Below, piece after piece: positions 1 to 64,000 of a stretch of DNA of 64,000 nt; position 1 is the stretch's first letter; every line of letters begins with the position of its first letter. Source of the stretch: Micromonospora ureilytica. GTDB lineage: Bacteria; Actinomycetota; Actinomycetes; Mycobacteriales; Micromonosporaceae. Made by a program: the position numbers and the translations under genes. The notes below the pieces were generated by a model, which was not told the DNA's origin, ran no database searches, and was given only the letters and a program-made list of their open reading frames with translations. The stretch spans positions 2,604,001-2,668,000 of the forward strand of contig NZ_JADOTX010000001.1 of the NCBI RefSeq assembly GCF_015751765.1, read 5' to 3'.

Positions 1-422
1 TCCAGGCCGGCGAACCGGTTCCAGAAGTCGTCCCAGCCGGCCTGCTCCAGGCCCCGGATCCGACGGGTGTCGACCGGGTCCTTGCGCTGGGCGAAGCCGA
101 CCGGGATGGTGGCCTCAATCGCGGAACGCAGCCCGGCCAGGTCGTCCGGCAGGTCGGCGGCGGTCAGCGAGGTACGGACCGCCGACATCCCGCAGCCGAT
201 GTCGACGCCGACCGCGGCCGGCGAGACGGCCTGCCGCATCGCGATCACCGAGCCGACCGTGGCGCCCTTGCCGAAGTGCACGTCGGGCATGACGGCGACA
301 CCCTGCACCCAGGGCAGCGCGCCGATGTTGCGCAGCTGCTTGGCGGCCTGCGGCTCGATGGCGTACGGGTCGGTCCAGACCCGGACCGGTGCCCGGGTAC
401 CGGCGAGGGGGGTGAATCCCAT
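1..422 (-). CDS. rtcB: RtcB-family RNA ligase, N-terminal part (runs off the window)
   Basis: The first ~140 residues of a leftward gene whose 3' end lies outside the window. The ATG is at 422. The protein contains the RtcB hallmarks MPDVHFGKGATVG and AVGVDIGCGMSA, whose His, Asp and Cys belong to the Mn2+/GMP active site of the 3'-phosphate RNA ligase. In bacteria RtcB rejoins RNAs with 3'-phosphate or 2',3'-cyclic phosphate ends and 5'-OH ends. No Rtc regulator or RtcA is visible; the nearest regulator is the WYL protein further right, on the other strand. Family assignment is firm; the C-terminal half cannot be checked here. Confidence 0.93.
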   Translation of the reverse strand, partial: MGFTPLAGTRAPVRVWTDPYAIEPQAAKQLRNIGALPWVQGVAVMPDVHFGKGATVGSVIAMRQAVSPAAVGVDIGCGMSAVRTSLTAADLPDDLAGLRSAIEATIPVGFAQRKDPVDTRRIRGLEQAGWDDFWNRFAGL

Positions 423-549
423 GATGGACTCCTTCTGTCGTGCGGTGACCGTTAATGATCAGACTTGACGGCCAGCGGCAGTGCGCGGATACGAAAGGGC
501 CGCCCGATCCCGGTGGGATGGGCGGCCGACGGACGCGTCAGCGTCGGCG

Positions 550-675
550 TCAGTCGCGCCACCCCGGCTCGTTGCGCCGCGATGGGCAGCAGGCACGGGT
601 TTTGGCGGTGATCTGCAAAGGGGTGCCGGTCGGGAGCAGGCACCAGCGGGCATCGGTGCGGACGCGTCGCGACAT
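550..675 (-). CDS. 41-residue cysteine-containing hypothetical protein
   Basis: A short leftward frame with ATG at 675 and a strong ribosome binding site (GGAGGG, 8 nt upstream). The product is 41 residues, very basic, with three cysteines (one near position 12 and an adjacent pair near 29-30). It lies between rtcB and a divergent WYL regulator. The good ribosome binding site is the main reason to call it; the start could also be shadow coding in GC-rich DNA. I do not recognise a family and propose no function. Confidence 0.45.
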   Translation of the reverse strand: MSRRVRTDARWCLLPTGTPLQITAKTRACCPSRRNEPGWRD

Positions 676-789
676 GGCGTACTCCCTCCGGGTTGATCGG
701 TTGACGGTGCACCGCCGAGAGTAGGAGGGCCGTGGCGGGTCCGCAATGGATATCCCCGTCAGTCGGGGCCGTAGGGCAGACTCGCGGAC

Positions 790-1755
790 ATGGTGGAGAC
801 CTCCGTGCGCCTGCTGCGGCTGCTGACTCTCCTGCAGGTGCGCCGGGAGTGGTCCGGCGCCGAGTTGGCCGAACGGCTCGCGGTCACCACCCGCACGATA
901 CGTACGGATGTGGAGCGGCTGCGGGTGCTGGGCTACCAGATCGAGTCGCACCCGGGAGTCGCCGGCGGCTACCGGCTCGGTGCCGGGTCGGCGCTGCCGC
1001 CGCTGCTCCTCGACGACGACGAGGCCGTGGCGGTGGCCGTCGGCCTGCGGGCGGCGGCGGGTGGCTCGGTGACCGGCATCGAGGAGACCTCGCTGCGGGC
1101 GCTGGCCAAGTTGGAGCAGTCGCTGCCGTCACGGCTGCGGCACCGGGTGGACGCCCTGCGCTCGGCGACGGTCTCCGCCGCCGGCGGTGGCCCGACAGTG
1201 GACGCCGACACACTCACCACCGTCTCCACGGCCGCGCACCGCCGGGAGCGGCTGCGGTTCGACTACGCCGGGCACGACGGCACGGTCAGCGTGCGCGATG
1301 TCGAGCCGTACCGTCTGGTCTACACCGGGCGGCGGTGGTATCTGCTGGGGTGGGACACCGACCGGGGCGACTGGCGGACCTTCCGCGCCGACCGGATCCA
1401 GCCCCGGGTGCCGACCGGCCCACGCTTCGCGCCCCGGGAGCCGCCCGGTGGTGACGCGGTCGCGCACGTGCTGCGCGGCGTCGGCTCCACGGCCTGGCCG
1501 CACCCCGCCCGGGTACGGCTGCACGCCCCGGCCGAGACGATGGCGCAACGGATCCCCACCACGGCGGGCCTGCTGGAAGCGATCGACGACCGGGCCTGTC
1601 TGCTGCACACCGGCGGCGAGTCGCTGGGCAATCTGGCCGCCTTCCTCGGCACCCTGGCTGTCGACTTCGACGTGCTCGACCCACCGGAGCTGCGCGCCGT
1701 CGTCCGGGACGTCGCCGTGCGGTTCGCGCGCGCCGCCGGTCCCGCGCCGGGGTGA
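790..1755 (+). CDS. HTH/WYL-domain transcriptional regulator (YafY/PafC type)
   Basis: A 321-residue DNA-binding regulator. Residues ~5-60 form a DeoR-type winged HTH with the pattern SGAELAERLAVTTRTIRTDV; residues ~140-230 form a WYL domain, with the signature Trp-Tyr-Leu inside GRRWYLLGWDTD followed by FRADRI; the C-terminal WCX extension follows. WYL domains are thought to sense ligands such as nucleotides or nucleic acids. It is transcribed away from the small 41-residue gene and rtcB, so either may be a target, but nothing in the sequence proves this. Length is normal for the family. Confidence 0.9.
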   Translation: MVETSVRLLRLLTLLQVRREWSGAELAERLAVTTRTIRTDVERLRVLGYQIESHPGVAGGYRLGAGSALPPLLLDDDEAVAVAVGLRAAAGGSVTGIEETSLRALAKLEQSLPSRLRHRVDALRSATVSAAGGGPTVDADTLTTVSTAAHRRERLRFDYAGHDGTVSVRDVEPYRLVYTGRRWYLLGWDTDRGDWRTFRADRIQPRVPTGPRFAPREPPGGDAVAHVLRGVGSTAWPHPARVRLHAPAETMAQRIPTTAGLLEAIDDRACLLHTGGESLGNLAAFLGTLAVDFDVLDPPELRAVVRDVAVRFARAAGPAPG

Positions 1756-1792
1756 GTCGCGGTTCACCCCGGCACGGGACGCGGTAGTGCAG

Positions 1793-3100
1793 CTATGCCT
1801 GCGGCACCAGGCGGAAGGACTGGGCCGCGGTGCCGTTGCAGGTGTACTGGATGAGCTGGACGCTGTCCGCCGTGGACGCTCCCGGCACGTCGAGGCACTT
1901 ACCGCTGGAGCGGTTGACCAGGCGGTAGTAGCCGCCCCCCTCGGACTCGGCCCGCCACTGCTGGTTGTTGCCGCCGCTGTAGGACCAGAGCTGGATCTTC
2001 GCCGAGTCGGCGGTCGACCGGTCGGTCACGTCGATCACCTGGGCGCTGTTGTTGCGGTTGTTGACCCGCAGGTACCCGCCGCTTGTCGGCACGAACTGGT
2101 ACTGCTGCGCGGTGCTGCTGTTGCAGGCGTACTGCTGGATGGCCGTGCCGTTCGCACTGGCGGCGGCGCGGGCGTCCACGCACTTGCCGCTGGCCCGGTT
2201 GACAGCGGTGTGCCAGGCGGTCGGCGAGATGCCGTCGGACGGCGGGGGCGTGGTCGGCGGGACGCTGCCCACGCCGGCGAGCCAGTGCAGCCCGTCGATC
2301 AGCAGTTGGTTCTGTTGCGCGCTGTCGAAGGTGGAGGACAGCCCGGTGTTGGTGCTGTAGTTCATCGCGTTGTGGCCGAAGTTGGCGTAGAGCATCTTGT
2401 ACTGCCGATTGCTCCAGACCAGCGGGTAGTAGCCGCCGTACCAGGACTGGTTGGGGTCCGTGCCGACCGGGAAGCTGGACGGGTCGACCGAGGCCAGGAT
2501 GTCGATGTTGGGGTTCTGCCGCAGGTCGTTGCTCCAGGAGTACCACTCGCTGATCGACGACGGGAAGGTCGCCGGGAGGTTCCGGGTGGCGGCGTGGGTG
2601 CGGTTGTCGGCGCGCATGGTGACCCGGGTGGGTCCCCAGGTGTTCGTCTGGAACGAGCCGGTGCCGAGGAAGGTGTTGTAGTACCAGCTCCAGCTCGACG
2701 GGTTGTCGGTCCACGCGCTGACGTGGAAGCCCAGCCACGCCCCGCCGTTCTGCATGTACTGCTGGAACGCGGCCCGCTGCGCGGTCGGCGGGGCGTCGTC
2801 CAGGAACATGACGACCTTGTACTGGGCCAGGTTTGCGGTGTTGAGCAGGCCCCAGTTGTTGGTGGCCTCCCAGGAGAAGCCGTGTTGGGCGGCGGCCTGC
2901 GGGAACCAGGCGCGGGCGTCCTTGACGAAGTCGATGTGCGCGGCGTCCCAGGTGCCGTTGTAGAAGGCCAGGACCTTGAACGTCGGCGCGGCCTGGGCGC
3001 TACGCGAGGCGTTGACCGCGAGGCCGGCGGTCAACGCGACGACCAGGGCGACGAACAACGACAAGATCTGTCTGGTACGGGAGGAGAGTTCTGCGATCAC
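1793..3100 (-). CDS. Secreted ThuA-like protein with C-terminal ricin-type lectin domain
   Basis: 435 residues, GTG start at 3100 with AAGGGA upstream. Residues 1-38 are a Sec signal peptide ending in a cleavable AQA site. Residues ~41-275 resemble the ThuA/trehalose-utilization fold (class I amidotransferase-like; FKVLAFYNGTWDAAH at the N terminus, GFHVSAWTDN in the middle). A Pro/Thr linker at ~280 leads to a beta-trefoil CBM13/ricin domain with degenerate QxW repeats (QQYQF, QQWRA, QSFRL). It probably binds polysaccharide outside the cell. The catalytic role of secreted ThuA-lectin proteins is not established. Divergent from the SPL gene. Confidence 0.9.
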   Translation of the reverse strand: MIAELSSRTRQILSLFVALVVALTAGLAVNASRSAQAAPTFKVLAFYNGTWDAAHIDFVKDARAWFPQAAAQHGFSWEATNNWGLLNTANLAQYKVVMFLDDAPPTAQRAAFQQYMQNGGAWLGFHVSAWTDNPSSWSWYYNTFLGTGSFQTNTWGPTRVTMRADNRTHAATRNLPATFPSSISEWYSWSNDLRQNPNIDILASVDPSSFPVGTDPNQSWYGGYYPLVWSNRQYKMLYANFGHNAMNYSTNTGLSSTFDSAQQNQLLIDGLHWLAGVGSVPPTTPPPSDGISPTAWHTAVNRASGKCVDARAAASANGTAIQQYACNSSTAQQYQFVPTSGGYLRVNNRNNSAQVIDVTDRSTADSAKIQLWSYSGGNNQQWRAESEGGGYYRLVNRSSGKCLDVPGASTADSVQLIQYTCNGTAAQSFRLVPQA

Positions 3101-3145
3101 CTGATCGTCCCTTCGGTCGGGACGCGCGCCGCCGCGTCGATGTGC

Positions 3146-3168
3146 ATCTGTTCACAAGGTTTACAGAT
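3146..3168. promoter_or_regulatory. Candidate operator between the ThuA-lectin and SPL genes
   Basis: Perfect 6-bp dyad ATCTGT-N11-ACAGAT in the AT-richest part of the divergent intergenic region, 46 bp upstream of the ThuA-lectin start and 91 bp upstream of the SPL start. Position and symmetry suit a repressor or activator site; the cognate protein is unknown. Confidence 0.35.
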
Positions 3169-3258
3169 AGATGAGAGGTTATGCGCTCCGGTTGGGCGGC
3201 GTCAATCGCGGGGCCGCCGATCGGGTGGGATTCCTGCGGCAACGGGTACCCCGGCCGG

Positions 3259-4446
3259 ATGACCAGCCCGGACGCCGTCGACGTAGACCAGCCGCTCGCC
3301 GTTGACGTGCCCGCCGCGCCGCACGACGCCAGCGGCGAGCGGGTGCCGACCCGCGACCTGGCCGGCCTCGCGCCGCCGGCCCGGTCGGCGCGCCGCTGGA
3401 CCCCGAGCCGGGTGGTGGCCACCCCCGCCGCGCTCGACCACCCGCACGGCCAACGGATCGTCGAGCGGGTACGGGCACTCGGCATCGAGGTGGAACACCT
3501 GCGCGCGAACCGGCTCACCGGGGTACGCGGGCAGACCGACCGGGAGACGTACGCCCGAGCCAAGTCGACAATGGCGATCGTGGTGAGCCCACCCTCGCGG
3601 CGTGTCCTGCAACCCATCGCGCCCAGCGCCGACTGGCGGGTCGATCTGGCCGAGGGCTGCCCCGCGCACTGCCAGTACTGCTACCTCGCCGGATCCCTGT
3701 CCGGCCCACCGGTGACCCGGGTGTACGCGGACCTCGACGACATCCTCGCCGGGCTGAACGCGTACGCCGGGCGCGGGACGGTGACCAGCCGCAACGCGCG
3801 GCGCGCCGACGAGGGCACCACCTTCGAGGCGTCCTGCTACACCGACCCGCTCGCCCTGGAACACCTGACCGGCAGCTGGCGGCGGGCGGTGCAGCACTTC
3901 GCCGACTGGGACGCGCCAGTGCAGTTGCGCTGGACCACCAAGTACGCCGACGTGGACACCTTCGTCGGGCTGCCGCACGCCGGCCGCACCCGGGTCCGCT
4001 TCAGCGTCAACTGCGCCCCGGTGAGCGAACGGTTCGAGGGCGGCACCGCCCGGGTGCCGGACCGGCTGGCCGCGCTGCGGCGGCTCGCCCTCGACGGCTA
4101 CCCGGTCGGGCTGACCATCGCACCGATCATCGCGCTGCCCGACTGGCGGGAGCACTACGGCGAGTTACTCGACCAGGTCCGCGCGGCGGTCGACGGGGTG
4201 CCGGGCCTGGACCTGACCGCCGAGCTGATCACCCACCGGTTCACGCCTGGCAGCAAGGAGGTGCTGCTCGGCTGGTACCCGCGGACCCGACTGGAGATGG
4301 ACGAGGAGTCCCGCACCCGCAAGCACGGCAAGTTCGGTGCGGTGAAGTACGTCTACCCCCGCGAGCAGATGACCGAGCTGCGCGACTGGTTCACCGCCGA
4401 GCTGACCGCCCGCGTCCCGGCCTGCCGAATCCTCTACTGGACCTGA
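3259..4446 (+). CDS. Spore-photoproduct-lyase family radical SAM protein
   Basis: 395 residues from the ATG at 3259. The radical-SAM cluster motif CX3CX2C is at Cys134, Cys138 and Cys141 (EGCPAHCQYCYL), with the SPL-family context of APSADWRVDL before it and a C-terminal KYVYP/LRDWF region. True SPL repairs the spore photoproduct thymine dimer in endospores; actinomycetes make no endospores, so this homologue may repair UV lesions or act on another substrate. Its stop codon abuts that of the next gene with no base between them (TGATCA shared palindrome). The start is uncertain: no good ribosome binding site precedes 3259. Confidence 0.85.
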   Translation: MTSPDAVDVDQPLAVDVPAAPHDASGERVPTRDLAGLAPPARSARRWTPSRVVATPAALDHPHGQRIVERVRALGIEVEHLRANRLTGVRGQTDRETYARAKSTMAIVVSPPSRRVLQPIAPSADWRVDLAEGCPAHCQYCYLAGSLSGPPVTRVYADLDDILAGLNAYAGRGTVTSRNARRADEGTTFEASCYTDPLALEHLTGSWRRAVQHFADWDAPVQLRWTTKYADVDTFVGLPHAGRTRVRFSVNCAPVSERFEGGTARVPDRLAALRRLALDGYPVGLTIAPIIALPDWREHYGELLDQVRAAVDGVPGLDLTAELITHRFTPGSKEVLLGWYPRTRLEMDEESRTRKHGKFGAVKYVYPREQMTELRDWFTAELTARVPACRILYWT

Positions 4447-5295
4447 TCACCCGACCGAGGGGCGGGCGACCGGGGCCGCGAAGAACGTGTCCGGGTACGG
4501 CTCGTCGCGCAGGCTGTAGTGCCACCACTCACGGTCGTAGTTGACGAACCCGGCGTCGGTCATCAGCCGCTGCAACAGCCGGCGGTTGTCCCGCGCCGGC
4601 CCGGTGATGCGGGGGTCGGCGGTGTGCGCCCGGGAGTCGAAGCAGTCGAAGCCCGTACCCATGTCGATGCTGTTGTCCGCGAAGCGCTGCCCACGCGGCG
4701 CGGTGCAGGCGACCAGCGGTTGCCCGACCCGGTACGGAGGTTGGCTGGCGGCGGGCTCGTCGACCAGTGTCAGGTCCAGGGTGCTGCCGCGGCTGTGCGC
4801 GGTGGGCGCGCCGATGTAACCGTCGGCGAAGAGCCGGTTCTTGGCGAGGTCCGGGTAGAACTCGGCCTTGGTCTGCTGCTCAGCGGGGCGCTTCGACCAG
4901 GCGACGAAGTCGTCCACCGCTGGCTGCGGGCGGTAGCAGTCGTACACCTTGAGGCTGTGCCCACCGGCCAGCGCGGCGTCCTGTACGCGGCGCAACGCCT
5001 CGGCCGCCTGCCGGGTGAGCAGGCACAGCGGCTCGCGGTAGCCGGTGATCGGCCGGCCGACGAAGTTGTGCGGTGTCGCGTAGCGGATGTCGGCGTGGAT
5101 GCGCGGGTCGAGGTCGGTCAGCACCACGAACCCTGGCAGCGGTGCCGCGGCGGAGGTGGACGGGGTCGGCGCGGGTGTGGGGCTCGCCGACGTCGGTTGC
5201 GGCGCGGCCGGCGCGGGTCGGGGCTCCGGCCGCGAGCAGCCGCCGAGCAGCGCGGCGAGCGCGAGCACGAGCACGGCGGCCAGGCGGTAGCGCAC
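4447..5295 (-). CDS. VanX-like D-Ala-D-Ala dipeptidase lipoprotein (M15D)
   Basis: 282 residues. A lipoprotein signal with lipobox LLGGC puts the lipidated Cys at residue 20; a Pro/Ala/Ser/Thr-rich tether follows to ~52. The M15D zinc site is visible as His167 and Asp174 (HSRGSTLDLT) and Glu256/His259 (EWWHY), with Arg122 in YDCYRP. The enzyme should cleave D-alanyl-D-alanine or related dipeptides outside the membrane, for cell-wall recycling; export makes a VanA-type cytoplasmic resistance role unlikely, and no vanHA neighbours exist. Convergent and touching the SPL gene. Confidence 0.92.
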   Translation of the reverse strand: MRYRLAAVLVLALAALLGGCSRPEPRPAPAAPQPTSASPTPAPTPSTSAAAPLPGFVVLTDLDPRIHADIRYATPHNFVGRPITGYREPLCLLTRQAAEALRRVQDAALAGGHSLKVYDCYRPQPAVDDFVAWSKRPAEQQTKAEFYPDLAKNRLFADGYIGAPTAHSRGSTLDLTLVDEPAASQPPYRVGQPLVACTAPRGQRFADNSIDMGTGFDCFDSRAHTADPRITGPARDNRRLLQRLMTDAGFVNYDREWWHYSLRDEPYPDTFFAAPVARPSVG

Positions 5296-5364
5296 GATTC
5301 CTGTCTATCAGCCCAGCTGGGGTCACCATCCCAGGATCCAATCGGCCCATCGGCCGAAAGTAAC

Positions 5365-5388
5365 CGGAAAAGCTCCGGAACTTTTCCG
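5365..5388. promoter_or_regulatory. Candidate operator upstream of the LacI-family gene
   Basis: Perfect 8-bp inverted repeat CGGAAAAG-N8-CTTTTCCG in the 240-bp divergent region between the VanX-like gene (start 5295) and the LacI gene (start 5536). Likely an autoregulatory or shared control site; the pairing to the LacI protein is inference. Confidence 0.4.
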
Positions 5389-5535
5389 CAAATCTAACGA
5401 AGCTTCGGTCGACCTGGCATGTCGTCGACCCCCGTCCGTGAGGCAAGATGACCCGTGGAGCGGGCACGCCGTTTCGGGACACACGGTGGGCGACCGTCTT
5501 GTGGTCGTCCCTCCGGCTCGGTGAAGGAGACGCGG

Positions 5536-6573
5536 GTGGGCGCGGACGACGGACGCAGGGTGACCATCACCGCGATCGCACGGGAGGCCGGAGTGTCGGT
5601 GCCGACCGTGTCACGGGTGCTCAACGGCCGCTCCGATGTGGCCCCGGACACCCGCGAGCGGGTCGAAGAGTTGTTGCGCCACCACGGCTACCGGCGTCGC
5701 ACCAGCCGCAGCGTTCGTCGTGCCGGTCTCGTCGACCTGGTCTTCAACGACCTGGACAGCCCCTGGGCCGTGGAAATCATCCGGGGCGTGGAGGATGTCG
5801 GGCACGGCGCGGGCGTCGGCACCGTGGTCTCCGCGATCCACCGGCAGCCCACAGCGGCCCGGCAGTGGTTGCAGAACCTGCGCACCCGGGCCACCGACGG
5901 CGTCATCTTCGTGACGTCGCACCTGAGCCCACCGCTGCACGCGCAACTGCGTCGCCTCAACGTGCCGGTGGTGGTCGTCGACCCGGCCGGGGTGCCGGCC
6001 ATGGACGTGCCGACGATCGGCGCCACCAACTGGGCCGGCGGGCTCGCCGCGACCGAACATCTGCTCGCGATCGGGCACCGGCGCATCGGTTTCGTGGCCG
6101 GGCCGACGCACCTGCTGTGCAGCCGTGCGCGGCTCGACGGTTACCGGGCCGGGCTGGAGGCCGCCGGGGTGCCGGTGGACGACAAGCTGATCTACCCGGG
6201 CGACTTCTACCACGCCTCCGGCTTCTCCGGCGGGACCGCGCTGCTCGACCTCGCCGACCCGCCGACCGGCATCTTCGCCTCCAGCGACCAGATGGCCTTC
6301 GGTGTCTACGAGGCCATCCGACGCCGCGGGCTCCGCGTCCCGGACGACGTGAGCGTTGTCGGTTTCGACGACCTGCCGGAAGCCCGCTGGGCCTCACCGC
6401 CGCTGACCACCGTGCGCCAACCGTTGGTCGAGATGGGACGGTTGGCCGCCCGGACCGTGCTACGCCTGGCCCAGGGCGAGGGCATCGACTCGCCCCGGGT
6501 GGAACTCGCCACCGAGATGGTCGTTCGCGACAGCACCGCCGCCCCGACGACCGGGTCGCCCGCCTCGACGTGA
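5536..6573 (+). CDS. LacI-family transcriptional regulator
   Basis: 345 residues from a GTG at 5536, chosen because AAGGAG lies 6 nt upstream and because the HTH (TITAIAREAGVSVPTVSRVL) then sits at the N terminus as is usual. Residues ~60-340 form the periplasmic-binding-fold effector domain, ending with GFDDLPEARWASPPLTTVRQP, a typical LacI C-terminal motif. It probably represses a sugar-use operon. No sugar operon is next to it: left is a VanX-like lipoprotein, right a cyclophilin. The inverted repeat at 5365-5388 may be its operator. Confidence 0.93.
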   Translation: MGADDGRRVTITAIAREAGVSVPTVSRVLNGRSDVAPDTRERVEELLRHHGYRRRTSRSVRRAGLVDLVFNDLDSPWAVEIIRGVEDVGHGAGVGTVVSAIHRQPTAARQWLQNLRTRATDGVIFVTSHLSPPLHAQLRRLNVPVVVVDPAGVPAMDVPTIGATNWAGGLAATEHLLAIGHRRIGFVAGPTHLLCSRARLDGYRAGLEAAGVPVDDKLIYPGDFYHASGFSGGTALLDLADPPTGIFASSDQMAFGVYEAIRRRGLRVPDDVSVVGFDDLPEARWASPPLTTVRQPLVEMGRLAARTVLRLAQGEGIDSPRVELATEMVVRDSTAAPTTGSPAST

Positions 6574-6652
6574 CGGCCGGAACCGCGTCGGAAACCGGTT
6601 GGACCCGTTCCGGTCCGTTCCCGATAATTCCGGCCGGCACCGCCCGGCCGGT

Positions 6653-6687
6653 GGCGCGGTGAGCGCCCGACGGTCACCCACCGCGCC
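6653..6687. terminator. Candidate bidirectional terminator hairpin
   Basis: Perfect 9-bp stem GGCGCGGTG / CACCGCGCC with a 17-nt loop, between the convergent LacI gene (stop 6573) and cyclophilin gene (stop 6694). No U tract, as is common in high-GC actinomycetes. Confidence 0.4.
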
Positions 6688-6693
6688 GTACGG

Positions 6694-7542
6694 TCAGTGG
6701 TGGTGGTGCCAGCGGACGGCCTTGCGGATGGTCACCGGCAGCGCGGGCGCGCCGTCGACCGGTGCCGGGTCCTCGGCGGTCGGCGCCACTCCCCCGGCGG
6801 CGATCCGGTCCAGGGTGGCCAGGCCGGCCCCGTCGACCTCGCCGAAGATCGTGTAGTTGGGGCGCAACGCGGAGTTGGCGTAGACCAGGAAGAACTGGCT
6901 GCCGTTGGTGTCCGGCCCGGCGTTGGCCATGGCCAGCACGCCCCGGGCGTACACCCGGCGCTCCCCGGTCGGGTCGGTGGGCGCGGGCGGCAGGTCGGTC
7001 GGCAACTCGTCGCGGTACCGGTAGCCCGGGCCGCCCTCACCAGTGCCGGACGGGTCACCGCACTGCAACACGCTCAGCGTCGGGTACGCGGTGAGCCGGT
7101 GGCACGGGGTGCGGTCGTAGAAGCGCTTGCTCACCAGGTGCAGGAAGCTCTGCACCGTGCACGGCGCGGCGGCCCGGTCCAGAGTCAACCCGATCGGCCC
7201 GTGGTTGGTCGCCACTGTCACCCGGACGCTGCCCCGGGCCGGGGTCCGTCGCGGGTCGGGCGGCAGCGGCACCGGCCGGGCCGCGGGTTCGTCCGGGGTC
7301 TCGGTGTACGCGCACGGGCCGTGGGTGGTGCGCGGCGGCCGGGCGGCGGTGTCGACAGCGGCCAGCGGCGCGGCGGACACGCGCTCCGCGCCGGTCGACG
7401 GGCCCGGCGCGGCGAGCGCGGTGGCGGACGCGCCGACGACCAGCGCCCCGGCGAGCACTGTCACCCCCGCGAGGCGGGTCAGGGCGCGCACCGGCCGGCG
7501 GGGTGCCGCCACTGCGGGGCGCGGTTCGAGTTCACTCGACAC
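6694..7542 (-). CDS. Exported cyclophilin-type peptidyl-prolyl isomerase
   Basis: 282 residues, GTG start at 7542 with AGGAGG 7 nt upstream. Residues ~20-45 are one hydrophobic signal or anchor segment ending in ATALAAP. The cyclophilin-like domain covers ~100-265 (VATNHGPIGLTLDRAAAPC, FYDRTPCHRL, NGSQFFLVYANS, TIFGEV). It should catalyse cis/trans proline isomerization of exported proteins. The natural C terminus ends in four histidines, which could bind metal. It lies 70 nt downstream of the D,D-carboxypeptidase on the same strand, so the two may be co-transcribed. Confidence 0.92.
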   Translation of the reverse strand: MSSELEPRPAVAAPRRPVRALTRLAGVTVLAGALVVGASATALAAPGPSTGAERVSAAPLAAVDTAARPPRTTHGPCAYTETPDEPAARPVPLPPDPRRTPARGSVRVTVATNHGPIGLTLDRAAAPCTVQSFLHLVSKRFYDRTPCHRLTAYPTLSVLQCGDPSGTGEGGPGYRYRDELPTDLPPAPTDPTGERRVYARGVLAMANAGPDTNGSQFFLVYANSALRPNYTIFGEVDGAGLATLDRIAAGGVAPTAEDPAPVDGAPALPVTIRKAVRWHHHH

Positions 7543-7612
7543 AGGGATCCTCCTGGACTGGTGGTGCCAGAAAGACCGGAGTCTATGGATGGCAGCGCCC
7601 GATGTCGATCCG

Positions 7613-8821
7613 TCAGGGCATCCGACGGCGCCGACGCCACAGCAGGCCGCCCCACAACGCCACCACCGTCGCGCCGCTGACCACGATCACCGACCAGAGC
7701 CACCCCGAGCCGGTACGCGCGGGTCCGCTGGCCGCCGCCGGCCGGGGCGCGCCGGGTGCCGCCAGCGCGGACGGTGCCGCCGACGGGGTGGCGGTCAGCT
7801 CGCCGGGCTCGACCAGCCGGCCCACCGCGGCGTCCCGGGGCAGCGTGAAGCCCCAGTCCAGGAGGGCCGCGCCCTGCTCCCAGCCGCGTACCGGTGCCGA
7901 TTCGGCGCCCAGCACTGTCACCACCAGCCGCCGTCCGCCGCGTTCCGCCGCCCCCACGTAGGTGTGCCGGGCCAGGTCGGTGAAGCCGGTCTTGCCGCCG
8001 AGCGCCCCCGGGTACCGGTAGATGAGCTGGTTCTCGTTCTGGATCTCGAAGCCCTTGGTGCGTTGCGCCGGCTGGGCCGGAATCGACGTCTGCTCGGTCA
8101 GCGCGTACCGGCGGAAGGTCGGCTCCGCGAAGCAGGCCCGCGCAATCAGCGCCAGGTCGTACGCGCTGGTGAACTGGCCCTTGCCGTCCAGCCCGGACGG
8201 GGTGACCGCGTGCGTCTGGAGCGCGCCGAGCTGGTGTGCCCGCTCGTTCATGGCGCGTACGCCGGCGGCGCTGTCCGTCCCGCTACCGAGCCGGGCCAGC
8301 GCGTTGGCGGCCTCGTTGCCGGAGTTGAGCAGCAACCCGAGCCAGATGGTCTCGATGGTGTACCGGCCGCCCGCGACCAGGCCCACGGCCGACGAGCCGG
8401 GCTCGATGTTCATGTCCGCGTCGGTGACGGTGACCATCTGCTTCGGGTCGAGCCTGGGCAGCATGGTGGCCGCCAGCAGGAGCTTCTGCACGCTCGCCGG
8501 CGTGCCGTACTCGTGGGGGCCGCAGCCGCCGAGCACCTGGCCGCTGTCCAGGTCGGCGACGAGCCACGACGTGGCGGTGACCCGCGGCGGCGCGGTGGCG
8601 CCGGCCGGCACGACCAGGCCGGCCGTGTCCAGCGCCGCGCCGCCGACCACCCGTTGCGCGGGGACGGCGGGCGGGGGCGACGGCCGGGGCGGGCGGGACG
8701 CCGCCGACGCCGGGACCCGGGGGCAGCGCACCGTCGGCGCGGCGGACGCTCCCGTCGCACCCACCGGCACGGGAGCGAGCAGGACGGCGGACGTCGTGGC
8801 CGCCAGCAGCGCAGCTCTCAT
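7613..8821 (-). CDS. D-alanyl-D-alanine carboxypeptidase (low-molecular-weight PBP, S11)
   Basis: 402 residues from the ATG at 8821. Signal peptide 1-29, a Pro-rich stretch at ~40-55, then the S11 transpeptidase-fold domain with all three active-site motifs: S110-V-Q-K113, S167-G-N169 and K277-T-G279. A C-terminal transmembrane helix (~368-392) followed by five Arg residues anchors it with the catalytic domain outside. It trims the terminal D-Ala from peptidoglycan stem peptides. Neighbouring exported cyclophilin and a VanX-like enzyme nearby fit a cell-envelope neighbourhood. Confidence 0.94.
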   Translation of the reverse strand: MRAALLAATTSAVLLAPVPVGATGASAAPTVRCPRVPASAASRPPRPSPPPAVPAQRVVGGAALDTAGLVVPAGATAPPRVTATSWLVADLDSGQVLGGCGPHEYGTPASVQKLLLAATMLPRLDPKQMVTVTDADMNIEPGSSAVGLVAGGRYTIETIWLGLLLNSGNEAANALARLGSGTDSAAGVRAMNERAHQLGALQTHAVTPSGLDGKGQFTSAYDLALIARACFAEPTFRRYALTEQTSIPAQPAQRTKGFEIQNENQLIYRYPGALGGKTGFTDLARHTYVGAAERGGRRLVVTVLGAESAPVRGWEQGAALLDWGFTLPRDAAVGRLVEPGELTATPSAAPSALAAPGAPRPAAASGPARTGSGWLWSVIVVSGATVVALWGGLLWRRRRRMP

Positions 8822-8868
8822 GTGCCCGACCCTAGTCAGGACGATCGCCCGACGGGACGGGATGGCGG

Positions 8869-9606
8869 TCAACCCACGTCGCCGCGGCCGCGCAGGTAGT
8901 CGTGCAGGGCGGCGCTGCCCCGCAGTCGACGCAGGCTACGGGTGTGCAGCTCCTGCTCGCGGCGGCCCAGTTCGGCGCGGACCCGCTGAGCACTGCCGGT
9001 GGTCCGCAGTTCGCCCAGCACCGCCGCGATGATCTCGAACGGGTACGCGCCTCGGCGCAGCAACGCGATGACCTGCGCCGCGCGTAGCTCCGCCTCGTCG
9101 TACACCCGGTAGTTGGTGCCCGGGGTGCGGCCCGGCCGCAGCAGCTCGCGCTCCTCCCACAGACGCAGCTGCGAGGTCCGGACCCCGACCAGGGCGGCGA
9201 CCTCGCCGATGCGGGCGCCGTGGCGTGGCGCGGGCCGGGCCGCCGGTGGACCGGCCAGCACGGTCTCGAACGCGCCGAGCACCCGGCGGATCTCGGCGCG
9301 CTCCCGGTCCAGCTCGGCGTGGCCGCCGTCGAGCGCCGCCAGGGCCGCCGGCAGGTCACCCCCGTGCACCGCCGCCATGATCTCCCGGGTACGGCTCCAG
9401 CCGTGCCCCTCGGCCAACCGCCGCGCCACGGTCAGCGCCCGTGCGTGCTCCGTGGTGAAGATCCGGTAACCGCTCGCGGTGCGGCGCACCGGCGGCAGCA
9501 CCCCCAACTCGACGTAGTTGCGCACCTGCTGCACCGAGATCCCGACGGTGGCCGCCAGGTCCACGGCGCGCAGTCGATCCTTCGAGGCGACGTCCACGCG
9601 AGCCAC
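8869..9606 (-). CDS. MerR-family regulator with two tandem HTH domains
   Basis: 245 residues, GTG start at 9606 close to the divergent promoter region. Two MerR-type winged HTH modules are visible: residues ~12-80 (AVDLAATVGISVQQVRNYVELGVLPP) and ~130-200 (IGEVAALVGVRTSQLRLWEERELLRP). No metal-binding cysteine cluster, so it is a drug-sensing or ligandless type rather than CueR-like. It is divergent from, and probably controls, the UvrA-like gene. Two-HTH MerR proteins paired with UvrA paralogues occur widely in actinomycetes (known pattern; control of this gene is inferred). Confidence 0.9.
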   Translation of the reverse strand: MARVDVASKDRLRAVDLAATVGISVQQVRNYVELGVLPPVRRTASGYRIFTTEHARALTVARRLAEGHGWSRTREIMAAVHGGDLPAALAALDGGHAELDRERAEIRRVLGAFETVLAGPPAARPAPRHGARIGEVAALVGVRTSQLRLWEERELLRPGRTPGTNYRVYDEAELRAAQVIALLRRGAYPFEIIAAVLGELRTTGSAQRVRAELGRREQELHTRSLRRLRGSAALHDYLRGRGDVG

Positions 9607-9764
9607 CGTACCGCTTACGACGTGATTTGAGACTTTACGGGGCGTAGTGCCTTCGTGTGCGCTTGCCGTTCACCAGAAGTATCTACATGAGGATGAATGA
9701 GACAATGGAACCCGCCAGTGCCCGGCGGGGCCAAAGTCCCGCCACAATTCCGTGAAGGGTTCGC
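9607..9764. promoter_or_regulatory. Divergent control region of the MerR / UvrA-like pair
   Basis: 158 bp, more AT-rich than its surroundings. An inverted repeat TACG-GGG-CGTA lies at 9636-9646, just inside the region from the MerR start; this is a plausible MerR operator. A GAAGGG ribosome binding site lies 5 nt before the UvrA-like ATG. I could not assign -35/-10 boxes with confidence. Confidence 0.45.
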
Positions 9765-12059
<2,295 letters not shown>

Positions 12060-12228
12060 ACCGCTGCCCCGCTACCGGCCGGAGCACAGCAGCGACGGGC
12101 GCGCCGTGGTCCGGCGGTGCCAGCGGCGGCGGTCGGCTGACGCGGCGTCACGGGTGGCTGGTACGAGCGGCGGCGGTCTGGCGGCGATCAGGCGGCGGCG
12201 GTCTGGCCGGCAGCCGCCGGCGGCAGCG

Positions 12229-12648
12229 TCAGGGGACGCGGCGCAGCCAACGCCGCTGCCAGGGGGTCTCCACCGCCTTCGGGTGGTAGCCGGCCCGCAC
12301 CCATGGCACCGCCCGCTCGACCGGCAGACCGTCGAGGATCGCCAGCGCGGCCAGGGCCGTTCCGGTACGACCCACCCCACCCCGACAGGCCACCTCGACA
12401 CGTTGACCGTCGTGGGCGCGTCGCAGCGCCTCCCGCAGGGCGTCGAGGGCTTCGGCGCGGTCGAGCGGCACCCAGAAATCGGGCCACCGGATCCGACGGT
12501 GCGGCCAGGCCGGCTCCGCACCAGGTGCCAGCAGCACGGCGAAGTCGGCGGGCGAGGTCACGGCAGCGACGCGGCGTCCGCGCACCGTCGCCCCACTGGG
12601 GAGTACGAGTACGCCCGACTGCTCGGACCACGGCTGCGCGTCAGTCAT
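12229..12648 (-). CDS. Cysteine-based protein tyrosine/dual-specificity phosphatase-like protein
   Basis: 139 residues from the ATG at 12648. The P-loop CX5R motif is Cys88 to Arg94 (ACRGGVGRTGTAL), with a candidate general-acid Asp57 in RWPDFW, and the C-terminal region conserved in this small actinobacterial family (AVPWVRAGYHPKAVETPWQ). It should hydrolyse phosphoproteins or other phosphomonoesters in the cytoplasm. Convergent with the UvrA-like gene; 170 bp lie between them with no clear terminator. Confidence 0.85.
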   Translation of the reverse strand: MTDAQPWSEQSGVLVLPSGATVRGRRVAAVTSPADFAVLLAPGAEPAWPHRRIRWPDFWVPLDRAEALDALREALRRAHDGQRVEVACRGGVGRTGTALAALAILDGLPVERAVPWVRAGYHPKAVETPWQRRWLRRVP

Positions 12649-12913
12649 CCGGACATTGTGCCGCGACGCTCTGACTGATGAGCACAGACACCGCCGCCCC
12701 CGGCCGGTGGGCCGGGGGCGGCGCTGGTGTCGGTGTGCAGGTCGCCTCTCGGCGAGTGGCACGACGCGGCTCCAGCCGAACGGTATTCCGCGAGGGCGAT
12801 ATTAGGTGAGGCCCGGGGACACTGAGTCACACCGACACCCTCCACAACCAGCCCACCCCCAACGTTGTTCCCGCACCCACCCCGGCCGCCGCACCCTAGC
12901 GGCGGCGGGCGGC

Positions 12914-13073
12914 GGCCCGGCAAGGCCGCGGCCCGGCAAGGCCGCGGCCCGGCAAGGCCGCGGCCCGGCAAGGCCGCGGCCCGGCAAGGCCGCGGCCCGG
13001 CAAGGCCGCGGCCCGGCAAGGCCGCGGCCCGGCAAGGCCGCGGCCCGGCAAGGCCGCGGCCCGGCAAGGCCGC
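12914..13073. repeat. Ten exact tandem copies of a 16-bp GC unit
   Basis: Unit GGCCCGGCAAGGCCGC repeated ten times without a mismatch, then a partial copy. Joined units create the 10-bp palindrome GGCCGCGGCC every 16 bp, so the strand can form multiple hairpins. All frames through it stay open and would give Ala/Arg/Gly/Pro repeats, but there is no ribosome binding site and I do not call a gene. The exactness suggests recent expansion by slippage or unequal crossing-over. Confidence 0.95.
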
Positions 13074-13084
13074 GGCCCGTGGCC

Positions 13085-13169
13085 GGGGCCGGGGGCCGGG
13101 GGCCGGGGGCCGGGGGCCGGGGGCCGGGGGCCGGGGGCCGGGGGCCGGTGGCCGGGGGCCGGGGGCCGG
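13085..13169. repeat. Seven-bp G-rich tandem repeat (GGGGGCC-type), G-quadruplex-prone
   Basis: About twelve head-to-tail copies of a GGGGGCC unit with two GTGGCC variants. Runs of four to five G every seven bases on the + strand meet the usual pattern for intramolecular G-quadruplexes. Directly follows the 16-bp array. Confidence 0.9.
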
Positions 13170-13294
13170 TGGCGCACCGCGTTGCCGCACCGTCGGATGT
13201 TCCACCGCCGGGTCCCATCGCTGTGCCGCGCGGATCGCCCTCATCACCACGACACCCCACGCCACGCCGCGCCGCGCTTCGGTCCGGTTCCGCG

Positions 13295-13343
13295 AGATCT
13301 TGGACAGTTTCCGTTCGCGCGGAACGGAAACTGTCCAAGATCT
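13295..13343. repeat. Perfect 22-bp inverted repeat with 5-nt loop
   Basis: Arms of 22 bp, perfect, starting AGATCTTGGACAGTTTCC and separated by GCGCG. Its core GATCTTG-(GA)-CAGTT-CCG resembles the start of the inverted repeat at 62044, so it may belong to a dispersed palindromic family. It lies between the GC arrays and the SLT-like gene and could also act as a strong terminator-like hairpin. Confidence 0.9.
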
Positions 13344-13443
13344 ACGGGCAACGACCACCCGGACCGCGCCATCCGCTTACGCCGGGCACCGGGCCGCGCG
13401 GCGTCCGCAGCCAGCACCATGTACCTGCCGCAGGAAGCGGAAA

Positions 13444-13489
13444 GGCCGCTGGCCGGCACCCCCAGGTTACGGAGTGCCGGCCAGCGGCC
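13444..13489 (-). terminator. Strong hairpin downstream of the SLT-like gene
   Basis: Perfect 16-bp stem (GGCCGCTGGCCGGCAC and its complement) with a 14-nt loop, 77 bp beyond the stop codon of the leftward SLT-like gene. No U tract. The most likely terminator for that gene. Confidence 0.65.
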
Positions 13490-13565
13490 GGTGTCGTGCG
13501 GCGGTGCTCCCTCGCGGGCGCGGTGGCACGTTGGTGCTGGCGTGCGGGTGGTGCGGTCTCGCGTG

Positions 13566-14126
13566 TCAGCTGTTCCAGTGCTGGGTGACGAGGTCGGTGG
13601 CCTGCTGCTCCCACTGGGCGTAGGCGTCCGGGTAGGCGGAGACCTGGACGGTCTGCGCGGCCTGGGTCAGCGGCATGTCCTGCCAGCCGTCAACCTGCTT
13701 GAGGCCCTTCAGGAACGCGGTCGTCGAGTAGGCGGGGTCGGTGATCTGCTCCGGCGTGCCCCAACCCGAGCTCGGGCGCTGCTGGAACAGGCCCAGCGAG
13801 TCGTGGTCGTTCATGTCGCCGAGGTGACCCAGGTTCTCCAGCTTCGACTCCTGCAGGCTCGTCGCGATGGAGATGACCGCGGCCCGCTCAGGCAGACCCG
13901 CCTTCTTCGTTGCGGCGATGATCGCCTTGACGTTGGCGGTCTGCTCGTCGTTGAGGCTGATGTGGGACTGGTCGCCCTGCGGCTTCGGCGCCGCCGACTG
14001 CACGGCCACCGCGACCGGCTTAGCGTCAACCGGGTTGGCGTGGGCGGCGATCGGACCGGCGAACACACCACCGGCGAACGCCAGACCAGCAACAGACAGC
14101 ATGCTCTTACGCATAATCGTGTTCAT
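13566..14126 (-). CDS. Secreted SLT/lysozyme-like cell-wall protein
   Basis: 186 residues from the ATG at 14126, with AAGGAG 7 nt upstream. Residues 1-35 are a signal peptide (hydrophobic core SVAGLAFAGGVFAG, cleavage near AHA). The conserved region (AAVISIATSLQESKLENLGH, DSLGLFQQRPSSGWGT, DAYAQWEQQA) matches a secreted actinobacterial family with a lytic-transglycosylase-like pattern; Glu in LQES is the candidate catalytic acid. It probably cuts or binds peptidoglycan. Three promoter-like boxes stand upstream (14279-14486) and a strong hairpin follows. Function is by resemblance only; some databases give misleading names to this family. Confidence 0.75.
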   Translation of the reverse strand: MNTIMRKSMLSVAGLAFAGGVFAGPIAAHANPVDAKPVAVAVQSAAPKPQGDQSHISLNDEQTANVKAIIAATKKAGLPERAAVISIATSLQESKLENLGHLGDMNDHDSLGLFQQRPSSGWGTPEQITDPAYSTTAFLKGLKQVDGWQDMPLTQAAQTVQVSAYPDAYAQWEQQATDLVTQHWNS

Positions 14127-14278
14127 GGGGGTAGCTCCTTCGGGGGTAGAACACCCAACCCGCCAACGGGGGCGGCGGCAAGGGTGTGAGCACCTCGTCC
14201 GGCGCTGCACTAACAAGGGGAAAGTCTTTGGGGTCGGCGACCTGCGAGCGGGGGGCTCGTGGCGCCGGGTCCATGTGT

Positions 14279-14304
14279 AACGACCGGGGGGCCGGGGTCA
14301 TTCC
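14279..14304 (-). promoter_or_regulatory. Promoter-like box A: GGAAT-N18-GTT (ECF/sigma-R type)
   Basis: On the minus strand GGAAT, exactly 18 nt, then GTT within GGTCGTTACA. It matches the Streptomyces sigma-R consensus (GGAAT-N18-GTT). It points at the SLT-like gene and would give a ~145-nt leader. Confidence 0.55.
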
Positions 14305-14368
14305 GGGGTTGGCCCATCCATCGGCACCCTCGTCGTGGCGGTGCCCGTCGGTCGTTCGTGGGGACTGT

Positions 14369-14394
14369 AACGACCGGGTGGAGGCCGGCATTCC
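14369..14394 (-). promoter_or_regulatory. Promoter-like box B: GGAAT-N18-GTT
   Basis: Second copy, same strand, same 18-nt spacing and same GGTCGTTACA at the -10 side. It lies 90 bp upstream of box A; the spacer sequence differs from box A, so only the two boxes are conserved. Confidence 0.55.
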
Positions 14395-14460
14395 AGCCTG
14401 CGCGACAAGCCCTCAGGGGCCGGGCGGCGGGTCGGTGGTGCTGCGATCGTCAGGGTATGT

Positions 14461-14486
14461 AACGACCCCGGCCCGGCCATGATTCC
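14461..14486 (-). promoter_or_regulatory. Promoter-like box C: GGAAT-N18-GTT
   Basis: Third copy, same strand, exactly 18 nt between GGAAT and GTT, again GGTCGTTACA. It lies 92 bp upstream of box B. Confidence 0.55.
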
Positions 14487-14591
14487 GGCCCACGGGTGCG
14501 ACCGGTCACCACCCATAAACACCCACCACCGGACAAACCACCCACCCACGCCGGACCACGACGGCGCGAATCGGCCCACACCACACGATCC

Positions 14592-14656
14592 ACTCGGGTT
14601 CACGGAAGTCGCGGTGTCCCGGACGCCCGGACACCGCGACTTCATGAAACCCGAGT
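14592..14656. terminator. 65-nt hairpin between the response regulator gene and the promoter array
   Basis: Arms of 28 nt (ACTCGGGTT...AAGTCGCGGTGTCC and complement) with a short mismatched bulge of about five positions and a 9-nt loop. It lies 72 bp past the stop of the leftward response regulator, so it probably terminates the two-component operon and insulates the promoter array. It may also be a dispersed repeat. Confidence 0.7.
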
Positions 14657-14727
14657 CGATCATGCCGGCCCCGGCCCCCGCCCGCGGGACCAGCTGCGCG
14701 GGACCGACCTCTGGTCGGCTGGGCGTG

Positions 14728-15372
14728 TCAGGTGTCCAGGTAGCGCAGGATGGCCAGGATTCTCCGGCTGTAGCCGGTCGTGTGAGCGAGGTCGAGTTTG
14801 TCGAAGATGGCGTTGACATGCTTCTCGACCGCGCTCTGCGATACGTGCAGCCGCTGGGCGATGGCGAGGTTCGTGTGCCCCTGGGCCATCTCGTGCAGTA
14901 CGTCCCGTTCCCGGGGAGTGAGCCGACCGAGCGGGTCGGGCCGCTCCGAGCCGGCCACCACCTGACGGATCACCTCCGGGTCGAGGGCGGTGCCTCCGGC
15001 GGCGACCCGGTCGAGTGCGTCGAGGAAGTCGTCGACCTGGGCGACCCGGTCCTTGAGCAGGTAGCCGACCCCCTCGGGGCGGTCCGCGAGCAGCCGCCCG
15101 GCGTAACGCCGCTCCACGTACTGGGAGAGCACGAGCACGCCGGTGTCGGGCCAGCGACGACGGATCTCCAGGGCGGCCCGCAGCCCGTCATCGGTGTGGG
15201 TGGGTGGCATCCGGACGTCGGTGACGACCACGTCGGGACGTGATCGTCCGACCGCCTCGACGAGCTGGTCGGCGGTCCCGACCGCCGCGAGTACCTGGTG
15301 GTCCTCGTCGGCGAGCAGCCGCGTCAAGCCCTCCCGGAGCAGCGTCGAGTCTTCGGCGAGGACTAGCCGCAC
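14728..15372 (-). CDS. NarL/LuxR-family response regulator
   Basis: 214 residues. Receiver domain 1-120 with the phosphoacceptor Asp52 (VVVTDVRMPP) and acidic pocket residues near AEDS; a LuxR-type HTH at ~150-195 (LTPRERDVLHEMAQGHTNLA then IAQRLHVSQSAVEKHV). Its ATG lies inside the last codons of the upstream histidine kinase (10-nt overlap), so the pair is translationally coupled and surely works together. A long hairpin follows. Targets are unknown; genes upstream or downstream of such pairs are often transporters or envelope genes, and DedA lies next upstream. Confidence 0.95.
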   Translation of the reverse strand: MRLVLAEDSTLLREGLTRLLADEDHQVLAAVGTADQLVEAVGRSRPDVVVTDVRMPPTHTDDGLRAALEIRRRWPDTGVLVLSQYVERRYAGRLLADRPEGVGYLLKDRVAQVDDFLDALDRVAAGGTALDPEVIRQVVAGSERPDPLGRLTPRERDVLHEMAQGHTNLAIAQRLHVSQSAVEKHVNAIFDKLDLAHTTGYSRRILAILRYLDT

Positions 15373-16523
15373 GGCAACTCCGCCAGGACGGTCGTCGGAC
15401 CACCGGCCGGGCTGGTGACCAGCAGCCGGCCGTCCAGAGCGGCGACCCGTCGCGCCAGCCCGGACAACCCGCGTCCGGTCGGCTCCGCCCCGCCGACGCC
15501 GTCATCGTGTACGCGCATCCGGATCCACCCATCCCGTACGCCGATATCGACAGTGACCAGGGTAGCGGCGGCGTGTTTCGCGGCGTTGGTGAGCGCCTCG
15601 CAGGCCACGAAGTACAGCACCGTCTCGACCTGCCGCTCGGGGCGGACCGGCAGCTCGCAGCGGATCCGCACCGGCACCTCGGATCCGCGGGCGACGATGG
15701 CCAGGACCTCGCCCAGATCGCTGTCGTCCAGCGCTGACGGGTAGACCCGCCACGCCACCTCGCGCAACTCTTCGATGGCCCGCTGCACATCCTCGTGTGC
15801 CTGCGCGAGCAGTGCGTGTGTGCGGTCGGTGTCGCGGGCGCGCCGGGCCCGGCCGAGCAGCATGCCGAGGGCGACCAGCCGCTGTTGGAGGCCGTCATGC
15901 AGATCGCGTTCGATGCGTTGCCGTTCGGCGTCGACGGCGGCGATGACCCCGGCTCGGCTGGCGGTCAGCTCGTGGACGCGCCGCGTCAGCTCCGCCCGAC
16001 TTCCCGGGCCGAGGAGTCGTCGCGCCAGCCGGATGTCCAGCGCGGCGATACTGGCAACGGCCTGAACGTTGAGCAGTAGCAGCACCGCCCCGACGGCGAT
16101 CTGGGACAGGGCGTCGAGAACTGTCAGCTCTCCGCGCACCGCCGCGCGCAGCACGATCCCGGCCAGCACCACGCCGACGCCGAGCACGGCGTACGCCAGC
16201 AGGCCGAGCGTGCCGGGTAACAGTCGGGCGGCCAGGTAGCCGATCTGCCGCCGGGTCGCCACGGTGTTCGGCGCGGGCAGATCCTCTGCGGCGAGCAGCC
16301 CGGCGAGGCGGCGATGTTCCATCCGCACCAGCCGCCCCCCGTACCGGTCGGTCAGGCCAGCAACCCGACGGCCGGCCGCAGGCGCTACTGCGCGCACGCT
16401 GGATGCGACGGCCGCGACGGCGAGGAAGGCGAGCTCGACGGCGGCCGTCGCGATGCCGACGGCGACGCCGAGCGGCAGCCGGAGCCGGAGCCACCACCTG
16501 CCGGTTCGCCGCTCCCCCACCAT
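15363..16523 (-). CDS. Membrane sensor histidine kinase (NarL-partner, HisKA_3 type)
   Basis: 386 residues from the ATG at 16523 (AAGGGGG 5-6 nt upstream). An N-terminal membrane region with about four helices (~10-45 and ~100-165) and an intervening cytoplasmic-like stretch, then a HisKA_3 dimerization domain with the phospho-His in ERDLHDGLQQR (~residue 217) and a HATPase_c domain with N-box EALTNAAKHA and G-box DDGVGG. Autophosphorylates and passes phosphate to the coupled response regulator. No extracellular sensing domain is visible, so the signal may be membrane state. Confidence 0.94.
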   Translation of the reverse strand: MVGERRTGRWWLRLRLPLGVAVGIATAAVELAFLAVAAVASSVRAVAPAAGRRVAGLTDRYGGRLVRMEHRRLAGLLAAEDLPAPNTVATRRQIGYLAARLLPGTLGLLAYAVLGVGVVLAGIVLRAAVRGELTVLDALSQIAVGAVLLLLNVQAVASIAALDIRLARRLLGPGSRAELTRRVHELTASRAGVIAAVDAERQRIERDLHDGLQQRLVALGMLLGRARRARDTDRTHALLAQAHEDVQRAIEELREVAWRVYPSALDDSDLGEVLAIVARGSEVPVRIRCELPVRPERQVETVLYFVACEALTNAAKHAAATLVTVDIGVRDGWIRMRVHDDGVGGAEPTGRGLSGLARRVAALDGRLLVTSPAGGPTTVLAELPCG

Positions 16524-16635
16524 CTCGCCCCCTTCCGCACCGAGTCTGTTCCCCCTGTTCTGCGTCATCTGACCCGCCCGCACGTGACCCCGGGGTGGCG
16601 TGGGCGTGCGGGGTGAAGTAGAGAAGACGGACTGA

Positions 16636-17418
16636 CTAGCGCTCGTCCGAGGCCCACGATCCGCTTCGGTAGAGGGTGCCGCGACCGCCCGGGTCGGGCA
16701 TCCCGTTCAGCGCGCTCTGCTCGGGTTCGGTCGGCTCGGGGTTCCGCGCGGCGCGGCGGGCTTTCAGCACGCGGGACCCGACGAACCAGGCGACCGCCGC
16801 CACGCTGACCACGATCACCACCTTCTGGAGTGTGCCGACGTAGCCCTCGACGAGGTGCCAGTTGTCGCCGAGCAGATAGCCGGCGAGCACGAACGTCGTG
16901 TTCCAGATCAGGCTGCCCAGCGTGGTGTAGAGCAGGAACGTTGTCACCGGCATCCGCTCCACGCCGGCCGGAATCGAGATCAGGCTCCGGAAGATCGGGA
17001 TCATCCGACCGAAGAAGACGGCTTTCACACCGTGCCGCAGGAACCACGCCTCGGTCCGGTCCACGTCGCTGAGCTTCACCAGTGGGAGTCGGGCCACGAT
17101 GGCGCGCATCCGGTCGCGCCCCAGCGCCGCGCCGATCAGGTAGAGCGCGAGCGCGCCCACCACCGAGCCCAGCGTGGTCCAGAAGATCGCACCGACCAGA
17201 CTCATCCGGCCCTGCGCGGCGACGAACCCGGCCAGCGGCAGGATCACCTCGCTGGGGATCGGCGGGAAGAGGTTCTCCAACGCCACCGCCAGGCCGGCAC
17301 CCGGCCCGCCGAGTCGTTCCACCAGGTCAGTGACGTAGCCGACCATCCCGTCCTGCGGTGGTTCCGCTGCGGCGGAGGGGGTTCCGGTGGCGAACACGGC
17401 GTGGGACGTTCGAATCAT
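16636..17418 (-). CDS. DedA-family membrane protein
   Basis: 260 residues. DedA/VTT domain from ~28 to 200, with LENLFPPIPSEVILPLAGF, FWTTLGSVVGALALYLIG, the GRMIPIFRSLISIPAGVERM re-entrant loop motif and a final helix near 205-225; the last ~35 residues are a polar cytoplasmic tail. DedA proteins are linked to lipid carrier flipping (undecaprenyl phosphate, phosphatidylethanolamine) and proton-dependent membrane homeostasis. The start codon overlaps the start of the divergent nitrilase-like gene by two bases. Confidence 0.94.
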   Translation of the reverse strand: MIRTSHAVFATGTPSAAAEPPQDGMVGYVTDLVERLGGPGAGLAVALENLFPPIPSEVILPLAGFVAAQGRMSLVGAIFWTTLGSVVGALALYLIGAALGRDRMRAIVARLPLVKLSDVDRTEAWFLRHGVKAVFFGRMIPIFRSLISIPAGVERMPVTTFLLYTTLGSLIWNTTFVLAGYLLGDNWHLVEGYVGTLQKVVIVVSVAAVAWFVGSRVLKARRAARNPEPTEPEQSALNGMPDPGGRGTLYRSGSWASDER

Positions 17419-18232
17419 GCGCCCACGTTACGAAGTCATCCTGAGAGTCGACCATGAGGCCGACCACCCGACCGCGCGGGCCGACCACACCGGCGGGGGT
17501 GCGGAAAACCGCACCCCGTTGCGGCTCGCAGTGGTGCAGCCACCGTGCGTACCCCTTGATGTCGCGGAGAACGCGCGGGCGCACGCCGCCGCGGTCCGCG
17601 CGGCGCGCGCCCGGGTGGTGGTCTTTCCGGAGCTGTCGCTGACCGGGTACGAGTTGGACGCGCCGGTCGTGTCGGTCGACGACCCGCGGTTGGCGCCGCT
17701 GGTCGAGGCGTGCGCCGAGGCGAACGCGCTGGCCCTGGTCGGTGCGCCGGTCGCGGGCGACCACATCGCGATGCTGGCGGTGACCGGCGGCGGTGCGACT
17801 GTGGCGTACCGGAAAATGTGGCTGGGGGACGCGGAGGCCCGCCGGTTCCGGCCCGGCGACGCGCCGGTCGTGCTCGATGTGGACGGTTGGCGGGTGGGGT
17901 TGGCGATCTGCAAGGACACCGGCGTGGCCGCGCACGCGGAGCGGACCGCCGCGCTCGGGATCGACGTGTACGCGGCGGGCGTCCTGGAGTCGGCCCGCGA
18001 CACCACAGTGACGGACCGGCGGGCGCACCGGATCGCCACCGCCCACCGGGTCTGGGTGGCGGTGGCCAGCTTCGCCGGGTCGACCGGCGGTGGCTACACC
18101 GAGGCGGCGGGCCGGTCGGGTGTCTGGACGCCGGACGGCGAGGTGTACGCCCGCGCGGGCACCGACCCGGGCGAGTCGGTAAGCGTCAGCCTCACTCGGC
18201 CCGACCGTGGCGGCGACGGGCGCGGTCCATGA
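17417..18232 (+). CDS. Carbon-nitrogen hydrolase (nitrilase superfamily)
   Basis: About 271 residues from the ATG at 17417; a slightly earlier ATG at 17387 is also possible, and the conserved domain starts only ~35 residues in. The Glu-Lys-Cys triad is visible in VVVFPELSLTGYE, VAYRKMWLGD and VGLAICKDTGVAAHA. The superfamily hydrolyses amide or nitrile C-N bonds; the substrate cannot be read from sequence. It is head-to-head with dedA with overlapping starts, so both must share a very compact promoter region or start within each other. Confidence 0.9.
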   Translation: MRPRYEVILRVDHEADHPTARADHTGGGAENRTPLRLAVVQPPCVPLDVAENARAHAAAVRAARARVVVFPELSLTGYELDAPVVSVDDPRLAPLVEACAEANALALVGAPVAGDHIAMLAVTGGGATVAYRKMWLGDAEARRFRPGDAPVVLDVDGWRVGLAICKDTGVAAHAERTAALGIDVYAAGVLESARDTTVTDRRAHRIATAHRVWVAVASFAGSTGGGYTEAAGRSGVWTPDGEVYARAGTDPGESVSVSLTRPDRGGDGRGP

Positions 18233-18271
18233 GTGTTTGCGCGCCGGCGGTGACCTTGAAATGCTTCGGGG

Positions 18272-18772
18272 ATGACCTCCTTTCCGGGGACCTTCGCCGA
18301 TGATGTCGTCGGCCAGTCAGCTCAGACGCAGTTCGAGGCGTTCATCGACGAGCACCGCAGAGCGCTCAACGGCTACCTGGACGGGCTGACCGAGGAGCAG
18401 GCGCGCCGATCGTTGGTGCCGTCCCGGACCACGCTGCTGGGTCTGGTGAAGCACGCCACGTTCGTGGAGAAGGTCTGGTTCGACGAGGCCGTCACGTGTC
18501 GGTCCCGGGCCGAGATCGGCCTCCCGGCCACGCCGGACGAGTCGTTCATCCTGGACGACGGCGACACGATCGCCACCATCCAGCGCGCACACCGGGAAGC
18601 CTGCGAAGCCTCCCGCCGCGCCGCGTCCACCCTGGGCCTCGACGACCTGCTTCGTGGCAACCGGCGCGGCCCGCTGCCGCTGCGCTGGGTCTACCTGCAC
18701 GTGCTGCGCGAGCTTGCCCAGCACTGCGGGCACGCGGAGATCCTGCGCGAGCAGATCCTGGCCGCCGAATAG
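18272..18772 (+). CDS. DinB-fold protein (DUF664)
   Basis: 166 residues of four-helix DinB type with three metal-ligand candidates: His in LVKHATFVEKVWF and the HxxxH pair in ELAQHCGHAEILREQI. DUF664/DinB proteins are often thiol- (mycothiol-)dependent transferases or hydrolases in actinomycetes; that activity is inferred from the family. It follows the nitrilase-like gene by 39 nt, so the two may form an operon. Confidence 0.9.
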   Translation: MTSFPGTFADDVVGQSAQTQFEAFIDEHRRALNGYLDGLTEEQARRSLVPSRTTLLGLVKHATFVEKVWFDEAVTCRSRAEIGLPATPDESFILDDGDTIATIQRAHREACEASRRAASTLGLDDLLRGNRRGPLPLRWVYLHVLRELAQHCGHAEILREQILAAE

Positions 18773-18815
18773 CATCGCCGCATGCCCGAGCCGGTCGCAT
18801 CGGGCGCGGGTTGGG

Positions 18816-19457
18816 TCACCCCCTGGTCCACCCGCCGATGTCGGCGAAGCGACGCAGCGTCCAGCGGGCCGGAGGCCAACCGCCGGGGTCGTGGTCGGTG
18901 GTCCACTCGGTGATCGACGCCGGCGGCACGTCCAGGTCGAACGCCCGGAAGACCGGCTGCGCGGCGAGCGCGTGGAACGCGCCCTCGACGGTTTCGCTGT
19001 GGCCGACCAGGACCACTGTGGAGCCCCGGTGCCGGTGGGCGATCTCCATGATCGCGCGGCTGACGCGGACCACCAGTTCGGCCCAGCTCTCGTTGCCCTC
19101 CTCGAACGGTCGGAACACGCCGCCACCCGGCACCGCGTGTTCGGTGCGGAAACGGGCGGTCGGCAGGCCGTCGGCGTACGGGGGCGTGTGCCAGGTGCAG
19201 AGACCACAGTCGGCCACCGGCCGGACGCCGAACGCCGCCCCGATCGGTTGCGCGGTCTCGACCGCCCTGCGCAGCACGGACGAGTAGACCGCCACCGGCC
19301 CGTCGGCGGCGACATCACTGGTGAGCCGGTTTGCCAGGTCGTGTGCCTGCTCGTGGCCGAGGGCGGTGAGGCCCCGACAGCCACGTGGCCCACCGACGAT
19401 TCCCTCCAACTGGTGGACCGACTCGCCGTGTCGCACGAAGATCAGACGTGTCCGCAT
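18816..19457 (-). CDS. Histidine phosphatase (phosphoglycerate-mutase-like)
   Basis: 213 residues. The catalytic RHGES motif is at residues 9-13 (LIFVRHGESVHQ), with second His in VLVGHSETVEG and Arg/Glu positions typical of the branch-1 family. Broad phosphomonoesterase activity is expected; the substrate is unknown. Lies 34 nt downstream of the Ser/Thr kinase stop on the same strand, so it may be co-transcribed, though small-molecule rather than protein dephosphorylation is more typical for this family. Confidence 0.92.
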   Translation of the reverse strand: MRTRLIFVRHGESVHQLEGIVGGPRGCRGLTALGHEQAHDLANRLTSDVAADGPVAVYSSVLRRAVETAQPIGAAFGVRPVADCGLCTWHTPPYADGLPTARFRTEHAVPGGGVFRPFEEGNESWAELVVRVSRAIMEIAHRHRGSTVVLVGHSETVEGAFHALAAQPVFRAFDLDVPPASITEWTTDHDPGGWPPARWTLRRFADIGGWTRG

Positions 19458-19490
19458 CGGGACATCATGCCAGCGGTATCGACGTGGTTA

Positions 19491-20939
19491 TCAGTCGTCC
19501 GTACGGCCGGAGGAGAAGCCGCCGGCCCGCGTGAGCAGAGCGTCCAGTTTCGCGCCCGTCTGTGCTGGTAGACGGTCGCGCCGCACCAGCTCGGCGATGT
19601 GGTCCCGCAGGTCGGCGACGCGCCTGGCGCGGTCCCTGGTGCGGTGGTCGAGGTCGGCGAGGTCGTCCCGCAGATCCTCGGCGGTCTTCGGGTCGACGTC
19701 GCCGCGGGCGACCGCGCTGGCGAGGACGGCCGCGAACTCGCTCGTCACCTCCCGGAAGCTGACCGGTATCTGCTGCCCGACGGTCGGCGGCGCGGTGCTG
19801 GCGGCGGAGGATGGCGAGGACGGTGCGGCCGGCGTCGGCGAGTGCGTCGTGGGCGCGGGGGCCGGGGCGGACGTCGACGGCGCGTCGGCGATCTCGACCG
19901 GGTCGGGTGCGCCCGGGTTGCCGAGCGGATTCTCCGCGAGCAGGGCGCCGACGCCGATCAGCACGGCGAGAACGGCCGCGACGAGCGCGAGGGGCCGACG
20001 CGACCGGCGTCGGACCGGCGCGGCGGCAGCCGGACGGGCCACCACCGACCGGTCGATCAGGGTGGGCGGGTGGGCGGCCGGGCGGATGCGCAGCAGCTCG
20101 GTGGGCGGCTCGATCGGCTGACCGGCACCGAAGCGGCGGGCGAGGTGCGCGGCGCTCGGACGGTCGGCCGGGTTGGCGGCCAGGCAGGCGACGGTCAGTT
20201 CGGCGATGTCGGCGGGTAGGCCGGGCACCCGCAGCGGCGGCACCGGGGTGCCCCGCCGGTGCACCTCCAGCGCGTCCTCCCAGCTCTGCACGGGCAGTGG
20301 CGCCCGCCCGGTGAGGGTGCGGTAGAGCAGTGCGCCGAGGGCGTACACGTCGCTCGCCGGGTCGGGCGGGCCGGCGGCCAGCCGTTCCGGGGCGAAGTAG
20401 GCGGGGGTGCCCATCAGCGGTTCGCCGGACTGACCGTCGAGGCCGCCGAGCGCGGCGATGCCGAAGTCGAGCACCTTGGCGCCGGTGTCGGTGAGCATGA
20501 CGTTGCCGGGCTTGACGTCGCGGTGCACGACGCCGATGCGGTGCGCGGCGGCCAGCGCGGCGGCGATCTGCCCGGCCACCCGGACCGCTTCCGGCCAGGG
20601 CAGCGGCCCGGTCCGCAGCCGGTCGGCCAGGTTGTGACCGTCGACCAGCTCCATCACCAGGTACGGGACCACGACACCCCCGGCCAGGGTCGCCTCTGCG
20701 TAGTCGTACACCTGGGTCACGTGTGGGTGGGTCAGCCGGGCGGCCGCGCGGGCCTCGCGTTGGATGGTGGCCCGCAGCTGTGGGTCGGTGGCGAACTGCC
20801 CGGCGAGCACCTTGATCGCGACCGGCCGACCGAGCACCTCGTCGTCGCCTCGCCACACCTCGGACATGCCGCCGAGACCGATCCGCTCGTGCAGTACGTA
20901 GCGGTCGTGGAGGCGGAGAGTGGGCGTGAGCGGTGACAT
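19491..20939 (-). CDS. Membrane Ser/Thr protein kinase (PknB-like, without PASTA repeats)
   Basis: 482 residues from the ATG at 20939. Kinase domain ~10-270: Gly loop IGLGGMSEVW, ATP-anchoring Lys in VAIKVL, catalytic loop HRDVKPGNV and DFGIAALGG. A basic juxtamembrane stretch precedes one transmembrane helix (~315-335, LALVAAVLAVLIGVGALL); a Pro/Ser/Thr-rich linker and a ~130-residue coiled, charged extracellular region follow. Hanks-type kinase for envelope or growth signalling; the outer domain is unlike PASTA, so its ligand is unknown. Confidence 0.94.
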   Translation of the reverse strand: MSPLTPTLRLHDRYVLHERIGLGGMSEVWRGDDEVLGRPVAIKVLAGQFATDPQLRATIQREARAAARLTHPHVTQVYDYAEATLAGGVVVPYLVMELVDGHNLADRLRTGPLPWPEAVRVAGQIAAALAAAHRIGVVHRDVKPGNVMLTDTGAKVLDFGIAALGGLDGQSGEPLMGTPAYFAPERLAAGPPDPASDVYALGALLYRTLTGRAPLPVQSWEDALEVHRRGTPVPPLRVPGLPADIAELTVACLAANPADRPSAAHLARRFGAGQPIEPPTELLRIRPAAHPPTLIDRSVVARPAAAAPVRRRSRRPLALVAAVLAVLIGVGALLAENPLGNPGAPDPVEIADAPSTSAPAPAPTTHSPTPAAPSSPSSAASTAPPTVGQQIPVSFREVTSEFAAVLASAVARGDVDPKTAEDLRDDLADLDHRTRDRARRVADLRDHIAELVRRDRLPAQTGAKLDALLTRAGGFSSGRTDD

Positions 20940-21038
20940 GGCTTCACCAGTCTGCCTGGCAACGCCGCTCTCGACCACTCTCCGTGCCCGGCCCCACACT
21001 GTTCGTCCCGTGCGTACCGGAATGGGGTGGGGTTCGGG

Positions 21039-21242
21039 TCAGGAGCAGCGGGGGGTGCTGGGCAGTGGTCGCGGCTGGATGCGGTCGGCGAGCCGGCGCA
21101 GGGCGAGGGCGGTGGCCTGCCGGGTCGGGGCGAGCAGGGCCCGGCGGGGGTGTTCGACCTGGACCGGGGCGTTCGGTCGGGCCGAGTTGACGTGCCGGTT
21201 CATGGCGTCGAGCGCGGTGAGGTATCCGGTGGGAAGTTCCAT
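21039..21242 (-). CDS. 67-residue hypothetical protein coupled to a LacI gene
   Basis: The ATG at 21242 lies two bases after the stop codon of the LacI gene, and its ribosome binding site (AGGAG, 6 nt upstream) is inside the LacI coding end. The protein is basic, Ala/Arg/Pro-rich, without signal peptide or cysteine pair, and has a short helical segment around TRQATALALRRLADRIQ. I do not recognise the family. Tight coupling to the regulator suggests the two are made together. Confidence 0.7.
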   Translation of the reverse strand: MELPTGYLTALDAMNRHVNSARPNAPVQVEHPRRALLAPTRQATALALRRLADRIQPRPLPSTPRCS

Positions 21243-21244
21243 GG

Positions 21245-22315
21245 TCAACTCCTCGGGACAGGTCCGGTGGAGCCCCGGACGATGAGTGCGGTGGGCAGCA
21301 ACACGTGACCGGCCGCGGCGTCCGCGGGCGGGTCGAGCAGCAGTTCGGCGGCGATCCGGCCCTTCTCCTCGGCCGGCTGCCGGACGGTGGTGAGGCCGGC
21401 CGCGGCGGCCTCGGGGACGTCGTCGAAGCCGGTCACCGAGACGGTGGGACGATCATGGGCCGGCCGCGCGGCCAGGGCGTCCAGGACACCGAGCGCGAGG
21501 ACGTCGGAGCAGGCCAGCACGGCGGTCGGCGGCGCGGGTTGGTCGAACAGCCCGGCGATGGCTGTGGCTGCCGCCGGGCGGCTGTTGCCGGGGACGTTGA
21601 CCACTGTCAACTCGGCCCAGCCGAGGCCGACCTCGGCGAAGGCGTCGGCGAACCCGCTGAGCCGACCTCGGGTGGTCGGATGCGGCACCTGGTCGACCCC
21701 GGCCAGGGTGAGCGGGCCGGCCGGCGCGTCGGGCAGCACGGAGTCGGCGAGCAGCGCCACCCGACGGTGCCCGAGCCCGGCGACGTGCGCGGCGGCGCTG
21801 CGCGCGGCGGCCCGCTCGTCGATGCCGACGAACCGTTCGTCGGCGCCGGCGTCGTCGCGGGCGGCCGTGCTGACGAACGGCAGCCCGCGTTGGCGGATCA
21901 CGTCCAGCGCCCATTCCTCGTCGGCGACGCAGTAGACGCAGAACCCGTCGACGGCGGCGTTCTCCACCGCCCGTCGGGCGTCGGTCACCGCCGGCGGCAG
22001 CGGCACCAGCAGCATGCTCGTGCCGCGTCGCTCGATCGCCGCGCCGACACCGGCGAGGAAGCGGACCGCGAACGGGTCGGTGAAGGCGTACGACAGTTGC
22101 GAGGTGAACAGCACCCCGATCGACCCGACGAAGCCCCGGCGCAGGGAGCGCGCGGTGGGGTTGGGTCCGGCGTACCCGAGTTGCCGGGCAGCGTCCATGA
22201 TTCGCTCCCGCAGGGTGGCGGAGAGCTGGTCGGGGCGGCTGTAGGCGTTGGAAACGGTGCTGCGGGAGACGCCGACGGCGTCGGCCACGGCTTGCAGTGT
22301 TGGCTTCACCGGCAC
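21245..22315 (-). CDS. LacI-family transcriptional regulator with twin operators at its start
   Basis: 356 residues. HTH at residues 4-26 (PTLQAVADAVGVSRSTVSNA) and hinge ARSLRRGFVG; effector domain with GLGHRRVALLAD and C-terminal GFDDVPEAAAAGLTTVRQP. GTG start at 22315; another GTG two codons later is possible. Two palindromes (CTGNATCGATNCAG) sit only a few bases upstream, so the gene is almost certainly autorepressed. No sugar operon adjoins; its only downstream partner is the small 67-residue gene, so other targets must lie elsewhere. Confidence 0.93.
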   Translation of the reverse strand: MPVKPTLQAVADAVGVSRSTVSNAYSRPDQLSATLRERIMDAARQLGYAGPNPTARSLRRGFVGSIGVLFTSQLSYAFTDPFAVRFLAGVGAAIERRGTSMLLVPLPPAVTDARRAVENAAVDGFCVYCVADEEWALDVIRQRGLPFVSTAARDDAGADERFVGIDERAAARSAAAHVAGLGHRRVALLADSVLPDAPAGPLTLAGVDQVPHPTTRGRLSGFADAFAEVGLGWAELTVVNVPGNSRPAAATAIAGLFDQPAPPTAVLACSDVLALGVLDALAARPAHDRPTVSVTGFDDVPEAAAAGLTTVRQPAEEKGRIAAELLLDPPADAAAGHVLLPTALIVRGSTGPVPRS

Positions 22316-22319
22316 CTCT

Positions 22320-22348
22320 CTGCATCGATTCAGTCTGTATCGATGCAG
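22320..22348. promoter_or_regulatory. Twin LacI-type operators (two 14-bp palindromes)
   Basis: CTGCATCGATTCAG (22320-22333) and CTGTATCGATGCAG (22335-22348), each a near-perfect palindrome around ATCGAT, centres 15 bp apart. Together they also form a perfect 13-bp inverted repeat over 22317-22351. The central CG is typical of LacI-family sites, and the position next to the LacI start indicates autoregulation. Confidence 0.75.
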
Positions 22349-22422
22349 AGATTAGCCCGACCAGTCGGCGTCGGTCAATACGTGAGCTGCAAGTCCCGCC
22401 TGCGACGGCTACGCGGTCGAGG

Positions 22423-23310
22423 TCAGGCCGGGTAGCTGTCGTCCAGCAGTCGGCCGAGGATCTCCGCAGTGCGCTCCGGCGGCTCGGCCTCGACGCAGAG
22501 CCGCTCCATGGCCACCGCGTAGTAATCCAGATCGTCGCGCTTGTCGAGGTAGATGGCGCTGGTGAGCTGTTCGATGTAGACGATGTCGGGTAGCTCCTGG
22601 TCGCCGAAGCGCAGGATGGTGAAGGCGCCCCCGGCGGCGGCGTGGCCACCGGCGGCGAACGGGATGACCTGGAGCCGGATGTGGGGCGACTTGGTCGCCT
22701 CGATGAGCGCGGTGAGCTGACCGCGCATGACCTCGGCGCCGCCGATGGGCCGGCGCAGCGCCGCCTCGTCCACCACTGCCCACAACTGCGGCGGATTCTC
22801 CCGCTGGAGCAACTGCTGACGTTGCATCCGCAGCCCGACGCGTCTGTCGATCTCGCCCGCACCGGCCGCGCCGTGCCCGAGCAGCACGACCGCCCGGGCG
22901 TACTCCCGGGTCTGCAGGAGGCCGGGCACGAACTGCACCTCGTAGCTGCGGATCAGCGCGGCGGCGGCCTCCAGGCCCAGGTACGACTGGAACCAGGACG
23001 GCAACACGTCGCCGTAGCGGTGCCACCAGCCGGGGCTGTTCGCGTCCCGTGCGAGCTTGAGCAGCGCGTCGCGCTCGTGTTCCTCGGTGACGCCGTAGAG
23101 GGTCAACAGGTCGGCGACGTCGCGCTCCTTGAAGCCGACCCGGCCCAGCTCCATCCGACTGATCTTGGATTCGGAGGAGCGGATCTCCCAGCCGGCACCC
23201 TCCCGGGTCACCCCGCTGGACTCCCTAAGGCGGCGCAGTTGGGCGCCGAGCAGCATGCGCAGCACGGTCGGCCCGGTTGTCGGGCCGCCCTCGGCGGGAA
23301 CCATCGTCAC
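22423..23310 (-). CDS. WhiJ-like XRE regulator with DUF5753 domain
   Basis: 295 residues from the GTG at 23310 (GGAGGT 6 nt upstream, which beats the ATG two codons later). N-terminal XRE helix-turn-helix (~20-80, LRRLRESSGVTREGAGWEIR, SESKISRMELGR), then DUF5753 (~95-290; GLLQTREYARAVV, LQVIPF, IVYIEQLTSAIYLD). This is the actinomycete WhiJ/BldB-type class, which works with small DUF397 proteins in development or antibiotic control. A DUF397 gene lies just upstream, transcribed in the same direction. Confidence 0.92.
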   Translation of the reverse strand: MTMVPAEGGPTTGPTVLRMLLGAQLRRLRESSGVTREGAGWEIRSSESKISRMELGRVGFKERDVADLLTLYGVTEEHERDALLKLARDANSPGWWHRYGDVLPSWFQSYLGLEAAAALIRSYEVQFVPGLLQTREYARAVVLLGHGAAGAGEIDRRVGLRMQRQQLLQRENPPQLWAVVDEAALRRPIGGAEVMRGQLTALIEATKSPHIRLQVIPFAAGGHAAAGGAFTILRFGDQELPDIVYIEQLTSAIYLDKRDDLDYYAVAMERLCVEAEPPERTAEILGRLLDDSYPA

Positions 23311-23452
23311 GTGCGGACCTCCGGACACCGACCCACGGCGGCCGGGCGCCCCGGCCCGGCCGACGTGTAAGCATGCCATGGACCGACAGTGAGGTGAACT
23401 CCTCCACACCGGTGAATAAGTCCCGTCGCCGGGACGACCCTGCCCGGGACGG

Positions 23453-23692
23453 TCAGTTGATCAGATGGTCGAAATCTCCGTCCCGCGCACCGAGAACGAA
23501 GGCGGCGATCTCATCCACCGTGTAGATCAGCGCCGGCCCCTCCGGGTGTCGTGAGTTGCGAACCGCGATGCCCGCTCCCCCGGGCAGCTCGGCGAGTTCG
23601 ACGCAGTTGCCGCTCGGGTTGCTTCGGCGGCTCTTCTGCCAGCTCAGCGGAGGCAACTGGTGGATCGGTACGCCATTGGGTGGCTGATGCAT
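23453..23692 (-). CDS. DUF397 protein (partner of the XRE regulator at 22423)
   Basis: 79 residues with the DUF397 core: W-x-K-S-x-R-S-N-x-x-G-N-C-V-E-x-A, VRNSRHPEGP and DEIAAFVLGARDGDFD. These small acidic proteins bind or counteract WhiJ-type XRE regulators. Here the order is DUF397 then XRE, with a 142-nt gap that holds the XRE ribosome binding site. Pairs of this sort have been proposed to behave like toxin-antitoxin couples. Confidence 0.93.
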   Translation of the reverse strand: MHQPPNGVPIHQLPPLSWQKSRRSNPSGNCVELAELPGGAGIAVRNSRHPEGPALIYTVDEIAAFVLGARDGDFDHLIN

Positions 23693-23944
23693 GGAGGCGT
23701 CTTTCTGTTACGAGCCCGCCGGTGGCCGTGGGAGGAGCGGTGACGGCGAGGGGGTGCGGTATCGACATTGGACGGTTCTGCACGTGCATCTGCTATTGCA
23801 TCTGCATCCGACGGCGAGCATGATAACGCACATGATCGGTGCCCATCCGTTCACTTTGCGTTACCCCCACACGGGCAACGATCAGGCAAAACTGGGCCCG
23901 ACGCGGCGCGCCGCGTCAACCGAAGGCTGGAGGCGGTCGCGGCG

Positions 23945-24607
23945 ATGGGAGGGTTCGTGCCGGATCCGATGAGTGTCGCCTCCGGCGTCTGCGCCGCCGG
24001 CGCGCTGCTCTCCTCCTGGCAACTACGCCGACGGGCGGTGCGCGCCGAGGCCGAGATCGACCACCTCCAGGCCGAGTTGGCCGCCGAACGGCACGCCGCC
24101 AGCCACGACCCGCTCACCGGGCTGCCCAACCGACGCGCCTTCTACCGCCTGGCAGCCGCCCTGCTCACCGACGCCGCCGGTCAGCCGCTGATCGCCGTCG
24201 TGCTCGACCTGGACGACTTCAAACAGATCAACGACCGGTACGGGCACGCTGCCGGCGACCAGGTGCTGATCAGTGTGGCCGAGCGGCTCGCCGGCTTCGC
24301 CGGGGACAATCTCGTCGCCCGCCTCGGCGGCGACGAGTTCGCCGGTCTGCTCTCCAGCCCCACCGTCGACCGGCGCTGGATCGAGCACTCCACCCGCCGG
24401 CTCAGCGAGACCGTCGCTGCGCCGATCCGGCTCAGCGGGTGCAGCGTCCGGGTCACCGCCTCCGTCGGGCTCGCCCCGGTGACCGGCCCCGCCCAGCTCA
24501 CCGACGCGCTCAGCCGCGCCGACGCGGCCATGTACCAGGCGAAGAGCCTCGGCGGCGCCCGGTCACCCCGCCAACTTGTCGACAGCGCGTTCCTCACGGA
24601 ACGCTGA
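23945..24607 (+). CDS. Diguanylate cyclase (GGDEF) with short N-terminal membrane-like segment
   Basis: About 220 residues from the ATG at 23945; a GTG at 23957 behind GGGAGG is an alternative. A weakly hydrophobic stretch (SVASGVCAAGALLSSWQL) and a short coiled coil precede a GGDEF domain (~60-205): substrate motif DPLTGLPNRRAF, metal Asp in DLDDFKQINDRYGH, and an intact RLGGDEF active site. It should make c-di-GMP, which controls development in actinomycetes. No PAS/GAF sensor and no EAL domain. It sits between the two XRE/DUF397 pairs and converges on the second. Confidence 0.93.
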   Translation: MGGFVPDPMSVASGVCAAGALLSSWQLRRRAVRAEAEIDHLQAELAAERHAASHDPLTGLPNRRAFYRLAAALLTDAAGQPLIAVVLDLDDFKQINDRYGHAAGDQVLISVAERLAGFAGDNLVARLGGDEFAGLLSSPTVDRRWIEHSTRRLSETVAAPIRLSGCSVRVTASVGLAPVTGPAQLTDALSRADAAMYQAKSLGGARSPRQLVDSAFLTER

Positions 24608-24642
24608 CCGTTTCAGGCCACGGGCGCGCCGCCCCGAGTGGA

Positions 24643-24837
24643 TCAGCGGCCCGGTGTACGCACTTCTCGAACGAACGCCGTCCAGGCGGTCGGCGCGAAG
24701 GTCAGGGTGCCGCCGTCACGGTCCTTGCTGTCGCGCACCAGCACCCGGCCGGGCAGATTGTCGGCCACCTCGACGCAGGCACCACCGTTGTTGCTGCTGC
24801 GGGTCGCGGTGCGCCAGCGGGCGTCGGTCATGTCCAT
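24643..24837 (-). CDS. DUF397 protein (partner of the XRE regulator at 24828)
   Basis: 64 residues, DUF397 core ARWRTATRSSNNGGACVEVA, VLVRDSKDRDGG and a final FAPTAWTAFVREVR. Its ATG lies inside the end of the XRE gene (10-nt overlap), giving translational coupling. In this pair the XRE comes first, the reverse of the pair at 22423-23692. Confidence 0.93.
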   Translation of the reverse strand: MDMTDARWRTATRSSNNGGACVEVADNLPGRVLVRDSKDRDGGTLTFAPTAWTAFVREVRTPGR

Positions 24838-25598
24838 GTCGTGGCCACTTCCCTGATCAGCTCGATCGACCGTCGTCGGGGGAACGCCTCACCGGTGACG
24901 CTCTCCCACCTGCGTCCCAGGCTAGCGACGTCGAGGGGATCGGTCACGACCTGACCGCGGAGCTGGTTGTCGAGATATGCCAATTCGGTCCCGTCGGGCA
25001 GCCGACCCAGCACGAAGGGACCGGCCAGACCGGTGTGCCACGGGCACTCGGCCGGGATCACCCGCACCTGCACGTGTTCCCACTCGGCCACCCTCGCGAG
25101 GTGGGCCAGTTGGCCGGCCATCACGGTGCGGTCGCCGACCGACCGGCGCAGCACCACCTCGTCGATCACCGCCACCAGCTGCGGTGGGGCGTCGCGGCAC
25201 AGGACCGCCTGCCGCTCAATGCGGCCCGCCACGATCTGGTCCACCTCGGACGGTGCGACCAGCCCACCGGTGCCCAGGATCGCGCGAGCGTACCCCTCGG
25301 TCTGGAGCAGACCCGGCACGAGCAGCGGCTCGTACCACCGGAGCGAGGTGGCGTCCTGTTCCAGCTCGGCCCACGGTCGGAACCACGGCAGGTCACGGCG
25401 GCGGAACGGCTCCGGCCAGAGGTCGGCCGCGTCCCGGCGCAGTACCTTGGCCACAGCGACCCGGGTGCGCGGATGCGGGATGCGCCCCGACGCGAGCCAC
25501 CGCGCCGCCGTCTTCGGGTCGACGTGGACCTTCTCGGCCAACGACTCGACGGTCTCGCCCGCCTCGGCCATCGCCACCCGCAACGCCTCGTTCGCCAC
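24828..25598 (-). CDS. WhiJ-like XRE regulator with DUF5753 domain (second copy)
   Basis: 256 residues from a GTG at 25598 (GGGAGG upstream). The N-terminal HTH is of a variant form (AMAEAGETVESLAEKVHVDP then KTAARWLASGR), and DUF5753 follows (~85-250; YEPLLVPGLLQTEGYARAIL, AQLAHLARVAEWEHVQVRVI, TELAYLDNQLRGQV). Only distantly like the first XRE in the window. Coupled to the DUF397 gene that overlaps its end. The DNA upstream holds two copies of an 18-bp box. Confidence 0.92.
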   Translation of the reverse strand: MANEALRVAMAEAGETVESLAEKVHVDPKTAARWLASGRIPHPRTRVAVAKVLRRDAADLWPEPFRRRDLPWFRPWAELEQDATSLRWYEPLLVPGLLQTEGYARAILGTGGLVAPSEVDQIVAGRIERQAVLCRDAPPQLVAVIDEVVLRRSVGDRTVMAGQLAHLARVAEWEHVQVRVIPAECPWHTGLAGPFVLGRLPDGTELAYLDNQLRGQVVTDPLDVASLGRRWESVTGEAFPRRRSIELIREVATTWT

Positions 25599-25908
25599 CA
25601 GATCCTCCCGCCGCTCTCGGTGCCGTGGCGGACGACCTGGAAGCCCCGCCCAGCAGGCGTGCTGCGACGCCGCTCGATGCACGTTGCGGCGGACGATAAC
25701 CACGCTGCGTGCCCGTGTCTGCGGCCTACCGGCGTGTTGCGGTGTGACGTGTTGGCGCGCATGTCGGAGGCCCCCCGACCGCCCCCGAGATGCCCCGCCA
25801 GCGTCCCAAGGCCCGCGTCCTGTCCCACCCTCGCTTGATCCACTCGACGAGGCGGCGCCCGTGCGGGGGGAGTAACCGGGGGGGACCACCGGGCTGGCGC
25901 TTTGGAGC

Positions 25909-26076
25909 TGATGTCACAAACGATTCGGCCGCCAGCAGCCCCGCCGACGAGCCGTCGTGGCTGAGCGGCGCGACCCGGCAGGACCGCCAACGCGACCCTC
26001 GGCACGACAGCCACGTGCGACGCCAGCAGGGACACCAAGCGCGATCCCGGGTGGGCCGTGATGTCGCAAACGATTC
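25909..26076. repeat. Two 18-bp direct repeats in a 585-bp non-coding stretch
   Basis: TGATGTCACAAACGATTC (25909-25926) and TGATGTCGCAAACGATTC (26059-26076), 17 of 18 identical, exactly 150 bp apart. They lie 311 and 461 bp upstream of the XRE gene at 25598. The stretch 25599-26183 has open frames but none with codon bias or a ribosome binding site that persuades me. Candidate regulator sites. Confidence 0.6.
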
Positions 26077-26183
26077 AGCTCTAAAGGCAACCAACCGCAC
26101 ACCTTCGACTCCCGCACACGTCGCCAGCCCACATCAACCGAGTGCGGATTCCGTTGTTACACCTCTGCCGACACGGTGGCCGC

Positions 26184-27206
26184 TCAGCACCGTCGGTCAC
26201 TGTCGCGCAACGCCGCGTCGGCGAGGGTGACCAGACCCACCTGTGACACCAGCCCTCGCACGATCCGCGCCGCCCGGTCCCGGTCGGCCGGCTCGGCGTC
26301 GAGGTCCAACGCCTGGCGGGTCCAGTCGCTGAGGTCGTCGAGCGCGCGGACCGCGAGGAACCAGGCCAGGCGCACCGGGTCGACGTCGGTCCTGCCGTAG
26401 CCGGCGAGCACGGCCTGCTGCTGCTCGGCAGTGATCGGCGCGAAGGCGAGCACCCCGCCGAGGACGAACATGAGGTCACACTCGGGCGGGGCGAGCACCG
26501 CGTCGTCCCAGTCGATCAGCCAGACCTGCCCGTCCGTGCCGAGCAGCAGGTTGCCCAGGTGCGGGTCACCGTGGCAGACGACGTTCGCAGCGGGCCGGTC
26601 GCACATGTCGACGGCGCGGCGCTCGACCTCGCGGGTCAGCACCCCCAGCCGGTCGGCCACCGCGGACCACACCCCCGCCAGCTCCGTGACCAGCGGGTCC
26701 GCGAGGTCGGCCGGGTCCGGGTCGCGCAGCCGCGCAGCCGTCGCGCGGGTCGCGGCCACGATTGAGGGGTACGCGGCGCCGCCCGCCGGCAGCAGCCGGC
26801 TCAGCTCGTCGGTCACCGGCGCCGCGTGCACGGCGGCCAGCACCTCGCCGTACGCGTGCCAGTGCGCGTCGGTCATCGGGCCGTCGAGCGCCCGCTGGTC
26901 GGACACCCACGGCACCACGGACAGCCGGCGGCCGTCGTGGTCGACGGACAGCCGCCCGTCGTCGGCCCGCAGCGGCGCGACGATGCCCGGCACCCCCTGT
27001 TCGGCCAGGAACGCCGTCACCACCAGGCCGGCCGGGGTGCCTCCACCGCTCAGCTTGACCGCGTACCGACCGCCGTCGGCGGCCTCGGCCAGCCACAGTC
27101 GGGCGTGCTGGTCCGCGCCGGAGGTGACCGGCTCCATCGTGGACAACCGTAGGCCGAAGCCCGTCCGCACCTGCTCGGTCACCTGCCGTGCGACGTCCTG
27201 CACCAT
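26184..27206 (-). CDS. Aminoglycoside-phosphotransferase-like kinase
   Basis: 340 residues from the ATG at 27206. APH/choline-kinase fold: nucleotide loop near RYAVKLSGGG, Brenner motif VCHGDPHLGNLLL and the metal-binding WLIDWDDAVLAPPECDL. It is closest in pattern to the spectinomycin-phosphotransferase (APH(9)) branch, but such kinases in actinomycetes act on many sugars and natural products, so resistance is not proven. Leftward; the MazF-like gene lies just upstream (34 nt) on the same strand. Confidence 0.85.
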   Translation of the reverse strand: MVQDVARQVTEQVRTGFGLRLSTMEPVTSGADQHARLWLAEAADGGRYAVKLSGGGTPAGLVVTAFLAEQGVPGIVAPLRADDGRLSVDHDGRRLSVVPWVSDQRALDGPMTDAHWHAYGEVLAAVHAAPVTDELSRLLPAGGAAYPSIVAATRATAARLRDPDPADLADPLVTELAGVWSAVADRLGVLTREVERRAVDMCDRPAANVVCHGDPHLGNLLLGTDGQVWLIDWDDAVLAPPECDLMFVLGGVLAFAPITAEQQQAVLAGYGRTDVDPVRLAWFLAVRALDDLSDWTRQALDLDAEPADRDRAARIVRGLVSQVGLVTLADAALRDSDRRC

Positions 27207-27240
27207 GCGGCCACCATGCCAGCGCCCGTGGCCGGCGCGG

Positions 27241-27732
27241 TCAGCGCCAGCCGTAGCCGGCGCGCAACGCCTGCCCGACCCGGTCGAACCGGGGCCGATC
27301 CAACACGGCGCCCTCCCGGCGGATGCTGTCCTCGCGCATGGTGAGCACCCGGTCCAGCCGGACCCAGCTCGGCCGGTTGTCGCGGTCCCACTCACCCGGC
27401 CCGAGCGCGAACCAGTGCCGCTGCCCGTCCCGCTCGCTCTGGCTGGACAGCATCAACCCGAACAGGGTCCGGCTGTGCCGCCCGACGACCAGCACCGGTC
27501 GGTCCTTGCCCTGGCGCGGGTCGTCCTCGTACGGCACCCACGTCCAGACGATCTCGCCCGGGTCGGCCTGACCGTCCCGCTCCGGAGCGTAGGTCAGCTC
27601 CCGACGCTGCAACGCGCTCACCTGACGGCGGCGGGCCACCTGCGCGGGCGCCGGCCCGGTACGCCGGGGCGACGGGATCACCGCACCGACCCGAGAGATA
27701 CGCGCCGCGACATTCCTCAACAGACCAGCCAC
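27241..27732 (-). CDS. PemK/MazF-type endoribonuclease-like protein without a visible antitoxin
   Basis: 163 residues, GTG start at 27732. A ~50-residue basic N-terminal extension precedes the PemK/MazF barrel (GEIVWTWVPYEDDPRQGKDR, PVLVVGRH, LGPGEWDRDN, SWVRLDRVLTM). MazF-type toxins cut mRNA at short motifs; this one has no antitoxin gene on either side (NUDIX upstream, APH downstream), and the extension could replace that control or add RNA binding. Possibly a domesticated, non-toxic homologue. Confidence 0.85.
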   Translation of the reverse strand: MAGLLRNVAARISRVGAVIPSPRRTGPAPAQVARRRQVSALQRRELTYAPERDGQADPGEIVWTWVPYEDDPRQGKDRPVLVVGRHSRTLFGLMLSSQSERDGQRHWFALGPGEWDRDNRPSWVRLDRVLTMREDSIRREGAVLDRPRFDRVGQALRAGYGWR

Positions 27733-27782
27733 GGCGGGCAGCCTACCCGCCGCCGAAGCGGGCGGTGCGACAGACTGGCCCG

Positions 27783-28298
27783 ATGAACGAGCTGCCCCAC
27801 GACCTGCCGATCCTGGAGCGACGCGCGGTGCGGGTGGTGGTCACCGACGGCACCGACCGGGTGTTGTTGTTTCACACCCACGACCCGGACCACCCCCGGC
27901 TGGGCACCTGGTGGGAGCTGCCGGGCGGCGGCATGGACCCCGGTGAGACCTACCGCGACACGGCGGTGCGGGAGCTACGGGAGGAGACCGGCATCGTGGT
28001 CACCGCCGACCAGGTGGGCGCGCCGACCTGGCGACGGCGGGCGAGCTTCCTGCACCGCCAGCTGCGACACGTCCAGGACGAGGTTGTCGTCGCCGTACGA
28101 CTGGCGGGGCCCGGACCGGACGTGGACGAGGCGCACCGGCTCGACTACGAGCGGGAGGACTACTTCGGCTTCCGCTGGTGGCCGTTGGCCGAGGTGGTGG
28201 CCAGTCGGGAGCGGTTCTACCCCGGGCAGCTCCCCCGACTGATCACCCCGCTTCTCGCCGGCACGGAAATCGACGAGCCGTTCGAGCTGTGGTCGTGA
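27783..28298 (+). CDS. NUDIX hydrolase
   Basis: 171 residues from the ATG at 27783. The NUDIX box GX5EX7REUXEEXGU is complete (GGGMDPGETYRDTAVRELRE followed by ETGI). The family splits nucleoside diphosphates linked to another moiety; the substrate is unclear, with (d)NTP sanitation as the default. The serpin gene starts 26 nt after its stop and may be in the same transcript. Confidence 0.92.
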   Translation: MNELPHDLPILERRAVRVVVTDGTDRVLLFHTHDPDHPRLGTWWELPGGGMDPGETYRDTAVRELREETGIVVTADQVGAPTWRRRASFLHRQLRHVQDEVVVAVRLAGPGPDVDEAHRLDYEREDYFGFRWWPLAEVVASRERFYPGQLPRLITPLLAGTEIDEPFELWS

Positions 28299-28324
28299 GC
28301 CGGGCCGGCGGGCAGAGTGGGGGC

Positions 28325-29563
28325 ATGAGGACCGATCTGCACGGGCCGCTCTCCGCGTACGCCGCACGGCTGCACGCCACGGCCGGCGACGTCCACCACG
28401 TCGCCTCCCCGCTCGGCGCCTGGCTGCTGCTCGCTGTCACTGCCACGACGGCCGACAGCGATCCGGCGGTAGCCGACAGTGCCGCCGCGGAGCTTGCGCA
28501 GGCGCTGGGCACCGACCTGCCGAGCGCGGCCGAGATCGCCCGAACGCTGTTGGACGCGCCGCACCCGCTGGTCGGGGCCGCCACAGCTCTCTGGCACCGA
28601 TCGGGGCAGGGCGACGACGGGCCCGCAACGTGGCGGGCCGCGCTGCCCGGCACGACCGAGGTCGGCGCACTGCCCGATCAGGCCGGGTTGGACGCCTGGG
28701 CGCGCGAGCACACCCTCGGCCTGATCGAGACGTTTCCCCTGACTGTCGAATCGGACGTGGTGTTCATCCTGGCCAGCGCGTTGGCCACCCGGGTGTCCTG
28801 GGCGACCCCGTTCGACGTCGCCGACGCACGCGCGCTCGGCGCCGACAGCCCGTGGGCCGGCCTACTACGGCGGGCACTGCGCAGCCCGAGCCGGGGCCAC
28901 CGCTGCGCCATCGTGTCCACCGCGCGGGCCGGTGACGTGATCGTGCACACCGCACCCGCCCAGACGACCGACGGCGCGGGGCTGGTGGTCCTCTCGGTGG
29001 CCGCCGCGCCGCAGGTGCCACCGGCCGAGGCGCTGGCAATCGCGTACGACCTCAGCGCCGGCGCGGCCGACGGCGCGCAACCGACTGGCAACCGCTCGCT
29101 GTTCGACCTGCCGCTCGGTGAGGCTCCGCTGTGGACGCTGGCCGAGGAACGGGTACACACCTGGGCCCGCGACGGCCGCGAAGAGCGGCACACCGCCGTC
29201 CTCCCCTGCTGGTCCGCTCGCAACGACCATGACCTGACCGACCCGGCGCTCGGCTTCCCCGCCGCGGTGACCACGCTCGCGACGGCGCTGGCGCTGCCGG
29301 AGGACGGCTTCGAGGCACGGCAGACGGCGGTGGCCCGGTTCGACAGGTACGGCTTCGAGGCGGCGGCGGTGACCGGCATGGCCGGGATCACCAGCATGCC
29401 GCCGGAGGGCGTGGCCCGCACCGCCGAGCTGCGCTTCGGCCACCCGTACGCGGTGGTGGCCGTCGCCACCGACGCCGGGGCCGACGGCGTCACCGGCCCG
29501 TGGCACGGGGTGCCGGTCTTCTCCGCCTGGGTCGCCGAGCCCGAGGAGGTCTCTGAGGCATGA
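28325..29563 (+). CDS. Serpin-family protein, probably cytoplasmic
   Basis: 412 residues. Serpin hallmarks are LIETFPLTVESDVVFILASA in the breach/strand region, a reactive-centre-loop hinge Glu345-Ala-Ala-Ala-Val-Thr350, and C-terminal FGHPYAVVAVATD and FSAWVAEP. The scissile region after the hinge is rich in Met and small residues (GMAGITSM), so a chymotrypsin- or subtilisin-like target is plausible. There is no signal peptide, so it may guard against internal proteases. Bacterial serpins are uncommon. Start could be slightly upstream. Confidence 0.8.
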   Translation: MRTDLHGPLSAYAARLHATAGDVHHVASPLGAWLLLAVTATTADSDPAVADSAAAELAQALGTDLPSAAEIARTLLDAPHPLVGAATALWHRSGQGDDGPATWRAALPGTTEVGALPDQAGLDAWAREHTLGLIETFPLTVESDVVFILASALATRVSWATPFDVADARALGADSPWAGLLRRALRSPSRGHRCAIVSTARAGDVIVHTAPAQTTDGAGLVVLSVAAAPQVPPAEALAIAYDLSAGAADGAQPTGNRSLFDLPLGEAPLWTLAEERVHTWARDGREERHTAVLPCWSARNDHDLTDPALGFPAAVTTLATALALPEDGFEARQTAVARFDRYGFEAAAVTGMAGITSMPPEGVARTAELRFGHPYAVVAVATDAGADGVTGPWHGVPVFSAWVAEPEEVSEA

Positions 29564-29607
29564 GCCACGACGTCACCAGGGCACTCCTGGGCTGACCCCG
29601 GGCCGGG

Positions 29608-30081
29608 TCAGAACCCGCCGTCGCGCGGCAGTCGCGCCACCATCTCCCGGAACTCCCGCACCGTCATCGCCGTCCGCAGCGTGGCGAAGACGGCGCCGGT
29701 CCCGGCCCGGGCGGTGGCCGGGTCCACCCCGGCACGCTGTTCCACGCGACGAAGGAACTCCGTCGGGCCGGCGTCCATCGGGGTCGCGGCGGAACCGCCG
29801 ACCTCCAGGCCCACCCCGCTGGTCAACCCATCAGCGCCGGCACCCGAATCGGGGGCCGGGGCCGGGGCCGGACCGGAGGCCGGGTCCGGGGCCGGACCGG
29901 TCAGGTAGCCGCCGACCTCGTTGGGGAGGTGCCCGACGAGGTCGCCGGGCGCGTCGCCGGTCACCCGCTCGGCCAACGTCTGGAGCACGGCGCGGGCGAG
30001 CACGCCGGCCTCCTCGGCCGGCAGGCCGGACCGTTGGGACACCGCGTCGATGAAGTACGGGAACCCGTCGCCGTCGGTCAC
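29608..30081 (-). CDS. DUF2267 protein with two repeat halves
   Basis: About 157 residues from a GTG at 30081; a TTG at 30114, 8 nt beyond the preceding NUDIX stop, is equally possible because neither has a good ribosome binding site. Two similar DUF2267 segments (FPYFIDAVSQRSGLPAEEAG and TEFLRRVEQRAGVDPATARA) are joined by a Pro/Ala/Gly-rich linker of ~45 residues. The family is common in actinobacteria and of unknown function, often near stress genes. Downstream of and probably co-transcribed with the NUDIX gene. Confidence 0.85.
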   Translation of the reverse strand: MTDGDGFPYFIDAVSQRSGLPAEEAGVLARAVLQTLAERVTGDAPGDLVGHLPNEVGGYLTGPAPDPASGPAPAPAPDSGAGADGLTSGVGLEVGGSAATPMDAGPTEFLRRVEQRAGVDPATARAGTGAVFATLRTAMTVREFREMVARLPRDGGF

Positions 30082-30121
30082 GCTCGGGCGGTTACCCCTG
30101 GCCCGCCGGGACAAACTGCCG

Positions 30122-30520
30122 CTAGCGAAGCAGACCCTCGGCCAGCAGGTGGTCGAAGATGATCTGGTCGACCGGTGAGGTGCGGTGCTGGTCCGCGTAC
30201 CCGAGCCAGGCCATCTCGGCGATCTCGCTGGCCGGCCGCAGCTGGCCCTGATAGCCGGCCCGGTAGCAGGTCATCCGCACGGTGACGCCGGCCGCGTGGC
30301 TGTGCGCCTGAGCGGTGAAGGTGCCCAGGTGTACGGCATCGCGCACGTCGACCTCGACGCTCAACTCCTCGTCGATCTCCCGGCGCAGGGTCTCCAGGTC
30401 GGTCTCGCCCGGCTCGCGCTTTCCACCCGGCAGGTACCAGACGTCCTTGCCGGCCGACCGGGTGCTCAGCACCCGACCGTCCTCGATGAGGATCCAGGCC
30501 ACCTTGTCGATCTCGCGCAC
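30122..30520 (-). CDS. NUDIX hydrolase (MutT-like)
   Basis: 132 residues from a GTG at 30520, chosen because GGAGGG is 6 nt upstream. NUDIX box complete: GGKREPGETDLETLRREIDE followed by EL. Length and motif spacing fit a MutT-type nucleotide sanitizer. It is transcribed leftward into the DUF2267 gene and lies 51 nt past the glycosidase stop. Confidence 0.92.
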   Translation of the reverse strand: MREIDKVAWILIEDGRVLSTRSAGKDVWYLPGGKREPGETDLETLRREIDEELSVEVDVRDAVHLGTFTAQAHSHAAGVTVRMTCYRAGYQGQLRPASEIAEMAWLGYADQHRTSPVDQIIFDHLLAEGLLR

Positions 30521-30571
30521 GATGCTCCCTCCAGCCGCCGGGACCGGGGACGCTACCACCCGGCACCGCGC

Positions 30572-31978
30572 TCATTCGGCCAGCAGGTCGAGCAGCAACG
30601 CGGCGGTCCAGCTGAACGCCGGCGAGCCCAGCCCGACGCCGGTGTCCGGGTGGAAGTACTCGTGGCAGCCGGCCCCGGCGACCAGACCGATCATCGAGCG
30701 GCGCAGCCCGGCGGCCAGCTCCGGGTGCCCGTGCGCGAGCAGCCCGCGCCGGACCAGCCAGCCGATGTTGAGCCAGCTCGGCCCGCGCCAGTAGCGCAGC
30801 GGCTCGAAGTCGGGTGCGGTGCGGTCGTAGGTGGGTAGCGGCCGGTCCATCCGCCGGGCCACCCCGAAGCGCGCCGACCGGGCCTCGACGACCAGCGCGT
30901 CGGCCTGCCGGGTCGGCAGGTCGGGAAGGATCAGCGGGGTCAACCCGAGCACGGTACGGGCGCTCACCAGGCGGTCGGTTCGCAGGTCACGAGGCTGGAA
31001 CGTGCCGGCGCCCCTGTCGTGCAGCCGCCGAAGGAGCGCTTCGGTGATCCGGGCCGCGCGGGCCCGGTGCGGCCCGGGGTCGGCGCCGACGAGCGCGGCG
31101 ATCTCGGCGAGGGCGTGTTCGGCGGCCCCGAACGCCGCGTTGAACAGCGGGCACTCCACCAGGAACGGGTGACCGGCGGCCAGGTCCCGGTCGGAGTAAC
31201 CCTGGTCGCGGTAGGCGGCGACGATCGCCAGGTAACGCGCGTAGTCCAGGTCCGTGGGGCGGTGCGCGGCGTCGGCGTGCGCGGTGTCGTGTCGACGGTA
31301 CGCGGACATGACGGCCGCCTCGGCCGGCACCGCGGCCATCGGCTCGTCCCACGCCGGGCTGTTGTCCAACCCGGACTCCCACGGGTGCACGATGCAGACC
31401 AGCCCGTCGCCGGCCACGTCCCGCCGGTCGGCCAGGTAGCGCTGTTGGGCGACAAACGCGGGGTATAGCCGGCGCAGCGCCGCCAGGCCGGTGGGGTCGG
31501 GCGCCCGCCGGTACGCCAGCAACGCGGCGAGCGCGTGCACCGGCGGCTGGACCAGGCCGGAGGTGGCCACCGTCGGTGCTCCCGGCACGTCGGCCGAGCG
31601 CCACATCTCCGGCCCCGGGAAGTACGCGCCGACCCGCAGCGCCGGGTTGAACACGATGTGCGGCACCCGTCCGTCGGCCCACTGCGCCCGGAACAGGCTC
31701 GTCAGCTCCCGCCAGGCGCGGTCGGGGCGGACCTGGGCCAACCCGATGGCGATGAACGCGGAGTCCCAGCTCCACTGGTGCGGGTAGAGCGTGCGCGAGG
31801 GCACCGTGTGGTCGTGCTCCCAGTTGGCGTCGAGCGTGTCGACAGCGAGTCGACGCAGCCCGGTCGCGTCGGTCGGGCCACCCGTGCCGGCGACGTCGGC
31901 GCGCGTCGGTCCGGTGTCAGCGATCGCGTCGACACCGGCGGTCGCGTCGACACTTGTCGGCCCGGCGTCGGCGGTCAC
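30572..31978 (-). CDS. (alpha/alpha)6-barrel glycosidase (GH63/MGH1-like)
   Basis: 468 residues. GTG start at 31978 overlaps the stop of the isomerase gene (GTGA), so the two are coupled. The barrel domain has HQWSWDSAFIAIGLAQVRPD, VECPLFNAAFGAAEHALAEI and RYWRGPSWLNIGWLVRRGLL, the pattern of mannosylglycerate hydrolase-like GH63 enzymes. No signal peptide, so it acts on an imported oligosaccharide or glucosylglycerate-type glycoside. Last gene of the leftward catabolic operon. Confidence 0.88.
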   Translation of the reverse strand: MTADAGPTSVDATAGVDAIADTGPTRADVAGTGGPTDATGLRRLAVDTLDANWEHDHTVPSRTLYPHQWSWDSAFIAIGLAQVRPDRAWRELTSLFRAQWADGRVPHIVFNPALRVGAYFPGPEMWRSADVPGAPTVATSGLVQPPVHALAALLAYRRAPDPTGLAALRRLYPAFVAQQRYLADRRDVAGDGLVCIVHPWESGLDNSPAWDEPMAAVPAEAAVMSAYRRHDTAHADAAHRPTDLDYARYLAIVAAYRDQGYSDRDLAAGHPFLVECPLFNAAFGAAEHALAEIAALVGADPGPHRARAARITEALLRRLHDRGAGTFQPRDLRTDRLVSARTVLGLTPLILPDLPTRQADALVVEARSARFGVARRMDRPLPTYDRTAPDFEPLRYWRGPSWLNIGWLVRRGLLAHGHPELAAGLRRSMIGLVAGAGCHEYFHPDTGVGLGSPAFSWTAALLLDLLAE

Positions 31979-32796
31979 GCGGCGGCCCGCCGGGGCAACG
32001 CGTGCCGCAGCACCGTGGCGGCCTGTTGCAGGGCCCGGACCGGGTCGCCGCGGAGCCGGCACTCCAGGGCCAGCCAGCCCCGGTAGTCCAGCTCCAGCAG
32101 CGTACGCACCAGCGCCGGCCAGTCCAGGTGCCCGGCGCCGGGCTGGTACCGGTTGGAGTCGCTGACCTGCACGTGCCCGAGGTACGGCGCGGCGGCGCGC
32201 AGCGCGCGGTGCACGTCGTCCTCCTCGATGTTCATGTGGAAGGTATCGGCGACCACCCGGACCGACGGCAGCCCGAGTGCGGCGCAGAGCGCCACCGCCT
32301 CGTCGAGACGGTTGACCATGTGGTCCTCGTACCGGTTGAGGGGTTCCAGGAAGAGGCTGACCCCCTCGGCCCGGGCGTGCTCGCCCAGCTCGCCGAGGGC
32401 GTCGAGGAGCACCTGCCGGTCTCCGCCCGGCGGCCGGGGCGGCTCGAACGGCGGCAGTCGCCGGGAGAACATTCCCCAGGCGGCCGGGGTCATCGCCCCG
32501 ACGCCGCCCAACTCGGCGATCACCGAGAGCTGGGAGCGCAGGTTACGGACGGCGTCGGCGGACCGGGCGGGGTCGAAGTCGCCGATGAAGTGGTCCATCT
32601 CGACGCAGACGGTGGGCATCACCACCCCGGCGGCGCGGGCCCGGCGCAGCTCGGGCAGCCGGCGGGCGAACGCGAGGTCGCCGCGGCCGCGTAGCTCGAT
32701 GCCCTGGTAGCCGAGGGCGGCCGCGAGGGCGTACTTCTGGATCAGGTTGGTGCCCGGCAGGAGTTGTTCCTGACAGGCCAGCGCGATGGTGGTCAT
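31975..32796 (-). CDS. Sugar-phosphate isomerase/epimerase (xylose isomerase-like TIM barrel)
   Basis: 273 residues of AP-endonuclease-2 type TIM barrel. Metal ligands are visible: Glu in LFLEPLNRYEDHMVN, Asp/His in VADTFHMNIEED, His in HVQVSDSNR and Glu in LALECRL. Enzymes of this class interconvert keto and aldo sugars, inososes or tagatose-type compounds. Its ATG shares a base with the dehydrogenase stop (TGATG) and its stop overlaps the glycosidase start. Middle gene of the leftward operon. Confidence 0.92.
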   Translation of the reverse strand: MTTIALACQEQLLPGTNLIQKYALAAALGYQGIELRGRGDLAFARRLPELRRARAAGVVMPTVCVEMDHFIGDFDPARSADAVRNLRSQLSVIAELGGVGAMTPAAWGMFSRRLPPFEPPRPPGGDRQVLLDALGELGEHARAEGVSLFLEPLNRYEDHMVNRLDEAVALCAALGLPSVRVVADTFHMNIEEDDVHRALRAAAPYLGHVQVSDSNRYQPGAGHLDWPALVRTLLELDYRGWLALECRLRGDPVRALQQAATVLRHALPRRAAA

Positions 32797-33833
32797 CAGA
32801 ACCTCAGCACGACTTGGAGGACGTCACCGGCGCCGCGGTCGAGCAGCGCGAGGGCGTCGGCGACCGCGCTGGCGTCGACGATGTGGCTGACCAGCGGCAG
32901 CGGGTCGACGCTGCGGTCGGCCACCAGGTCCATGAAGGTCTGCGCGACCCGGTCACCGGTCCACCGTCCGGCCATGCTCGGCGCGGGGGTGGGCCCGGAG
33001 ACCTGGGCGGCCACCAACTGGATGCGGTTGTGGTGGAACTCCTCGCCAAGGCCGAGCGCGTCGGCCTGGCCCTGGTAGAAGCCGGCGGCCACGACCCGGC
33101 CGGCGTGGGCGGTGGAGCGGATCGCCTCGTGCAGCGCCGGGTACGCGCCGGACAACTCCAGGCAGACGTCGGCCCCCCGGCCGTCGGTGGCCTGGCGCAG
33201 CACGGCGGCGGCGGACGTGACAGTGGCGTCCACGATGGATCGCGCGCCGTACCGGGCGGCGTGCTCCAGCCGGTCGGGCACCGGGTCGACGGCCACCACC
33301 CGGGCCCCGGAGAGCACGGCGAGCCGGGTGGCGAGCAGCCCGATGACGCCCTGCCCGAAGACACCGACCCAGTCGCCGAGGTGCAGGTCGCCGGCGAGCA
33401 CGGCGGTCAGCGCGATGGCGCCGGGGCGGGCGAAGACCGCGACGAGCGGGTCCAGCCCGGAGGGGAGCGCACGGACCGCGTCGGCGGCGAGCACGGCCTC
33501 GGCCCGGTGCCCCCAGATGCCCCAGACGAGCTGCCCCGGATGCCGGTCGGTGACCTCCGGTGCGACCTCGATGACCTCGCCGACCTCTTCGTAGCCGAAG
33601 CCGATCAACGGGTAGGGCACCGGGGTCTGTCGGGGGACGAACATCCGGGCGACGTCGTCCCAGTCCTTGCTGAGCCGGGGATTGCTGCCCCGGTAGAGGG
33701 TCAGCTCGGTGCCGGCGGAGATGCCCGAGTAGCAGGTGCGGACTCGGACCTGGCCGGGGCCGAGCGGATCCGGTGGGCAGGGCTCGAGGCTGATGCGTCG
33801 AGGCCCGGCGAGAGAGACCACCCAGTTGCCCAT
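32796..33833 (-). CDS. Zinc-binding medium-chain dehydrogenase (MDR)
   Basis: 345 residues. GroES-like N-terminal domain (CYSGISAGTELTLYRG, GFGYEEVGEVIEVA) and a Rossmann domain with GVFGQGVIGLLATRLAVLSG. The catalytic Cys is in the first motif, as in bacteriochlorophyllide/threonine-dehydrogenase-like MDRs that oxidize polyols or inositol-like substrates. First gene of the leftward operon, divergent from the sugar transporter. Confidence 0.9.
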   Translation of the reverse strand: MGNWVVSLAGPRRISLEPCPPDPLGPGQVRVRTCYSGISAGTELTLYRGSNPRLSKDWDDVARMFVPRQTPVPYPLIGFGYEEVGEVIEVAPEVTDRHPGQLVWGIWGHRAEAVLAADAVRALPSGLDPLVAVFARPGAIALTAVLAGDLHLGDWVGVFGQGVIGLLATRLAVLSGARVVAVDPVPDRLEHAARYGARSIVDATVTSAAAVLRQATDGRGADVCLELSGAYPALHEAIRSTAHAGRVVAAGFYQGQADALGLGEEFHHNRIQLVAAQVSGPTPAPSMAGRWTGDRVAQTFMDLVADRSVDPLPLVSHIVDASAVADALALLDRGAGDVLQVVLRF

Positions 33834-33864
33834 GTGTCACATCCCGGTAGCACTGGGCTCCAGG

Positions 33865-33901
33865 ATAGCAAAAAATCGCGATATGTCTTGCTATTGATCA
33901 A
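33865..33901. promoter_or_regulatory. Divergent control region of the sugar locus (nested palindromes)
   Basis: In an AT-rich 115-bp gap: inverted repeat ATAGCAA (33865-33871) / TTGCTAT (33888-33894), enclosing palindrome ATCGCGAT (33875-33882), and next to it TTGATCAA (33894-33901). Likely shared operator for both operons; no regulator gene lies next to it, so control is in trans. Confidence 0.55.
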
Positions 33902-33948
33902 TCGAAGGTGTTGGATCCGTCATGTACCCTTCGAGAGGAGTGCCACCG

Positions 33949-35343
33949 ATGTCAGCACCTCCGAGGCGGATACTCGCCACCACCCTGATCCTGGCACTTA
34001 CCACGTCCACCCTGCTGGCCTGCGGCGACGACGGATCGGACAGCAACAGCAAGAAGATCACCGTCTGGAGCCTGGAAGACGTGGCCGACCGGGTCACCGC
34101 CACCAAGGCGATCATCGCCGACTTCACCGCCAAGACCGGGATCCAGGTCGATCTCGTGACCGTCAACGAGGACCAGTTCCCCTCCCTGATCGCCGCCAAC
34201 GCCGCCGCCGGTGACCTGCCCGACGTGGTCGGGTCGGTCTCCCTCGCCGGCATCCGTACGCTCGCCGGCAACGAGCTGCTGCACGCCTCGGCGAACGCCG
34301 AGGTCATCGACAAGCTCGGCAGGCAGACGTTCTCCCCCCGAGCGCTGGAGCTCACCTCCGACGACGGCAAACAGCTCTCCGTACCCAGCGACGGGTGGGG
34401 GCAGCTGCTCGTCTACCGCAAGGACCTGTTCGCCGCGGCCAGCCTGCCCGCCCCCGACACGTACGAGCGGATAACCGCCGCCGCGGCGCGGCTGAACACC
34501 GGCGGCGTCGCCGGGATCACCGCGGCGACCGCCCCCAGCGACGTGTTCACCCAGCAGACCTTCGAGCACCTGGCGCTTGCCAACGGCTGTCAGCTCACCG
34601 ACGACTCGGGCAAGGTCACACTGGATTCGCCCCAGTGCGTCGAGGCGTTCCGCTTCTACGGTGACCTGATCCGCACCAGCTCCGTGAAGGGCGCGCAGGA
34701 CGTGGACACCACCCGGGCCACCTACTTCGCGGGCAAAGCGGCCATGGTGGTCTGGTCACCGTTCATCCTCGACGAGCTGGCCGGGCTGCGCAACGACGCC
34801 AAGCCGACCTGCCCCCAGTGCCAGGCCGACCCGGCGTTCCTCGCCAAGAACAGCGGGTTCGTCACCGCGATCAAGGGCCCGAACGGCAGCGAGCCGGCCC
34901 AGTACGGCGAGATCAGCTCCTGGGCCGTGCTGGACGGCGCGGCGGCCGACCCGGCGAAGTCCTTCGTGGAGTACATGCTCGGCGACGGCTACCCGCGCTG
35001 GTTCGGCATGTCCCCGGAGGGCCGCTTCCCGGTGCGCAAGGGCACCCCGGCCGAGCCGGAGGCGTACCTCACCGCCTGGAACACCAGCCAGGCGGGCGTG
35101 GACGCGAAGAAGCCCCTCGCCGACGTGTACGGCGACGAGGTGCTGGCCACGCTGCGCCGCAGCCCGGACACCTTCGGGCGGTGGGGTCTCAGCCAGGGGC
35201 AGGGCAAGCTCGTCGGTGCCATGCTCGGTGAGTTGCCGGTGCCCAAGGTGTTGGGCGACCTCATCGCGGGCAAGTCCGACGCCGCGGCCACCGCCAACCG
35301 CGCCAAGAAGGACGTCGACGCCATCAAGGCCGGCGTCAATTGA
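33949..35343 (+). CDS. Sugar ABC transporter substrate-binding lipoprotein
   Basis: 464 residues from the ATG at 33949 (GAGAGGAG upstream). Lipobox around LLAC puts the lipidated Cys near residue 25; the rest is the SBP_bac_1 (family 1) fold (KKITVWSLEDVADRVTATKA, DLPDVVGSVS, GQLLVYRKDLFAAASLP, AAMVVWSPFILDELAG). It captures an extracellular mono- or oligosaccharide for the two permeases that follow. The stop overlaps the next start by three bases. Confidence 0.94.
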   Translation: MSAPPRRILATTLILALTTSTLLACGDDGSDSNSKKITVWSLEDVADRVTATKAIIADFTAKTGIQVDLVTVNEDQFPSLIAANAAAGDLPDVVGSVSLAGIRTLAGNELLHASANAEVIDKLGRQTFSPRALELTSDDGKQLSVPSDGWGQLLVYRKDLFAAASLPAPDTYERITAAAARLNTGGVAGITAATAPSDVFTQQTFEHLALANGCQLTDDSGKVTLDSPQCVEAFRFYGDLIRTSSVKGAQDVDTTRATYFAGKAAMVVWSPFILDELAGLRNDAKPTCPQCQADPAFLAKNSGFVTAIKGPNGSEPAQYGEISSWAVLDGAAADPAKSFVEYMLGDGYPRWFGMSPEGRFPVRKGTPAEPEAYLTAWNTSQAGVDAKKPLADVYGDEVLATLRRSPDTFGRWGLSQGQGKLVGAMLGELPVPKVLGDLIAGKSDAAATANRAKKDVDAIKAGVN

Positions 35344-36296
35344 CCACCACCGCGCCCGGCCCCGGCCGCTCCCCCACCCGGGAGCGGCCGGCGCCACCCC
35401 GGCGCCGACCACTGACCCTGCGCCGCCGCGAATCCCGGGCCGGGCTGGCGCTTGTCGCACCGACCCTGCTCGTCACCATCGCGGTCATCGGAATCCCGAT
35501 CGTGTGGACCGTGGTGCTCGCCTTTCAGCGGGTCCGCCTCGCCACCCTGCGCAAGACCGGGCTGTTCGGCGAGTTCACCATGGACAACATCGACCGGGTC
35601 CTGCACACCCCGGGCTTCGCCGAGACGCTGTGGGTCACGCTGATCTACAGCATCGGTGGCACCGTCGGGTCGATCCTGCTCGGTCTGGTGGCCGCCCTGG
35701 TCGTCCGCCGGCCGTTCCGGGGCCGCACCCTGGTCCGGGCGTCCATGCTGCTGCCGTACGTGGCGCCGGTGGTCGCTGTGACGTTCGTCTGGCAGGTGAT
35801 GCTCGACCCGCAGCTCGGCATCGTCAACGCGTGGGGCCAACGCCTGCTCGGTTGGGATGCCCCGGTGCCGTTCCTGACCCAGGAGTCGACGGCGCTGGCC
35901 ACGGTGATCGTCTTCGAGGCGTGGCGGTACTTCCCGTTCGCGTTCCTGTTCCTGCTGGCCCGGCTCCAGGCGGTGCCCGGTGAGTTGGAGGAGGCCGCCC
36001 GTGTCGACGGCGCCACGCCCACCCAGCGGTTCCGACACATCCTGCTACCGCAACTGCTGCCGGTGATCGCCCTGCTGGGCGTGCTGCGCTTCATCATGAC
36101 GTTCAACAAGTTCGACGACGTCTACCTGCTCACCGGCGGTGCGGCCGGCACCGAGGTGGTCAGCGTGCGGGTGTACGAGTTCCTCACCGCCCGGACCGAC
36201 ATCGGGGCCGCGGCCGCGCAGGCGGTCGTGTTGGCAGTGGTGCTGATCGTGTTCGTGCTGATCTATCTGCGCTTCTTCGGACGGAGGGTGAGCTGA
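35340..36296 (+). CDS. Sugar ABC transporter permease (MalF-type)
   Basis: 318 residues from a TTG start that overlaps the previous stop (TTGA), so it is translationally coupled. Six transmembrane helices after a ~35-residue Pro/Arg-rich leader, and the EAA loop ELEEAARVDGATPTQRFRHI that docks the ATPase. Works with the MalG-type partner next to it. TTG is unusual but no better start exists in frame before the first helix. Confidence 0.93.
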   Translation: MTTTAPGPGRSPTRERPAPPRRRPLTLRRRESRAGLALVAPTLLVTIAVIGIPIVWTVVLAFQRVRLATLRKTGLFGEFTMDNIDRVLHTPGFAETLWVTLIYSIGGTVGSILLGLVAALVVRRPFRGRTLVRASMLLPYVAPVVAVTFVWQVMLDPQLGIVNAWGQRLLGWDAPVPFLTQESTALATVIVFEAWRYFPFAFLFLLARLQAVPGELEEAARVDGATPTQRFRHILLPQLLPVIALLGVLRFIMTFNKFDDVYLLTGGAAGTEVVSVRVYEFLTARTDIGAAAAQAVVLAVVLIVFVLIYLRFFGRRVS

Positions 36297-37162
36297 TGGA
36301 CCGGGACGTCGTCGAGACGGTGAGCCTGCGTTGGCTGCGCCGCCTGGTGATCGCCGTGTTCCTGGTGATCACCGTCTTCCCCTTCTACTACATGCTGGTG
36401 CTCTCGGTGCGTCCCATCGAGCGGTTGCTGCTCGACCCCGGCGCGCTGGTGGTCGGCTTCGGTGAGCTGACCGTCGCCACGTACGCCGAGGTGCTCAAGG
36501 CCACCGACGACGGCGGCCAGGGTTTTCTCACCTTCATCCGCAACAGCGGAATGGTCGCCGTCGCGGCGACAGTGCTCACCCTCCTGGTCGCGATCCCCGG
36601 CGCGTACGCGGTGGCCCGGCTGCGGTTCTTCGGCCGGCGGCAGGTGGACTTCCTGTTCCTGGCGGTCTACCTGTTCCCGTCGATCGTCATCGCGATCCCG
36701 CTGTTCGTGGTGTTCACGCGGGCCGGGCTGCGCGGCTCGCTGTTCGGTCTGGTGCTGGTCTACATCTCGCAGACGTTGCCGGTGTCGGTCTACATGCTGA
36801 AGAACTACTTCGAGACCATCCCGGTCAGTCTGGAGGAGTCCGCCGCCATCGACGGCGCCGGTCGGCTCGGCATCATCCGGCGCGTCAGCCTGCCCCTCGC
36901 CATGCCGTCGATCATGGCGGTCGCGCTCTACGACTTCATGATCGCCTGGAACGAGTTCCTCTTCGCCCTGCTGTTCCTGGTCGACAAACCCAACAGGTGG
37001 ACGGTGTCGCTGGGGTTGTCCCTGCTCGCCGACGGGGTGGAGGTGCCCAAGACAGTGCTGATGGCCGGGTCGGTCGTCCTCACCCTGCCCATCGTGATCC
37101 TCTTCTTCGCCAGCGAGCGGCTGCTCACCGAAGGGCTGACCAGCGGCGCGGAGAAGGGATGA
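36296..37162 (+). CDS. Sugar ABC transporter permease (MalG-type)
   Basis: 288 residues, six helices, EAA loop SLEESAAIDGAGRLGIIRRV. ATG shares one base with the previous stop (TGATG). The operon ends here without an ATPase gene, as in many actinomycete sugar systems that share one MsiK-type ATPase. Confidence 0.94.
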   Translation: MDRDVVETVSLRWLRRLVIAVFLVITVFPFYYMLVLSVRPIERLLLDPGALVVGFGELTVATYAEVLKATDDGGQGFLTFIRNSGMVAVAATVLTLLVAIPGAYAVARLRFFGRRQVDFLFLAVYLFPSIVIAIPLFVVFTRAGLRGSLFGLVLVYISQTLPVSVYMLKNYFETIPVSLEESAAIDGAGRLGIIRRVSLPLAMPSIMAVALYDFMIAWNEFLFALLFLVDKPNRWTVSLGLSLLADGVEVPKTVLMAGSVVLTLPIVILFFASERLLTEGLTSGAEKG

Positions 37163-37216
37163 TCGTCTCGTCCGGGTCGCCCGCCCGGCCCCCACCGGCC
37201 CGGATACGGTGGCCTC

Positions 37217-37822
37217 ATGGCCAATCCGACCCGCTGGGCGACCGACACCGGTCCCGAGCACTCACAGTGGTATATCGACCGGTTCCGCAAGCTCGTGGCC
37301 GAGGGTGCGGACCTGGCCGGCGAGGCCCGGCTGGTGGACGCCCTCGTCGCGCCCGGCTCCCGGATTCTCGACGCCGGCAGCGGCACCGGCCGCGTCGGTG
37401 CCGCGCTGGCCGAGCGGGGGCACACGGTGGTCGGGGTGGACGCCGACCCCACGCTTGTGGATGCCGCCCGCGCCGACTATCCCGGCCCGACGTGGCTGGT
37501 CGCCGACCTCGCCGAACTGGATCTGCCGGCGCTGGGTGAGGCAGAGCCGTTCGACGCGGCAGTGCTGGCCGGCAACGTGCTCGCCTTCGTCGCCGTCGGC
37601 ACCGAACCGGAGGTACTGCGCCGGGTGGCCGCACACCTGCGACCCGATGGCGTGCTGACAGTGGGCTTCGGCACCGAGCGCGGCTACCCGCTGACCGCGT
37701 TCGACGCCGACGCGGTGGCCGCCGGGCTGCGGGTGGAGCAGCGCTTCGCCACCTGGGACCTGCGCCCCTGGCGCGACGACGCCCCGTTCGCGGTCACCGT
37801 CCTGCGCCGCCCGGCCGACTGA
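37217..37822 (+). CDS. Class I SAM-dependent methyltransferase
   Basis: 201 residues. Rossmann-fold motif I is RILDAGSGTGRVGAALAERG, motif II VVGVDADPTLVDAA, and motif IV around FDAAVLAGNVLAFV. Small, no extra domain, so the substrate is probably a small molecule; unknown. Follows the permease by 54 nt on the same strand but is probably a separate unit. Confidence 0.92.
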   Translation: MANPTRWATDTGPEHSQWYIDRFRKLVAEGADLAGEARLVDALVAPGSRILDAGSGTGRVGAALAERGHTVVGVDADPTLVDAARADYPGPTWLVADLAELDLPALGEAEPFDAAVLAGNVLAFVAVGTEPEVLRRVAAHLRPDGVLTVGFGTERGYPLTAFDADAVAAGLRVEQRFATWDLRPWRDDAPFAVTVLRRPAD

Positions 37823-37844
37823 CACCGACGGGGCCACCTCACCC

Positions 37845-39230
37845 TCAGTCCGGGGCGGCGACGGCGCGGGCGGCGGCCGGGTCGAGGGTGGCACCGGCGG
37901 GCACCAGGCTGACCAGCCCGGCCGGCAGCCGCACCGGTCGCACGTCGCGGTAGCCGAGCATCGGGAGCACCTCCCGGTCGGCCAGCACGTACCGTCGGCC
38001 CAGGTCGGTGACCACAGAGACCGCGCCACCGGTCGCGCCGGGCGCCGCCGCGGCCTCGACCACCGCGCCGCGGCCCGGCTCGACCACCACGTGGTCGGCC
38101 AGCACCGCGCCACCGGTCGGCGCAGTGCGGGGCACGGCCATCAGGTCCCGCAGCGGTACGCCAGAGCGCACCGCACCAACCCCGCCGTCGTCGCCGATGC
38201 GGGTGCAGAGCGCGCCGCCCTCGTTGGCCGCGAGCCGGGGCGGAACCGGTGGCGGGGCATTCGGGCCGGTCGGGGCGAGATCGGGCACCGTGGGCAACGC
38301 GGCGAACCGGCCCAACGTCATCGACGCCGGCGCGACCTGCCCGGTGCGGGCCAGCAACAGCCCCGCCTGCAACTCGGTGATGCCGGCCAGGCCGCCGTCG
38401 AGCGCCACCGCGTACTGCCGGCCGCCGCCGGAGTTGCTCACCAGGTAGACCGTGCCGACCGTGGCACCCGCCACCCGGGTGGCGGGCCGACCCAGCGCGG
38501 GCAGGTCGAGCGGGGCGAGGTCGGCACCGGCGGGCAGCGAGTTGAGCAGGGCCGGCGCCACCGGGACCGCCTGGGCCCGGGTGGTGGCGAGCGCCGCCAG
38601 CACCCGGCTGGGATCACGGACGAGATAGCGCCGCTGGTGCCAGACCAGGTGCAGCCCACCGTCGGGATGGCGCAGCAACAGCGCGTCGTCGCCCAACGGC
38701 CGACCGCCGTCGGGCTCGGTGCCGATCAGCACCGCGGAGCGGGGCGCCTCGACGCCCGCGCCGGCCGGGCCCGTCGAGCAGACCGTCCACGCCGTGGCGG
38801 CCAGCCGGCCCGGGGCGGGCAGCGAGTCGGGTGCGTCGGCGATGCCCAACGGCAGCCCGCGCGGGACACCATCGATCGTGCGGCGGGACACCAGGACGGT
38901 CTTCGACCGGTCCGCGCCGACGATGAGCAGCGCCGAGGCGTAGTTGAGCACCGGGTGCAACTTCTGCTCGCGATAGACGAACCGGGCGCCGGACTCCTTC
39001 TCCACGATCACCGCGCCCGGGTCGCGCCACCCCTTGCCGCCGCCGGCGAACAGGCCGTAGAGGGCGAAACCACCGAGCAGGATCGCCGCGACCAGGACGC
39101 TTGCCAGGCCGGCGCCGGCCAGCCGCCGAAACGGCGACTGCACGGGGTCGGTCTCCCGCATGACCAGGGCGGCGACTGCCCGCTGGACGCTGAACTGGTA
39201 GGAGTGCAGCTGGTCCTGCCGCGACGGCAT
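37845..39230 (-). CDS. eccB: Type VII secretion protein EccB (orphan)
   Basis: 461 residues from the ATG at 39230 (GGAGGGG 4 nt upstream). Short cytoplasmic N terminus with the EccB opening MPSRQDQLHSYQFSVQRAVA, one transmembrane helix (~40-62, GLASVLVAAILLGGFALYGL), then a large periplasmic domain with Cys residues of the core disulfide (VCSTGPAG, ALCTRIGDDGG). EccB is a core ESX membrane-complex subunit. No EccC, EccD, EccE, mycosin or WXG100 gene is in the window, so it is either a detached member of an ESX locus or a duplicated one. Confidence 0.94.
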   Translation of the reverse strand: MPSRQDQLHSYQFSVQRAVAALVMRETDPVQSPFRRLAGAGLASVLVAAILLGGFALYGLFAGGGKGWRDPGAVIVEKESGARFVYREQKLHPVLNYASALLIVGADRSKTVLVSRRTIDGVPRGLPLGIADAPDSLPAPGRLAATAWTVCSTGPAGAGVEAPRSAVLIGTEPDGGRPLGDDALLLRHPDGGLHLVWHQRRYLVRDPSRVLAALATTRAQAVPVAPALLNSLPAGADLAPLDLPALGRPATRVAGATVGTVYLVSNSGGGRQYAVALDGGLAGITELQAGLLLARTGQVAPASMTLGRFAALPTVPDLAPTGPNAPPPVPPRLAANEGGALCTRIGDDGGVGAVRSGVPLRDLMAVPRTAPTGGAVLADHVVVEPGRGAVVEAAAAPGATGGAVSVVTDLGRRYVLADREVLPMLGYRDVRPVRLPAGLVSLVPAGATLDPAAARAVAAPD

Positions 39231-39359
39231 GGGTCCCCTCCGGTGGATCGGCCGGGCACAGGATATGCGCTGCGTCGACGTCCCGTGGACCCTGCGTGGC
39301 CGCCCGTCGCGGGGCAACCGCTACCATCCGTGGACGAATCCGGCGGCGAGAGGGCACCC

Positions 39360-40079
39360 GTGGGCGCGCGTTTCGAAGAGCTGGCCTGGCGGGAGACTCC
39401 GATCGGCGCGATCAGTCTGCGCCGACGGCGGGACCCGGCACTCCAGGTCGAGGTGTACGAGGTCAAGCTCGACGACGAGTACCTGATGTCCAGCCTCTTC
39501 CCGGTCGCGGAGATCGAGCTGGCCCGGTTGGGTCTCGCCGAGGTGGCCGGTGACTCCCTCGACGTGGTGGTGGGCGGTCTCGGGCTGGGCTACACCGCCT
39601 GCGCGGCGCTGGGCGACCCCCGGGTGCGCTCCCTGTTCGTGGTGGAGGCGATCGAGGACGTGATCGACTGGCACCAACGAGGGTTGCTGCCGTTCGCGGC
39701 GGGGCTCGCCGAGGACCCTCGGACCCGCTTCGTGCAGGCCGACTTCTTCGCGGCGGTGGCCGGTGACACCGGTTTCGACACCGAGGTGCCCGGACGGCGG
39801 TTCGACGCCGTGCTGCTCGACGTCGACCACTCCCCGCGCAACGTCCTGCACCCGAGCCACGCGGCGTTCTACCCGCCGGCCGGGTTGCGCCGCCTGGCCG
39901 CCCTGCTACGCCCCGAGGGCGTCTTCGCGCTCTGGTCGGACGACCCGCCGGACGCCGAGTTCACCGCCGCGCTCACCGAGGTGTTCGCGAGCGTACGCGC
40001 GCACGTCGTGCCGTTCGCCAATCCGCTGACCGGCGGGGAGTCGGCCAACACCGTCTACGTGGCGCGCACCGGCAGCTGA
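39360..40079 (+). CDS. Spermidine-synthase-fold methyltransferase-like protein
   Basis: 239 residues from a GTG at 39360 (GAGAGGG 5-6 nt upstream). Spermine/spermidine synthase-type Rossmann fold: VVVGGLGLGYTACAALGDPR, LFVVEAIEDVIDWHQ, and DAVLLDVDHSPRNVLHP. Many actinobacterial members do not make polyamines; no SpeD/decarboxylase gene is nearby. Divergent from EccB with 129 bp between the starts. Confidence 0.85.
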   Translation: MGARFEELAWRETPIGAISLRRRRDPALQVEVYEVKLDDEYLMSSLFPVAEIELARLGLAEVAGDSLDVVVGGLGLGYTACAALGDPRVRSLFVVEAIEDVIDWHQRGLLPFAAGLAEDPRTRFVQADFFAAVAGDTGFDTEVPGRRFDAVLLDVDHSPRNVLHPSHAAFYPPAGLRRLAALLRPEGVFALWSDDPPDAEFTAALTEVFASVRAHVVPFANPLTGGESANTVYVARTGS

Positions 40080-40138
40080 TCGACTTCGGTACGCCGCTCG
40101 CGCATGGTGTCGACCGGACGGGGAACGAGAAGCCGGGG

Positions 40139-40161
40139 CCGGCCGCACCAGGCGCGGCCGG
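40139..40161. terminator. GC-rich hairpin between two rightward genes
   Basis: Perfect 8-bp stem CCGGCCGC / GCGGCCGG with a 7-nt loop, 60 bp beyond the spermidine-synthase-like stop and 16 bp before the small membrane gene. Likely terminator or attenuator. Confidence 0.45.
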
Positions 40162-40176
40162 TTACGGGAGGTCGAC

Positions 40177-40353
40177 ATGCGTGCACTGCTCTGGGTTGTC
40201 GGCGTGGTCGCCGGTGTGCTGATCCTGCTCGGGTTGCTCCTCGAGGCGGTCCGCTGGCTGATCATCATCGGTGTGATCGCGCTGGTGATCGTGATCGTCT
40301 GGGGTGTCGTGAAGGGGCGGCAGGCCATGAGCCACCCGTCCCGCCGACGGTGA
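40177..40353 (+). CDS. 58-residue membrane protein
   Basis: Short gene with ATG at 40177 and a clear GGGAGG ribosome binding site 5 nt upstream. The product has two adjoining hydrophobic helices (residues ~4-22 and ~28-45) and a basic C terminus (KGRQAMSHPSRRR). No family recognised, but the start signal and hydrophobic periodicity make it a real small membrane protein. Faces the acyl-CoA dehydrogenase gene end to end. Confidence 0.75.
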   Translation: MRALLWVVGVVAGVLILLGLLLEAVRWLIIIGVIALVIVIVWGVVKGRQAMSHPSRRR

Positions 40354-40366
40354 CGGGCGGCGCCGG

Positions 40367-42169
40367 TCAGAACCAGTCCGGGCGCATGTCGAGGGTCGTC
40401 CGATCCCGGCTGGCCAGCAGGTCGAACTGCGGGCCGGTCCGGGGCAACTCGACGGTGAAGAAGTAGCGGGCGGCCTGCCGCTTGCCGGCGTGGAACGCGT
40501 CGCCGGCCCCCTCCGGCGGCAGCGCCAGCACCTGCTCCAACCACATCCAGGCGATCACCACGTGCCCGACGGCCTCCAGGTAGGCGCTGGCGTTGGCCAG
40601 CGCGAGCACCGGGTCACCGTCGGTCCACAGTCGACGGGTGACCGCGGTGACCCGGTCCACCGCGGCGGCCAACCGGTCGGCCAGCTCGGCCGCCTCTCCC
40701 CCGGCCTTGCGGGCCCGCTCGACCGTGTCACCGATCGTCGTGGTCAGCAGGGCGAGACCAGCGCCGCCCTGCATGGTCATCTTGCGCCCCAGCAGGTCCA
40801 GTGCCTGGATGCCGTGGGTGCCCTCGTGGATCGGGTTGAGCCGGTTGTCGCGGTAGTGCTGCTCCACGTCGTGGTCGCGGGTGTAGCCGGCGCCGCCGAG
40901 CACCTGGATCGCCAGGTCGTTGGCGGCGAGGCACCACTGCGACGGCCAACTCTTGGTGATCGGGGTGAGCACGTCCAGCAACAGGTGCGCGCGCTCGCGG
41001 TCGGCCTCGGCCGGGGCGGTCTTCTGCTCGTCGAGCAACCGCGCGCAGTAGAGCACCAGCGCCAGCGACCCCTCCACGTAGCTCTTCTGCGCCAGCAGCA
41101 TCCGTCGTACGTCCGGGTGGTCGATGATCGGCACCTGCGCGGCGGCCGGGTCCTTCGCGCCGACCGGGCGGCCCTGCGGCCTCTCCTTCGCGTACGCCAG
41201 GCTCTTGAGGTAGCCGGTGTAGCCCAGCGCGGTGGCACCCGCCCCGACCCCGATGCGGGCCTCGTTCATCATGTGGAACATCTGTGCCAGACCCTGGTGC
41301 GGCGCGCCGACCAGGTGTCCGACCGCTCCGGCGCGGCCCGCGGGGGTGTGCGCCCCGTCGCCGAAGCTGAGCAGGGCGTTGGTGGTGCCCCGGAACCCCA
41401 TCTTGTGGTTGAGCCCGGCCAACACCACGTCGTTGCGCTCGCCGAGCGACCCGTCCGGGCCGACCAGCACCTTGGGCACGATGAACAGCGAGATGCCCTT
41501 GACCCCGGGCGGGGCGCCGGGGATGCGGGCCAGCACCAGGTGGACGATGTTCTCGGCCAACTCGTGGTCGCCGCCGGAGATCCACATTTTGGTGCCGAAG
41601 AGCCGGTACGTGCCGTCCGCCTGGGGTTCGGCGCGCGTGGTGATGTCGGCAAGTGAGCTGCCGGCGTGCGGCTCAGACAGACACATGGTGCCGAAGAACC
41701 GACCGTCCAGCATGGGCCGGACGTACGTGTCCACCTGATCGGGGCTGCCGTGCGCCAGCAACAGGTTGGCGTTGCCCAGGGTGAGGAACGGGTACGCCGA
41801 GGTGGCCACGTTGGCGGCCTGGAACCAGGTGAAGCAGGCCGCCGCAACCGCGTGCGGCAGTTGCAGGCCACCGACCGTGGCGTCCAGCCCGGCGGTGAGC
41901 AGGCCCGTCTCGGCGAAGCTGTCCAACGCCGCGCGGACCTGCGGGATCAGCCGCACCCGCTGCCCGTCGAAGGTGGGCTCGGCGAGGTCGGCGGCGCGGT
42001 TGTGCGGGGCGAACTGCTCGGTTGCCACCCGCTCGGCGAGGTCCAGGGCGTCGTCGAAGGTCTCCCGGGAGTGCTCCGCGTAGCGGGGACGCTCGACGAG
42101 TTCGGACACCCGCAGCCACTCGTGCAGCAGGAAGTCGAGGTCACGGCGGGAGAGCAGGGTGGATGGCAC
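40367..42169 (-). CDS. Acyl-CoA dehydrogenase with C-terminal extension (FadE-type)
   Basis: 600 residues from the GTG at 42169 (GAGGAG upstream). N-terminal domain with GDATVGGLQLPHAVAAACFT-like region, middle beta domain MCLSEPHAGSSLADI, C-terminal helical domain NEARIGVGAGATALGYTGYL, then RDNRLNPIHEGTHGIQALDL, where Glu of HEGT is the expected catalytic base, and a further ~120-residue C-terminal acyl-CoA dehydrogenase extension. It oxidizes a fatty acyl-CoA at C2-C3 using FAD. No neighbouring beta-oxidation genes. Confidence 0.93.
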   Translation of the reverse strand: MPSTLLSRRDLDFLLHEWLRVSELVERPRYAEHSRETFDDALDLAERVATEQFAPHNRAADLAEPTFDGQRVRLIPQVRAALDSFAETGLLTAGLDATVGGLQLPHAVAAACFTWFQAANVATSAYPFLTLGNANLLLAHGSPDQVDTYVRPMLDGRFFGTMCLSEPHAGSSLADITTRAEPQADGTYRLFGTKMWISGGDHELAENIVHLVLARIPGAPPGVKGISLFIVPKVLVGPDGSLGERNDVVLAGLNHKMGFRGTTNALLSFGDGAHTPAGRAGAVGHLVGAPHQGLAQMFHMMNEARIGVGAGATALGYTGYLKSLAYAKERPQGRPVGAKDPAAAQVPIIDHPDVRRMLLAQKSYVEGSLALVLYCARLLDEQKTAPAEADRERAHLLLDVLTPITKSWPSQWCLAANDLAIQVLGGAGYTRDHDVEQHYRDNRLNPIHEGTHGIQALDLLGRKMTMQGGAGLALLTTTIGDTVERARKAGGEAAELADRLAAAVDRVTAVTRRLWTDGDPVLALANASAYLEAVGHVVIAWMWLEQVLALPPEGAGDAFHAGKRQAARYFFTVELPRTGPQFDLLASRDRTTLDMRPDWF

Positions 42170-42323
42170 GGCACTCCTCAGCGGGCACAGGGGCGGGGCG
42201 GGCCGGGGCGACGGCCCACGGTCGCCCCGGCCCATCCTGGCCGATCGACCGGGCGCACACCACCGGCCGGGGTCGGGTTCGACGAGCGGAACTTGTCACA
42301 CCGACCGACTAACGTCGTTGCCC

Positions 42324-42443
42324 GTGATCGCGCCCGGAGACGTCCCGCCCGAGGTCCTCGACCGGCTGCGGCCGATCTATCTCCTGAAGGCGCGTGAGGT
42401 ACAGGACGAAAATGCGGTGTCTGCCAGTGCGAGTGTCACCTGA
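42324..42443 (+). pseudogene. Truncated N terminus of an unidentified protein beside the TnpB element
   Basis: Starting at GTG 42324, the frame gives APGDVPPEVLDRLRPIYL, an opening like that of MmcQ/YjbR-type proteins, then loses any resemblance after ~22 residues and stops at 42443. The break falls just before the TnpB element. I see no continuation after the element, so part of the gene has been lost or it was never longer. Identity of the family is a guess. Confidence 0.35.
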
Positions 42444-42474
42444 GTCGGCCATGAACCCATGGCAGGCTGTGGTC

Positions 42475-43677
42475 GTGCTGCTTCGGTACAACTACCGCGT
42501 CTATCCGACGTCTGGTCAGCAGGATGCGTTGGCGCGGGCGTTCGGGTGTGCGCGGGTGGTGTTCAACGATGGGCTGCGCGCTCGTCAGCAGGCGCGGGAG
42601 GCTGGCCTGCTGTACGTGACGGACGCCGAGCTGTCCCGGCAGGTCAAGGCGGCGAAACTCACTCCGGAGCGTGCGTGGTTGGGTGAGGTGTCGTCGGTGG
42701 TGTTGCAGCAGGCTCTCGCGGACCTGAACACCGCGTACCGCAACTTCTTCACCTCGATCAACGGTAAGCGCAAGGGCCGTAAAGTGGCTCCGCCTCGGTT
42801 CCGGTCGCTTAAGGACAACCGGCAGGCCATCCGGTTCACGGCCAACGCCCGGTTCAAGGTGCTGGACAACGGGCGGCTCAGGCTGCCGAAGGTCGGCGAC
42901 GTGCAGGTGCGTTGGTCGCGGACGCTGCCCGCTGTGCCGACGTCGGTGACGGTTATCCGGGACGCGGCGGGTCGGTACTTCGCGTCGTTTGTCGTGCAGA
43001 CCACGGATCAGCCGCTGCCGTCGGCCGCGTCCGAGGTGGGTATCGACCTGGGCCTGACGCATTTCGCGGTCATGTCCGACGGTACGAAGGTGACCGCGCC
43101 GAAGTTCCTGCGTCGCGCGGCACGCAAGCTGAAGCGGTTGCAGCAGGACCTGTCCCGCAAGACCAAGGGCAGCAACCGGCGTAAGAAGGCCGTGGTGAAG
43201 GTTGCCCGCGCCCATGCGCGGGTGGCCGACACCCGGCGGGACTGGCAGCACAAGCTGTCCACGGCGATCATCCGCGACAACCAAGCGGTGTACGTCGAGG
43301 ACCTGTGCGTGAGCGGGCTTGGCCGCACGCGGCTGGCGAAGTCGGTGCACGACGCCGGGTGGACACAGTTCACGACCATGCTGGAATACAAGGCTGCCCG
43401 GTACGGGCGCACCTTCGCTCGGGTGGACCGGTTCTTCCCGTCCACCCGGATGTGCTCGGACTGCGGCCGGATCACCGACAAGATGACGCTGAACGTTCGT
43501 GCGTGGGTCTGCCCGTGTGGCAGTCACCACGACCGGGACGTGAACGCCGCCAGGAACATCAGGGCCGCCGGACGGGCGGACCTCAACGACCGTGGAGCGC
43601 AGGTAAGACCGGCATCCGTGCCGGCACCGCGCAGCGAAGCGGTAACCCACCGGGAGCCTGCCCCTTCGGGGGCATAG
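42475..43677 (+). CDS. tnpB: TnpB RNA-guided nuclease (IS200/IS605 group, no TnpA)
   Basis: 400 residues from GTG 42475; in-frame ATG 42451 is another option. RuvC-like active site intact: Asp191 (GIDLGLTHF), Glu275 (YVEDLCVSGL), Asp355 (HHDRDVNAARNI), and the zinc ribbon MCSDCG...CPCG. N-terminal HTH (RYNYRVYPTSGQQDALARAF). TnpB proteins are reRNA-guided DNA nucleases that help retain the transposon. No TnpA transposase is beside it, so movement needs TnpA in trans. Positions match the well-studied ISDra2 enzyme closely. Confidence 0.95.
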   Translation: MLLRYNYRVYPTSGQQDALARAFGCARVVFNDGLRARQQAREAGLLYVTDAELSRQVKAAKLTPERAWLGEVSSVVLQQALADLNTAYRNFFTSINGKRKGRKVAPPRFRSLKDNRQAIRFTANARFKVLDNGRLRLPKVGDVQVRWSRTLPAVPTSVTVIRDAAGRYFASFVVQTTDQPLPSAASEVGIDLGLTHFAVMSDGTKVTAPKFLRRAARKLKRLQQDLSRKTKGSNRRKKAVVKVARAHARVADTRRDWQHKLSTAIIRDNQAVYVEDLCVSGLGRTRLAKSVHDAGWTQFTTMLEYKAARYGRTFARVDRFFPSTRMCSDCGRITDKMTLNVRAWVCPCGSHHDRDVNAARNIRAAGRADLNDRGAQVRPASVPAPRSEAVTHREPAPSGA

Positions 43678-43683
43678 CAGACC

Positions 43684-43718
43684 GGAATCTCCGCCCTACA
43701 GGGCGCAGAGGACGTCAA
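43684..43718 (+). mobile_element. Right end of the TnpB element with 3' reRNA hairpin
   Basis: Just beyond the tnpB stop the sequence GGAATCTCCGCCCTACAGGG leads into a CGCCC/GGGCG stem-loop and ends with GTCAA. This is the usual right-end form of IS605-group elements in actinomycetes (hairpin then TCAA cleavage site). The reRNA of such elements overlaps the tnpB 3' end and terminates here, with the guide in the DNA to the right (from 43719). The left end could not be placed. Confidence 0.7.
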
Positions 43719-43935
43719 TGCGTGATGGCCCCGAAGCGGCTCGCCGCCCGGGTCGGCCCCCCGGCACCGCCGACCGGCTGAGCACCGAGGGCGCCCTTGC
43801 ATCGGCTGAGCGCCGGCGGCGTCCCGCGACCGGCGGTTTCGGCCGGCACGCTCCGGGAATACCGCGCGGGATGGCCGCAGCCGCCGGTTATCCGGCTGAA
43901 GCCGAGGCGCCGCCGGGCGGGTGAGGAGCAGGTCG

Positions 43936-44973
43936 ATGTCGTCGCTGCCCACCGAGGAGGATCACCGGTTGACGCCGGTGCTCCAGGAAGACCGGGTGTT
44001 CACGGGCGTGACCACGGTGCGCGGGCGGGTGTTCCTGAGCTACCCGTCGGCGGATCGGCCCGGCGTGCAGGTGGTGGAGGCGCTGCCGGACGGCCGTCGT
44101 CTCCCGTACCCCGACGGCGCGTGGAACCGCGCTGACCATCCGCCGAGCGGGGCGTTCGTGCACGTCAACGGGTTGCGCGTCGGCCCGGACGGCCGGTTGT
44201 GGATCGTCGACTCGGGTTCGCCGCAAGTCGGCGGCGCGCAGGTGCCGGGCGGCGCTCGGCTGATCGTTGTCGACCCGGACGACGACCACGTGAAGCGGGT
44301 CTACCACCTCGACGAGGCCGTGCACCCGGGCAGCTACATCGACGACGTCCGCTTTAACGGCCGGGTGGCGTACCTCAGTGACGCTGGAGCGGCCGGCCTC
44401 ATCGTGCTCGATCTCGACTCGGGTCGGTCCCGGCGCGTGCTGGACGGGCATCCGAGCACGGCGGGCGGCCCGGTCATCGCCGACGGGCGAGCGCTATGTG
44501 ACCCGGACGGCGCCGAGGTGCGCCTGCACGTCGACCAGCTGGAGGTGTCGCCGGACGGTCGCTGGCTCTACTACCAGCCGGCCTCCGGCGGGATGTCCCG
44601 GATCGCCACCCGTTGGTTGGACGACGCGTCGGTGTCCGCCGACGAGATGGCCCGGAGGGTCGAACGGTGGTGCGACACGCCCAGCACCGGCGGCACGGCC
44701 ATCGACGCCACCGGCACCATCTACCTCAGCGACCTGGAACGGCGGCGCGTCCTCGTCCTCGCACCCGACCGCAGCGTGCGTACGCTCGTCGGCGACCCCC
44801 GGCTGGCCTGGGTGGACGCGATGTGGCTCGACGCCGAGGCCCGGCTGTGGATGCCGGCGGCCCAGCTGCACCTGACCGCCGGGCTCAACGGCGGGCACGC
44901 CGCTGTCGACTACCCGGTCCAGATCTTCCGGATGCCGGTCGACGTCGGGCCTCCCCCACTGGACCACGCCTGA
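43936..44973 (+). CDS. Major-royal-jelly/yellow-type or SMP-30-like beta-propeller protein
   Basis: 345 residues from the ATG at 43936 (GAGGAG 7 nt upstream). Repeated propeller blades: NGLRVGPDGRLWIVDSGSPQ, DDVRFNGRVAYLSDAGAAGL, QLEVSPDGRWLYYQPASGGM, GTIYLSDLERRRVLVLAPD. The order and SDAGAAGLIVLDL context fit MRJP/yellow family proteins; gluconolactonase-like activity is an alternative. No signal peptide. The 215-bp stretch before it, right of the TnpB element, has no gene. Confidence 0.8.
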   Translation: MSSLPTEEDHRLTPVLQEDRVFTGVTTVRGRVFLSYPSADRPGVQVVEALPDGRRLPYPDGAWNRADHPPSGAFVHVNGLRVGPDGRLWIVDSGSPQVGGAQVPGGARLIVVDPDDDHVKRVYHLDEAVHPGSYIDDVRFNGRVAYLSDAGAAGLIVLDLDSGRSRRVLDGHPSTAGGPVIADGRALCDPDGAEVRLHVDQLEVSPDGRWLYYQPASGGMSRIATRWLDDASVSADEMARRVERWCDTPSTGGTAIDATGTIYLSDLERRRVLVLAPDRSVRTLVGDPRLAWVDAMWLDAEARLWMPAAQLHLTAGLNGGHAAVDYPVQIFRMPVDVGPPPLDHA

Positions 44974-45055
44974 GCGGGCACTCCCGCGCCCGCGGCTTCG
45001 CGGCGGTGATCTCCAGGCCCAGGGTCCGGAATCCCGGTGGAACGGGTGCGGTCCG

Positions 45056-45673
45056 ATGGTTGAAGATCGCAGGGTGTCCATTCCCGCCCGTCAGATCCGT
45101 GCTCGTTACTCGGCCGACACGATCACCGTGTACCAGGCGTACCCGCCGGAGATCGCGCTTCCGGCGGTGGCCGCCGGTCGCTTCGTGGCCCCCTTCAAGC
45201 GGGAGCGGATGACCTGGATCAAGCCGTCCTTTCTGTGGATGATGTACCGCTGCGGCTGGGCCACCAAGCCCGGGCAGGAGCGCGTGCTCGCCATCGACAT
45301 CACCCGGGAGGGCTTCGAGTGGGCGCTGGCGCGAGCCTGCCTGAGTCACTACGACCGGGGCCTGCACGGCGATCGGGCGACGTGGTCGCGACAACTCAGG
45401 GCCAGCCCGGTACGGGTGCAGTGGGATCCGGAAAGGACACTGCACCTGAACGCGTTGCCGCACCGGTCGTTGCAGGTCGGGCTGTCCGGCGAAGCCGTCG
45501 CCAGGTACGTCGACGACTGGCTGGTCAGCATCACCGACGTCACCTCCACCGTCCACCGGGTACGGGACCTGGTGCGGGCAGATGACGTGCCGGCGGCGAC
45601 AGCTCACCTGCCGGTCGAACGAAGCTATCCACTGCCGACCGAGATCGCGGCTCACCTCGACGCCAACAGGTGA
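45056..45673 (+). CDS. DUF4291 protein
   Basis: 205 residues from the ATG at 45056; a GTG at 45074 is possible. DUF4291 signature: RQIRARYSADTITVYQAYPP, RMTWIKPSFLWMMYRCGWAT, VQWDPERTLHLNALPHRSLQ and GLSGEAVARYVDDWLVSITD. Function unknown across the family; it is widespread in actinobacteria and some eukaryotes. Confidence 0.93.
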   Translation: MVEDRRVSIPARQIRARYSADTITVYQAYPPEIALPAVAAGRFVAPFKRERMTWIKPSFLWMMYRCGWATKPGQERVLAIDITREGFEWALARACLSHYDRGLHGDRATWSRQLRASPVRVQWDPERTLHLNALPHRSLQVGLSGEAVARYVDDWLVSITDVTSTVHRVRDLVRADDVPAATAHLPVERSYPLPTEIAAHLDANR

Positions 45674-45749
45674 CGCTTCGCCATCAACGGCCTCGGGTGT
45701 CACGCGCCGCACCGAGCGGCATGTTGCCGTCCTCGATATCCTGCCGTGC

Positions 45750-46130
45750 ATGCACCGGAGCCGCGTGTTCGCGCTGCTGATCGACGCCCCGGAGGCCGAG
45801 GCCGCCCGGTCGGCGGAGTTCTGGTCGGCGGCGCTCGGCGTCGGCACCCGGTCCGATCCGGCCGAGCCGCAGTTCGTCGGCCTGCACGAGGCACTGCCGG
45901 GGCTGGTCACCGCGGTCCAGGCGGTCGATGACGCGCCGCGCTTCCACCTGGACATCGAGACCGACGACGTGCCAGCCGAGACCGCGCGGTTGACGGCCCT
46001 GGGCGCCACCGAGGTGTCACAGTGGCTGGAGTGCCGGGTCCTGCGGGCCCCCGGCGGCCACCTGCTCTGTGTGCTTCCGGTGGCGAGTCCACCTGAGGTG
46101 TTCGCCGCCGAGGCCCGCACCTGGTCGTGA
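45750..46130 (+). CDS. Glyoxalase/VOC-family protein
   Basis: 126 residues from the ATG at 45750. A single VOC (glyoxalase-like) beta-alpha-beta-beta-beta unit: RVFALLIDAPEAEAARSAEF and a second half DAPRFHLDIETDDVPAETAR, with HLD as part of the metal or ligand site. Such proteins are dioxygenase-like, lyase-like or antibiotic-binding; none can be chosen here. Confidence 0.88.
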   Translation: MHRSRVFALLIDAPEAEAARSAEFWSAALGVGTRSDPAEPQFVGLHEALPGLVTAVQAVDDAPRFHLDIETDDVPAETARLTALGATEVSQWLECRVLRAPGGHLLCVLPVASPPEVFAAEARTWS

Positions 46131-46169
46131 CCCGCCGACCTGTCGCAGGTCGGCGTTAGGCTCCCGGCC

Positions 46170-46865
46170 ATGGCTGAATTCGTGTTGGTGGCGGGGGCGT
46201 GGCTGGGGTCGTCGGCATGGGACGAGGTGCTGCCGCCACTGCGGGCGGCCGGGCACGGCACCCACCCGCTGACCCTCTCCGGCCTCGCCGACAAGCGGGA
46301 TGCGCCCGCCGGGCAGCAGACCCACGTGCAGGACATCGTCGACGAGATCGAGCGTCGCGACCTGCGCGACGTGGTGCTGGTCGGGCACAGCTACGCGGGC
46401 ATCCCGGTGGGTCAGGCCGCCGAGCGGATCGGTGACCGGTTGACCCGGGTGGTCTTCGTCGATTCGGAGGTGCCGGTCGACGGTGAGTCGTTCGCGTCCG
46501 GATGGTGGCAGGGCCAGGCGGCCTTCGAGGCGCAGATCGCCGACAACAACGGCTACTGGGCTCCGCTCGGTGCTGCCGACTTCGACGGTCAGGGTCTCAC
46601 CGATGAGCAGATCGCGCGCCTGGTCGACAGTTCCACTCCGCACCCGGGTGCCACGTTGACCGAGCCGGCCGTGTTGAGCCGGCCACTGGGTGAGCTGCCG
46701 ACCACGTACGTCAAGTGCCTGCTCGACGGGCCGGAGCCCAACGACACGGTGGCCAAGCTGCTGACCAGCGAGCACTGGCGACTGGTCACGATGGCCACCG
46801 GCCACTGGCCGATGTTCTCCCAGCCCACCGAGCTGGCCCGGATGCTGTTGGCGGAGGCTGCCTGA
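46170..46865 (+). CDS. Alpha/beta hydrolase
   Basis: 231 residues. Nucleophile Ser in the elbow LVGHSYAGIP, oxyanion region FVLVAGAWLGSSAWDEVLPP, and catalytic His near MATGHWPMFSQP; the acid is probably in the KCLLDGPEPND region. Fits the esterase/salicylate-esterase-like group (MES-type) of alpha/beta hydrolases. Substrate unknown. Confidence 0.92.
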   Translation: MAEFVLVAGAWLGSSAWDEVLPPLRAAGHGTHPLTLSGLADKRDAPAGQQTHVQDIVDEIERRDLRDVVLVGHSYAGIPVGQAAERIGDRLTRVVFVDSEVPVDGESFASGWWQGQAAFEAQIADNNGYWAPLGAADFDGQGLTDEQIARLVDSSTPHPGATLTEPAVLSRPLGELPTTYVKCLLDGPEPNDTVAKLLTSEHWRLVTMATGHWPMFSQPTELARMLLAEAA

Positions 46866-46915
46866 CCGGCGGTGGCCTGGGTCGCAGGCCCAGGCCAGCC
46901 GCACGCCCGTAGCCT

Positions 46916-48184
46916 TCAGGCCGCGTCGAGGGTTCTGATGTGGCGCACCGGCGACGCGACCAACCACAGCACGGCGAGCACGCCACCCAGGCCGGCGATG
47001 ACCAAAGTGGGCCGCAGGCCGATGGTGGTGCCCAACGCACCGCCGACCAACGCGCCGAGCGGTCGGATGCCGTAGTTGACGGCGCTGTACGCGCCGGCCC
47101 GGCGTCCTCGCGCGTCGTCAGGTGTCACGGCGGTGAGGAGGGCGTTGAGGTTCACGTCCATCAGCATCACCCCGACGCTGGAGACCAGCTCGATGGCCGC
47201 CAGCATGGCCACCTTCGTCCAGGTGGGTCCGGACACCAGCGCGGTCAGCGCCAGCGGCGCGGGGAAGAGCACCACGCCGATCATGGCGGTGCGGCCCAGA
47301 CCGATCGCGCGCGAGATCCGCGGAGCGAGCGCCGCGCCCGCGAACCCGCCGAGTGCTCCGAACCCGAAGGCGATGCCGATCGCGCCGGCCGACAGGTCGA
47401 GTTCGCGGCTGGCGTAGAGCACCAGCAGCGCGCTGGCGATGAAGGTGAAGAAGTTGACAGTGCTGGTGCAGCCGAGGGCGGCCCGCAAGACCGGGTGCCG
47501 CAGCACCAGCACGAGCCCTTCGCGGACCAGCCCGAGCGTGGACGTCCGACGCGGCGGGGGCGGCGGCTCGGTCACCGGGATGCGACTGAGTAGTAGCGCG
47601 GAGCCGAGGAAGCTGACCGCGTCGACGACTATCGCGACCGGCGCGCTGAGCGCCTGGACCAGCCCACCGCCGACGGCCGGGCCGGCGATGAAGGACAGCG
47701 ACCGGCTCATGCTCAGCTTGCTGGTGGCGTCCACGTACGCCGATCGTGGCACCAGGGCGACGAAGAACGCCTGACGCGCCATGGCGAAGAGCACCGCTCC
47801 GAAGCCGGTGAGCAGTGCCACCAGGTAGAGCTGGGTGAGGGTGATCGCGTCGAACAGGTAGGCCACCGGCAGGCTGAGCAGCACCGCGGCGCGGATCAGG
47901 TCCGCGATGATCAGGAGTCGCCGCTTGTGGGTGCGCTGGTCCACCCAGGCGCCCAGGAACAGGCCCAGCAGGTTGGGCAGCCAGATCAAGGCGGTGAGGA
48001 CGCTGACCTGCACGGGTGTGGCGGTGAGCAGGGTGACGGCGATCAGCGGCAGGGCCAGTTCGCTGATCCGATCGCCGAACTGGGAGATCGTCTCGCTGAT
48101 CCAGAAAGTGCGGAAGCGCCGGTCGCGGTGCAGGGCCGGCGGGAGCCCGGTGTCGGTCTCGGTGGGGACGTCGGTGGCGGTCAT
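46916..48184 (-). CDS. MFS efflux transporter (partner of the ArsR-type regulator)
   Basis: 422 residues, twelve predicted helices, MFS (enterobactin exporter-like/MFS_3) type with FRTFWISETISQFGDRISEL at the N terminus and a conserved QRTHKRRLLIIADLIRA loop. Its ATG overlaps the regulator stop (ATGA), so both are made together. Probably exports a drug or siderophore-like compound; the regulator with the operator at 48768-48797 should respond to it. Confidence 0.93.
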   Translation of the reverse strand: MTATDVPTETDTGLPPALHRDRRFRTFWISETISQFGDRISELALPLIAVTLLTATPVQVSVLTALIWLPNLLGLFLGAWVDQRTHKRRLLIIADLIRAAVLLSLPVAYLFDAITLTQLYLVALLTGFGAVLFAMARQAFFVALVPRSAYVDATSKLSMSRSLSFIAGPAVGGGLVQALSAPVAIVVDAVSFLGSALLLSRIPVTEPPPPPRRTSTLGLVREGLVLVLRHPVLRAALGCTSTVNFFTFIASALLVLYASRELDLSAGAIGIAFGFGALGGFAGAALAPRISRAIGLGRTAMIGVVLFPAPLALTALVSGPTWTKVAMLAAIELVSSVGVMLMDVNLNALLTAVTPDDARGRRAGAYSAVNYGIRPLGALVGGALGTTIGLRPTLVIAGLGGVLAVLWLVASPVRHIRTLDAA

Positions 48185-48777
48185 GACGCGGCCGGGTCGT
48201 CGTCGCCGGGTTCGGGCAGCAGGTACCGCAGCATCCGGATGATCCGCGCGTCGGCCGGGGCCGACTCCTCCTTGCGCCGCACGTACGGGGCGATCAGCTC
48301 CTCAATGGACTCCTCCAGTTGCCGCAGTTCGTCAGCGGTGGCCACGAACCGGGTGTCGGCCATGCCGGCCAGCGCGCGCCACTCGGGGTCCAGCCGGGGC
48401 TCCTCATGCAGCAGCCACTGCTGGGGTGCGTCGGCGTTGCGGGCGAACATCTCGCCGCGCAGCTGCTGGCTGGCGGACTGCCCCTCGGTGCCCTCGGGCA
48501 TCGTGAAGCGGAAGCCTCGGGCTACCGCCTGCCACCAGCGTTCCCGCTTGCTGGTGGCGCCATCCCAGTCGGTGACCAGGCCGAACGTCGCGAGGTGCCG
48601 CAGGTGCCAGCTGACCACCGACGGTGTGGCGCCCACGTGCGGTGAGAGCCCGGTGGCCGTGGCCGGACCGTGCCGCTGAAGGTGCTCCAGGATCGCCAGC
48701 CGGACCGGGTGGGCCAGCGCCCGCAGCGCCTGCGGCTCGGTGATCTCGAAATCCCCGTACGGATTCTTGAGAGACAT
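48181..48777 (-). CDS. ArsR-family winged-helix regulator
   Basis: 198 residues from the ATG at 48777. Winged HTH at ~15-85 (RALAHPVRLAILEHLQRHGP, TPSVVSWHLRHLATFGLV), then a C-terminal ligand or dimer region. No ArsR-type Cys metal site, so it likely senses a small molecule. An inverted repeat lies over its own start codon, and it is coupled to the MFS transporter: a typical self-regulated drug-efflux cassette. Confidence 0.92.
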   Translation of the reverse strand: MSLKNPYGDFEITEPQALRALAHPVRLAILEHLQRHGPATATGLSPHVGATPSVVSWHLRHLATFGLVTDWDGATSKRERWWQAVARGFRFTMPEGTEGQSASQQLRGEMFARNADAPQQWLLHEEPRLDPEWRALAGMADTRFVATADELRQLEESIEELIAPYVRRKEESAPADARIIRMLRYLLPEPGDDDPAAS

Positions 48778-48797
48778 GTTTCGAGAGTAGTCTCTCA
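48768..48797. promoter_or_regulatory. Operator over the ArsR-type start codon
   Basis: Perfect 8-bp inverted repeat TGAGAGAC / GTCTCTCA with 14 nt between, covering the regulator ATG (48775-48777). Binding would block both transcription start and translation. No ribosome binding site is visible, suggesting a leaderless or very short-leader message. Confidence 0.65.
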
Positions 48798-48839
48798 GAT
48801 CGGATCGGGGCAACCCCGAGCCGCCGCCGGGGGCTTTGA

Positions 48840-50441
48840 TCAGGCGATGCCCAACCGCGCCAACGGCTCGACCAGTTCCCGCTCCTCGTAGCTGAGGTGC
48901 GACAGCAGGGCGTCGGTGAGCAGGTCCACCGCGGCCCGCAGCTCGGCGAGACCGTCCGGAGACCCGACGTACGCGACCAGGGCCCGGTCGACACCCTCCA
49001 ACACGTCGTGGATGACGTGATGCTCCTGCTCCAGCCTGTCGACCACCGGGCCGAGTCGGGGGTCCCGCGCCCGCAACCGGGGAAAGAACGACTGGTCCTC
49101 GATCGTGTGGTGGGTGGTGACGATGCGGCAGTACGACTCGCAGTAGACACCGAGCGTCCACCGGTTCTGTCGCATGGTCATCGTGTTGATGTGGGACCGG
49201 GCCGCGCCGGCGTCGATCTCGCCGGCCGCCACCTGCTCGATGAGGTCGTGAATCTGGGCCAACTCGGCGCGCAGGCCGTCGTGGATCTGCACGAGGTGCG
49301 CGCCGGTGGCCTGCTCCTGCGGGGTGTACGTGCGCTCCGGGTCGGGCACGGGCCCGGTCGGCCGGGTCGACTCGTCCCACACTTCCTGCTCGCTTCGCCG
49401 TACACCGTCGTCGGGGGTCGGCACCACGGCGAACGCGCCGCCGGTGGCGGTGGCGCGGCTCGCCCGGACCGGCGGCGCAGCGACCGGCTCCGGCTGTGCC
49501 GGCATACGTTCCGGCTCCGGCTGTGCCGGCGTACCGGCCGCAGCCGCGCCCCGGTCACGTTCGGCCGCGACCAGCTCGCGGACGGCGGGGGCCACCTCGC
49601 CGGCGAACCGGCGCAGGTCGTCGGGGTCGTCGCTGCCGAGGATGAAAGTGCCGACGCCCTCCTCCAGAGCCAGCTCGGCCAGCTCCTCGGCCCACTGTTC
49701 GGCCGGCCCGTCCAGCGGGCCGCGGCCGACGGCCGAGAACTGGCCGCTGATGTTGAGCAGCCGACGCACGTCCTGCGGGGACCTGCCGGCCTGCTGCGCG
49801 GCATCGTCGATGATCGCGTTGCCCCTGGCCAGGTCACCGGGCTGGAGGTAGCCGAGCGAGGGCAGCCAGCCGTCGGCCCGACGACCGGTGAGCTGGAGCA
49901 TCCGGGGTTTGTACGCACCCAGCCAGATCGGCGCCGCGTGGGCCGGAGCGGGCCCACGCTTGGCGCCCACCACCCGGTAGAACTCGCCGTCGACCCGCAC
50001 TCCGCCGCGCGTCTCGACGTCCCAGAACTGACGGATGACCGCGATGGCCTCCTCCAGCGCTCGCACACCCTGGGCGGGGGTCAACCGCCGGCCGCCCATC
50101 GCCTCGATGGCATCCCAGAACGCTCCCGCCCCGAGGCCGAGGCCGACCCGGCCGCCGCTGAGCAGGTCCAGGCTGGCCACGCTGCGGGCGAGCACCGCCG
50201 GCGGACGCAGTGGCAGGTTCGTCACGTTCGCCGCCAGGTGCACCCGGCTGGTGCGGGCCGCCACGAAGCTCAGCAGCGTCCAGGTGTCGAGGAACGCAGG
50301 CTGGTACGGGTGATCCTGAAAGGTGACCAGATCCAGCCCGACCTGCTCGGCCAGGACGGCGACGCCGACCGTACGGTCTGGATTGCCAGCGCTTGGCGTG
50401 ACGAAGGATCCGAAGACCAGGTCGTGGCCGTAGTCGCTCAT
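48840..50441 (-). CDS. Luciferase-like (LLM) oxidoreductase fused to a hemerythrin domain
   Basis: 533 residues. Residues ~1-290 form an LLM/F420-dependent oxidoreductase (DLVFGSFVTPSAG, GLDLVTFQDHPYQPAFLDTW, ANVTNLPLRPPAVLARSVAS, RVGLGLGAGAFWD). A Pro/Glu/Ala linker with repeated AQPEP units (~295-330) leads to a hemerythrin HHE domain at ~390-525 (HDGLRAELAQIHDLI, TTHHTIEDQSFFPRLRARDP, LEQEHHVIHDVLE, LSYEERELVEPLA) with the His/Glu di-iron ligands. Flavin/F420 chemistry is thus joined to O2, NO or redox sensing. Divergent from a MarR gene. Confidence 0.93.
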   Translation of the reverse strand: MSDYGHDLVFGSFVTPSAGNPDRTVGVAVLAEQVGLDLVTFQDHPYQPAFLDTWTLLSFVAARTSRVHLAANVTNLPLRPPAVLARSVASLDLLSGGRVGLGLGAGAFWDAIEAMGGRRLTPAQGVRALEEAIAVIRQFWDVETRGGVRVDGEFYRVVGAKRGPAPAHAAPIWLGAYKPRMLQLTGRRADGWLPSLGYLQPGDLARGNAIIDDAAQQAGRSPQDVRRLLNISGQFSAVGRGPLDGPAEQWAEELAELALEEGVGTFILGSDDPDDLRRFAGEVAPAVRELVAAERDRGAAAAGTPAQPEPERMPAQPEPVAAPPVRASRATATGGAFAVVPTPDDGVRRSEQEVWDESTRPTGPVPDPERTYTPQEQATGAHLVQIHDGLRAELAQIHDLIEQVAAGEIDAGAARSHINTMTMRQNRWTLGVYCESYCRIVTTHHTIEDQSFFPRLRARDPRLGPVVDRLEQEHHVIHDVLEGVDRALVAYVGSPDGLAELRAAVDLLTDALLSHLSYEERELVEPLARLGIA

Positions 50442-50555
50442 CTGCGAGCCTCCCGCTTCCCCCGACGCGTCGGACGATGCGTCGTGACCTTAACCTTATG
50501 CCACACAGAACATCTGCTGCCAACAAGGTCTGGCCCACTGCGGTATTGTCGGGGG

Positions 50556-51152
50556 ATGACGGGTGCCACTCACCGGCCGGACCGGCCCGATCCGCTCGAC
50601 GACGACCTGGGCTGGATGCTCGGGATCGTCTTCCGCGGCTACGTCCGGGCGGCCGAGCACGCCCTCACCGACTTCCCCGGCGGCCCGCGCGGCTACCAGT
50701 TGCTCACCGCGGCGGCCAACGGGCCGGCTCGAAACCAGGGCGCGATCGCCGAGGAGATCGGCATCGACCGCACCGTCCTCACGTACCTGATCGATGACCT
50801 GGAGCGGCCCGGGTTCGTCGCCCGGCGCGCGGACCCGGGCGACCGACGCAACCGGCTGATCGAGGTCACCGACACCGGTCGTGCCGCCTGGGAGCAGCGG
50901 CGGTTGGCGCTGCGGCAGGTCGAATCGCATCTGCTGGGGGCGCTCACGCCGACCGAGTCGGCGACGCTGCGGTCACTGCTCCAGAAGGTCGCCTGTTCGA
51001 CCCAGGCGGTGGACCCGCTGCGCGACCTCTGTGAGGTGGTGACGCAGGTGCAGGCCGACCCGGCGGCACCCGTTGCGCGCCCGACCGGCGCCGCGGCGGC
51101 GCGAAGCGGCCGAACCGCCACCCCCCGAGCCCGCCGCCGCAGCGCCGACTGA
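50556..51152 (+). CDS. MarR-family regulator
   Basis: 198 residues from the ATG at 50556. Winged HTH ~30-120: GYQLLTAAANGPARNQGAIA, EIGIDRTVLTYLIDDLERPG, and wing RADPGDRRNRLIEVTDTGRA. A ~35-residue Ala/Arg-rich tail follows. Divergent from the LLM-hemerythrin gene with 114 bp between, so it most likely controls it; MarR proteins commonly respond to phenolic or oxidant ligands. Confidence 0.92.
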   Translation: MTGATHRPDRPDPLDDDLGWMLGIVFRGYVRAAEHALTDFPGGPRGYQLLTAAANGPARNQGAIAEEIGIDRTVLTYLIDDLERPGFVARRADPGDRRNRLIEVTDTGRAAWEQRRLALRQVESHLLGALTPTESATLRSLLQKVACSTQAVDPLRDLCEVVTQVQADPAAPVARPTGAAAARSGRTATPRARRRSAD

Positions 51153-51233
51153 CCTGCCGATACGGCAGGACGGGCCCGCCCCGCACCACCCGACGTCGTC
51201 CGTCGAGCGGTGCCGGACCGGCCCGCGACATCC

Positions 51234-52745
51234 CTACCGCACGTGCACGAACACCGGGTTCGAGTAGAACCACAGGTCGTCCCACGGGCTCTCCAGCCCG
51301 TCGGCGAGCGGCTCGGCCTCGTCGGTGCTGGTGCCCCGCACCCGCGCGTAGGTGTCCGCCTCGACATTGCGCAGGGTGTGCCGGATGACGTAACTGTCGC
51401 CCTGCCGCCGCCAGTCCCGCGGGCCGAACCGGGCCGCCACCTTTGTGGTGGGGTTGGTGTCGGCGTCCAGGTTGGCGCTCGGGCCGGTGATCTGGCCGAC
51501 GATCAGGTCGACCCGACGGACCTCGGGCCGGTCGCCGTTCGCGTTCACCCCACCCAACGGGCGGAACGTGATCTCGATCTCGACATCGGTACGGTTCCGA
51601 CGGCTCACCGTGATCGTCTCGCCCACCTCGGCGGTCCGGCCCTGGGAGGTGGCGGTGACGTCGAGGCTGCGGATCAGGTCACCGGTGGTGACCCAGATCC
51701 GGCCGTTGCGCAGGCCGTCCATGATGTCGCCGTAGTCCTGGCGGGCGTGCACGTACGTCTTGCTGTACTCGCCCGGCCAGAAGTCGGAGCCACCACGGGT
51801 CCAGTGCACGTGCGAGTCCGAGGTCGCGGTGATCCACCAGCGCCGACCCTCGCCGAGCAGCGAGTCCCACATTCCGCCGACCCGGGCGGTCATCTGGTCG
51901 AAGCCGCCGTAGGTGGGGTGGTTGCCGTAGCCGCCCCGCTTGCCACCGTTGAGCGGGCCGGCCTGGTGGCCGGGCGCGCCCTCGAAGCCGATGTAGACGT
52001 CCGGCGCGGCGTTGTTGCCGTTGCGGAACTCGCGCGGGGTGTCCTGACCGTAGACGCCGAGACCGGGCGCCGAACGGGACGTGTGGTGGGCGATCACCAG
52101 CGGCTTGTGCGGCATGCCCCGGGCGACCTTGAGGAACTCCACCATCCTGGCCTCGGTGTCGCGGGCCGGATCGGTGGGGAACGCGTCGTACTTGGCGAAC
52201 CGGCTCTCCAGCTCGAAGAGCTGCTTCGCCTCGTCGTCGTGGCGCGGGATCATCAGCGTGTGGTGGTCCAGCGAGGGCGCATCGAACTCCATGCCCCAGA
52301 ACTGGAGCACCTCGGGGACCAGCTTGCGCGACCGCAGCAGGTCGGGGTACGCCTGCTCGATGTTCACCTTCGAGTGGGTCGGCCCACCATGGTCGGTGCA
52401 CATGGCCCAGGTCAGTCCGAAGTTCTTCGCCATGATGGCGTTGGTGACGATCGGGTAGACCGCGTCCGCGCCCTTGTGGAAGACGATCGGGGACTTCGTG
52501 GTGTCGAACTCGCCGCTGTACTCGGAGTGGATGTGGTGGTCACCCGCACGCCACGCCCGGTTCTTGGAGTTACCCCGGTCGGTCTTGTCGTCGTCACCCG
52601 GGCGGCGGTCCTCGTCGGCCCACGCCGCTCCGGCGCCGACCAGCGGGCTGGCAGCGGCCAGCGTCGCGCCGACGCCCGCGTACTTGACCAGCTTGCGCCG
52701 GGACAGCTGCGCGTGCTCGGTCTCTTCGGGATGCTTGTCTCTCAC
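51234..52745 (-). CDS. Tat-exported PHP-domain phosphoesterase (CehA/McbA-like)
   Basis: 503 residues, GTG start at 52745 with GGAGAGG upstream. Twin-arginine signal SRRKLVKYAGVGATLAAASP near residues 15-34, cleavage near AWA. PHP metal-binding motifs: AGDHHIHSEYSGEFD, CTDHGGPTH, MEFDAPSLDHHTLMI, IAHHTSR and SDSHVHWTRGG. The C-terminal ~130 residues look beta-rich. Tat export suggests folding with metal in the cytoplasm before secretion. Probably hydrolyses phosphodiesters or carbamate/other esters outside. Confidence 0.92.
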   Translation of the reverse strand: MRDKHPEETEHAQLSRRKLVKYAGVGATLAAASPLVGAGAAWADEDRRPGDDDKTDRGNSKNRAWRAGDHHIHSEYSGEFDTTKSPIVFHKGADAVYPIVTNAIMAKNFGLTWAMCTDHGGPTHSKVNIEQAYPDLLRSRKLVPEVLQFWGMEFDAPSLDHHTLMIPRHDDEAKQLFELESRFAKYDAFPTDPARDTEARMVEFLKVARGMPHKPLVIAHHTSRSAPGLGVYGQDTPREFRNGNNAAPDVYIGFEGAPGHQAGPLNGGKRGGYGNHPTYGGFDQMTARVGGMWDSLLGEGRRWWITATSDSHVHWTRGGSDFWPGEYSKTYVHARQDYGDIMDGLRNGRIWVTTGDLIRSLDVTATSQGRTAEVGETITVSRRNRTDVEIEITFRPLGGVNANGDRPEVRRVDLIVGQITGPSANLDADTNPTTKVAARFGPRDWRRQGDSYVIRHTLRNVEADTYARVRGTSTDEAEPLADGLESPWDDLWFYSNPVFVHVR

Positions 52746-52752
52746 GTGAGAG
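52739..52752. promoter_or_regulatory. Palindrome over the PHP-gene start, with nearby direct repeats
   Basis: CTCTCACGTGAGAG, a perfect 14-bp palindrome, covers the GTG start. Two TCGATCAAG direct repeats lie just upstream, at about 52762 and 52782 (20 bp apart). Possible operator, or an mRNA hairpin that hides the start codon. Confidence 0.45.
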
Positions 52753-52996
52753 CCTCTCCTCGATCAAGCGAATGCTCTTTCGATCAAGGAGCCTCGGAGA
52801 GGGCGGTGAACAGCCGCCGTACGCAGCGGGTGCCCCCGATGAACACCCTGCTCCGACCCGTAGGGAGCGCGGCCGGGGCAGCAGCGGGTCACCCCGCGAC
52901 CGCGCGCAGTGCCCGATCAGGACCGAGGCCGGCCGGGTCAGGGCACCTGCCGGGTGTCCCGGGCCGTGCGGCCGGCCGACCGGGCGGCCGGCCCGG

Positions 52997-53659
52997 TCAG
53001 ATCCGGGCACGTGGCAGCCAGCCCAGGAATCGGAGCCGGACCCGAGGCAGCGGCAGTGCCGGCAGGTCCTGGGCGGCGGCGACGAGGCAGGAGCCGAGAT
53101 AGACCGCGAGGGAGGCGCGCGCTCCACCGAACTCGGCGAGCAGTTGGCTCTGCTTGGTGGCGCAGGGCCACTCGCGGCCGCACCCGGTGCAGGTCCAGCT
53201 CGGCGGGTTGGGGAGGTGCTCTGGCAGCTTGGCGCGGCGGTACCGACCGACGACGCTGTTGTCCGAGCGCACGTCGCGTCGCCGTGGCGCGGGGCCCTCG
53301 TTGCGGTGGGCCACCGGACGGGCACCGGGCAGGTAGCGCCCGACGGTGCCGAAGAGCACCCCGACGCGGATCAGGGCGTCCGGTCCGACGTGCTGGGTCA
53401 GCAACGCGGTCATCAGGTAGTGCCCCAGCAGGTCGAAGGCGTCACGGTGCAGACCCAGGTCGCGGCAGAGGTCGACGAACTCCGGCGTGGTCAGCGGCAC
53501 CCGGTCGGCGAGTGCGCGGCGCAGCACCGCACGCAGCCCACCGCCGAGCCTCGCCAGCGCATCACCCTCACCCAGACCCAGGCTGTCCTCGTCGGCCACC
53601 CGGGCCAGTGCCTCGGCCACGGCCAGCCGAACGACGCGGTCAGGATCAGTAGCGTCCAA
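52997..53659 (-). CDS. Hypothetical protein with C-terminal Cys-ribbon motif
   Basis: 220 residues, TTG start at 53659, supported by AAGGGGG 5 nt upstream. The N-terminal ~110 residues are helical. The C-terminal half has the conserved actinobacterial pattern WTCTGCGREWPCATKQSQLL followed by helix-rich DLPALPLPRVRLRFLGWLPR. Three Cys (CxxC then C) could bind zinc. Some members are named flavin reductase in databases; I see no flavin motif. Family of unknown function. Confidence 0.72.
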   Translation of the reverse strand: MDATDPDRVVRLAVAEALARVADEDSLGLGEGDALARLGGGLRAVLRRALADRVPLTTPEFVDLCRDLGLHRDAFDLLGHYLMTALLTQHVGPDALIRVGVLFGTVGRYLPGARPVAHRNEGPAPRRRDVRSDNSVVGRYRRAKLPEHLPNPPSWTCTGCGREWPCATKQSQLLAEFGGARASLAVYLGSCLVAAAQDLPALPLPRVRLRFLGWLPRARI

Positions 53660-54081
53660 CGTTTCCCCCTTCCGTGGGCCGGTCTCCCGGCAGTGACCCG
53701 GTCGCCCCCAGACGAATCATGAACAAGATTTCGCTGTCGGCCACGAGGGTGGCTAGGACAGCAGACGTAGAACCATTCGGCGCGCTAGCCGGAAAACGAA
53801 GTCGAGCTGCCGACACACCGCATTGATTCGCGGGACGGCACGTCGGTGATTGTCGTATGGTGACATTCCCATCTACAGATATTGCGCCTCAGCGTCACCG
53901 AATGGTCAGACCAGATCCGACGCCCGCACCCGGTCGCTGCCGTCCCGCTCGCGACGTTCCACTTCACCGCACCGCCGGCAACCACGTGCCGGGTCACCGC
54001 CGAGCACCCCGGCACGGCCCGACCCTGCCGCCGGCACCCGTTCCACGACCCGGCGGCACCTCCACCGGACGGAGACAGCGG
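53660..54081. other. 422-bp non-coding divergent region
   Basis: Separates the leftward TTG-started gene from the rightward AraC gene. It includes AT-richer stretches around 53715-53735 and 53850-53885 that probably hold the promoters. I found no palindrome or gene I trust in it. Confidence 0.5.
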
Positions 54082-55044
54082 ATGACGTCATCGCCAGTGC
54101 AGACCCACCAGTTCGACAGCCGTGACCCGGCGGCCATCCAGGAATTCCTGTCCGCCACGTACGACCCGAAGCTGCGCATTCAGAGCAGGAACGGATACCG
54201 GCTCACCCATCAGCGCATGGACACCGGCCCCTTCGCCATCGCGACCACCCGTCAGACCGGACACCTGCAGATCGATGCCAGTACCCTCGGCGGGCTGGTC
54301 ATCGGTAGTACCCGCACCGCCCGCGTCGATCGCTCCTGTGCCGGATCGGCTCACCGGTTCGGCCCCGGCGACGTCTTCCTCGTCACCAGGCCGGAGGAGC
54401 CCTGCGCCGTCCGCTGGCATCCCGGCGAGGTGGAGCTCTGCATACTGGACCTGTCGGTGCTGGCGCAGGTGGCCACCACCGCGCCGGCCCGCCGGCCCGG
54501 TCGGATCCAGTTCACCGAGCTCGGTGCCACCAGTACGGCCCTCGCCCGGCAGTGGCGCAACACCACGAGTTTCGTCCGCGACGTCGTGTTGAACAGCCCG
54601 ACCGCCGGGGCGCAGTCGCTGGTGATCGGCAACGCCGCCCGGATGCTGGCCGCGGCGGCGCTCGCGGTATTCCCCAACACCGCGTTCACCGAACCGACCG
54701 CCGCGGACCGGAACGACGCCACCACCGCCACGCTGCGCCGGGCGATAGCGTTCCTGGAGGAGCACGCCGACCGGGACATCAGCGCGGTCGACATCGCCAG
54801 CGCGGCCGGCGTCTCCCTCCGGGCGGTGCAACTCGCCTTCCGCCGTCATCTCGGCACCACTCCCATGGCCCACCTGCGTCGGATCCGGCTCGTTCGGGCA
54901 CACCACGACCTGGTACGCGCCGACCCACGCCAGGAGACGGTCTCGGCGATCGCCAGTCGGTGGGGGTTCGCCAGCCACAGCAGGTTCACCGCGCGATACC
55001 ACGCCAGCTACGGTGTGCCGCCACGCGAGACGCTGCACACCTGA
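54082..55044 (+). CDS. AraC-family regulator
   Basis: 320 residues from the ATG at 54082. N-terminal AraC-binding-2-type sensing domain (~25-200), C-terminal double HTH (~215-318): ISAVDIASAAGVSLRAVQLA, FRRHLGTTPMAHLRRIRLVR, VSAIASRWGFASHSRFTARY. Similar to NphR/FeaR-like activators of aromatic or amine catabolism. No obvious target adjoins. An HxlR gene converges on it. Confidence 0.92.
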   Translation: MTSSPVQTHQFDSRDPAAIQEFLSATYDPKLRIQSRNGYRLTHQRMDTGPFAIATTRQTGHLQIDASTLGGLVIGSTRTARVDRSCAGSAHRFGPGDVFLVTRPEEPCAVRWHPGEVELCILDLSVLAQVATTAPARRPGRIQFTELGATSTALARQWRNTTSFVRDVVLNSPTAGAQSLVIGNAARMLAAAALAVFPNTAFTEPTAADRNDATTATLRRAIAFLEEHADRDISAVDIASAAGVSLRAVQLAFRRHLGTTPMAHLRRIRLVRAHHDLVRADPRQETVSAIASRWGFASHSRFTARYHASYGVPPRETLHT

Positions 55045-55116
55045 GGCACGGATGGCCCGCCTCCGCTGACCGGGCGGGTGCAGGACGCCGATCAGCGTTG
55101 ACCGACGTTCGCCGGT

Positions 55117-55512
55117 CTAGCCCTGGTCGCGCTCGCGGCTGTCGCGGGCGGTCTGCAACTCGGGCACCGAGGCCTCCAGCAGATCGGCGAGGCCACGCAG
55201 TTGCTCGGCGACCCGGGCGCCGAGGGGGGTCAGCGAGTATTCGACGCGCGGCGGGATCGCGGTGAGCACCTCGCGGGTGAGCATTCCGTCCCGTTCGAGG
55301 GTCTGCAGGGTCTGGGAGAGCATCCGCTCGCTGACGCCGTCGATGCGGCGGCGCAGCGCGTTGAACCGGTAGCGGCCCTCGCCGAGCGCCAACAGGGCCA
55401 GCGAGGCCCACTTCGAGGTGACATCCTCGAAGGCCGCACGGGAGGTGCACCCCCGCGCGAAGACATCGCTGACGAATTCCTGGGTAGGCCCCGCCGGGTC
55501 CTGGGCCGGCAT
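55117..55512 (-). CDS. HxlR-family regulator
   Basis: 131 residues from the ATG at 55512 (GAGG 8 nt upstream; a GTG three codons earlier is possible). HxlR winged HTH with CTSRAAFEDVTSKWASLALL, FNALRRRIDGVSERMLSQTL and PPRVEYSLTPLGARV. The N-terminal Cys is the usual redox/quinone-sensing residue in this family. Divergent from the NmrA-type reductase, which it probably represses, as in the ytfH/qorB arrangement. Confidence 0.92.
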   Translation of the reverse strand: MPAQDPAGPTQEFVSDVFARGCTSRAAFEDVTSKWASLALLALGEGRYRFNALRRRIDGVSERMLSQTLQTLERDGMLTREVLTAIPPRVEYSLTPLGARVAEQLRGLADLLEASVPELQTARDSRERDQG

Positions 55513-55552
55513 GTCGCTCACCTCACCAGCCTATCCCACGCCACTTCTTGGT

Positions 55553-55579
55553 TAGTACTATAGATTCGTAAGTGCTTAC
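55553..55579. promoter_or_regulatory. HxlR operator candidate in the divergent gap
   Basis: Palindrome TAGTACTA (55553-55560) and inverted repeat GTAAG-TG-CTTAC (55568-55579) in the AT-rich 96-bp gap between the HxlR and reductase genes. AGTAC/GTAC half-sites of this sort are known from HxlR/YodB family operators. Confidence 0.6.
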
Positions 55580-55608
55580 TGGTTTGCCACTACCCTCCGG
55601 AGGTTTCC

Positions 55609-56466
55609 ATGCCCACCTATGCCATCACCGGCGCCACCGGCCGGCTGGGCCGCCTGGTGATCGAGCAGCTGCTCGACAGCGGCGTACCCGCCGTCGAGAT
55701 CGCCGCCATCGTGCGCAGCCCGGAGAAGGCCGCCGACCTGGCCGCACGCGGGATCGAGATCCGCAAGGCCAACTACGACGACCCGTCGACGCTGCCCGGC
55801 GCCGTGGCCGGCGTACGCCGCCTGCTGCTCATCTCCGGCGACACTCCCGGTCAGCGCGTCGCGCAGCACACCGCGGTCATCGACGCCGCCAAGCTCGCCG
55901 GGGTGGAGCGCCTCGTCTACACCAGCATCCTGAAGGCCGACACCACCGCGAACCCGCTCGCTCCGGAGCACAAGGCCACCGAGGAGGTTCTCGCCGCGTC
56001 CGGTCTGGCCCACACGGTGCTGCGCAACAGCTGGTACATCGAGAACTACACCGACCAGCTGCCGCAGTACCTGGGGTCCGGCACGATCCTCGGCGCCACC
56101 GGCGGCAGCAAGATCTCCGCCGCGACCCGGGTCGACTACGCCGGGGCGGCCGTGGCCGCGCTGACCCGCGCGGAGGACGGCAACGCCGTCTACGAACTGG
56201 GCGGCACCGCGTTCACCTTCGACGAGCTGGCCGAGGCCGTCACCGAGGTGACCGGCACCACAGTCGTCCACCAGGACATGTCCGCCGCCGAGCTGGCCTC
56301 GGCCCTGGAGAACGTCGGCCTGGACGCGGGCACGGCCGGTTTCGTCGCCGCGCTCGACCACTCGATCGCCAACGGCGAGCTGGCGACCGACAGCGACGAC
56401 CTCAGCCGGCTGCTCGGCCGGCCGAGCATTCCGCTGCGCGACGCCATCCGGGCCGCGCGGGCCTGA
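55609..56466 (+). CDS. NmrA/QorB-type NAD(P)H-binding oxidoreductase
   Basis: 285 residues. Atypical SDR (NmrA-like) with the Rossmann motif ITGATGRLGRLVIEQLLDSG, VRSPEKAADLAARGIEIRKA, and the QOR2-like YTSILKADTTANPLAPEHKA and LRNSWYIENYTDQL. E. coli QorB reduces quinones and is paired with an HxlR regulator (YtfH), as here. Probable quinone or electrophile detoxification. Confidence 0.92.
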   Translation: MPTYAITGATGRLGRLVIEQLLDSGVPAVEIAAIVRSPEKAADLAARGIEIRKANYDDPSTLPGAVAGVRRLLLISGDTPGQRVAQHTAVIDAAKLAGVERLVYTSILKADTTANPLAPEHKATEEVLAASGLAHTVLRNSWYIENYTDQLPQYLGSGTILGATGGSKISAATRVDYAGAAVAALTRAEDGNAVYELGGTAFTFDELAEAVTEVTGTTVVHQDMSAAELASALENVGLDAGTAGFVAALDHSIANGELATDSDDLSRLLGRPSIPLRDAIRAARA

Positions 56467-56626
56467 CCCGGGGTCATCGCCGGAGCGGGCGACGGGGGCC
56501 CCGGTCGCCGTCGCCCGCCACGCGGTGCAGCTGGACACGTATCCTCGACGGCATGCTCAGGCACGTCGATGAACAGCTCTGCCGGCACCCCGCGCGGTCC
56601 GACCTGGACACTCCGGCGTCGGCCCG

Positions 56627-57091
56627 GTGAGCGACGGCGACTTCGTCGTCCGCGCCGCCGTGCCGGAGGACGACCCCGAGCGGGTCTTCGACGTGCTGTG
56701 GCAGCTCGCTCCCGACGACGCACGGCCGGACGCCACCCGGCTGGCCACCGCCTGGCCCGCCCTGCACGCGCAGGCTGGCCGGCGCCTCCTGCTGGCCGTC
56801 GCCGGGGACACCTTCGTGGGCACCGTGGACACCCTCGTCGCCCCGAACCTCACCCACGGCGCGCGACCGTACATGCTGGTGGAGAACGTGGTGGTCGCAC
56901 CCGGATGGCGCCGTCGTGGGGTCGCCCGGGCCCTCATGCTCGCGGCGCTCGACGACGCGGCGGCGGCCGGCTGCTACAAGGTCCAACTGGTGTCGAACGC
57001 CGCGCGCACCGAGGCCCATCGGTTCTACGCGTCAATCGGCTTCGCGCAGTCCGCTGTCGGTTACCGCCGATATCTCACCGCCGTGCCGTGA
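56627..57091 (+). CDS. GNAT-family N-acetyltransferase
   Basis: 154 residues, GTG start at 56627. Acetyl-CoA motif ENVVVAPGWRRRGVARALML with the V-x-P-x-x-R-x-x-G-x-A pattern, and C-terminal AHRFYASIGFAQSAVGYRRY. Single domain; acceptor substrate unknown. Confidence 0.92.
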   Translation: MSDGDFVVRAAVPEDDPERVFDVLWQLAPDDARPDATRLATAWPALHAQAGRRLLLAVAGDTFVGTVDTLVAPNLTHGARPYMLVENVVVAPGWRRRGVARALMLAALDDAAAAGCYKVQLVSNAARTEAHRFYASIGFAQSAVGYRRYLTAVP

Positions 57092-57273
57092 CACCGGGCG
57101 CGGGCACGCTCCAGCGCCCGGCCGACCGCTCCGCCCGGGGCGCCGGTCCGGAGGGCTGACTGAACGCCGATCTTGGCTAGGCTGATGGGCATGCCCGCAC
57201 ACCATCCGCACCGCCACCACGACGGCCGGAGGTGGGCCCCCGCCGCCGTGCGCCCGATCGAGCCGGCCGGCTG

Positions 57274-58221
57274 GTGAGTGACGCACCCGTGCCCGCCCCG
57301 CGGGGTGGGCCGTCCACACCACCGCGGCACCGCTCGGGTTGGACCGACCGTTGCGACCGACTCGCCCGGTCCCGCCCCTTCGAGATCGCCATCGTCGTGG
57401 TCATCCTCGCCAACGGCATCGTTCTCGGCCTGGAGACGTACGACGACCTGAGCCCGGCGGGCACCGCGCTGCACGGGCTGGAGCTGTTCTTCCGGGCCGT
57501 CTTCGTCGTGGAGATCGCCGTCCGGCTGGCCGCCTACGGCAGGCGCCCACAGGACTTCTTCCGACACGGCTGGAACGTCTTCGACTTCGTGGTGATCGCG
57601 GCGATCTTCATTCCGGGCCTGCACGGCGACCCGGCGCTGCTGCGGGTCGTGCGGGTCGCCCGGATGGTTCGCCTGGTGCGGTTCTCGCCGGGTCTGCGGA
57701 CCATCGTCTCCGCGCTGTGGCGCAGTCTGCCGGGCGTCACCGGGTTCCTCGCTCTGGCCGTGGTGACGCTCTACGTGTACGGCATGGCCGGCTGGCTGAT
57801 CTTCGGCAACAGGTATCCGGAGGAGTACGGCGACATCGGCCGATCGCTGCTGACGTTGTTCGTGCTGTTGTCGCTGGAGACGCTGCCGGACCTCATCGAG
57901 CAGGGCATGGCGATCTCGCCGTGGACGCTGCTCTACTACGTCAGCTACGTGGTCATCACCGTCAACCTGCTGCTCAACATCCTCATCGCGGTCATCGTGA
58001 ACTCCATGGAGGAGGCCCGCCGGTTGGAGATGACCGAGCGACTGGCCCCCGGGTACGACGAGGACGGCGACGGCGTACCGGACGAGGTGGACCGCATCGC
58101 GCTCACCCAACGGCTGGACGACCTGCGGGCGGTCATCACCGAGCTGGAACGGGAGCTGCGCATCGACCGGGACGACGGGCACGGCCGCCCCCTCCGGGAC
58201 AACGCCCGCGTCAGACGGTAA
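57274..58221 (+). CDS. Voltage-gated ion channel (NaChBac-like) with EF-hand-like C terminus
   Basis: 315 residues from GTG 57274 (start uncertain). Six helices: S1 IAIVVVILANGIVLGL, S2, S3, S4 with Arg at every third position (LLRVVRVARMVRLVRF), S5, a pore loop LFVLLSLETLPDLIEQG and S6 VITVNLLLNILIAVIVNSME. The filter resembles the NaChBac TLESW type (here SLETL), so Na+ or mixed cation selectivity is likely. The C terminus has a DEDGDGVPDEVD loop like an EF hand or Ca-binding repeat and a coiled coil for tetramer assembly. Confidence 0.9.
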   Translation: MSDAPVPAPRGGPSTPPRHRSGWTDRCDRLARSRPFEIAIVVVILANGIVLGLETYDDLSPAGTALHGLELFFRAVFVVEIAVRLAAYGRRPQDFFRHGWNVFDFVVIAAIFIPGLHGDPALLRVVRVARMVRLVRFSPGLRTIVSALWRSLPGVTGFLALAVVTLYVYGMAGWLIFGNRYPEEYGDIGRSLLTLFVLLSLETLPDLIEQGMAISPWTLLYYVSYVVITVNLLLNILIAVIVNSMEEARRLEMTERLAPGYDEDGDGVPDEVDRIALTQRLDDLRAVITELERELRIDRDDGHGRPLRDNARVRR

Positions 58222-58297
58222 TCCGACGCTCGCGCTGAGTCTTCGGATTCGGATAGTGTCGGCGGCGGTCCCATCGGCCTTCGGAAGAGGTACCGGC

Positions 58298-59467
58298 GTG
58301 ACGACACGTGTCGACAATGCCCAGACCGCCACCGATCCCACGGACACGCTCGGCACGGTGATCGACGACGTGATCCGCCCGAGGGCGCCGATCGTCGACC
58401 GGGACGGGGCCTTCCCCCGTCCGGGTGTCGACGCTCTCGCCGCGGCCGGCCTGCTCGGCCTGGCCTCCTCGACCGAGGTCGGTGGCGGCGGCCACGGCAT
58501 GCGGGCGGTCGCCGAGGTCATCGAGCGGTTGGCCGCCGAGTGCGGGTCCACCGCGATGGTGGTTCTCATGCACTACGCGGCGACCGCCGTCATCGAGGCG
58601 CACGGCCCGCGCGACGTCCGCGCGGCCATCGCCGCCGGCGATCACCTCACCACCCTGGCGTTCTCCGAGTACGGCTCGCGCAGCCACTTCTGGTCGCCGA
58701 CCGGCACCGCGACTGCCGCCGACGACGAAACGGTCCGCCTCGACGCCCGTAAGAGCTGGGTCACCTCGGCCGGCGAGGCCAACAGTTACGTCTGGTCGAG
58801 CCTTCCGCTGACCCCCGATGTCGGCCCGATGACGCTGTGGCTCGTGCCGGCCGACAGCGCCGGACTGAGCGTGACCGGAGACTTCGACGGGCTGGGCCTG
58901 CGCGGCAACGGCTCTCGCCCGATGACCGCCGACGGGCTCCGGGTTCCGTCGACGGCGCGGATGGCGGCCGACGGGGCCGGGCTCGACGCCGCGCTCGGCG
59001 CGGTCCTACCCTGGTTCCTGGTGCTCAACGCCGCCTTCTGCCTCGGTCTCGCCGACAGCGCGGTGGCCGAGGCCAGCCGACATCTCACCAGGACCACGCT
59101 CACGCACACCGGCGCCGCCCTGCGCGACTCGCCCGTCACCCGACGCGACCTGGCCCGGCTGATGATCCGCACCGACGCGCTGCGCACCTTCCTGGGCGAC
59201 ACGCTCACCGCGCTGGAGACCGGCCGCGCCGACGCGATGCTGCGGGTGCTGCAGGTCAAGGCGCTCGCCGGCGGGACCGTCGCCGACGTGACCGATGGCG
59301 CGATGCAGCTCTGCGGCGGCAGCGCCTTCCGCAAGGAGTTGGGCCTCGATCGTCGTTTCCGGGACGCACGCGCGGCGCGGGTGATGGCACCGACCACCGA
59401 CGCGCTGCACGATTTCGTCGGCCGTGTCGCCACCGGGCTGCCGCTGTTCGACGAGGCCAACCGCTGA
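58298..59467 (+). CDS. Acyl-CoA-dehydrogenase-fold flavoprotein lacking the EGTxQ Glu
   Basis: 389 residues, GTG 58298 behind GAAGAGG. N-terminal helical domain (AAGLLGLASSTEVGGGGHGM), beta domain (FSEYGSRSHFWSPT, SWVTSAGEANSYVWSS) and C-terminal helices (MQLCGGSAFRKELGLDRRFR). Where acyl-CoA dehydrogenases have YEGTxQ, this protein has VMAPTTDALHDF, so the catalytic Glu appears replaced. This is seen in DszC/monooxygenase-like and other non-dehydrogenase branches. First gene of a coupled three-gene operon. Confidence 0.88.
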   Translation: MTTRVDNAQTATDPTDTLGTVIDDVIRPRAPIVDRDGAFPRPGVDALAAAGLLGLASSTEVGGGGHGMRAVAEVIERLAAECGSTAMVVLMHYAATAVIEAHGPRDVRAAIAAGDHLTTLAFSEYGSRSHFWSPTGTATAADDETVRLDARKSWVTSAGEANSYVWSSLPLTPDVGPMTLWLVPADSAGLSVTGDFDGLGLRGNGSRPMTADGLRVPSTARMAADGAGLDAALGAVLPWFLVLNAAFCLGLADSAVAEASRHLTRTTLTHTGAALRDSPVTRRDLARLMIRTDALRTFLGDTLTALETGRADAMLRVLQVKALAGGTVADVTDGAMQLCGGSAFRKELGLDRRFRDARAARVMAPTTDALHDFVGRVATGLPLFDEANR

Positions 59468-60312
59468 TGCCCGCGCCAACCGTTCTGCTGGGCGCGGTCG
59501 CGTACGACCCGAAGGTGGTGACCATCTGGGAGGGCTTCCGCGCCTGGCTGCGCGGGCGGGGCCTGGACTTCGACTTCGTCCTGTACTCGCACTACGAACG
59601 ACAGGTCGAGGATCTCGTCGCCGGGCGGATCGACGCGGCCTGGAACTCTCCCCTGGCCTGGCTACGGGCCGAGCGTTTGGCGGCCGCCAACGGCACGGCC
59701 GTCCGCGCGCTCACCATGCGCGACACCGACCAGGACCTCACCTCGGTCGTGGTGGTTCGCGCGGACTCGCCGGTACGCCAGATCGCCGACCTCACCGGAC
59801 GGGTGGTCGCCGTCGGGGCGATCGACAGTCCACAGGCGACGCTGATTCCGCTGGGCCACCTCGCGGCTGCCGGGGCCGCTGTCGACGTACGCCGCTTCGA
59901 CGTGGGTGTCGGCCTGCACGGCGACCACATCGGCGGCGAGCGCGACGCGGCCCGCGCCCTGGCGGCCGGGGAGGTCGACGCCGCCTGCATGATCGACGCC
60001 AACCATCTGGCGTTCGTTCAGGAGGGCACGTTGCCGCCCGAGGGCACCCGGATCGTGGCGCAGACCGCGCGCTACGACCACTGCAACATGACGGTCCGCG
60101 CGCCGGAGTCGGACGGCGTCCGCCTCTTCGGCACGCTGCTGCTCGGCATGTCGTACGCCGATCCGCAGGTGCGTCCGCTGCTCGATCTGGAGGGGCTGAC
60201 AGCCTGGCGCGAGGGTCGCACCTCGGGGTATGGCGCTCTGGCCGAGGCGGTCGACGCCAGCGGCTTCTACTCCCCCGACGGGCGGGTGACGGCCACGGAC
60301 TACCGGCCGTGA
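59467..60312 (+). CDS. PhnD-like binding-fold protein without export signal
   Basis: 281 residues. ATG shares a base with the previous stop (TGATG). Phosphonate/phosphite-binding (PhnD-like, type-II PBP) fold: AYDPKVVTIWEGFRAWLRGR, YERQVEDLVAGRIDAAWNSP, SPQATLIPLGHLAAAGAAVD, AGEVDAACMIDANHLA. It begins directly with the first strand and has no signal peptide or lipobox, so it should stay in the cytoplasm, as PBP-fold enzymes such as MqnA/MqnD do. No ABC permease or ATPase gene follows. Confidence 0.88.
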   Translation: MPAPTVLLGAVAYDPKVVTIWEGFRAWLRGRGLDFDFVLYSHYERQVEDLVAGRIDAAWNSPLAWLRAERLAAANGTAVRALTMRDTDQDLTSVVVVRADSPVRQIADLTGRVVAVGAIDSPQATLIPLGHLAAAGAAVDVRRFDVGVGLHGDHIGGERDAARALAAGEVDAACMIDANHLAFVQEGTLPPEGTRIVAQTARYDHCNMTVRAPESDGVRLFGTLLLGMSYADPQVRPLLDLEGLTAWREGRTSGYGALAEAVDASGFYSPDGRVTATDYRP

Positions 60313-61520
60313 CCGCGGCGCCGGTCGCCGAGGTCGACCTCGGTGACCTGGGTTTCGGCCGGGGTGCGCACCTACTCGTGCAACGCGCCCTGGCCGGGCT
60401 GCCGCCCGGCGGCCGGTTGGCGGTCTCCGGCCGCGACCCGGCGCTGCGCGTACACCTTCCTGCCTGGTGTCGTCGGCGGGGTCATCGGGTCGAATGGCCG
60501 GATCGAGGCGAGGCGAGCGACCTCGTCGCGGTGGTGGTCCGGGGGTCGGCGGACGACGACCGCTGGTTCGGCGCGGAGCGGGCCGGGCCGGCTCTGCCGT
60601 CGGCGCTCAGCAGCCGTCCGCCGGCGCGGTGGGGGCTCGGCGCCCGGGGCGCGCTCCTCGAAGCCGGTGGTCCCGAAGCCCGGTTCGACCTGGACGAGCG
60701 CGACCTGGTCTGGGCCGACATCGCCCCCCACCTGTACGCGCAGGCGGCCGCGCGACAGTGGGACCCGCAGACCGCGGTGCCGTGGGACGACAAGTTCGCG
60801 CTGCCGGCCGACGTCGAGGCCGCGGTGGTACAGGTGATGACCTACCTGGTCGAGAACGAGCAGGCCGCCCTCGTCGTACCGGCCCGGTTCGTGGGGCGCA
60901 TCCATCCCCACTTTCGGGAGGTGGTGCAGCTCCTCGCCGTACAGATGGCCGACGAGGCGCGGCACATGGAGGTCTTCAGCCGGCGGGCGCTGCTGCGGGG
61001 CGCCGAGATGGGAACGTCATCCGCCGGCGGCCGGCAGTCGCTGTTCACGCTCGTCGCTGAGTCGGACTTCGCATTGGCGTCGTTCCTGCTCTCCGTGCTC
61101 GGCGAGGGCAGCTTCGTCGATCTGCTCTCGTTTCTGCACGAGTTCGCCCCGGACCCGGTGACGCGGCGGATCTGTTGGCTCGCCATGCAGGACGAGCGCA
61201 GGCACGTGGTGTTCGGCATGGCACACCTGGAGCATCAGGCGCAGCTGGATCCGCTGCTGCGGGACCGACTGCGGGCCGCCATCCACCGCCGCCACGACGC
61301 GCTCGTCGACACCGCAGGACTCAACGCGGACGTCTTCGACGCGCTGGTGGTGCTCGCGGCGGGTGGTTGGCATCCGAACGACGTGTCCGCCGGCTACGAC
61401 CGGGTGCAGGCTCTGCAACACGCCATGGATCAGGGCCGTCAGCGCCGACTCGTCCGCCTGGGATTCCGCCCCGACGAGGCGGCGGCGCTCTCCGCCCTGC
61501 ACACCCGCAACTTCATGTAG
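60309..61520 (+). CDS. TusA-like domain fused to a di-iron ferritin-like domain
   Basis: 403 residues; GTG 60309 overlaps the previous stop (GTGA). Residues ~8-70 resemble a TusA/SirA-type sulfur-carrier fold (VDLGDLGFGRGAHLLVQRAL, LPPGGRLAVSGRDPALRVHL). After a linker, residues ~150-340 form a ferritin-like four-helix bundle with candidate di-iron ligands Glu182/184, Glu216 and His219 (DEARHMEVF), Glu266 (GEGSFVDLL), Glu296 and His299 (DERRHVVFG). A non-haem oxidase/oxygenase is likely; with the TusA part, a sulfur-containing substrate is possible. Confidence 0.88.
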   Translation: MTAAPVAEVDLGDLGFGRGAHLLVQRALAGLPPGGRLAVSGRDPALRVHLPAWCRRRGHRVEWPDRGEASDLVAVVVRGSADDDRWFGAERAGPALPSALSSRPPARWGLGARGALLEAGGPEARFDLDERDLVWADIAPHLYAQAAARQWDPQTAVPWDDKFALPADVEAAVVQVMTYLVENEQAALVVPARFVGRIHPHFREVVQLLAVQMADEARHMEVFSRRALLRGAEMGTSSAGGRQSLFTLVAESDFALASFLLSVLGEGSFVDLLSFLHEFAPDPVTRRICWLAMQDERRHVVFGMAHLEHQAQLDPLLRDRLRAAIHRRHDALVDTAGLNADVFDALVVLAAGGWHPNDVSAGYDRVQALQHAMDQGRQRRLVRLGFRPDEAAALSALHTRNFM

Positions 61521-61543
61521 GCGAGCAGTAAAGTAGAGCGGAC

Positions 61544-61897
61544 ATGACCAGCGACTCCAACGCGGTCCGCGAGGAACTGCTGCGGCTGCGCGAGCAGACC
61601 GAGGCTCAGGCCACCGCCCTGGAGGGCGACCTGCGGAGCCTCTTCGAGGCGTCCCGGTCGTCCAACGCCGATGACGAACACGACCCCGAGGGCAGCACGA
61701 TCGCCTTCGAACGCGCACAGCTCAGCGCCGTGCTGGACGCCGCCCGCCGACGCCTGGCCGAGCTGGACGTCGCGCTGCGACGGGTCGACGACGGCAGCTA
61801 CGGCGTGTGCGAACGGTGCCTGCTCCCCATTCCCGCCGAGCGGCTCGTCGCCCGCCCGTCAGCACGCACGTGTGTCGCCTGTGCCAGCCGACGGTGA
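61544..61897 (+). CDS. DksA/TraR-type zinc-finger protein
   Basis: 117 residues, 23 nt after the TusA/di-iron stop and so likely in the same transcript. A coiled-coil N-terminal half (EELLRLREQTEAQATALEGD) and a four-Cys zinc finger (YGVCERCLLPIPAERL, TCVACASRR). Similar proteins bind RNA polymerase through the secondary channel or act as small regulators. May be a stand-alone gene. Confidence 0.92.
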   Translation: MTSDSNAVREELLRLREQTEAQATALEGDLRSLFEASRSSNADDEHDPEGSTIAFERAQLSAVLDAARRRLAELDVALRRVDDGSYGVCERCLLPIPAERLVARPSARTCVACASRR

Positions 61898-62043
61898 CGG
61901 TGCCTGCCCGGCCTTCGCGGTGGTCCGGCCGACCGCGCCCCCGGTGATAGGAAGTCCCACTTCGGGGGGACCGTCCGACTGCGCGCGCTGCCCGGCATCT
62001 CGCACTGACGAGCGGTATACCTCTGGGTCGTAAACCCCCGCGC

Positions 62044-62112
62044 CGATCTTGCAGTTCCGGTCGCCGAAAAGCACGGAATGCCCCTTACGTCGGGACACTA
62101 AGTGCAAGATCG
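62044..62112. repeat. Inverted repeat CGATCTTGCA / TGCAAGATCG
   Basis: Perfect 10-bp arms with 49 nt between, in the 357-bp gap downstream of enolase. The left part CGATCTTGCAGTTCCGG resembles the 22-bp arm at 13295, so the two may belong to one intergenic repeat family. Confidence 0.8.
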
Positions 62113-62125
62113 CGAGTCCGCACGG

Positions 62126-62198
62126 TCGACCATGGAGTTATGGTGCCCGACTTGGTTTTATACGAGCGCTTTGTCGCCCACCACAACTCCATGATCGA
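62126..62198. repeat. Imperfect 20-bp inverted repeat (TCGACCATGGAGTTATGGTG type)
   Basis: Arms of 20 nt, 18 of 20 paired, 33-nt loop, immediately after the repeat at 62044. It lies 57 bp beyond the enolase stop and could also act as its terminator. Candidate dispersed repeat. Confidence 0.8.
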
Positions 62199-62254
62199 CG
62201 AGGCAGGGGTTGGTCGGCGGTGGGCACCGGGGGCACCCGACCGGAGCACAGCTC

Positions 62255-63632
<1,378 letters not shown>

Positions 63633-63638
63633 CGCGGG

Positions 63639-64000
63639 ATGCGGGTGGGTGAGTTGGCACGACGGACCGGGACCACGGTCCGGGCCTTGCGGTACTACGA
63701 GTCGGCCGGGCTGGTCGTGCCCCGACGGTTGAGCAACGGCTACCGAGAGTACGACCCGATCGCGGAGCGGCTGGTGGCCCAGATCCGCGAGCTGATGGCG
63801 CTCGGCCTCACCGTCGAGGAGACCCGCCCGTTCGTCGAGTCGATCGCCGGTGGTTCCGACGACACCGACGTGTGCGCGGCGGCGGTGGCCACGTACCGCA
63901 GCACCATCACCAATCTCCAGGAACGGATCGGCAAGTTGACGGCCCAGCGGGAGGCGCTGGACGCGCGCCTCGACGCGGCCGCGACCCAGGTCGTACCCGG
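63639..64000 (+). CDS. MerR-family regulator, N-terminal part (runs off the window)
   Basis: The first ~120 residues of a rightward gene. MerR HTH RVGELARRTGTTVRALRYYE, wing PRRLSNGYREYDPIAERLVA, and a long helix from ~85 (STITNLQERIGKLTAQREAL) that forms the antiparallel coiled coil. One Cys (VCAAAVATY) is present; the effector end is outside the window. Self-regulation is indicated by the operator directly upstream. Confidence 0.9.
   Translation, partial: MRVGELARRTGTTVRALRYYESAGLVVPRRLSNGYREYDPIAERLVAQIRELMALGLTVEETRPFVESIAGGSDDTDVCAAAVATYRSTITNLQERIGKLTAQREALDARLDAAATQVVP

What the first reader, a model, noticed from the sequence alone, without database searches (positions are those of the whole stretch)
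58298..61897. Undescribed coupled operon: Glu-less ACAD-fold protein, cytoplasmic PhnD-like protein, TusA/di-iron fusion, DksA-like protein
Seen: three genes linked by TGATG and GTGA overlaps, then a DksA/TraR gene 23 nt on. The ACAD-fold protein has MAPTTDALHDF where the EGTxQ Glu motif belongs. The PhnD-like protein has no signal peptide and no transporter genes. The third joins a TusA-like module to a ferritin-like bundle with an E...ExxH...E...ExxH pattern. Known: ACAD-fold monooxygenases exist (DszC), PBP-fold proteins can be enzymes (MqnA/D), TusA carries sulfur. Inferred: a cytoplasmic oxidative pathway for a small, possibly sulfur- or phosphorus-containing molecule.
Basis: partly seen in the sequence, partly recalled or inferred. 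Interest (0 to 1): 0.85.

Follow-up and report, generated by a model that had tools for sequence, protein, structure and literature searches.

The report
Oxidative gene trio with swappable enzyme
Three overlapping genes in a soil actinobacterium form a conserved but uncharacterised enzyme set, whose third enzyme has been exchanged more than once between an oxygen-using iron enzyme and an unrelated radical enzyme, and whose radical-type relatives sometimes sit among genes like those that make a sulfur-containing sugar in tuberculosis-type bacteria.

Summary
In detail: an ACAD-fold gene (g1), a cytoplasmic PhnD-like gene (g2) and a TusA-like/di-iron fusion (g3) overlap at 58298-61520. g1 and g2 are distant relatives of M. 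tuberculosis Rv1679 (FadE16) and Rv1680. In 62 g2-bearing genomes whose surroundings were read, g1 is adjacent in 59; the third gene is the g3 type in 48, an Rv1681-type radical SAM enzyme in 11, MetE-like in 1, none in 2; never g3 type and radical type side by side. The g2 tree needs at least two exchanges. Both catalysts carry the same TusA-like domain. It lacks the sulfur-carrying Cys, so a sulfur relay is unlikely. The ACAD Glu is absent in 13 of 13 g1 rows. DksA is not part of the unit. In 4 of 14 genomes without g3 in cis the cassette lies within 10 kb of genes like those for methylthioxylose; 0 of 48 with g3. Best reading: a cytoplasmic redox tailoring module, perhaps for a phosphorylated (methylthio)pentose. 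Anatomy is shown; substrate and chemistry are inferred.

The parts
58298..59467 (+). g1: acyl-CoA-dehydrogenase-fold flavoprotein, Rv1679/FadE16 relative without the catalytic Glu
   Evidence: Pfam PF00441/PF02771/PF02770 over cut-off; NF049984 1.4e-110, 370 bits, below its cut-off of 600; A5 alignment
59381..59395 (+). VMAPT (residues 362-366) in place of the Glu-bearing ACAD motif
   Evidence: V, M, A, P, T each 13 of 13 rows
59465..59469 (+). TGATG: stop of g1 overlaps start of g2 by one base
   Evidence: sequence; same 1-nt overlap estimated in 27 of 30 Micromonospora genomes
59467..60312 (+). g2: cytoplasmic PhnD/PtxB-like binding-protein fold, Rv1680 relative
   Evidence: PF12974 6.7e-27; NF049985 1.8e-62, 211 bits, below its cut-off of 400; model pLDDT 96.2; Foldseek PhnD/PtxB
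60079..60084 (+). His205-Cys206 of g2
   Evidence: 14 of 14 rows; not present in the PtxB/PhnD chains aligned
60309..61520 (+). g3: TusA-like domain joined to a ferritin-like di-iron domain
60333..60542 (+). TusA-like domain of g3 (about residues 9-78), without the catalytic Cys
   Evidence: profile match to 1dcj/3lvj E 2e-4; Cys counts; shared with the Rv1681-type enzyme
60717..61508 (+). di-iron four-helix domain of g3 (about residues 137-400)
   Evidence: E184, E216, H219, E266, E296, H299 35 of 35 rows; fold matches

Best explanation
The three genes form one cytoplasmic redox tailoring module: the Rv1679-Rv1680 core plus an exchangeable radical/oxygen enzyme. SHOWN by sequence: a conserved unit; a Glu-less ACAD fold; a PhnD-like fold without export signal and with an altered pocket; a complete di-iron ligand set; at least two exchanges of the di-iron enzyme with a radical SAM enzyme; a shared TusA-like domain without the catalytic Cys. 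INFERRED: g2 is not a transport protein but binds, and perhaps with His205/Cys206 acts on, a small phosphorylated substrate. The g3 di-iron site (using O2), or the 4Fe-4S/SAM site of its counterpart, performs the same hard oxidation or rearrangement. The TusA-like domain docks the enzyme to g2 or to the substrate and carries no sulfur. g1 does a base-free flavin redox step, of the DszC/DnmZ class rather than a dehydrogenation. The pathway is most likely an optional modification of the MTA-derived 5-methylthiopentose (MTX-type) sugar, or a close relative, in the cytoplasm.
For: g1 adjacent to g2 in 59 of 62 genomes; third gene di-iron 48, radical SAM 11, both side by side 0 of 62. At least two exchanges on the g2 tree of 41 rows. 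Same TusA-like domain on both catalysts, hhalign 91-93%, three crossed controls under 1%. VMAPT 13 of 13, di-iron ligands 35 of 35, His205-Cys206 14 of 14. In genomes without g3 in cis: DoxD/Rv1678-like membrane protein beside the cassette in 12 of 14 (0 of 48 with g3), TIGR04282 within 10 kb of g2 in 4 of 14 (0 of 48), binomial P about 4e-7 or 1e-5 with a generous rate, chosen after seeing the data. G199 and G800 have MTAP, epimerase, GT2 and TIGR04282 around g1-g2-rSAM. MtxS = Rv0539 and MtxT = Rv0541c (PMC8780516, passages); the sulfoxide MSX exists in LAM (PMC8531672, passages).
Against: No di-iron cassette, the window included, is linked to the MTX-type genes (0 of 48); in the window genome two such clusters lie 1.4 and 1.8 Mb away. 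The TIGR04282 gene occurs also in all 6 g2-negative genomes searched, one weakly, so the pathway does not need the cassette. Three g2-g3 genomes lack g1 beside g2, and no g1 counterpart was found elsewhere in two of them, one of these 74% complete. G100 has g3 and, elsewhere, a related radical enzyme without the TusA-like domain; G042 and G451 have such an enzyme elsewhere too. A radical SAM enzyme cannot simply insert O2-derived oxygen, so the shared reaction is not plain sulfoxidation.
Confidence: 0.33

Rival explanations
1. N-oxygenation module: g1 is an ACAD-fold flavin N-hydroxylase, as in sugar nitroso synthases such as DnmZ, and g3 a VlmB/AurF-like N-oxygenase; together they oxidise an amine, perhaps an amino sugar, to a nitroso, nitro or azoxy group.
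Confidence: 0.15
2. Organosulfur use: g1 (SfnB/DszC-like), g2 (SsuA/PhnD-like) and g3 take apart a small sulfur compound to supply sulfur.
For: SfnB, sulfinopropanoyl-CoA desulfinase and DszC models match g1; one Streptomyces-like genome has a cysteine desulfurase gene after g3; a DoxD-like protein beside radical-type cassettes; a MetE-like third gene in one genome.
Against: The TusA-like domain has no catalytic Cys; no transporter was seen beside g2 in the window; g1 matches Rv1679/FadE16 far better than SfnB (370 against 83 bits); linkage to sugar-transfer genes in 4 of 14 genomes.
Confidence: 0.15
3. The reader's pathway with sulfur relayed by the TusA part of g3.
For: TusA-like fold match.
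Against: No Cys before position 54 in 34 of 35 rows; in the other one it stands at position 14. The CPxP place is recalled from E. coli TusA.
Confidence: 0.04
4. Ordinary parts: g1 a plain acyl-CoA dehydrogenase and g2 a phosphonate-transport component that happen to be neighbours.
For: A structure-based annotation paper lists Rv1680 as a putative phosphonate transporter component (PMC8562490, one passage); family names in Pfam.
Against: No signal peptide, altered pocket loop and conserved linkage in 59 of 62 genomes; no catalytic Glu in g1.
Confidence: 0.03

Closest known systems
M. tuberculosis Rv1678-Rv1679-Rv1680-Rv1681 as named in NCBIfam (NF049986, NF049984, NF049985, NF049973)
   Same: g1 and g2 are homologous to Rv1679 and Rv1680; the third proteins share the TusA-like domain; same unit in 8 genomes of a mycobacterium-like genus.
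   Different: g1 and g2 score below the curated cut-offs (370 of 600, 211 of 400). The third enzyme is a di-iron protein, not radical SAM, and no Rv1678-like gene was seen beside it.
PhnD/PtxB/HtxB/AioX binding proteins
   Same: Fold (Foldseek TM 0.6-0.7); aligned Tyr and, against PtxB, His of the pocket.
   Different: No export signal; the Ser-Thr-Ser loop is Asp-Ser-x-Gln/His; invariant His-Cys.
VlmB/AurF, aldehyde-deformylating oxygenase and R2-like oxidases
   Same: Four-helix di-iron fold and ExxH ligand pairs.
   Different: Joined to a TusA-like domain; sequence match very weak (R2lox 2.8e-5, VlmB homologue 0.0016).
TusA
   Same: Weak sequence match over residues 9-78 (E 2e-4).
   Different: Catalytic Cys absent.
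DszC/DnmZ-type Glu-less ACAD-fold enzymes
   Same: ACAD fold without the catalytic Glu; Glu-lessness of DszC and DnmZ is recalled.
   Different: Closest by sequence to Rv1679/FadE16; no flavin reductase was seen beside it.
Methylthioxylose (MtxS/MtxT) pathway
   Same: MTAP, epimerase, TIGR04282 and GT2 genes sit with some radical-type cassettes, and such clusters occur elsewhere in the window genome.
   Different: The cassette is not part of the described pathway, and TIGR04282 genes occur without it.

Membership tests
Acyl-CoA dehydrogenase (as an enzyme) | ACAD fold domains | tested here: met
   Pfam N, M and C domains over cut-off
Acyl-CoA dehydrogenase (as an enzyme) | catalytic Glu at the EGT place or on helix G | tested here: not met
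   VMAPT 13 of 13; position 238 Pro 13 of 13, 239 Trp/Tyr/Thr/Val; site assignment recalled
NCBIfam equivalogs Rv1679_FadE16 / SBP_like_Rv1680 | score over the curated cut-off | tested here: not met
   370.1 of 600 and 211.4 of 400: relatives, not equivalogs
Phosphonate-type periplasmic binding protein | fold | tested here: met
   PF12974 and Foldseek
Phosphonate-type periplasmic binding protein | export signal and neighbouring ABC transporter genes | tested here: not met
   first strand at residues 5-11; no such ORF seen beside g2. No signal-peptide program was available.
Phosphonate-type periplasmic binding protein | Ser-Thr-Ser oxyanion loop | tested here: not met
   Asp-Ser-x-Gln/His, D120 and S121 14 of 14
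TusA sulfurtransferase | catalytic Cys of CPxP | tested here: not met
   no Cys at reference positions 1-53 in 34 of 35 rows, one row with Cys at 14
TusA sulfurtransferase | fold | tested here: inconclusive
   Pfam below cut-off (25.1 of 28.6); 1dcj/3lvj E 2e-4
AurF/VlmB/ADO-like di-iron oxygenase | four-helix fold with two ExxH pairs and two further Glu | tested here: met
AurF/VlmB/ADO-like di-iron oxygenase | bound iron and O2 chemistry | not testable with these tools
   needs purified protein
Methylthioxylose pathway | cassette linked in cis to MTAP/epimerase/GT2/TIGR04282 genes | tested here: inconclusive
   4 of 14 genomes without g3 in cis, 0 of 48 with it, the window included

The most novel reading that the evidence does not exclude
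An O2-dependent di-iron enzyme and an oxygen-independent radical SAM enzyme, each joined to the same TusA-like docking domain that no longer carries sulfur, are interchangeable catalysts for one unknown step that a repurposed binding protein presents to them, in the making of an altered methylthio-sugar (the enzymatic origin of methylsulfoxy-xylose, or a new relative of it).
Probability: 0.15. Interest if true: 0.85.

Novelty: new variant of a known kind. Interest (0 to 1): 0.62.

Why it matters
If right, it gives a function to a cassette kept by tuberculosis-type bacteria (Rv1678-Rv1681) that is annotated only as a fatty-acid enzyme, a phosphonate binder and a radical SAM protein, and it offers a harmless actinobacterium in which to study it. 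It would also be a clear case of an oxygen-using enzyme and a radical SAM enzyme replacing each other more than once behind one conserved docking domain, and of a binding-protein fold turned into an enzyme or substrate presenter.

Tried and rejected
DksA as a member: rejected. TusA as sulfur relay: rejected. Arsenic sugars, suggested by the NCBIfam names TIGR04282/TIGR04283: dropped as a label when, in the mycobacterium-like genome G150, the same genes lay in an order that I recall as Rv0541c to Rv0533c, with an MTA phosphorylase over its cut-off. TIGR04282 as a genome-wide marker: useless, 23 of 25 genomes have it (the two without it are g2-positive) and so do all 6 g2-negative ones, one weakly. 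Viral contigs searched with g2: none. Promoter scan: 0 sites; 2 terminator-like sites against 1.1 expected. Strict exclusion of the two enzyme types genome-wide: not claimed, because G100 has a TusA-less Rv1681-like enzyme elsewhere; whether the window genome has one was not tested. Neighbours shared by the f41 and f45 genomes (protease, MreB, LysR regulator, helicase) gave no hint. In the second structure look a family missing from the rows is not excluded. Literature (held library only): searches found no paper, one unrelated, searches listed 14, 3 and 7 papers, of which passages of PMC5625393, PMC8562490, PMC6393673 and PMC5017210 were read and the rest seen as listings only. One search (arsenosugar with radical SAM) listed 4 papers, none holding the word arsenosugar. 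led to passages of PMC8780516, PMC8081860, PMC10675199, PMC8531672 and PMC10503756. The original MTX paper is not held, so MtxS/MtxT rest on a figure legend in PMC8780516.
Full report
OBSERVATION. The window genome (G000, 7,096,270 bases) is a Micromonospora by its nearest named relatives: g2 is 95-96% identical to named Micromonospora proteins. g1 is an ACAD-fold protein, g2 a Phosphonate-bd (PF12974) protein, g3 has sub-threshold TusA and AurF matches, and a DksA/TraR gene follows 23 nt on.

WHAT THE PROTEINS ARE. NCBIfam places g1 with Rv1679/FadE16 (1.4e-110, 370 bits, cut-off 600) and g2 with Rv1680 (1.8e-62, 211 bits, cut-off 400). So this is a distant counterpart of the M. tuberculosis pair. 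The gene after g2 in the mycobacterium-like genome G150 is an Rv1681-family radical SAM protein (537.6 bits, cut-off 380), and the gene before g1 an Rv1678-family membrane protein (74.4 bits, cut-off 50).

g1. In 13 aligned relatives, radical-type and MetE-type genomes included, the Glu-bearing ACAD motif is VMAPT in all 13; the helix-G place is Pro followed by Trp, Tyr, Thr or Val; Met91-His92 is invariant. An ordinary dehydrogenase mechanism is unlikely. Glu-less ACAD folds include DszC, DnmZ and a desulfinase (recalled; DszC and DnmZ appear among the matches, the desulfinase), so 'oxygenase' is an inference.

g2. The model (pLDDT 96.2) matches PhnD, PtxB, HtxB, AioX and ArrX. It starts with its first strand, with no export signal. 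Against PtxB the pocket Tyr and His align with conserved residues, but the Ser-Thr-Ser loop is Asp120-Ser121-x-Gln/His and His205-Cys206 is an addition (D120, S121, H151, H205, C206 14 of 14 rows). The pocket looks repurposed.

CO-OCCURRENCE. g2 was sought in 396 genomes of the phylum (15 matches at E 1e-25, one weak), 121 of the genus (26), 78 of the mycobacterium-like genus (9), 298 of the order (21 at E 1e-40) and 24 of another class (6); the sets overlap. With G388 and G284, found through g3, and without the weak G552, this gives 62 genomes, all with surroundings read (some stretches only 4-6 kb). g1 is beside g2 in 59. The third gene in cis is the TusA/di-iron type in 48 (one cut by a contig end, one in two pieces), the Rv1681 type in 11 (one a fragment at a contig start), MetE-like in 1, none in 2. 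None of 62 has the di-iron and radical types side by side. In two the di-iron gene precedes g1. In three di-iron genomes g1 is not beside g2: no counterpart was found elsewhere in G842 and G770 (the latter 74% complete), and in G745 only a 217-bit match, the level of paralogues in other genomes. The cassette is patchy: 26 of 121 Micromonospora; full-length g3 in 3 of 197 genomes of the class. Distant trios include a Planctomycetes MAG (L020).

THE EXCHANGE. On a tree of 41 g2 proteins (39 of the 62 genomes, L017, L020) the labels di-iron and radical SAM need two changes, and well-supported branches force two: the mycobacterium-like/G199/G800 clade among di-iron lineages, and G525 in a group next to the Micromonospora clade. 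The second rests on a C-terminal fragment of the G525 enzyme. In the mycobacterium-like genus 8 of 9 cassettes are radical type and one (G709) di-iron type. The N-terminal region of the Rv1681 type matches the TusA-like domain of g3 by profile comparison (91.1 and 92.8%, pairwise E 1e-6 and 4e-7); three crossed-domain controls give under 1%. One domain is thus joined to two unrelated catalysts. Of 20 g2 genomes searched whole, 7 have full g3, 9 the full TusA-rSAM, none both. Counter-evidence: in G042, G451 and G100 a related radical enzyme without this domain lies elsewhere, and G100 also has g3.

PATHWAY CLUES. Of the 14 genomes without g3 in cis, 12 have a DoxD/Rv1678-like membrane protein beside the cassette (0 of 48 with g3), and four (G199, G800, G227, G042) have a TIGR04282 gene within 10 kb of g2, with a GT2 gene (a short piece in G042). 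G199 and G800 also have the epimerase and an MTAP-like gene; that of G800 is over the NCBIfam cut-off (314 of 306). G227 has a weaker MTAP-like gene (129 of 275 bits) and no epimerase was found there. In G150 the set stands about 19 kb from g2 in the order membrane protein, TIGR04282, GT2, two others, epimerase, MTAP, then genes that look like MenA and FabH; I recall this as the order of Rv0541c to Rv0533c. MtxS = Rv0539 and MtxT = Rv0541c make and transfer methylthioxylose (PMC8780516, passages); its sulfoxide MSX is reported in LAM (PMC8531672, passages). Four of 14 such linkages have a binomial chance of about 4e-7, or 1e-5 at a generous rate; the test was chosen after seeing the data. Against: 0 of 48 di-iron cassettes show it; the window genome has two such clusters 1.4 and 1.8 Mb away; TIGR04282 genes occur in all 6 g2-negative genomes searched.

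MECHANISM. Most likely the module is cytoplasmic: g2 holds a small phosphorylated substrate; g3, or the radical enzyme, docked through the TusA-like domain, oxidises or rearranges it; g1 does a base-free flavin redox step. Only the anatomy is shown; substrate and reactions are inferred.

NOVELTY. The families have names but no function. Searches for Rv1678-Rv1681, FadE16, MoeX and the fusion found no description of the cassette in what was seen, only biomarker, proteomic and annotation mentions; four papers were seen as passages, the others as listings. The exchange and the shared Cys-less domain appear to be new.

Noticed in passing
L191 (G000:C1:844000-863000) and L192 (G000:C1:1240500-1259500): The window genome has two clusters with MTAP-like, epimerase, GT2, TIGR04282 and MtxT-like membrane-protein matches, far from the cassette.
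   Followed up: partly
L021 about 9494-10250; L019 about 10001-10408: Two Micromonospora records hold only fragments of g1 and g3, or of g3 alone, with no g2 found: remnants of the cassette.
   Followed up: no
L165:1883-3709: A 608-aa protein whose C-terminal half is Rv1681-like radical SAM and whose first ~335 residues look like a phosphoesterase (that part not tested), beside a TIGR04283 gene over its cut-off.
   Followed up: no
L079:10259-11470 (L166:15258-16469): A MetE-like protein is the third gene overlapping g2 in G227; another radical SAM gene lies upstream in the same stretch.
   Followed up: partly
L081:10628-11830: A NifS-like cysteine desulfurase gene follows g3 closely in the Streptomyces-like genome G388.
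   Followed up: no
L173:1382-2680: TIGR04282-like and GT2 domains are fused in one 432-aa protein in G800.
   Followed up: no
window 57232-58221: An ion-channel gene (PF00520) lies upstream of g1 in 24 of the 30 Micromonospora genomes read (one a partial match), but was not seen beside the cassette in the other genomes.
   Followed up: partly
L147 (G709): One genome of the mycobacterium-like genus carries the di-iron version, grouped on the g2 tree with two Micromonospora rows and G284, which suggests transfer between genera.
   Followed up: partly
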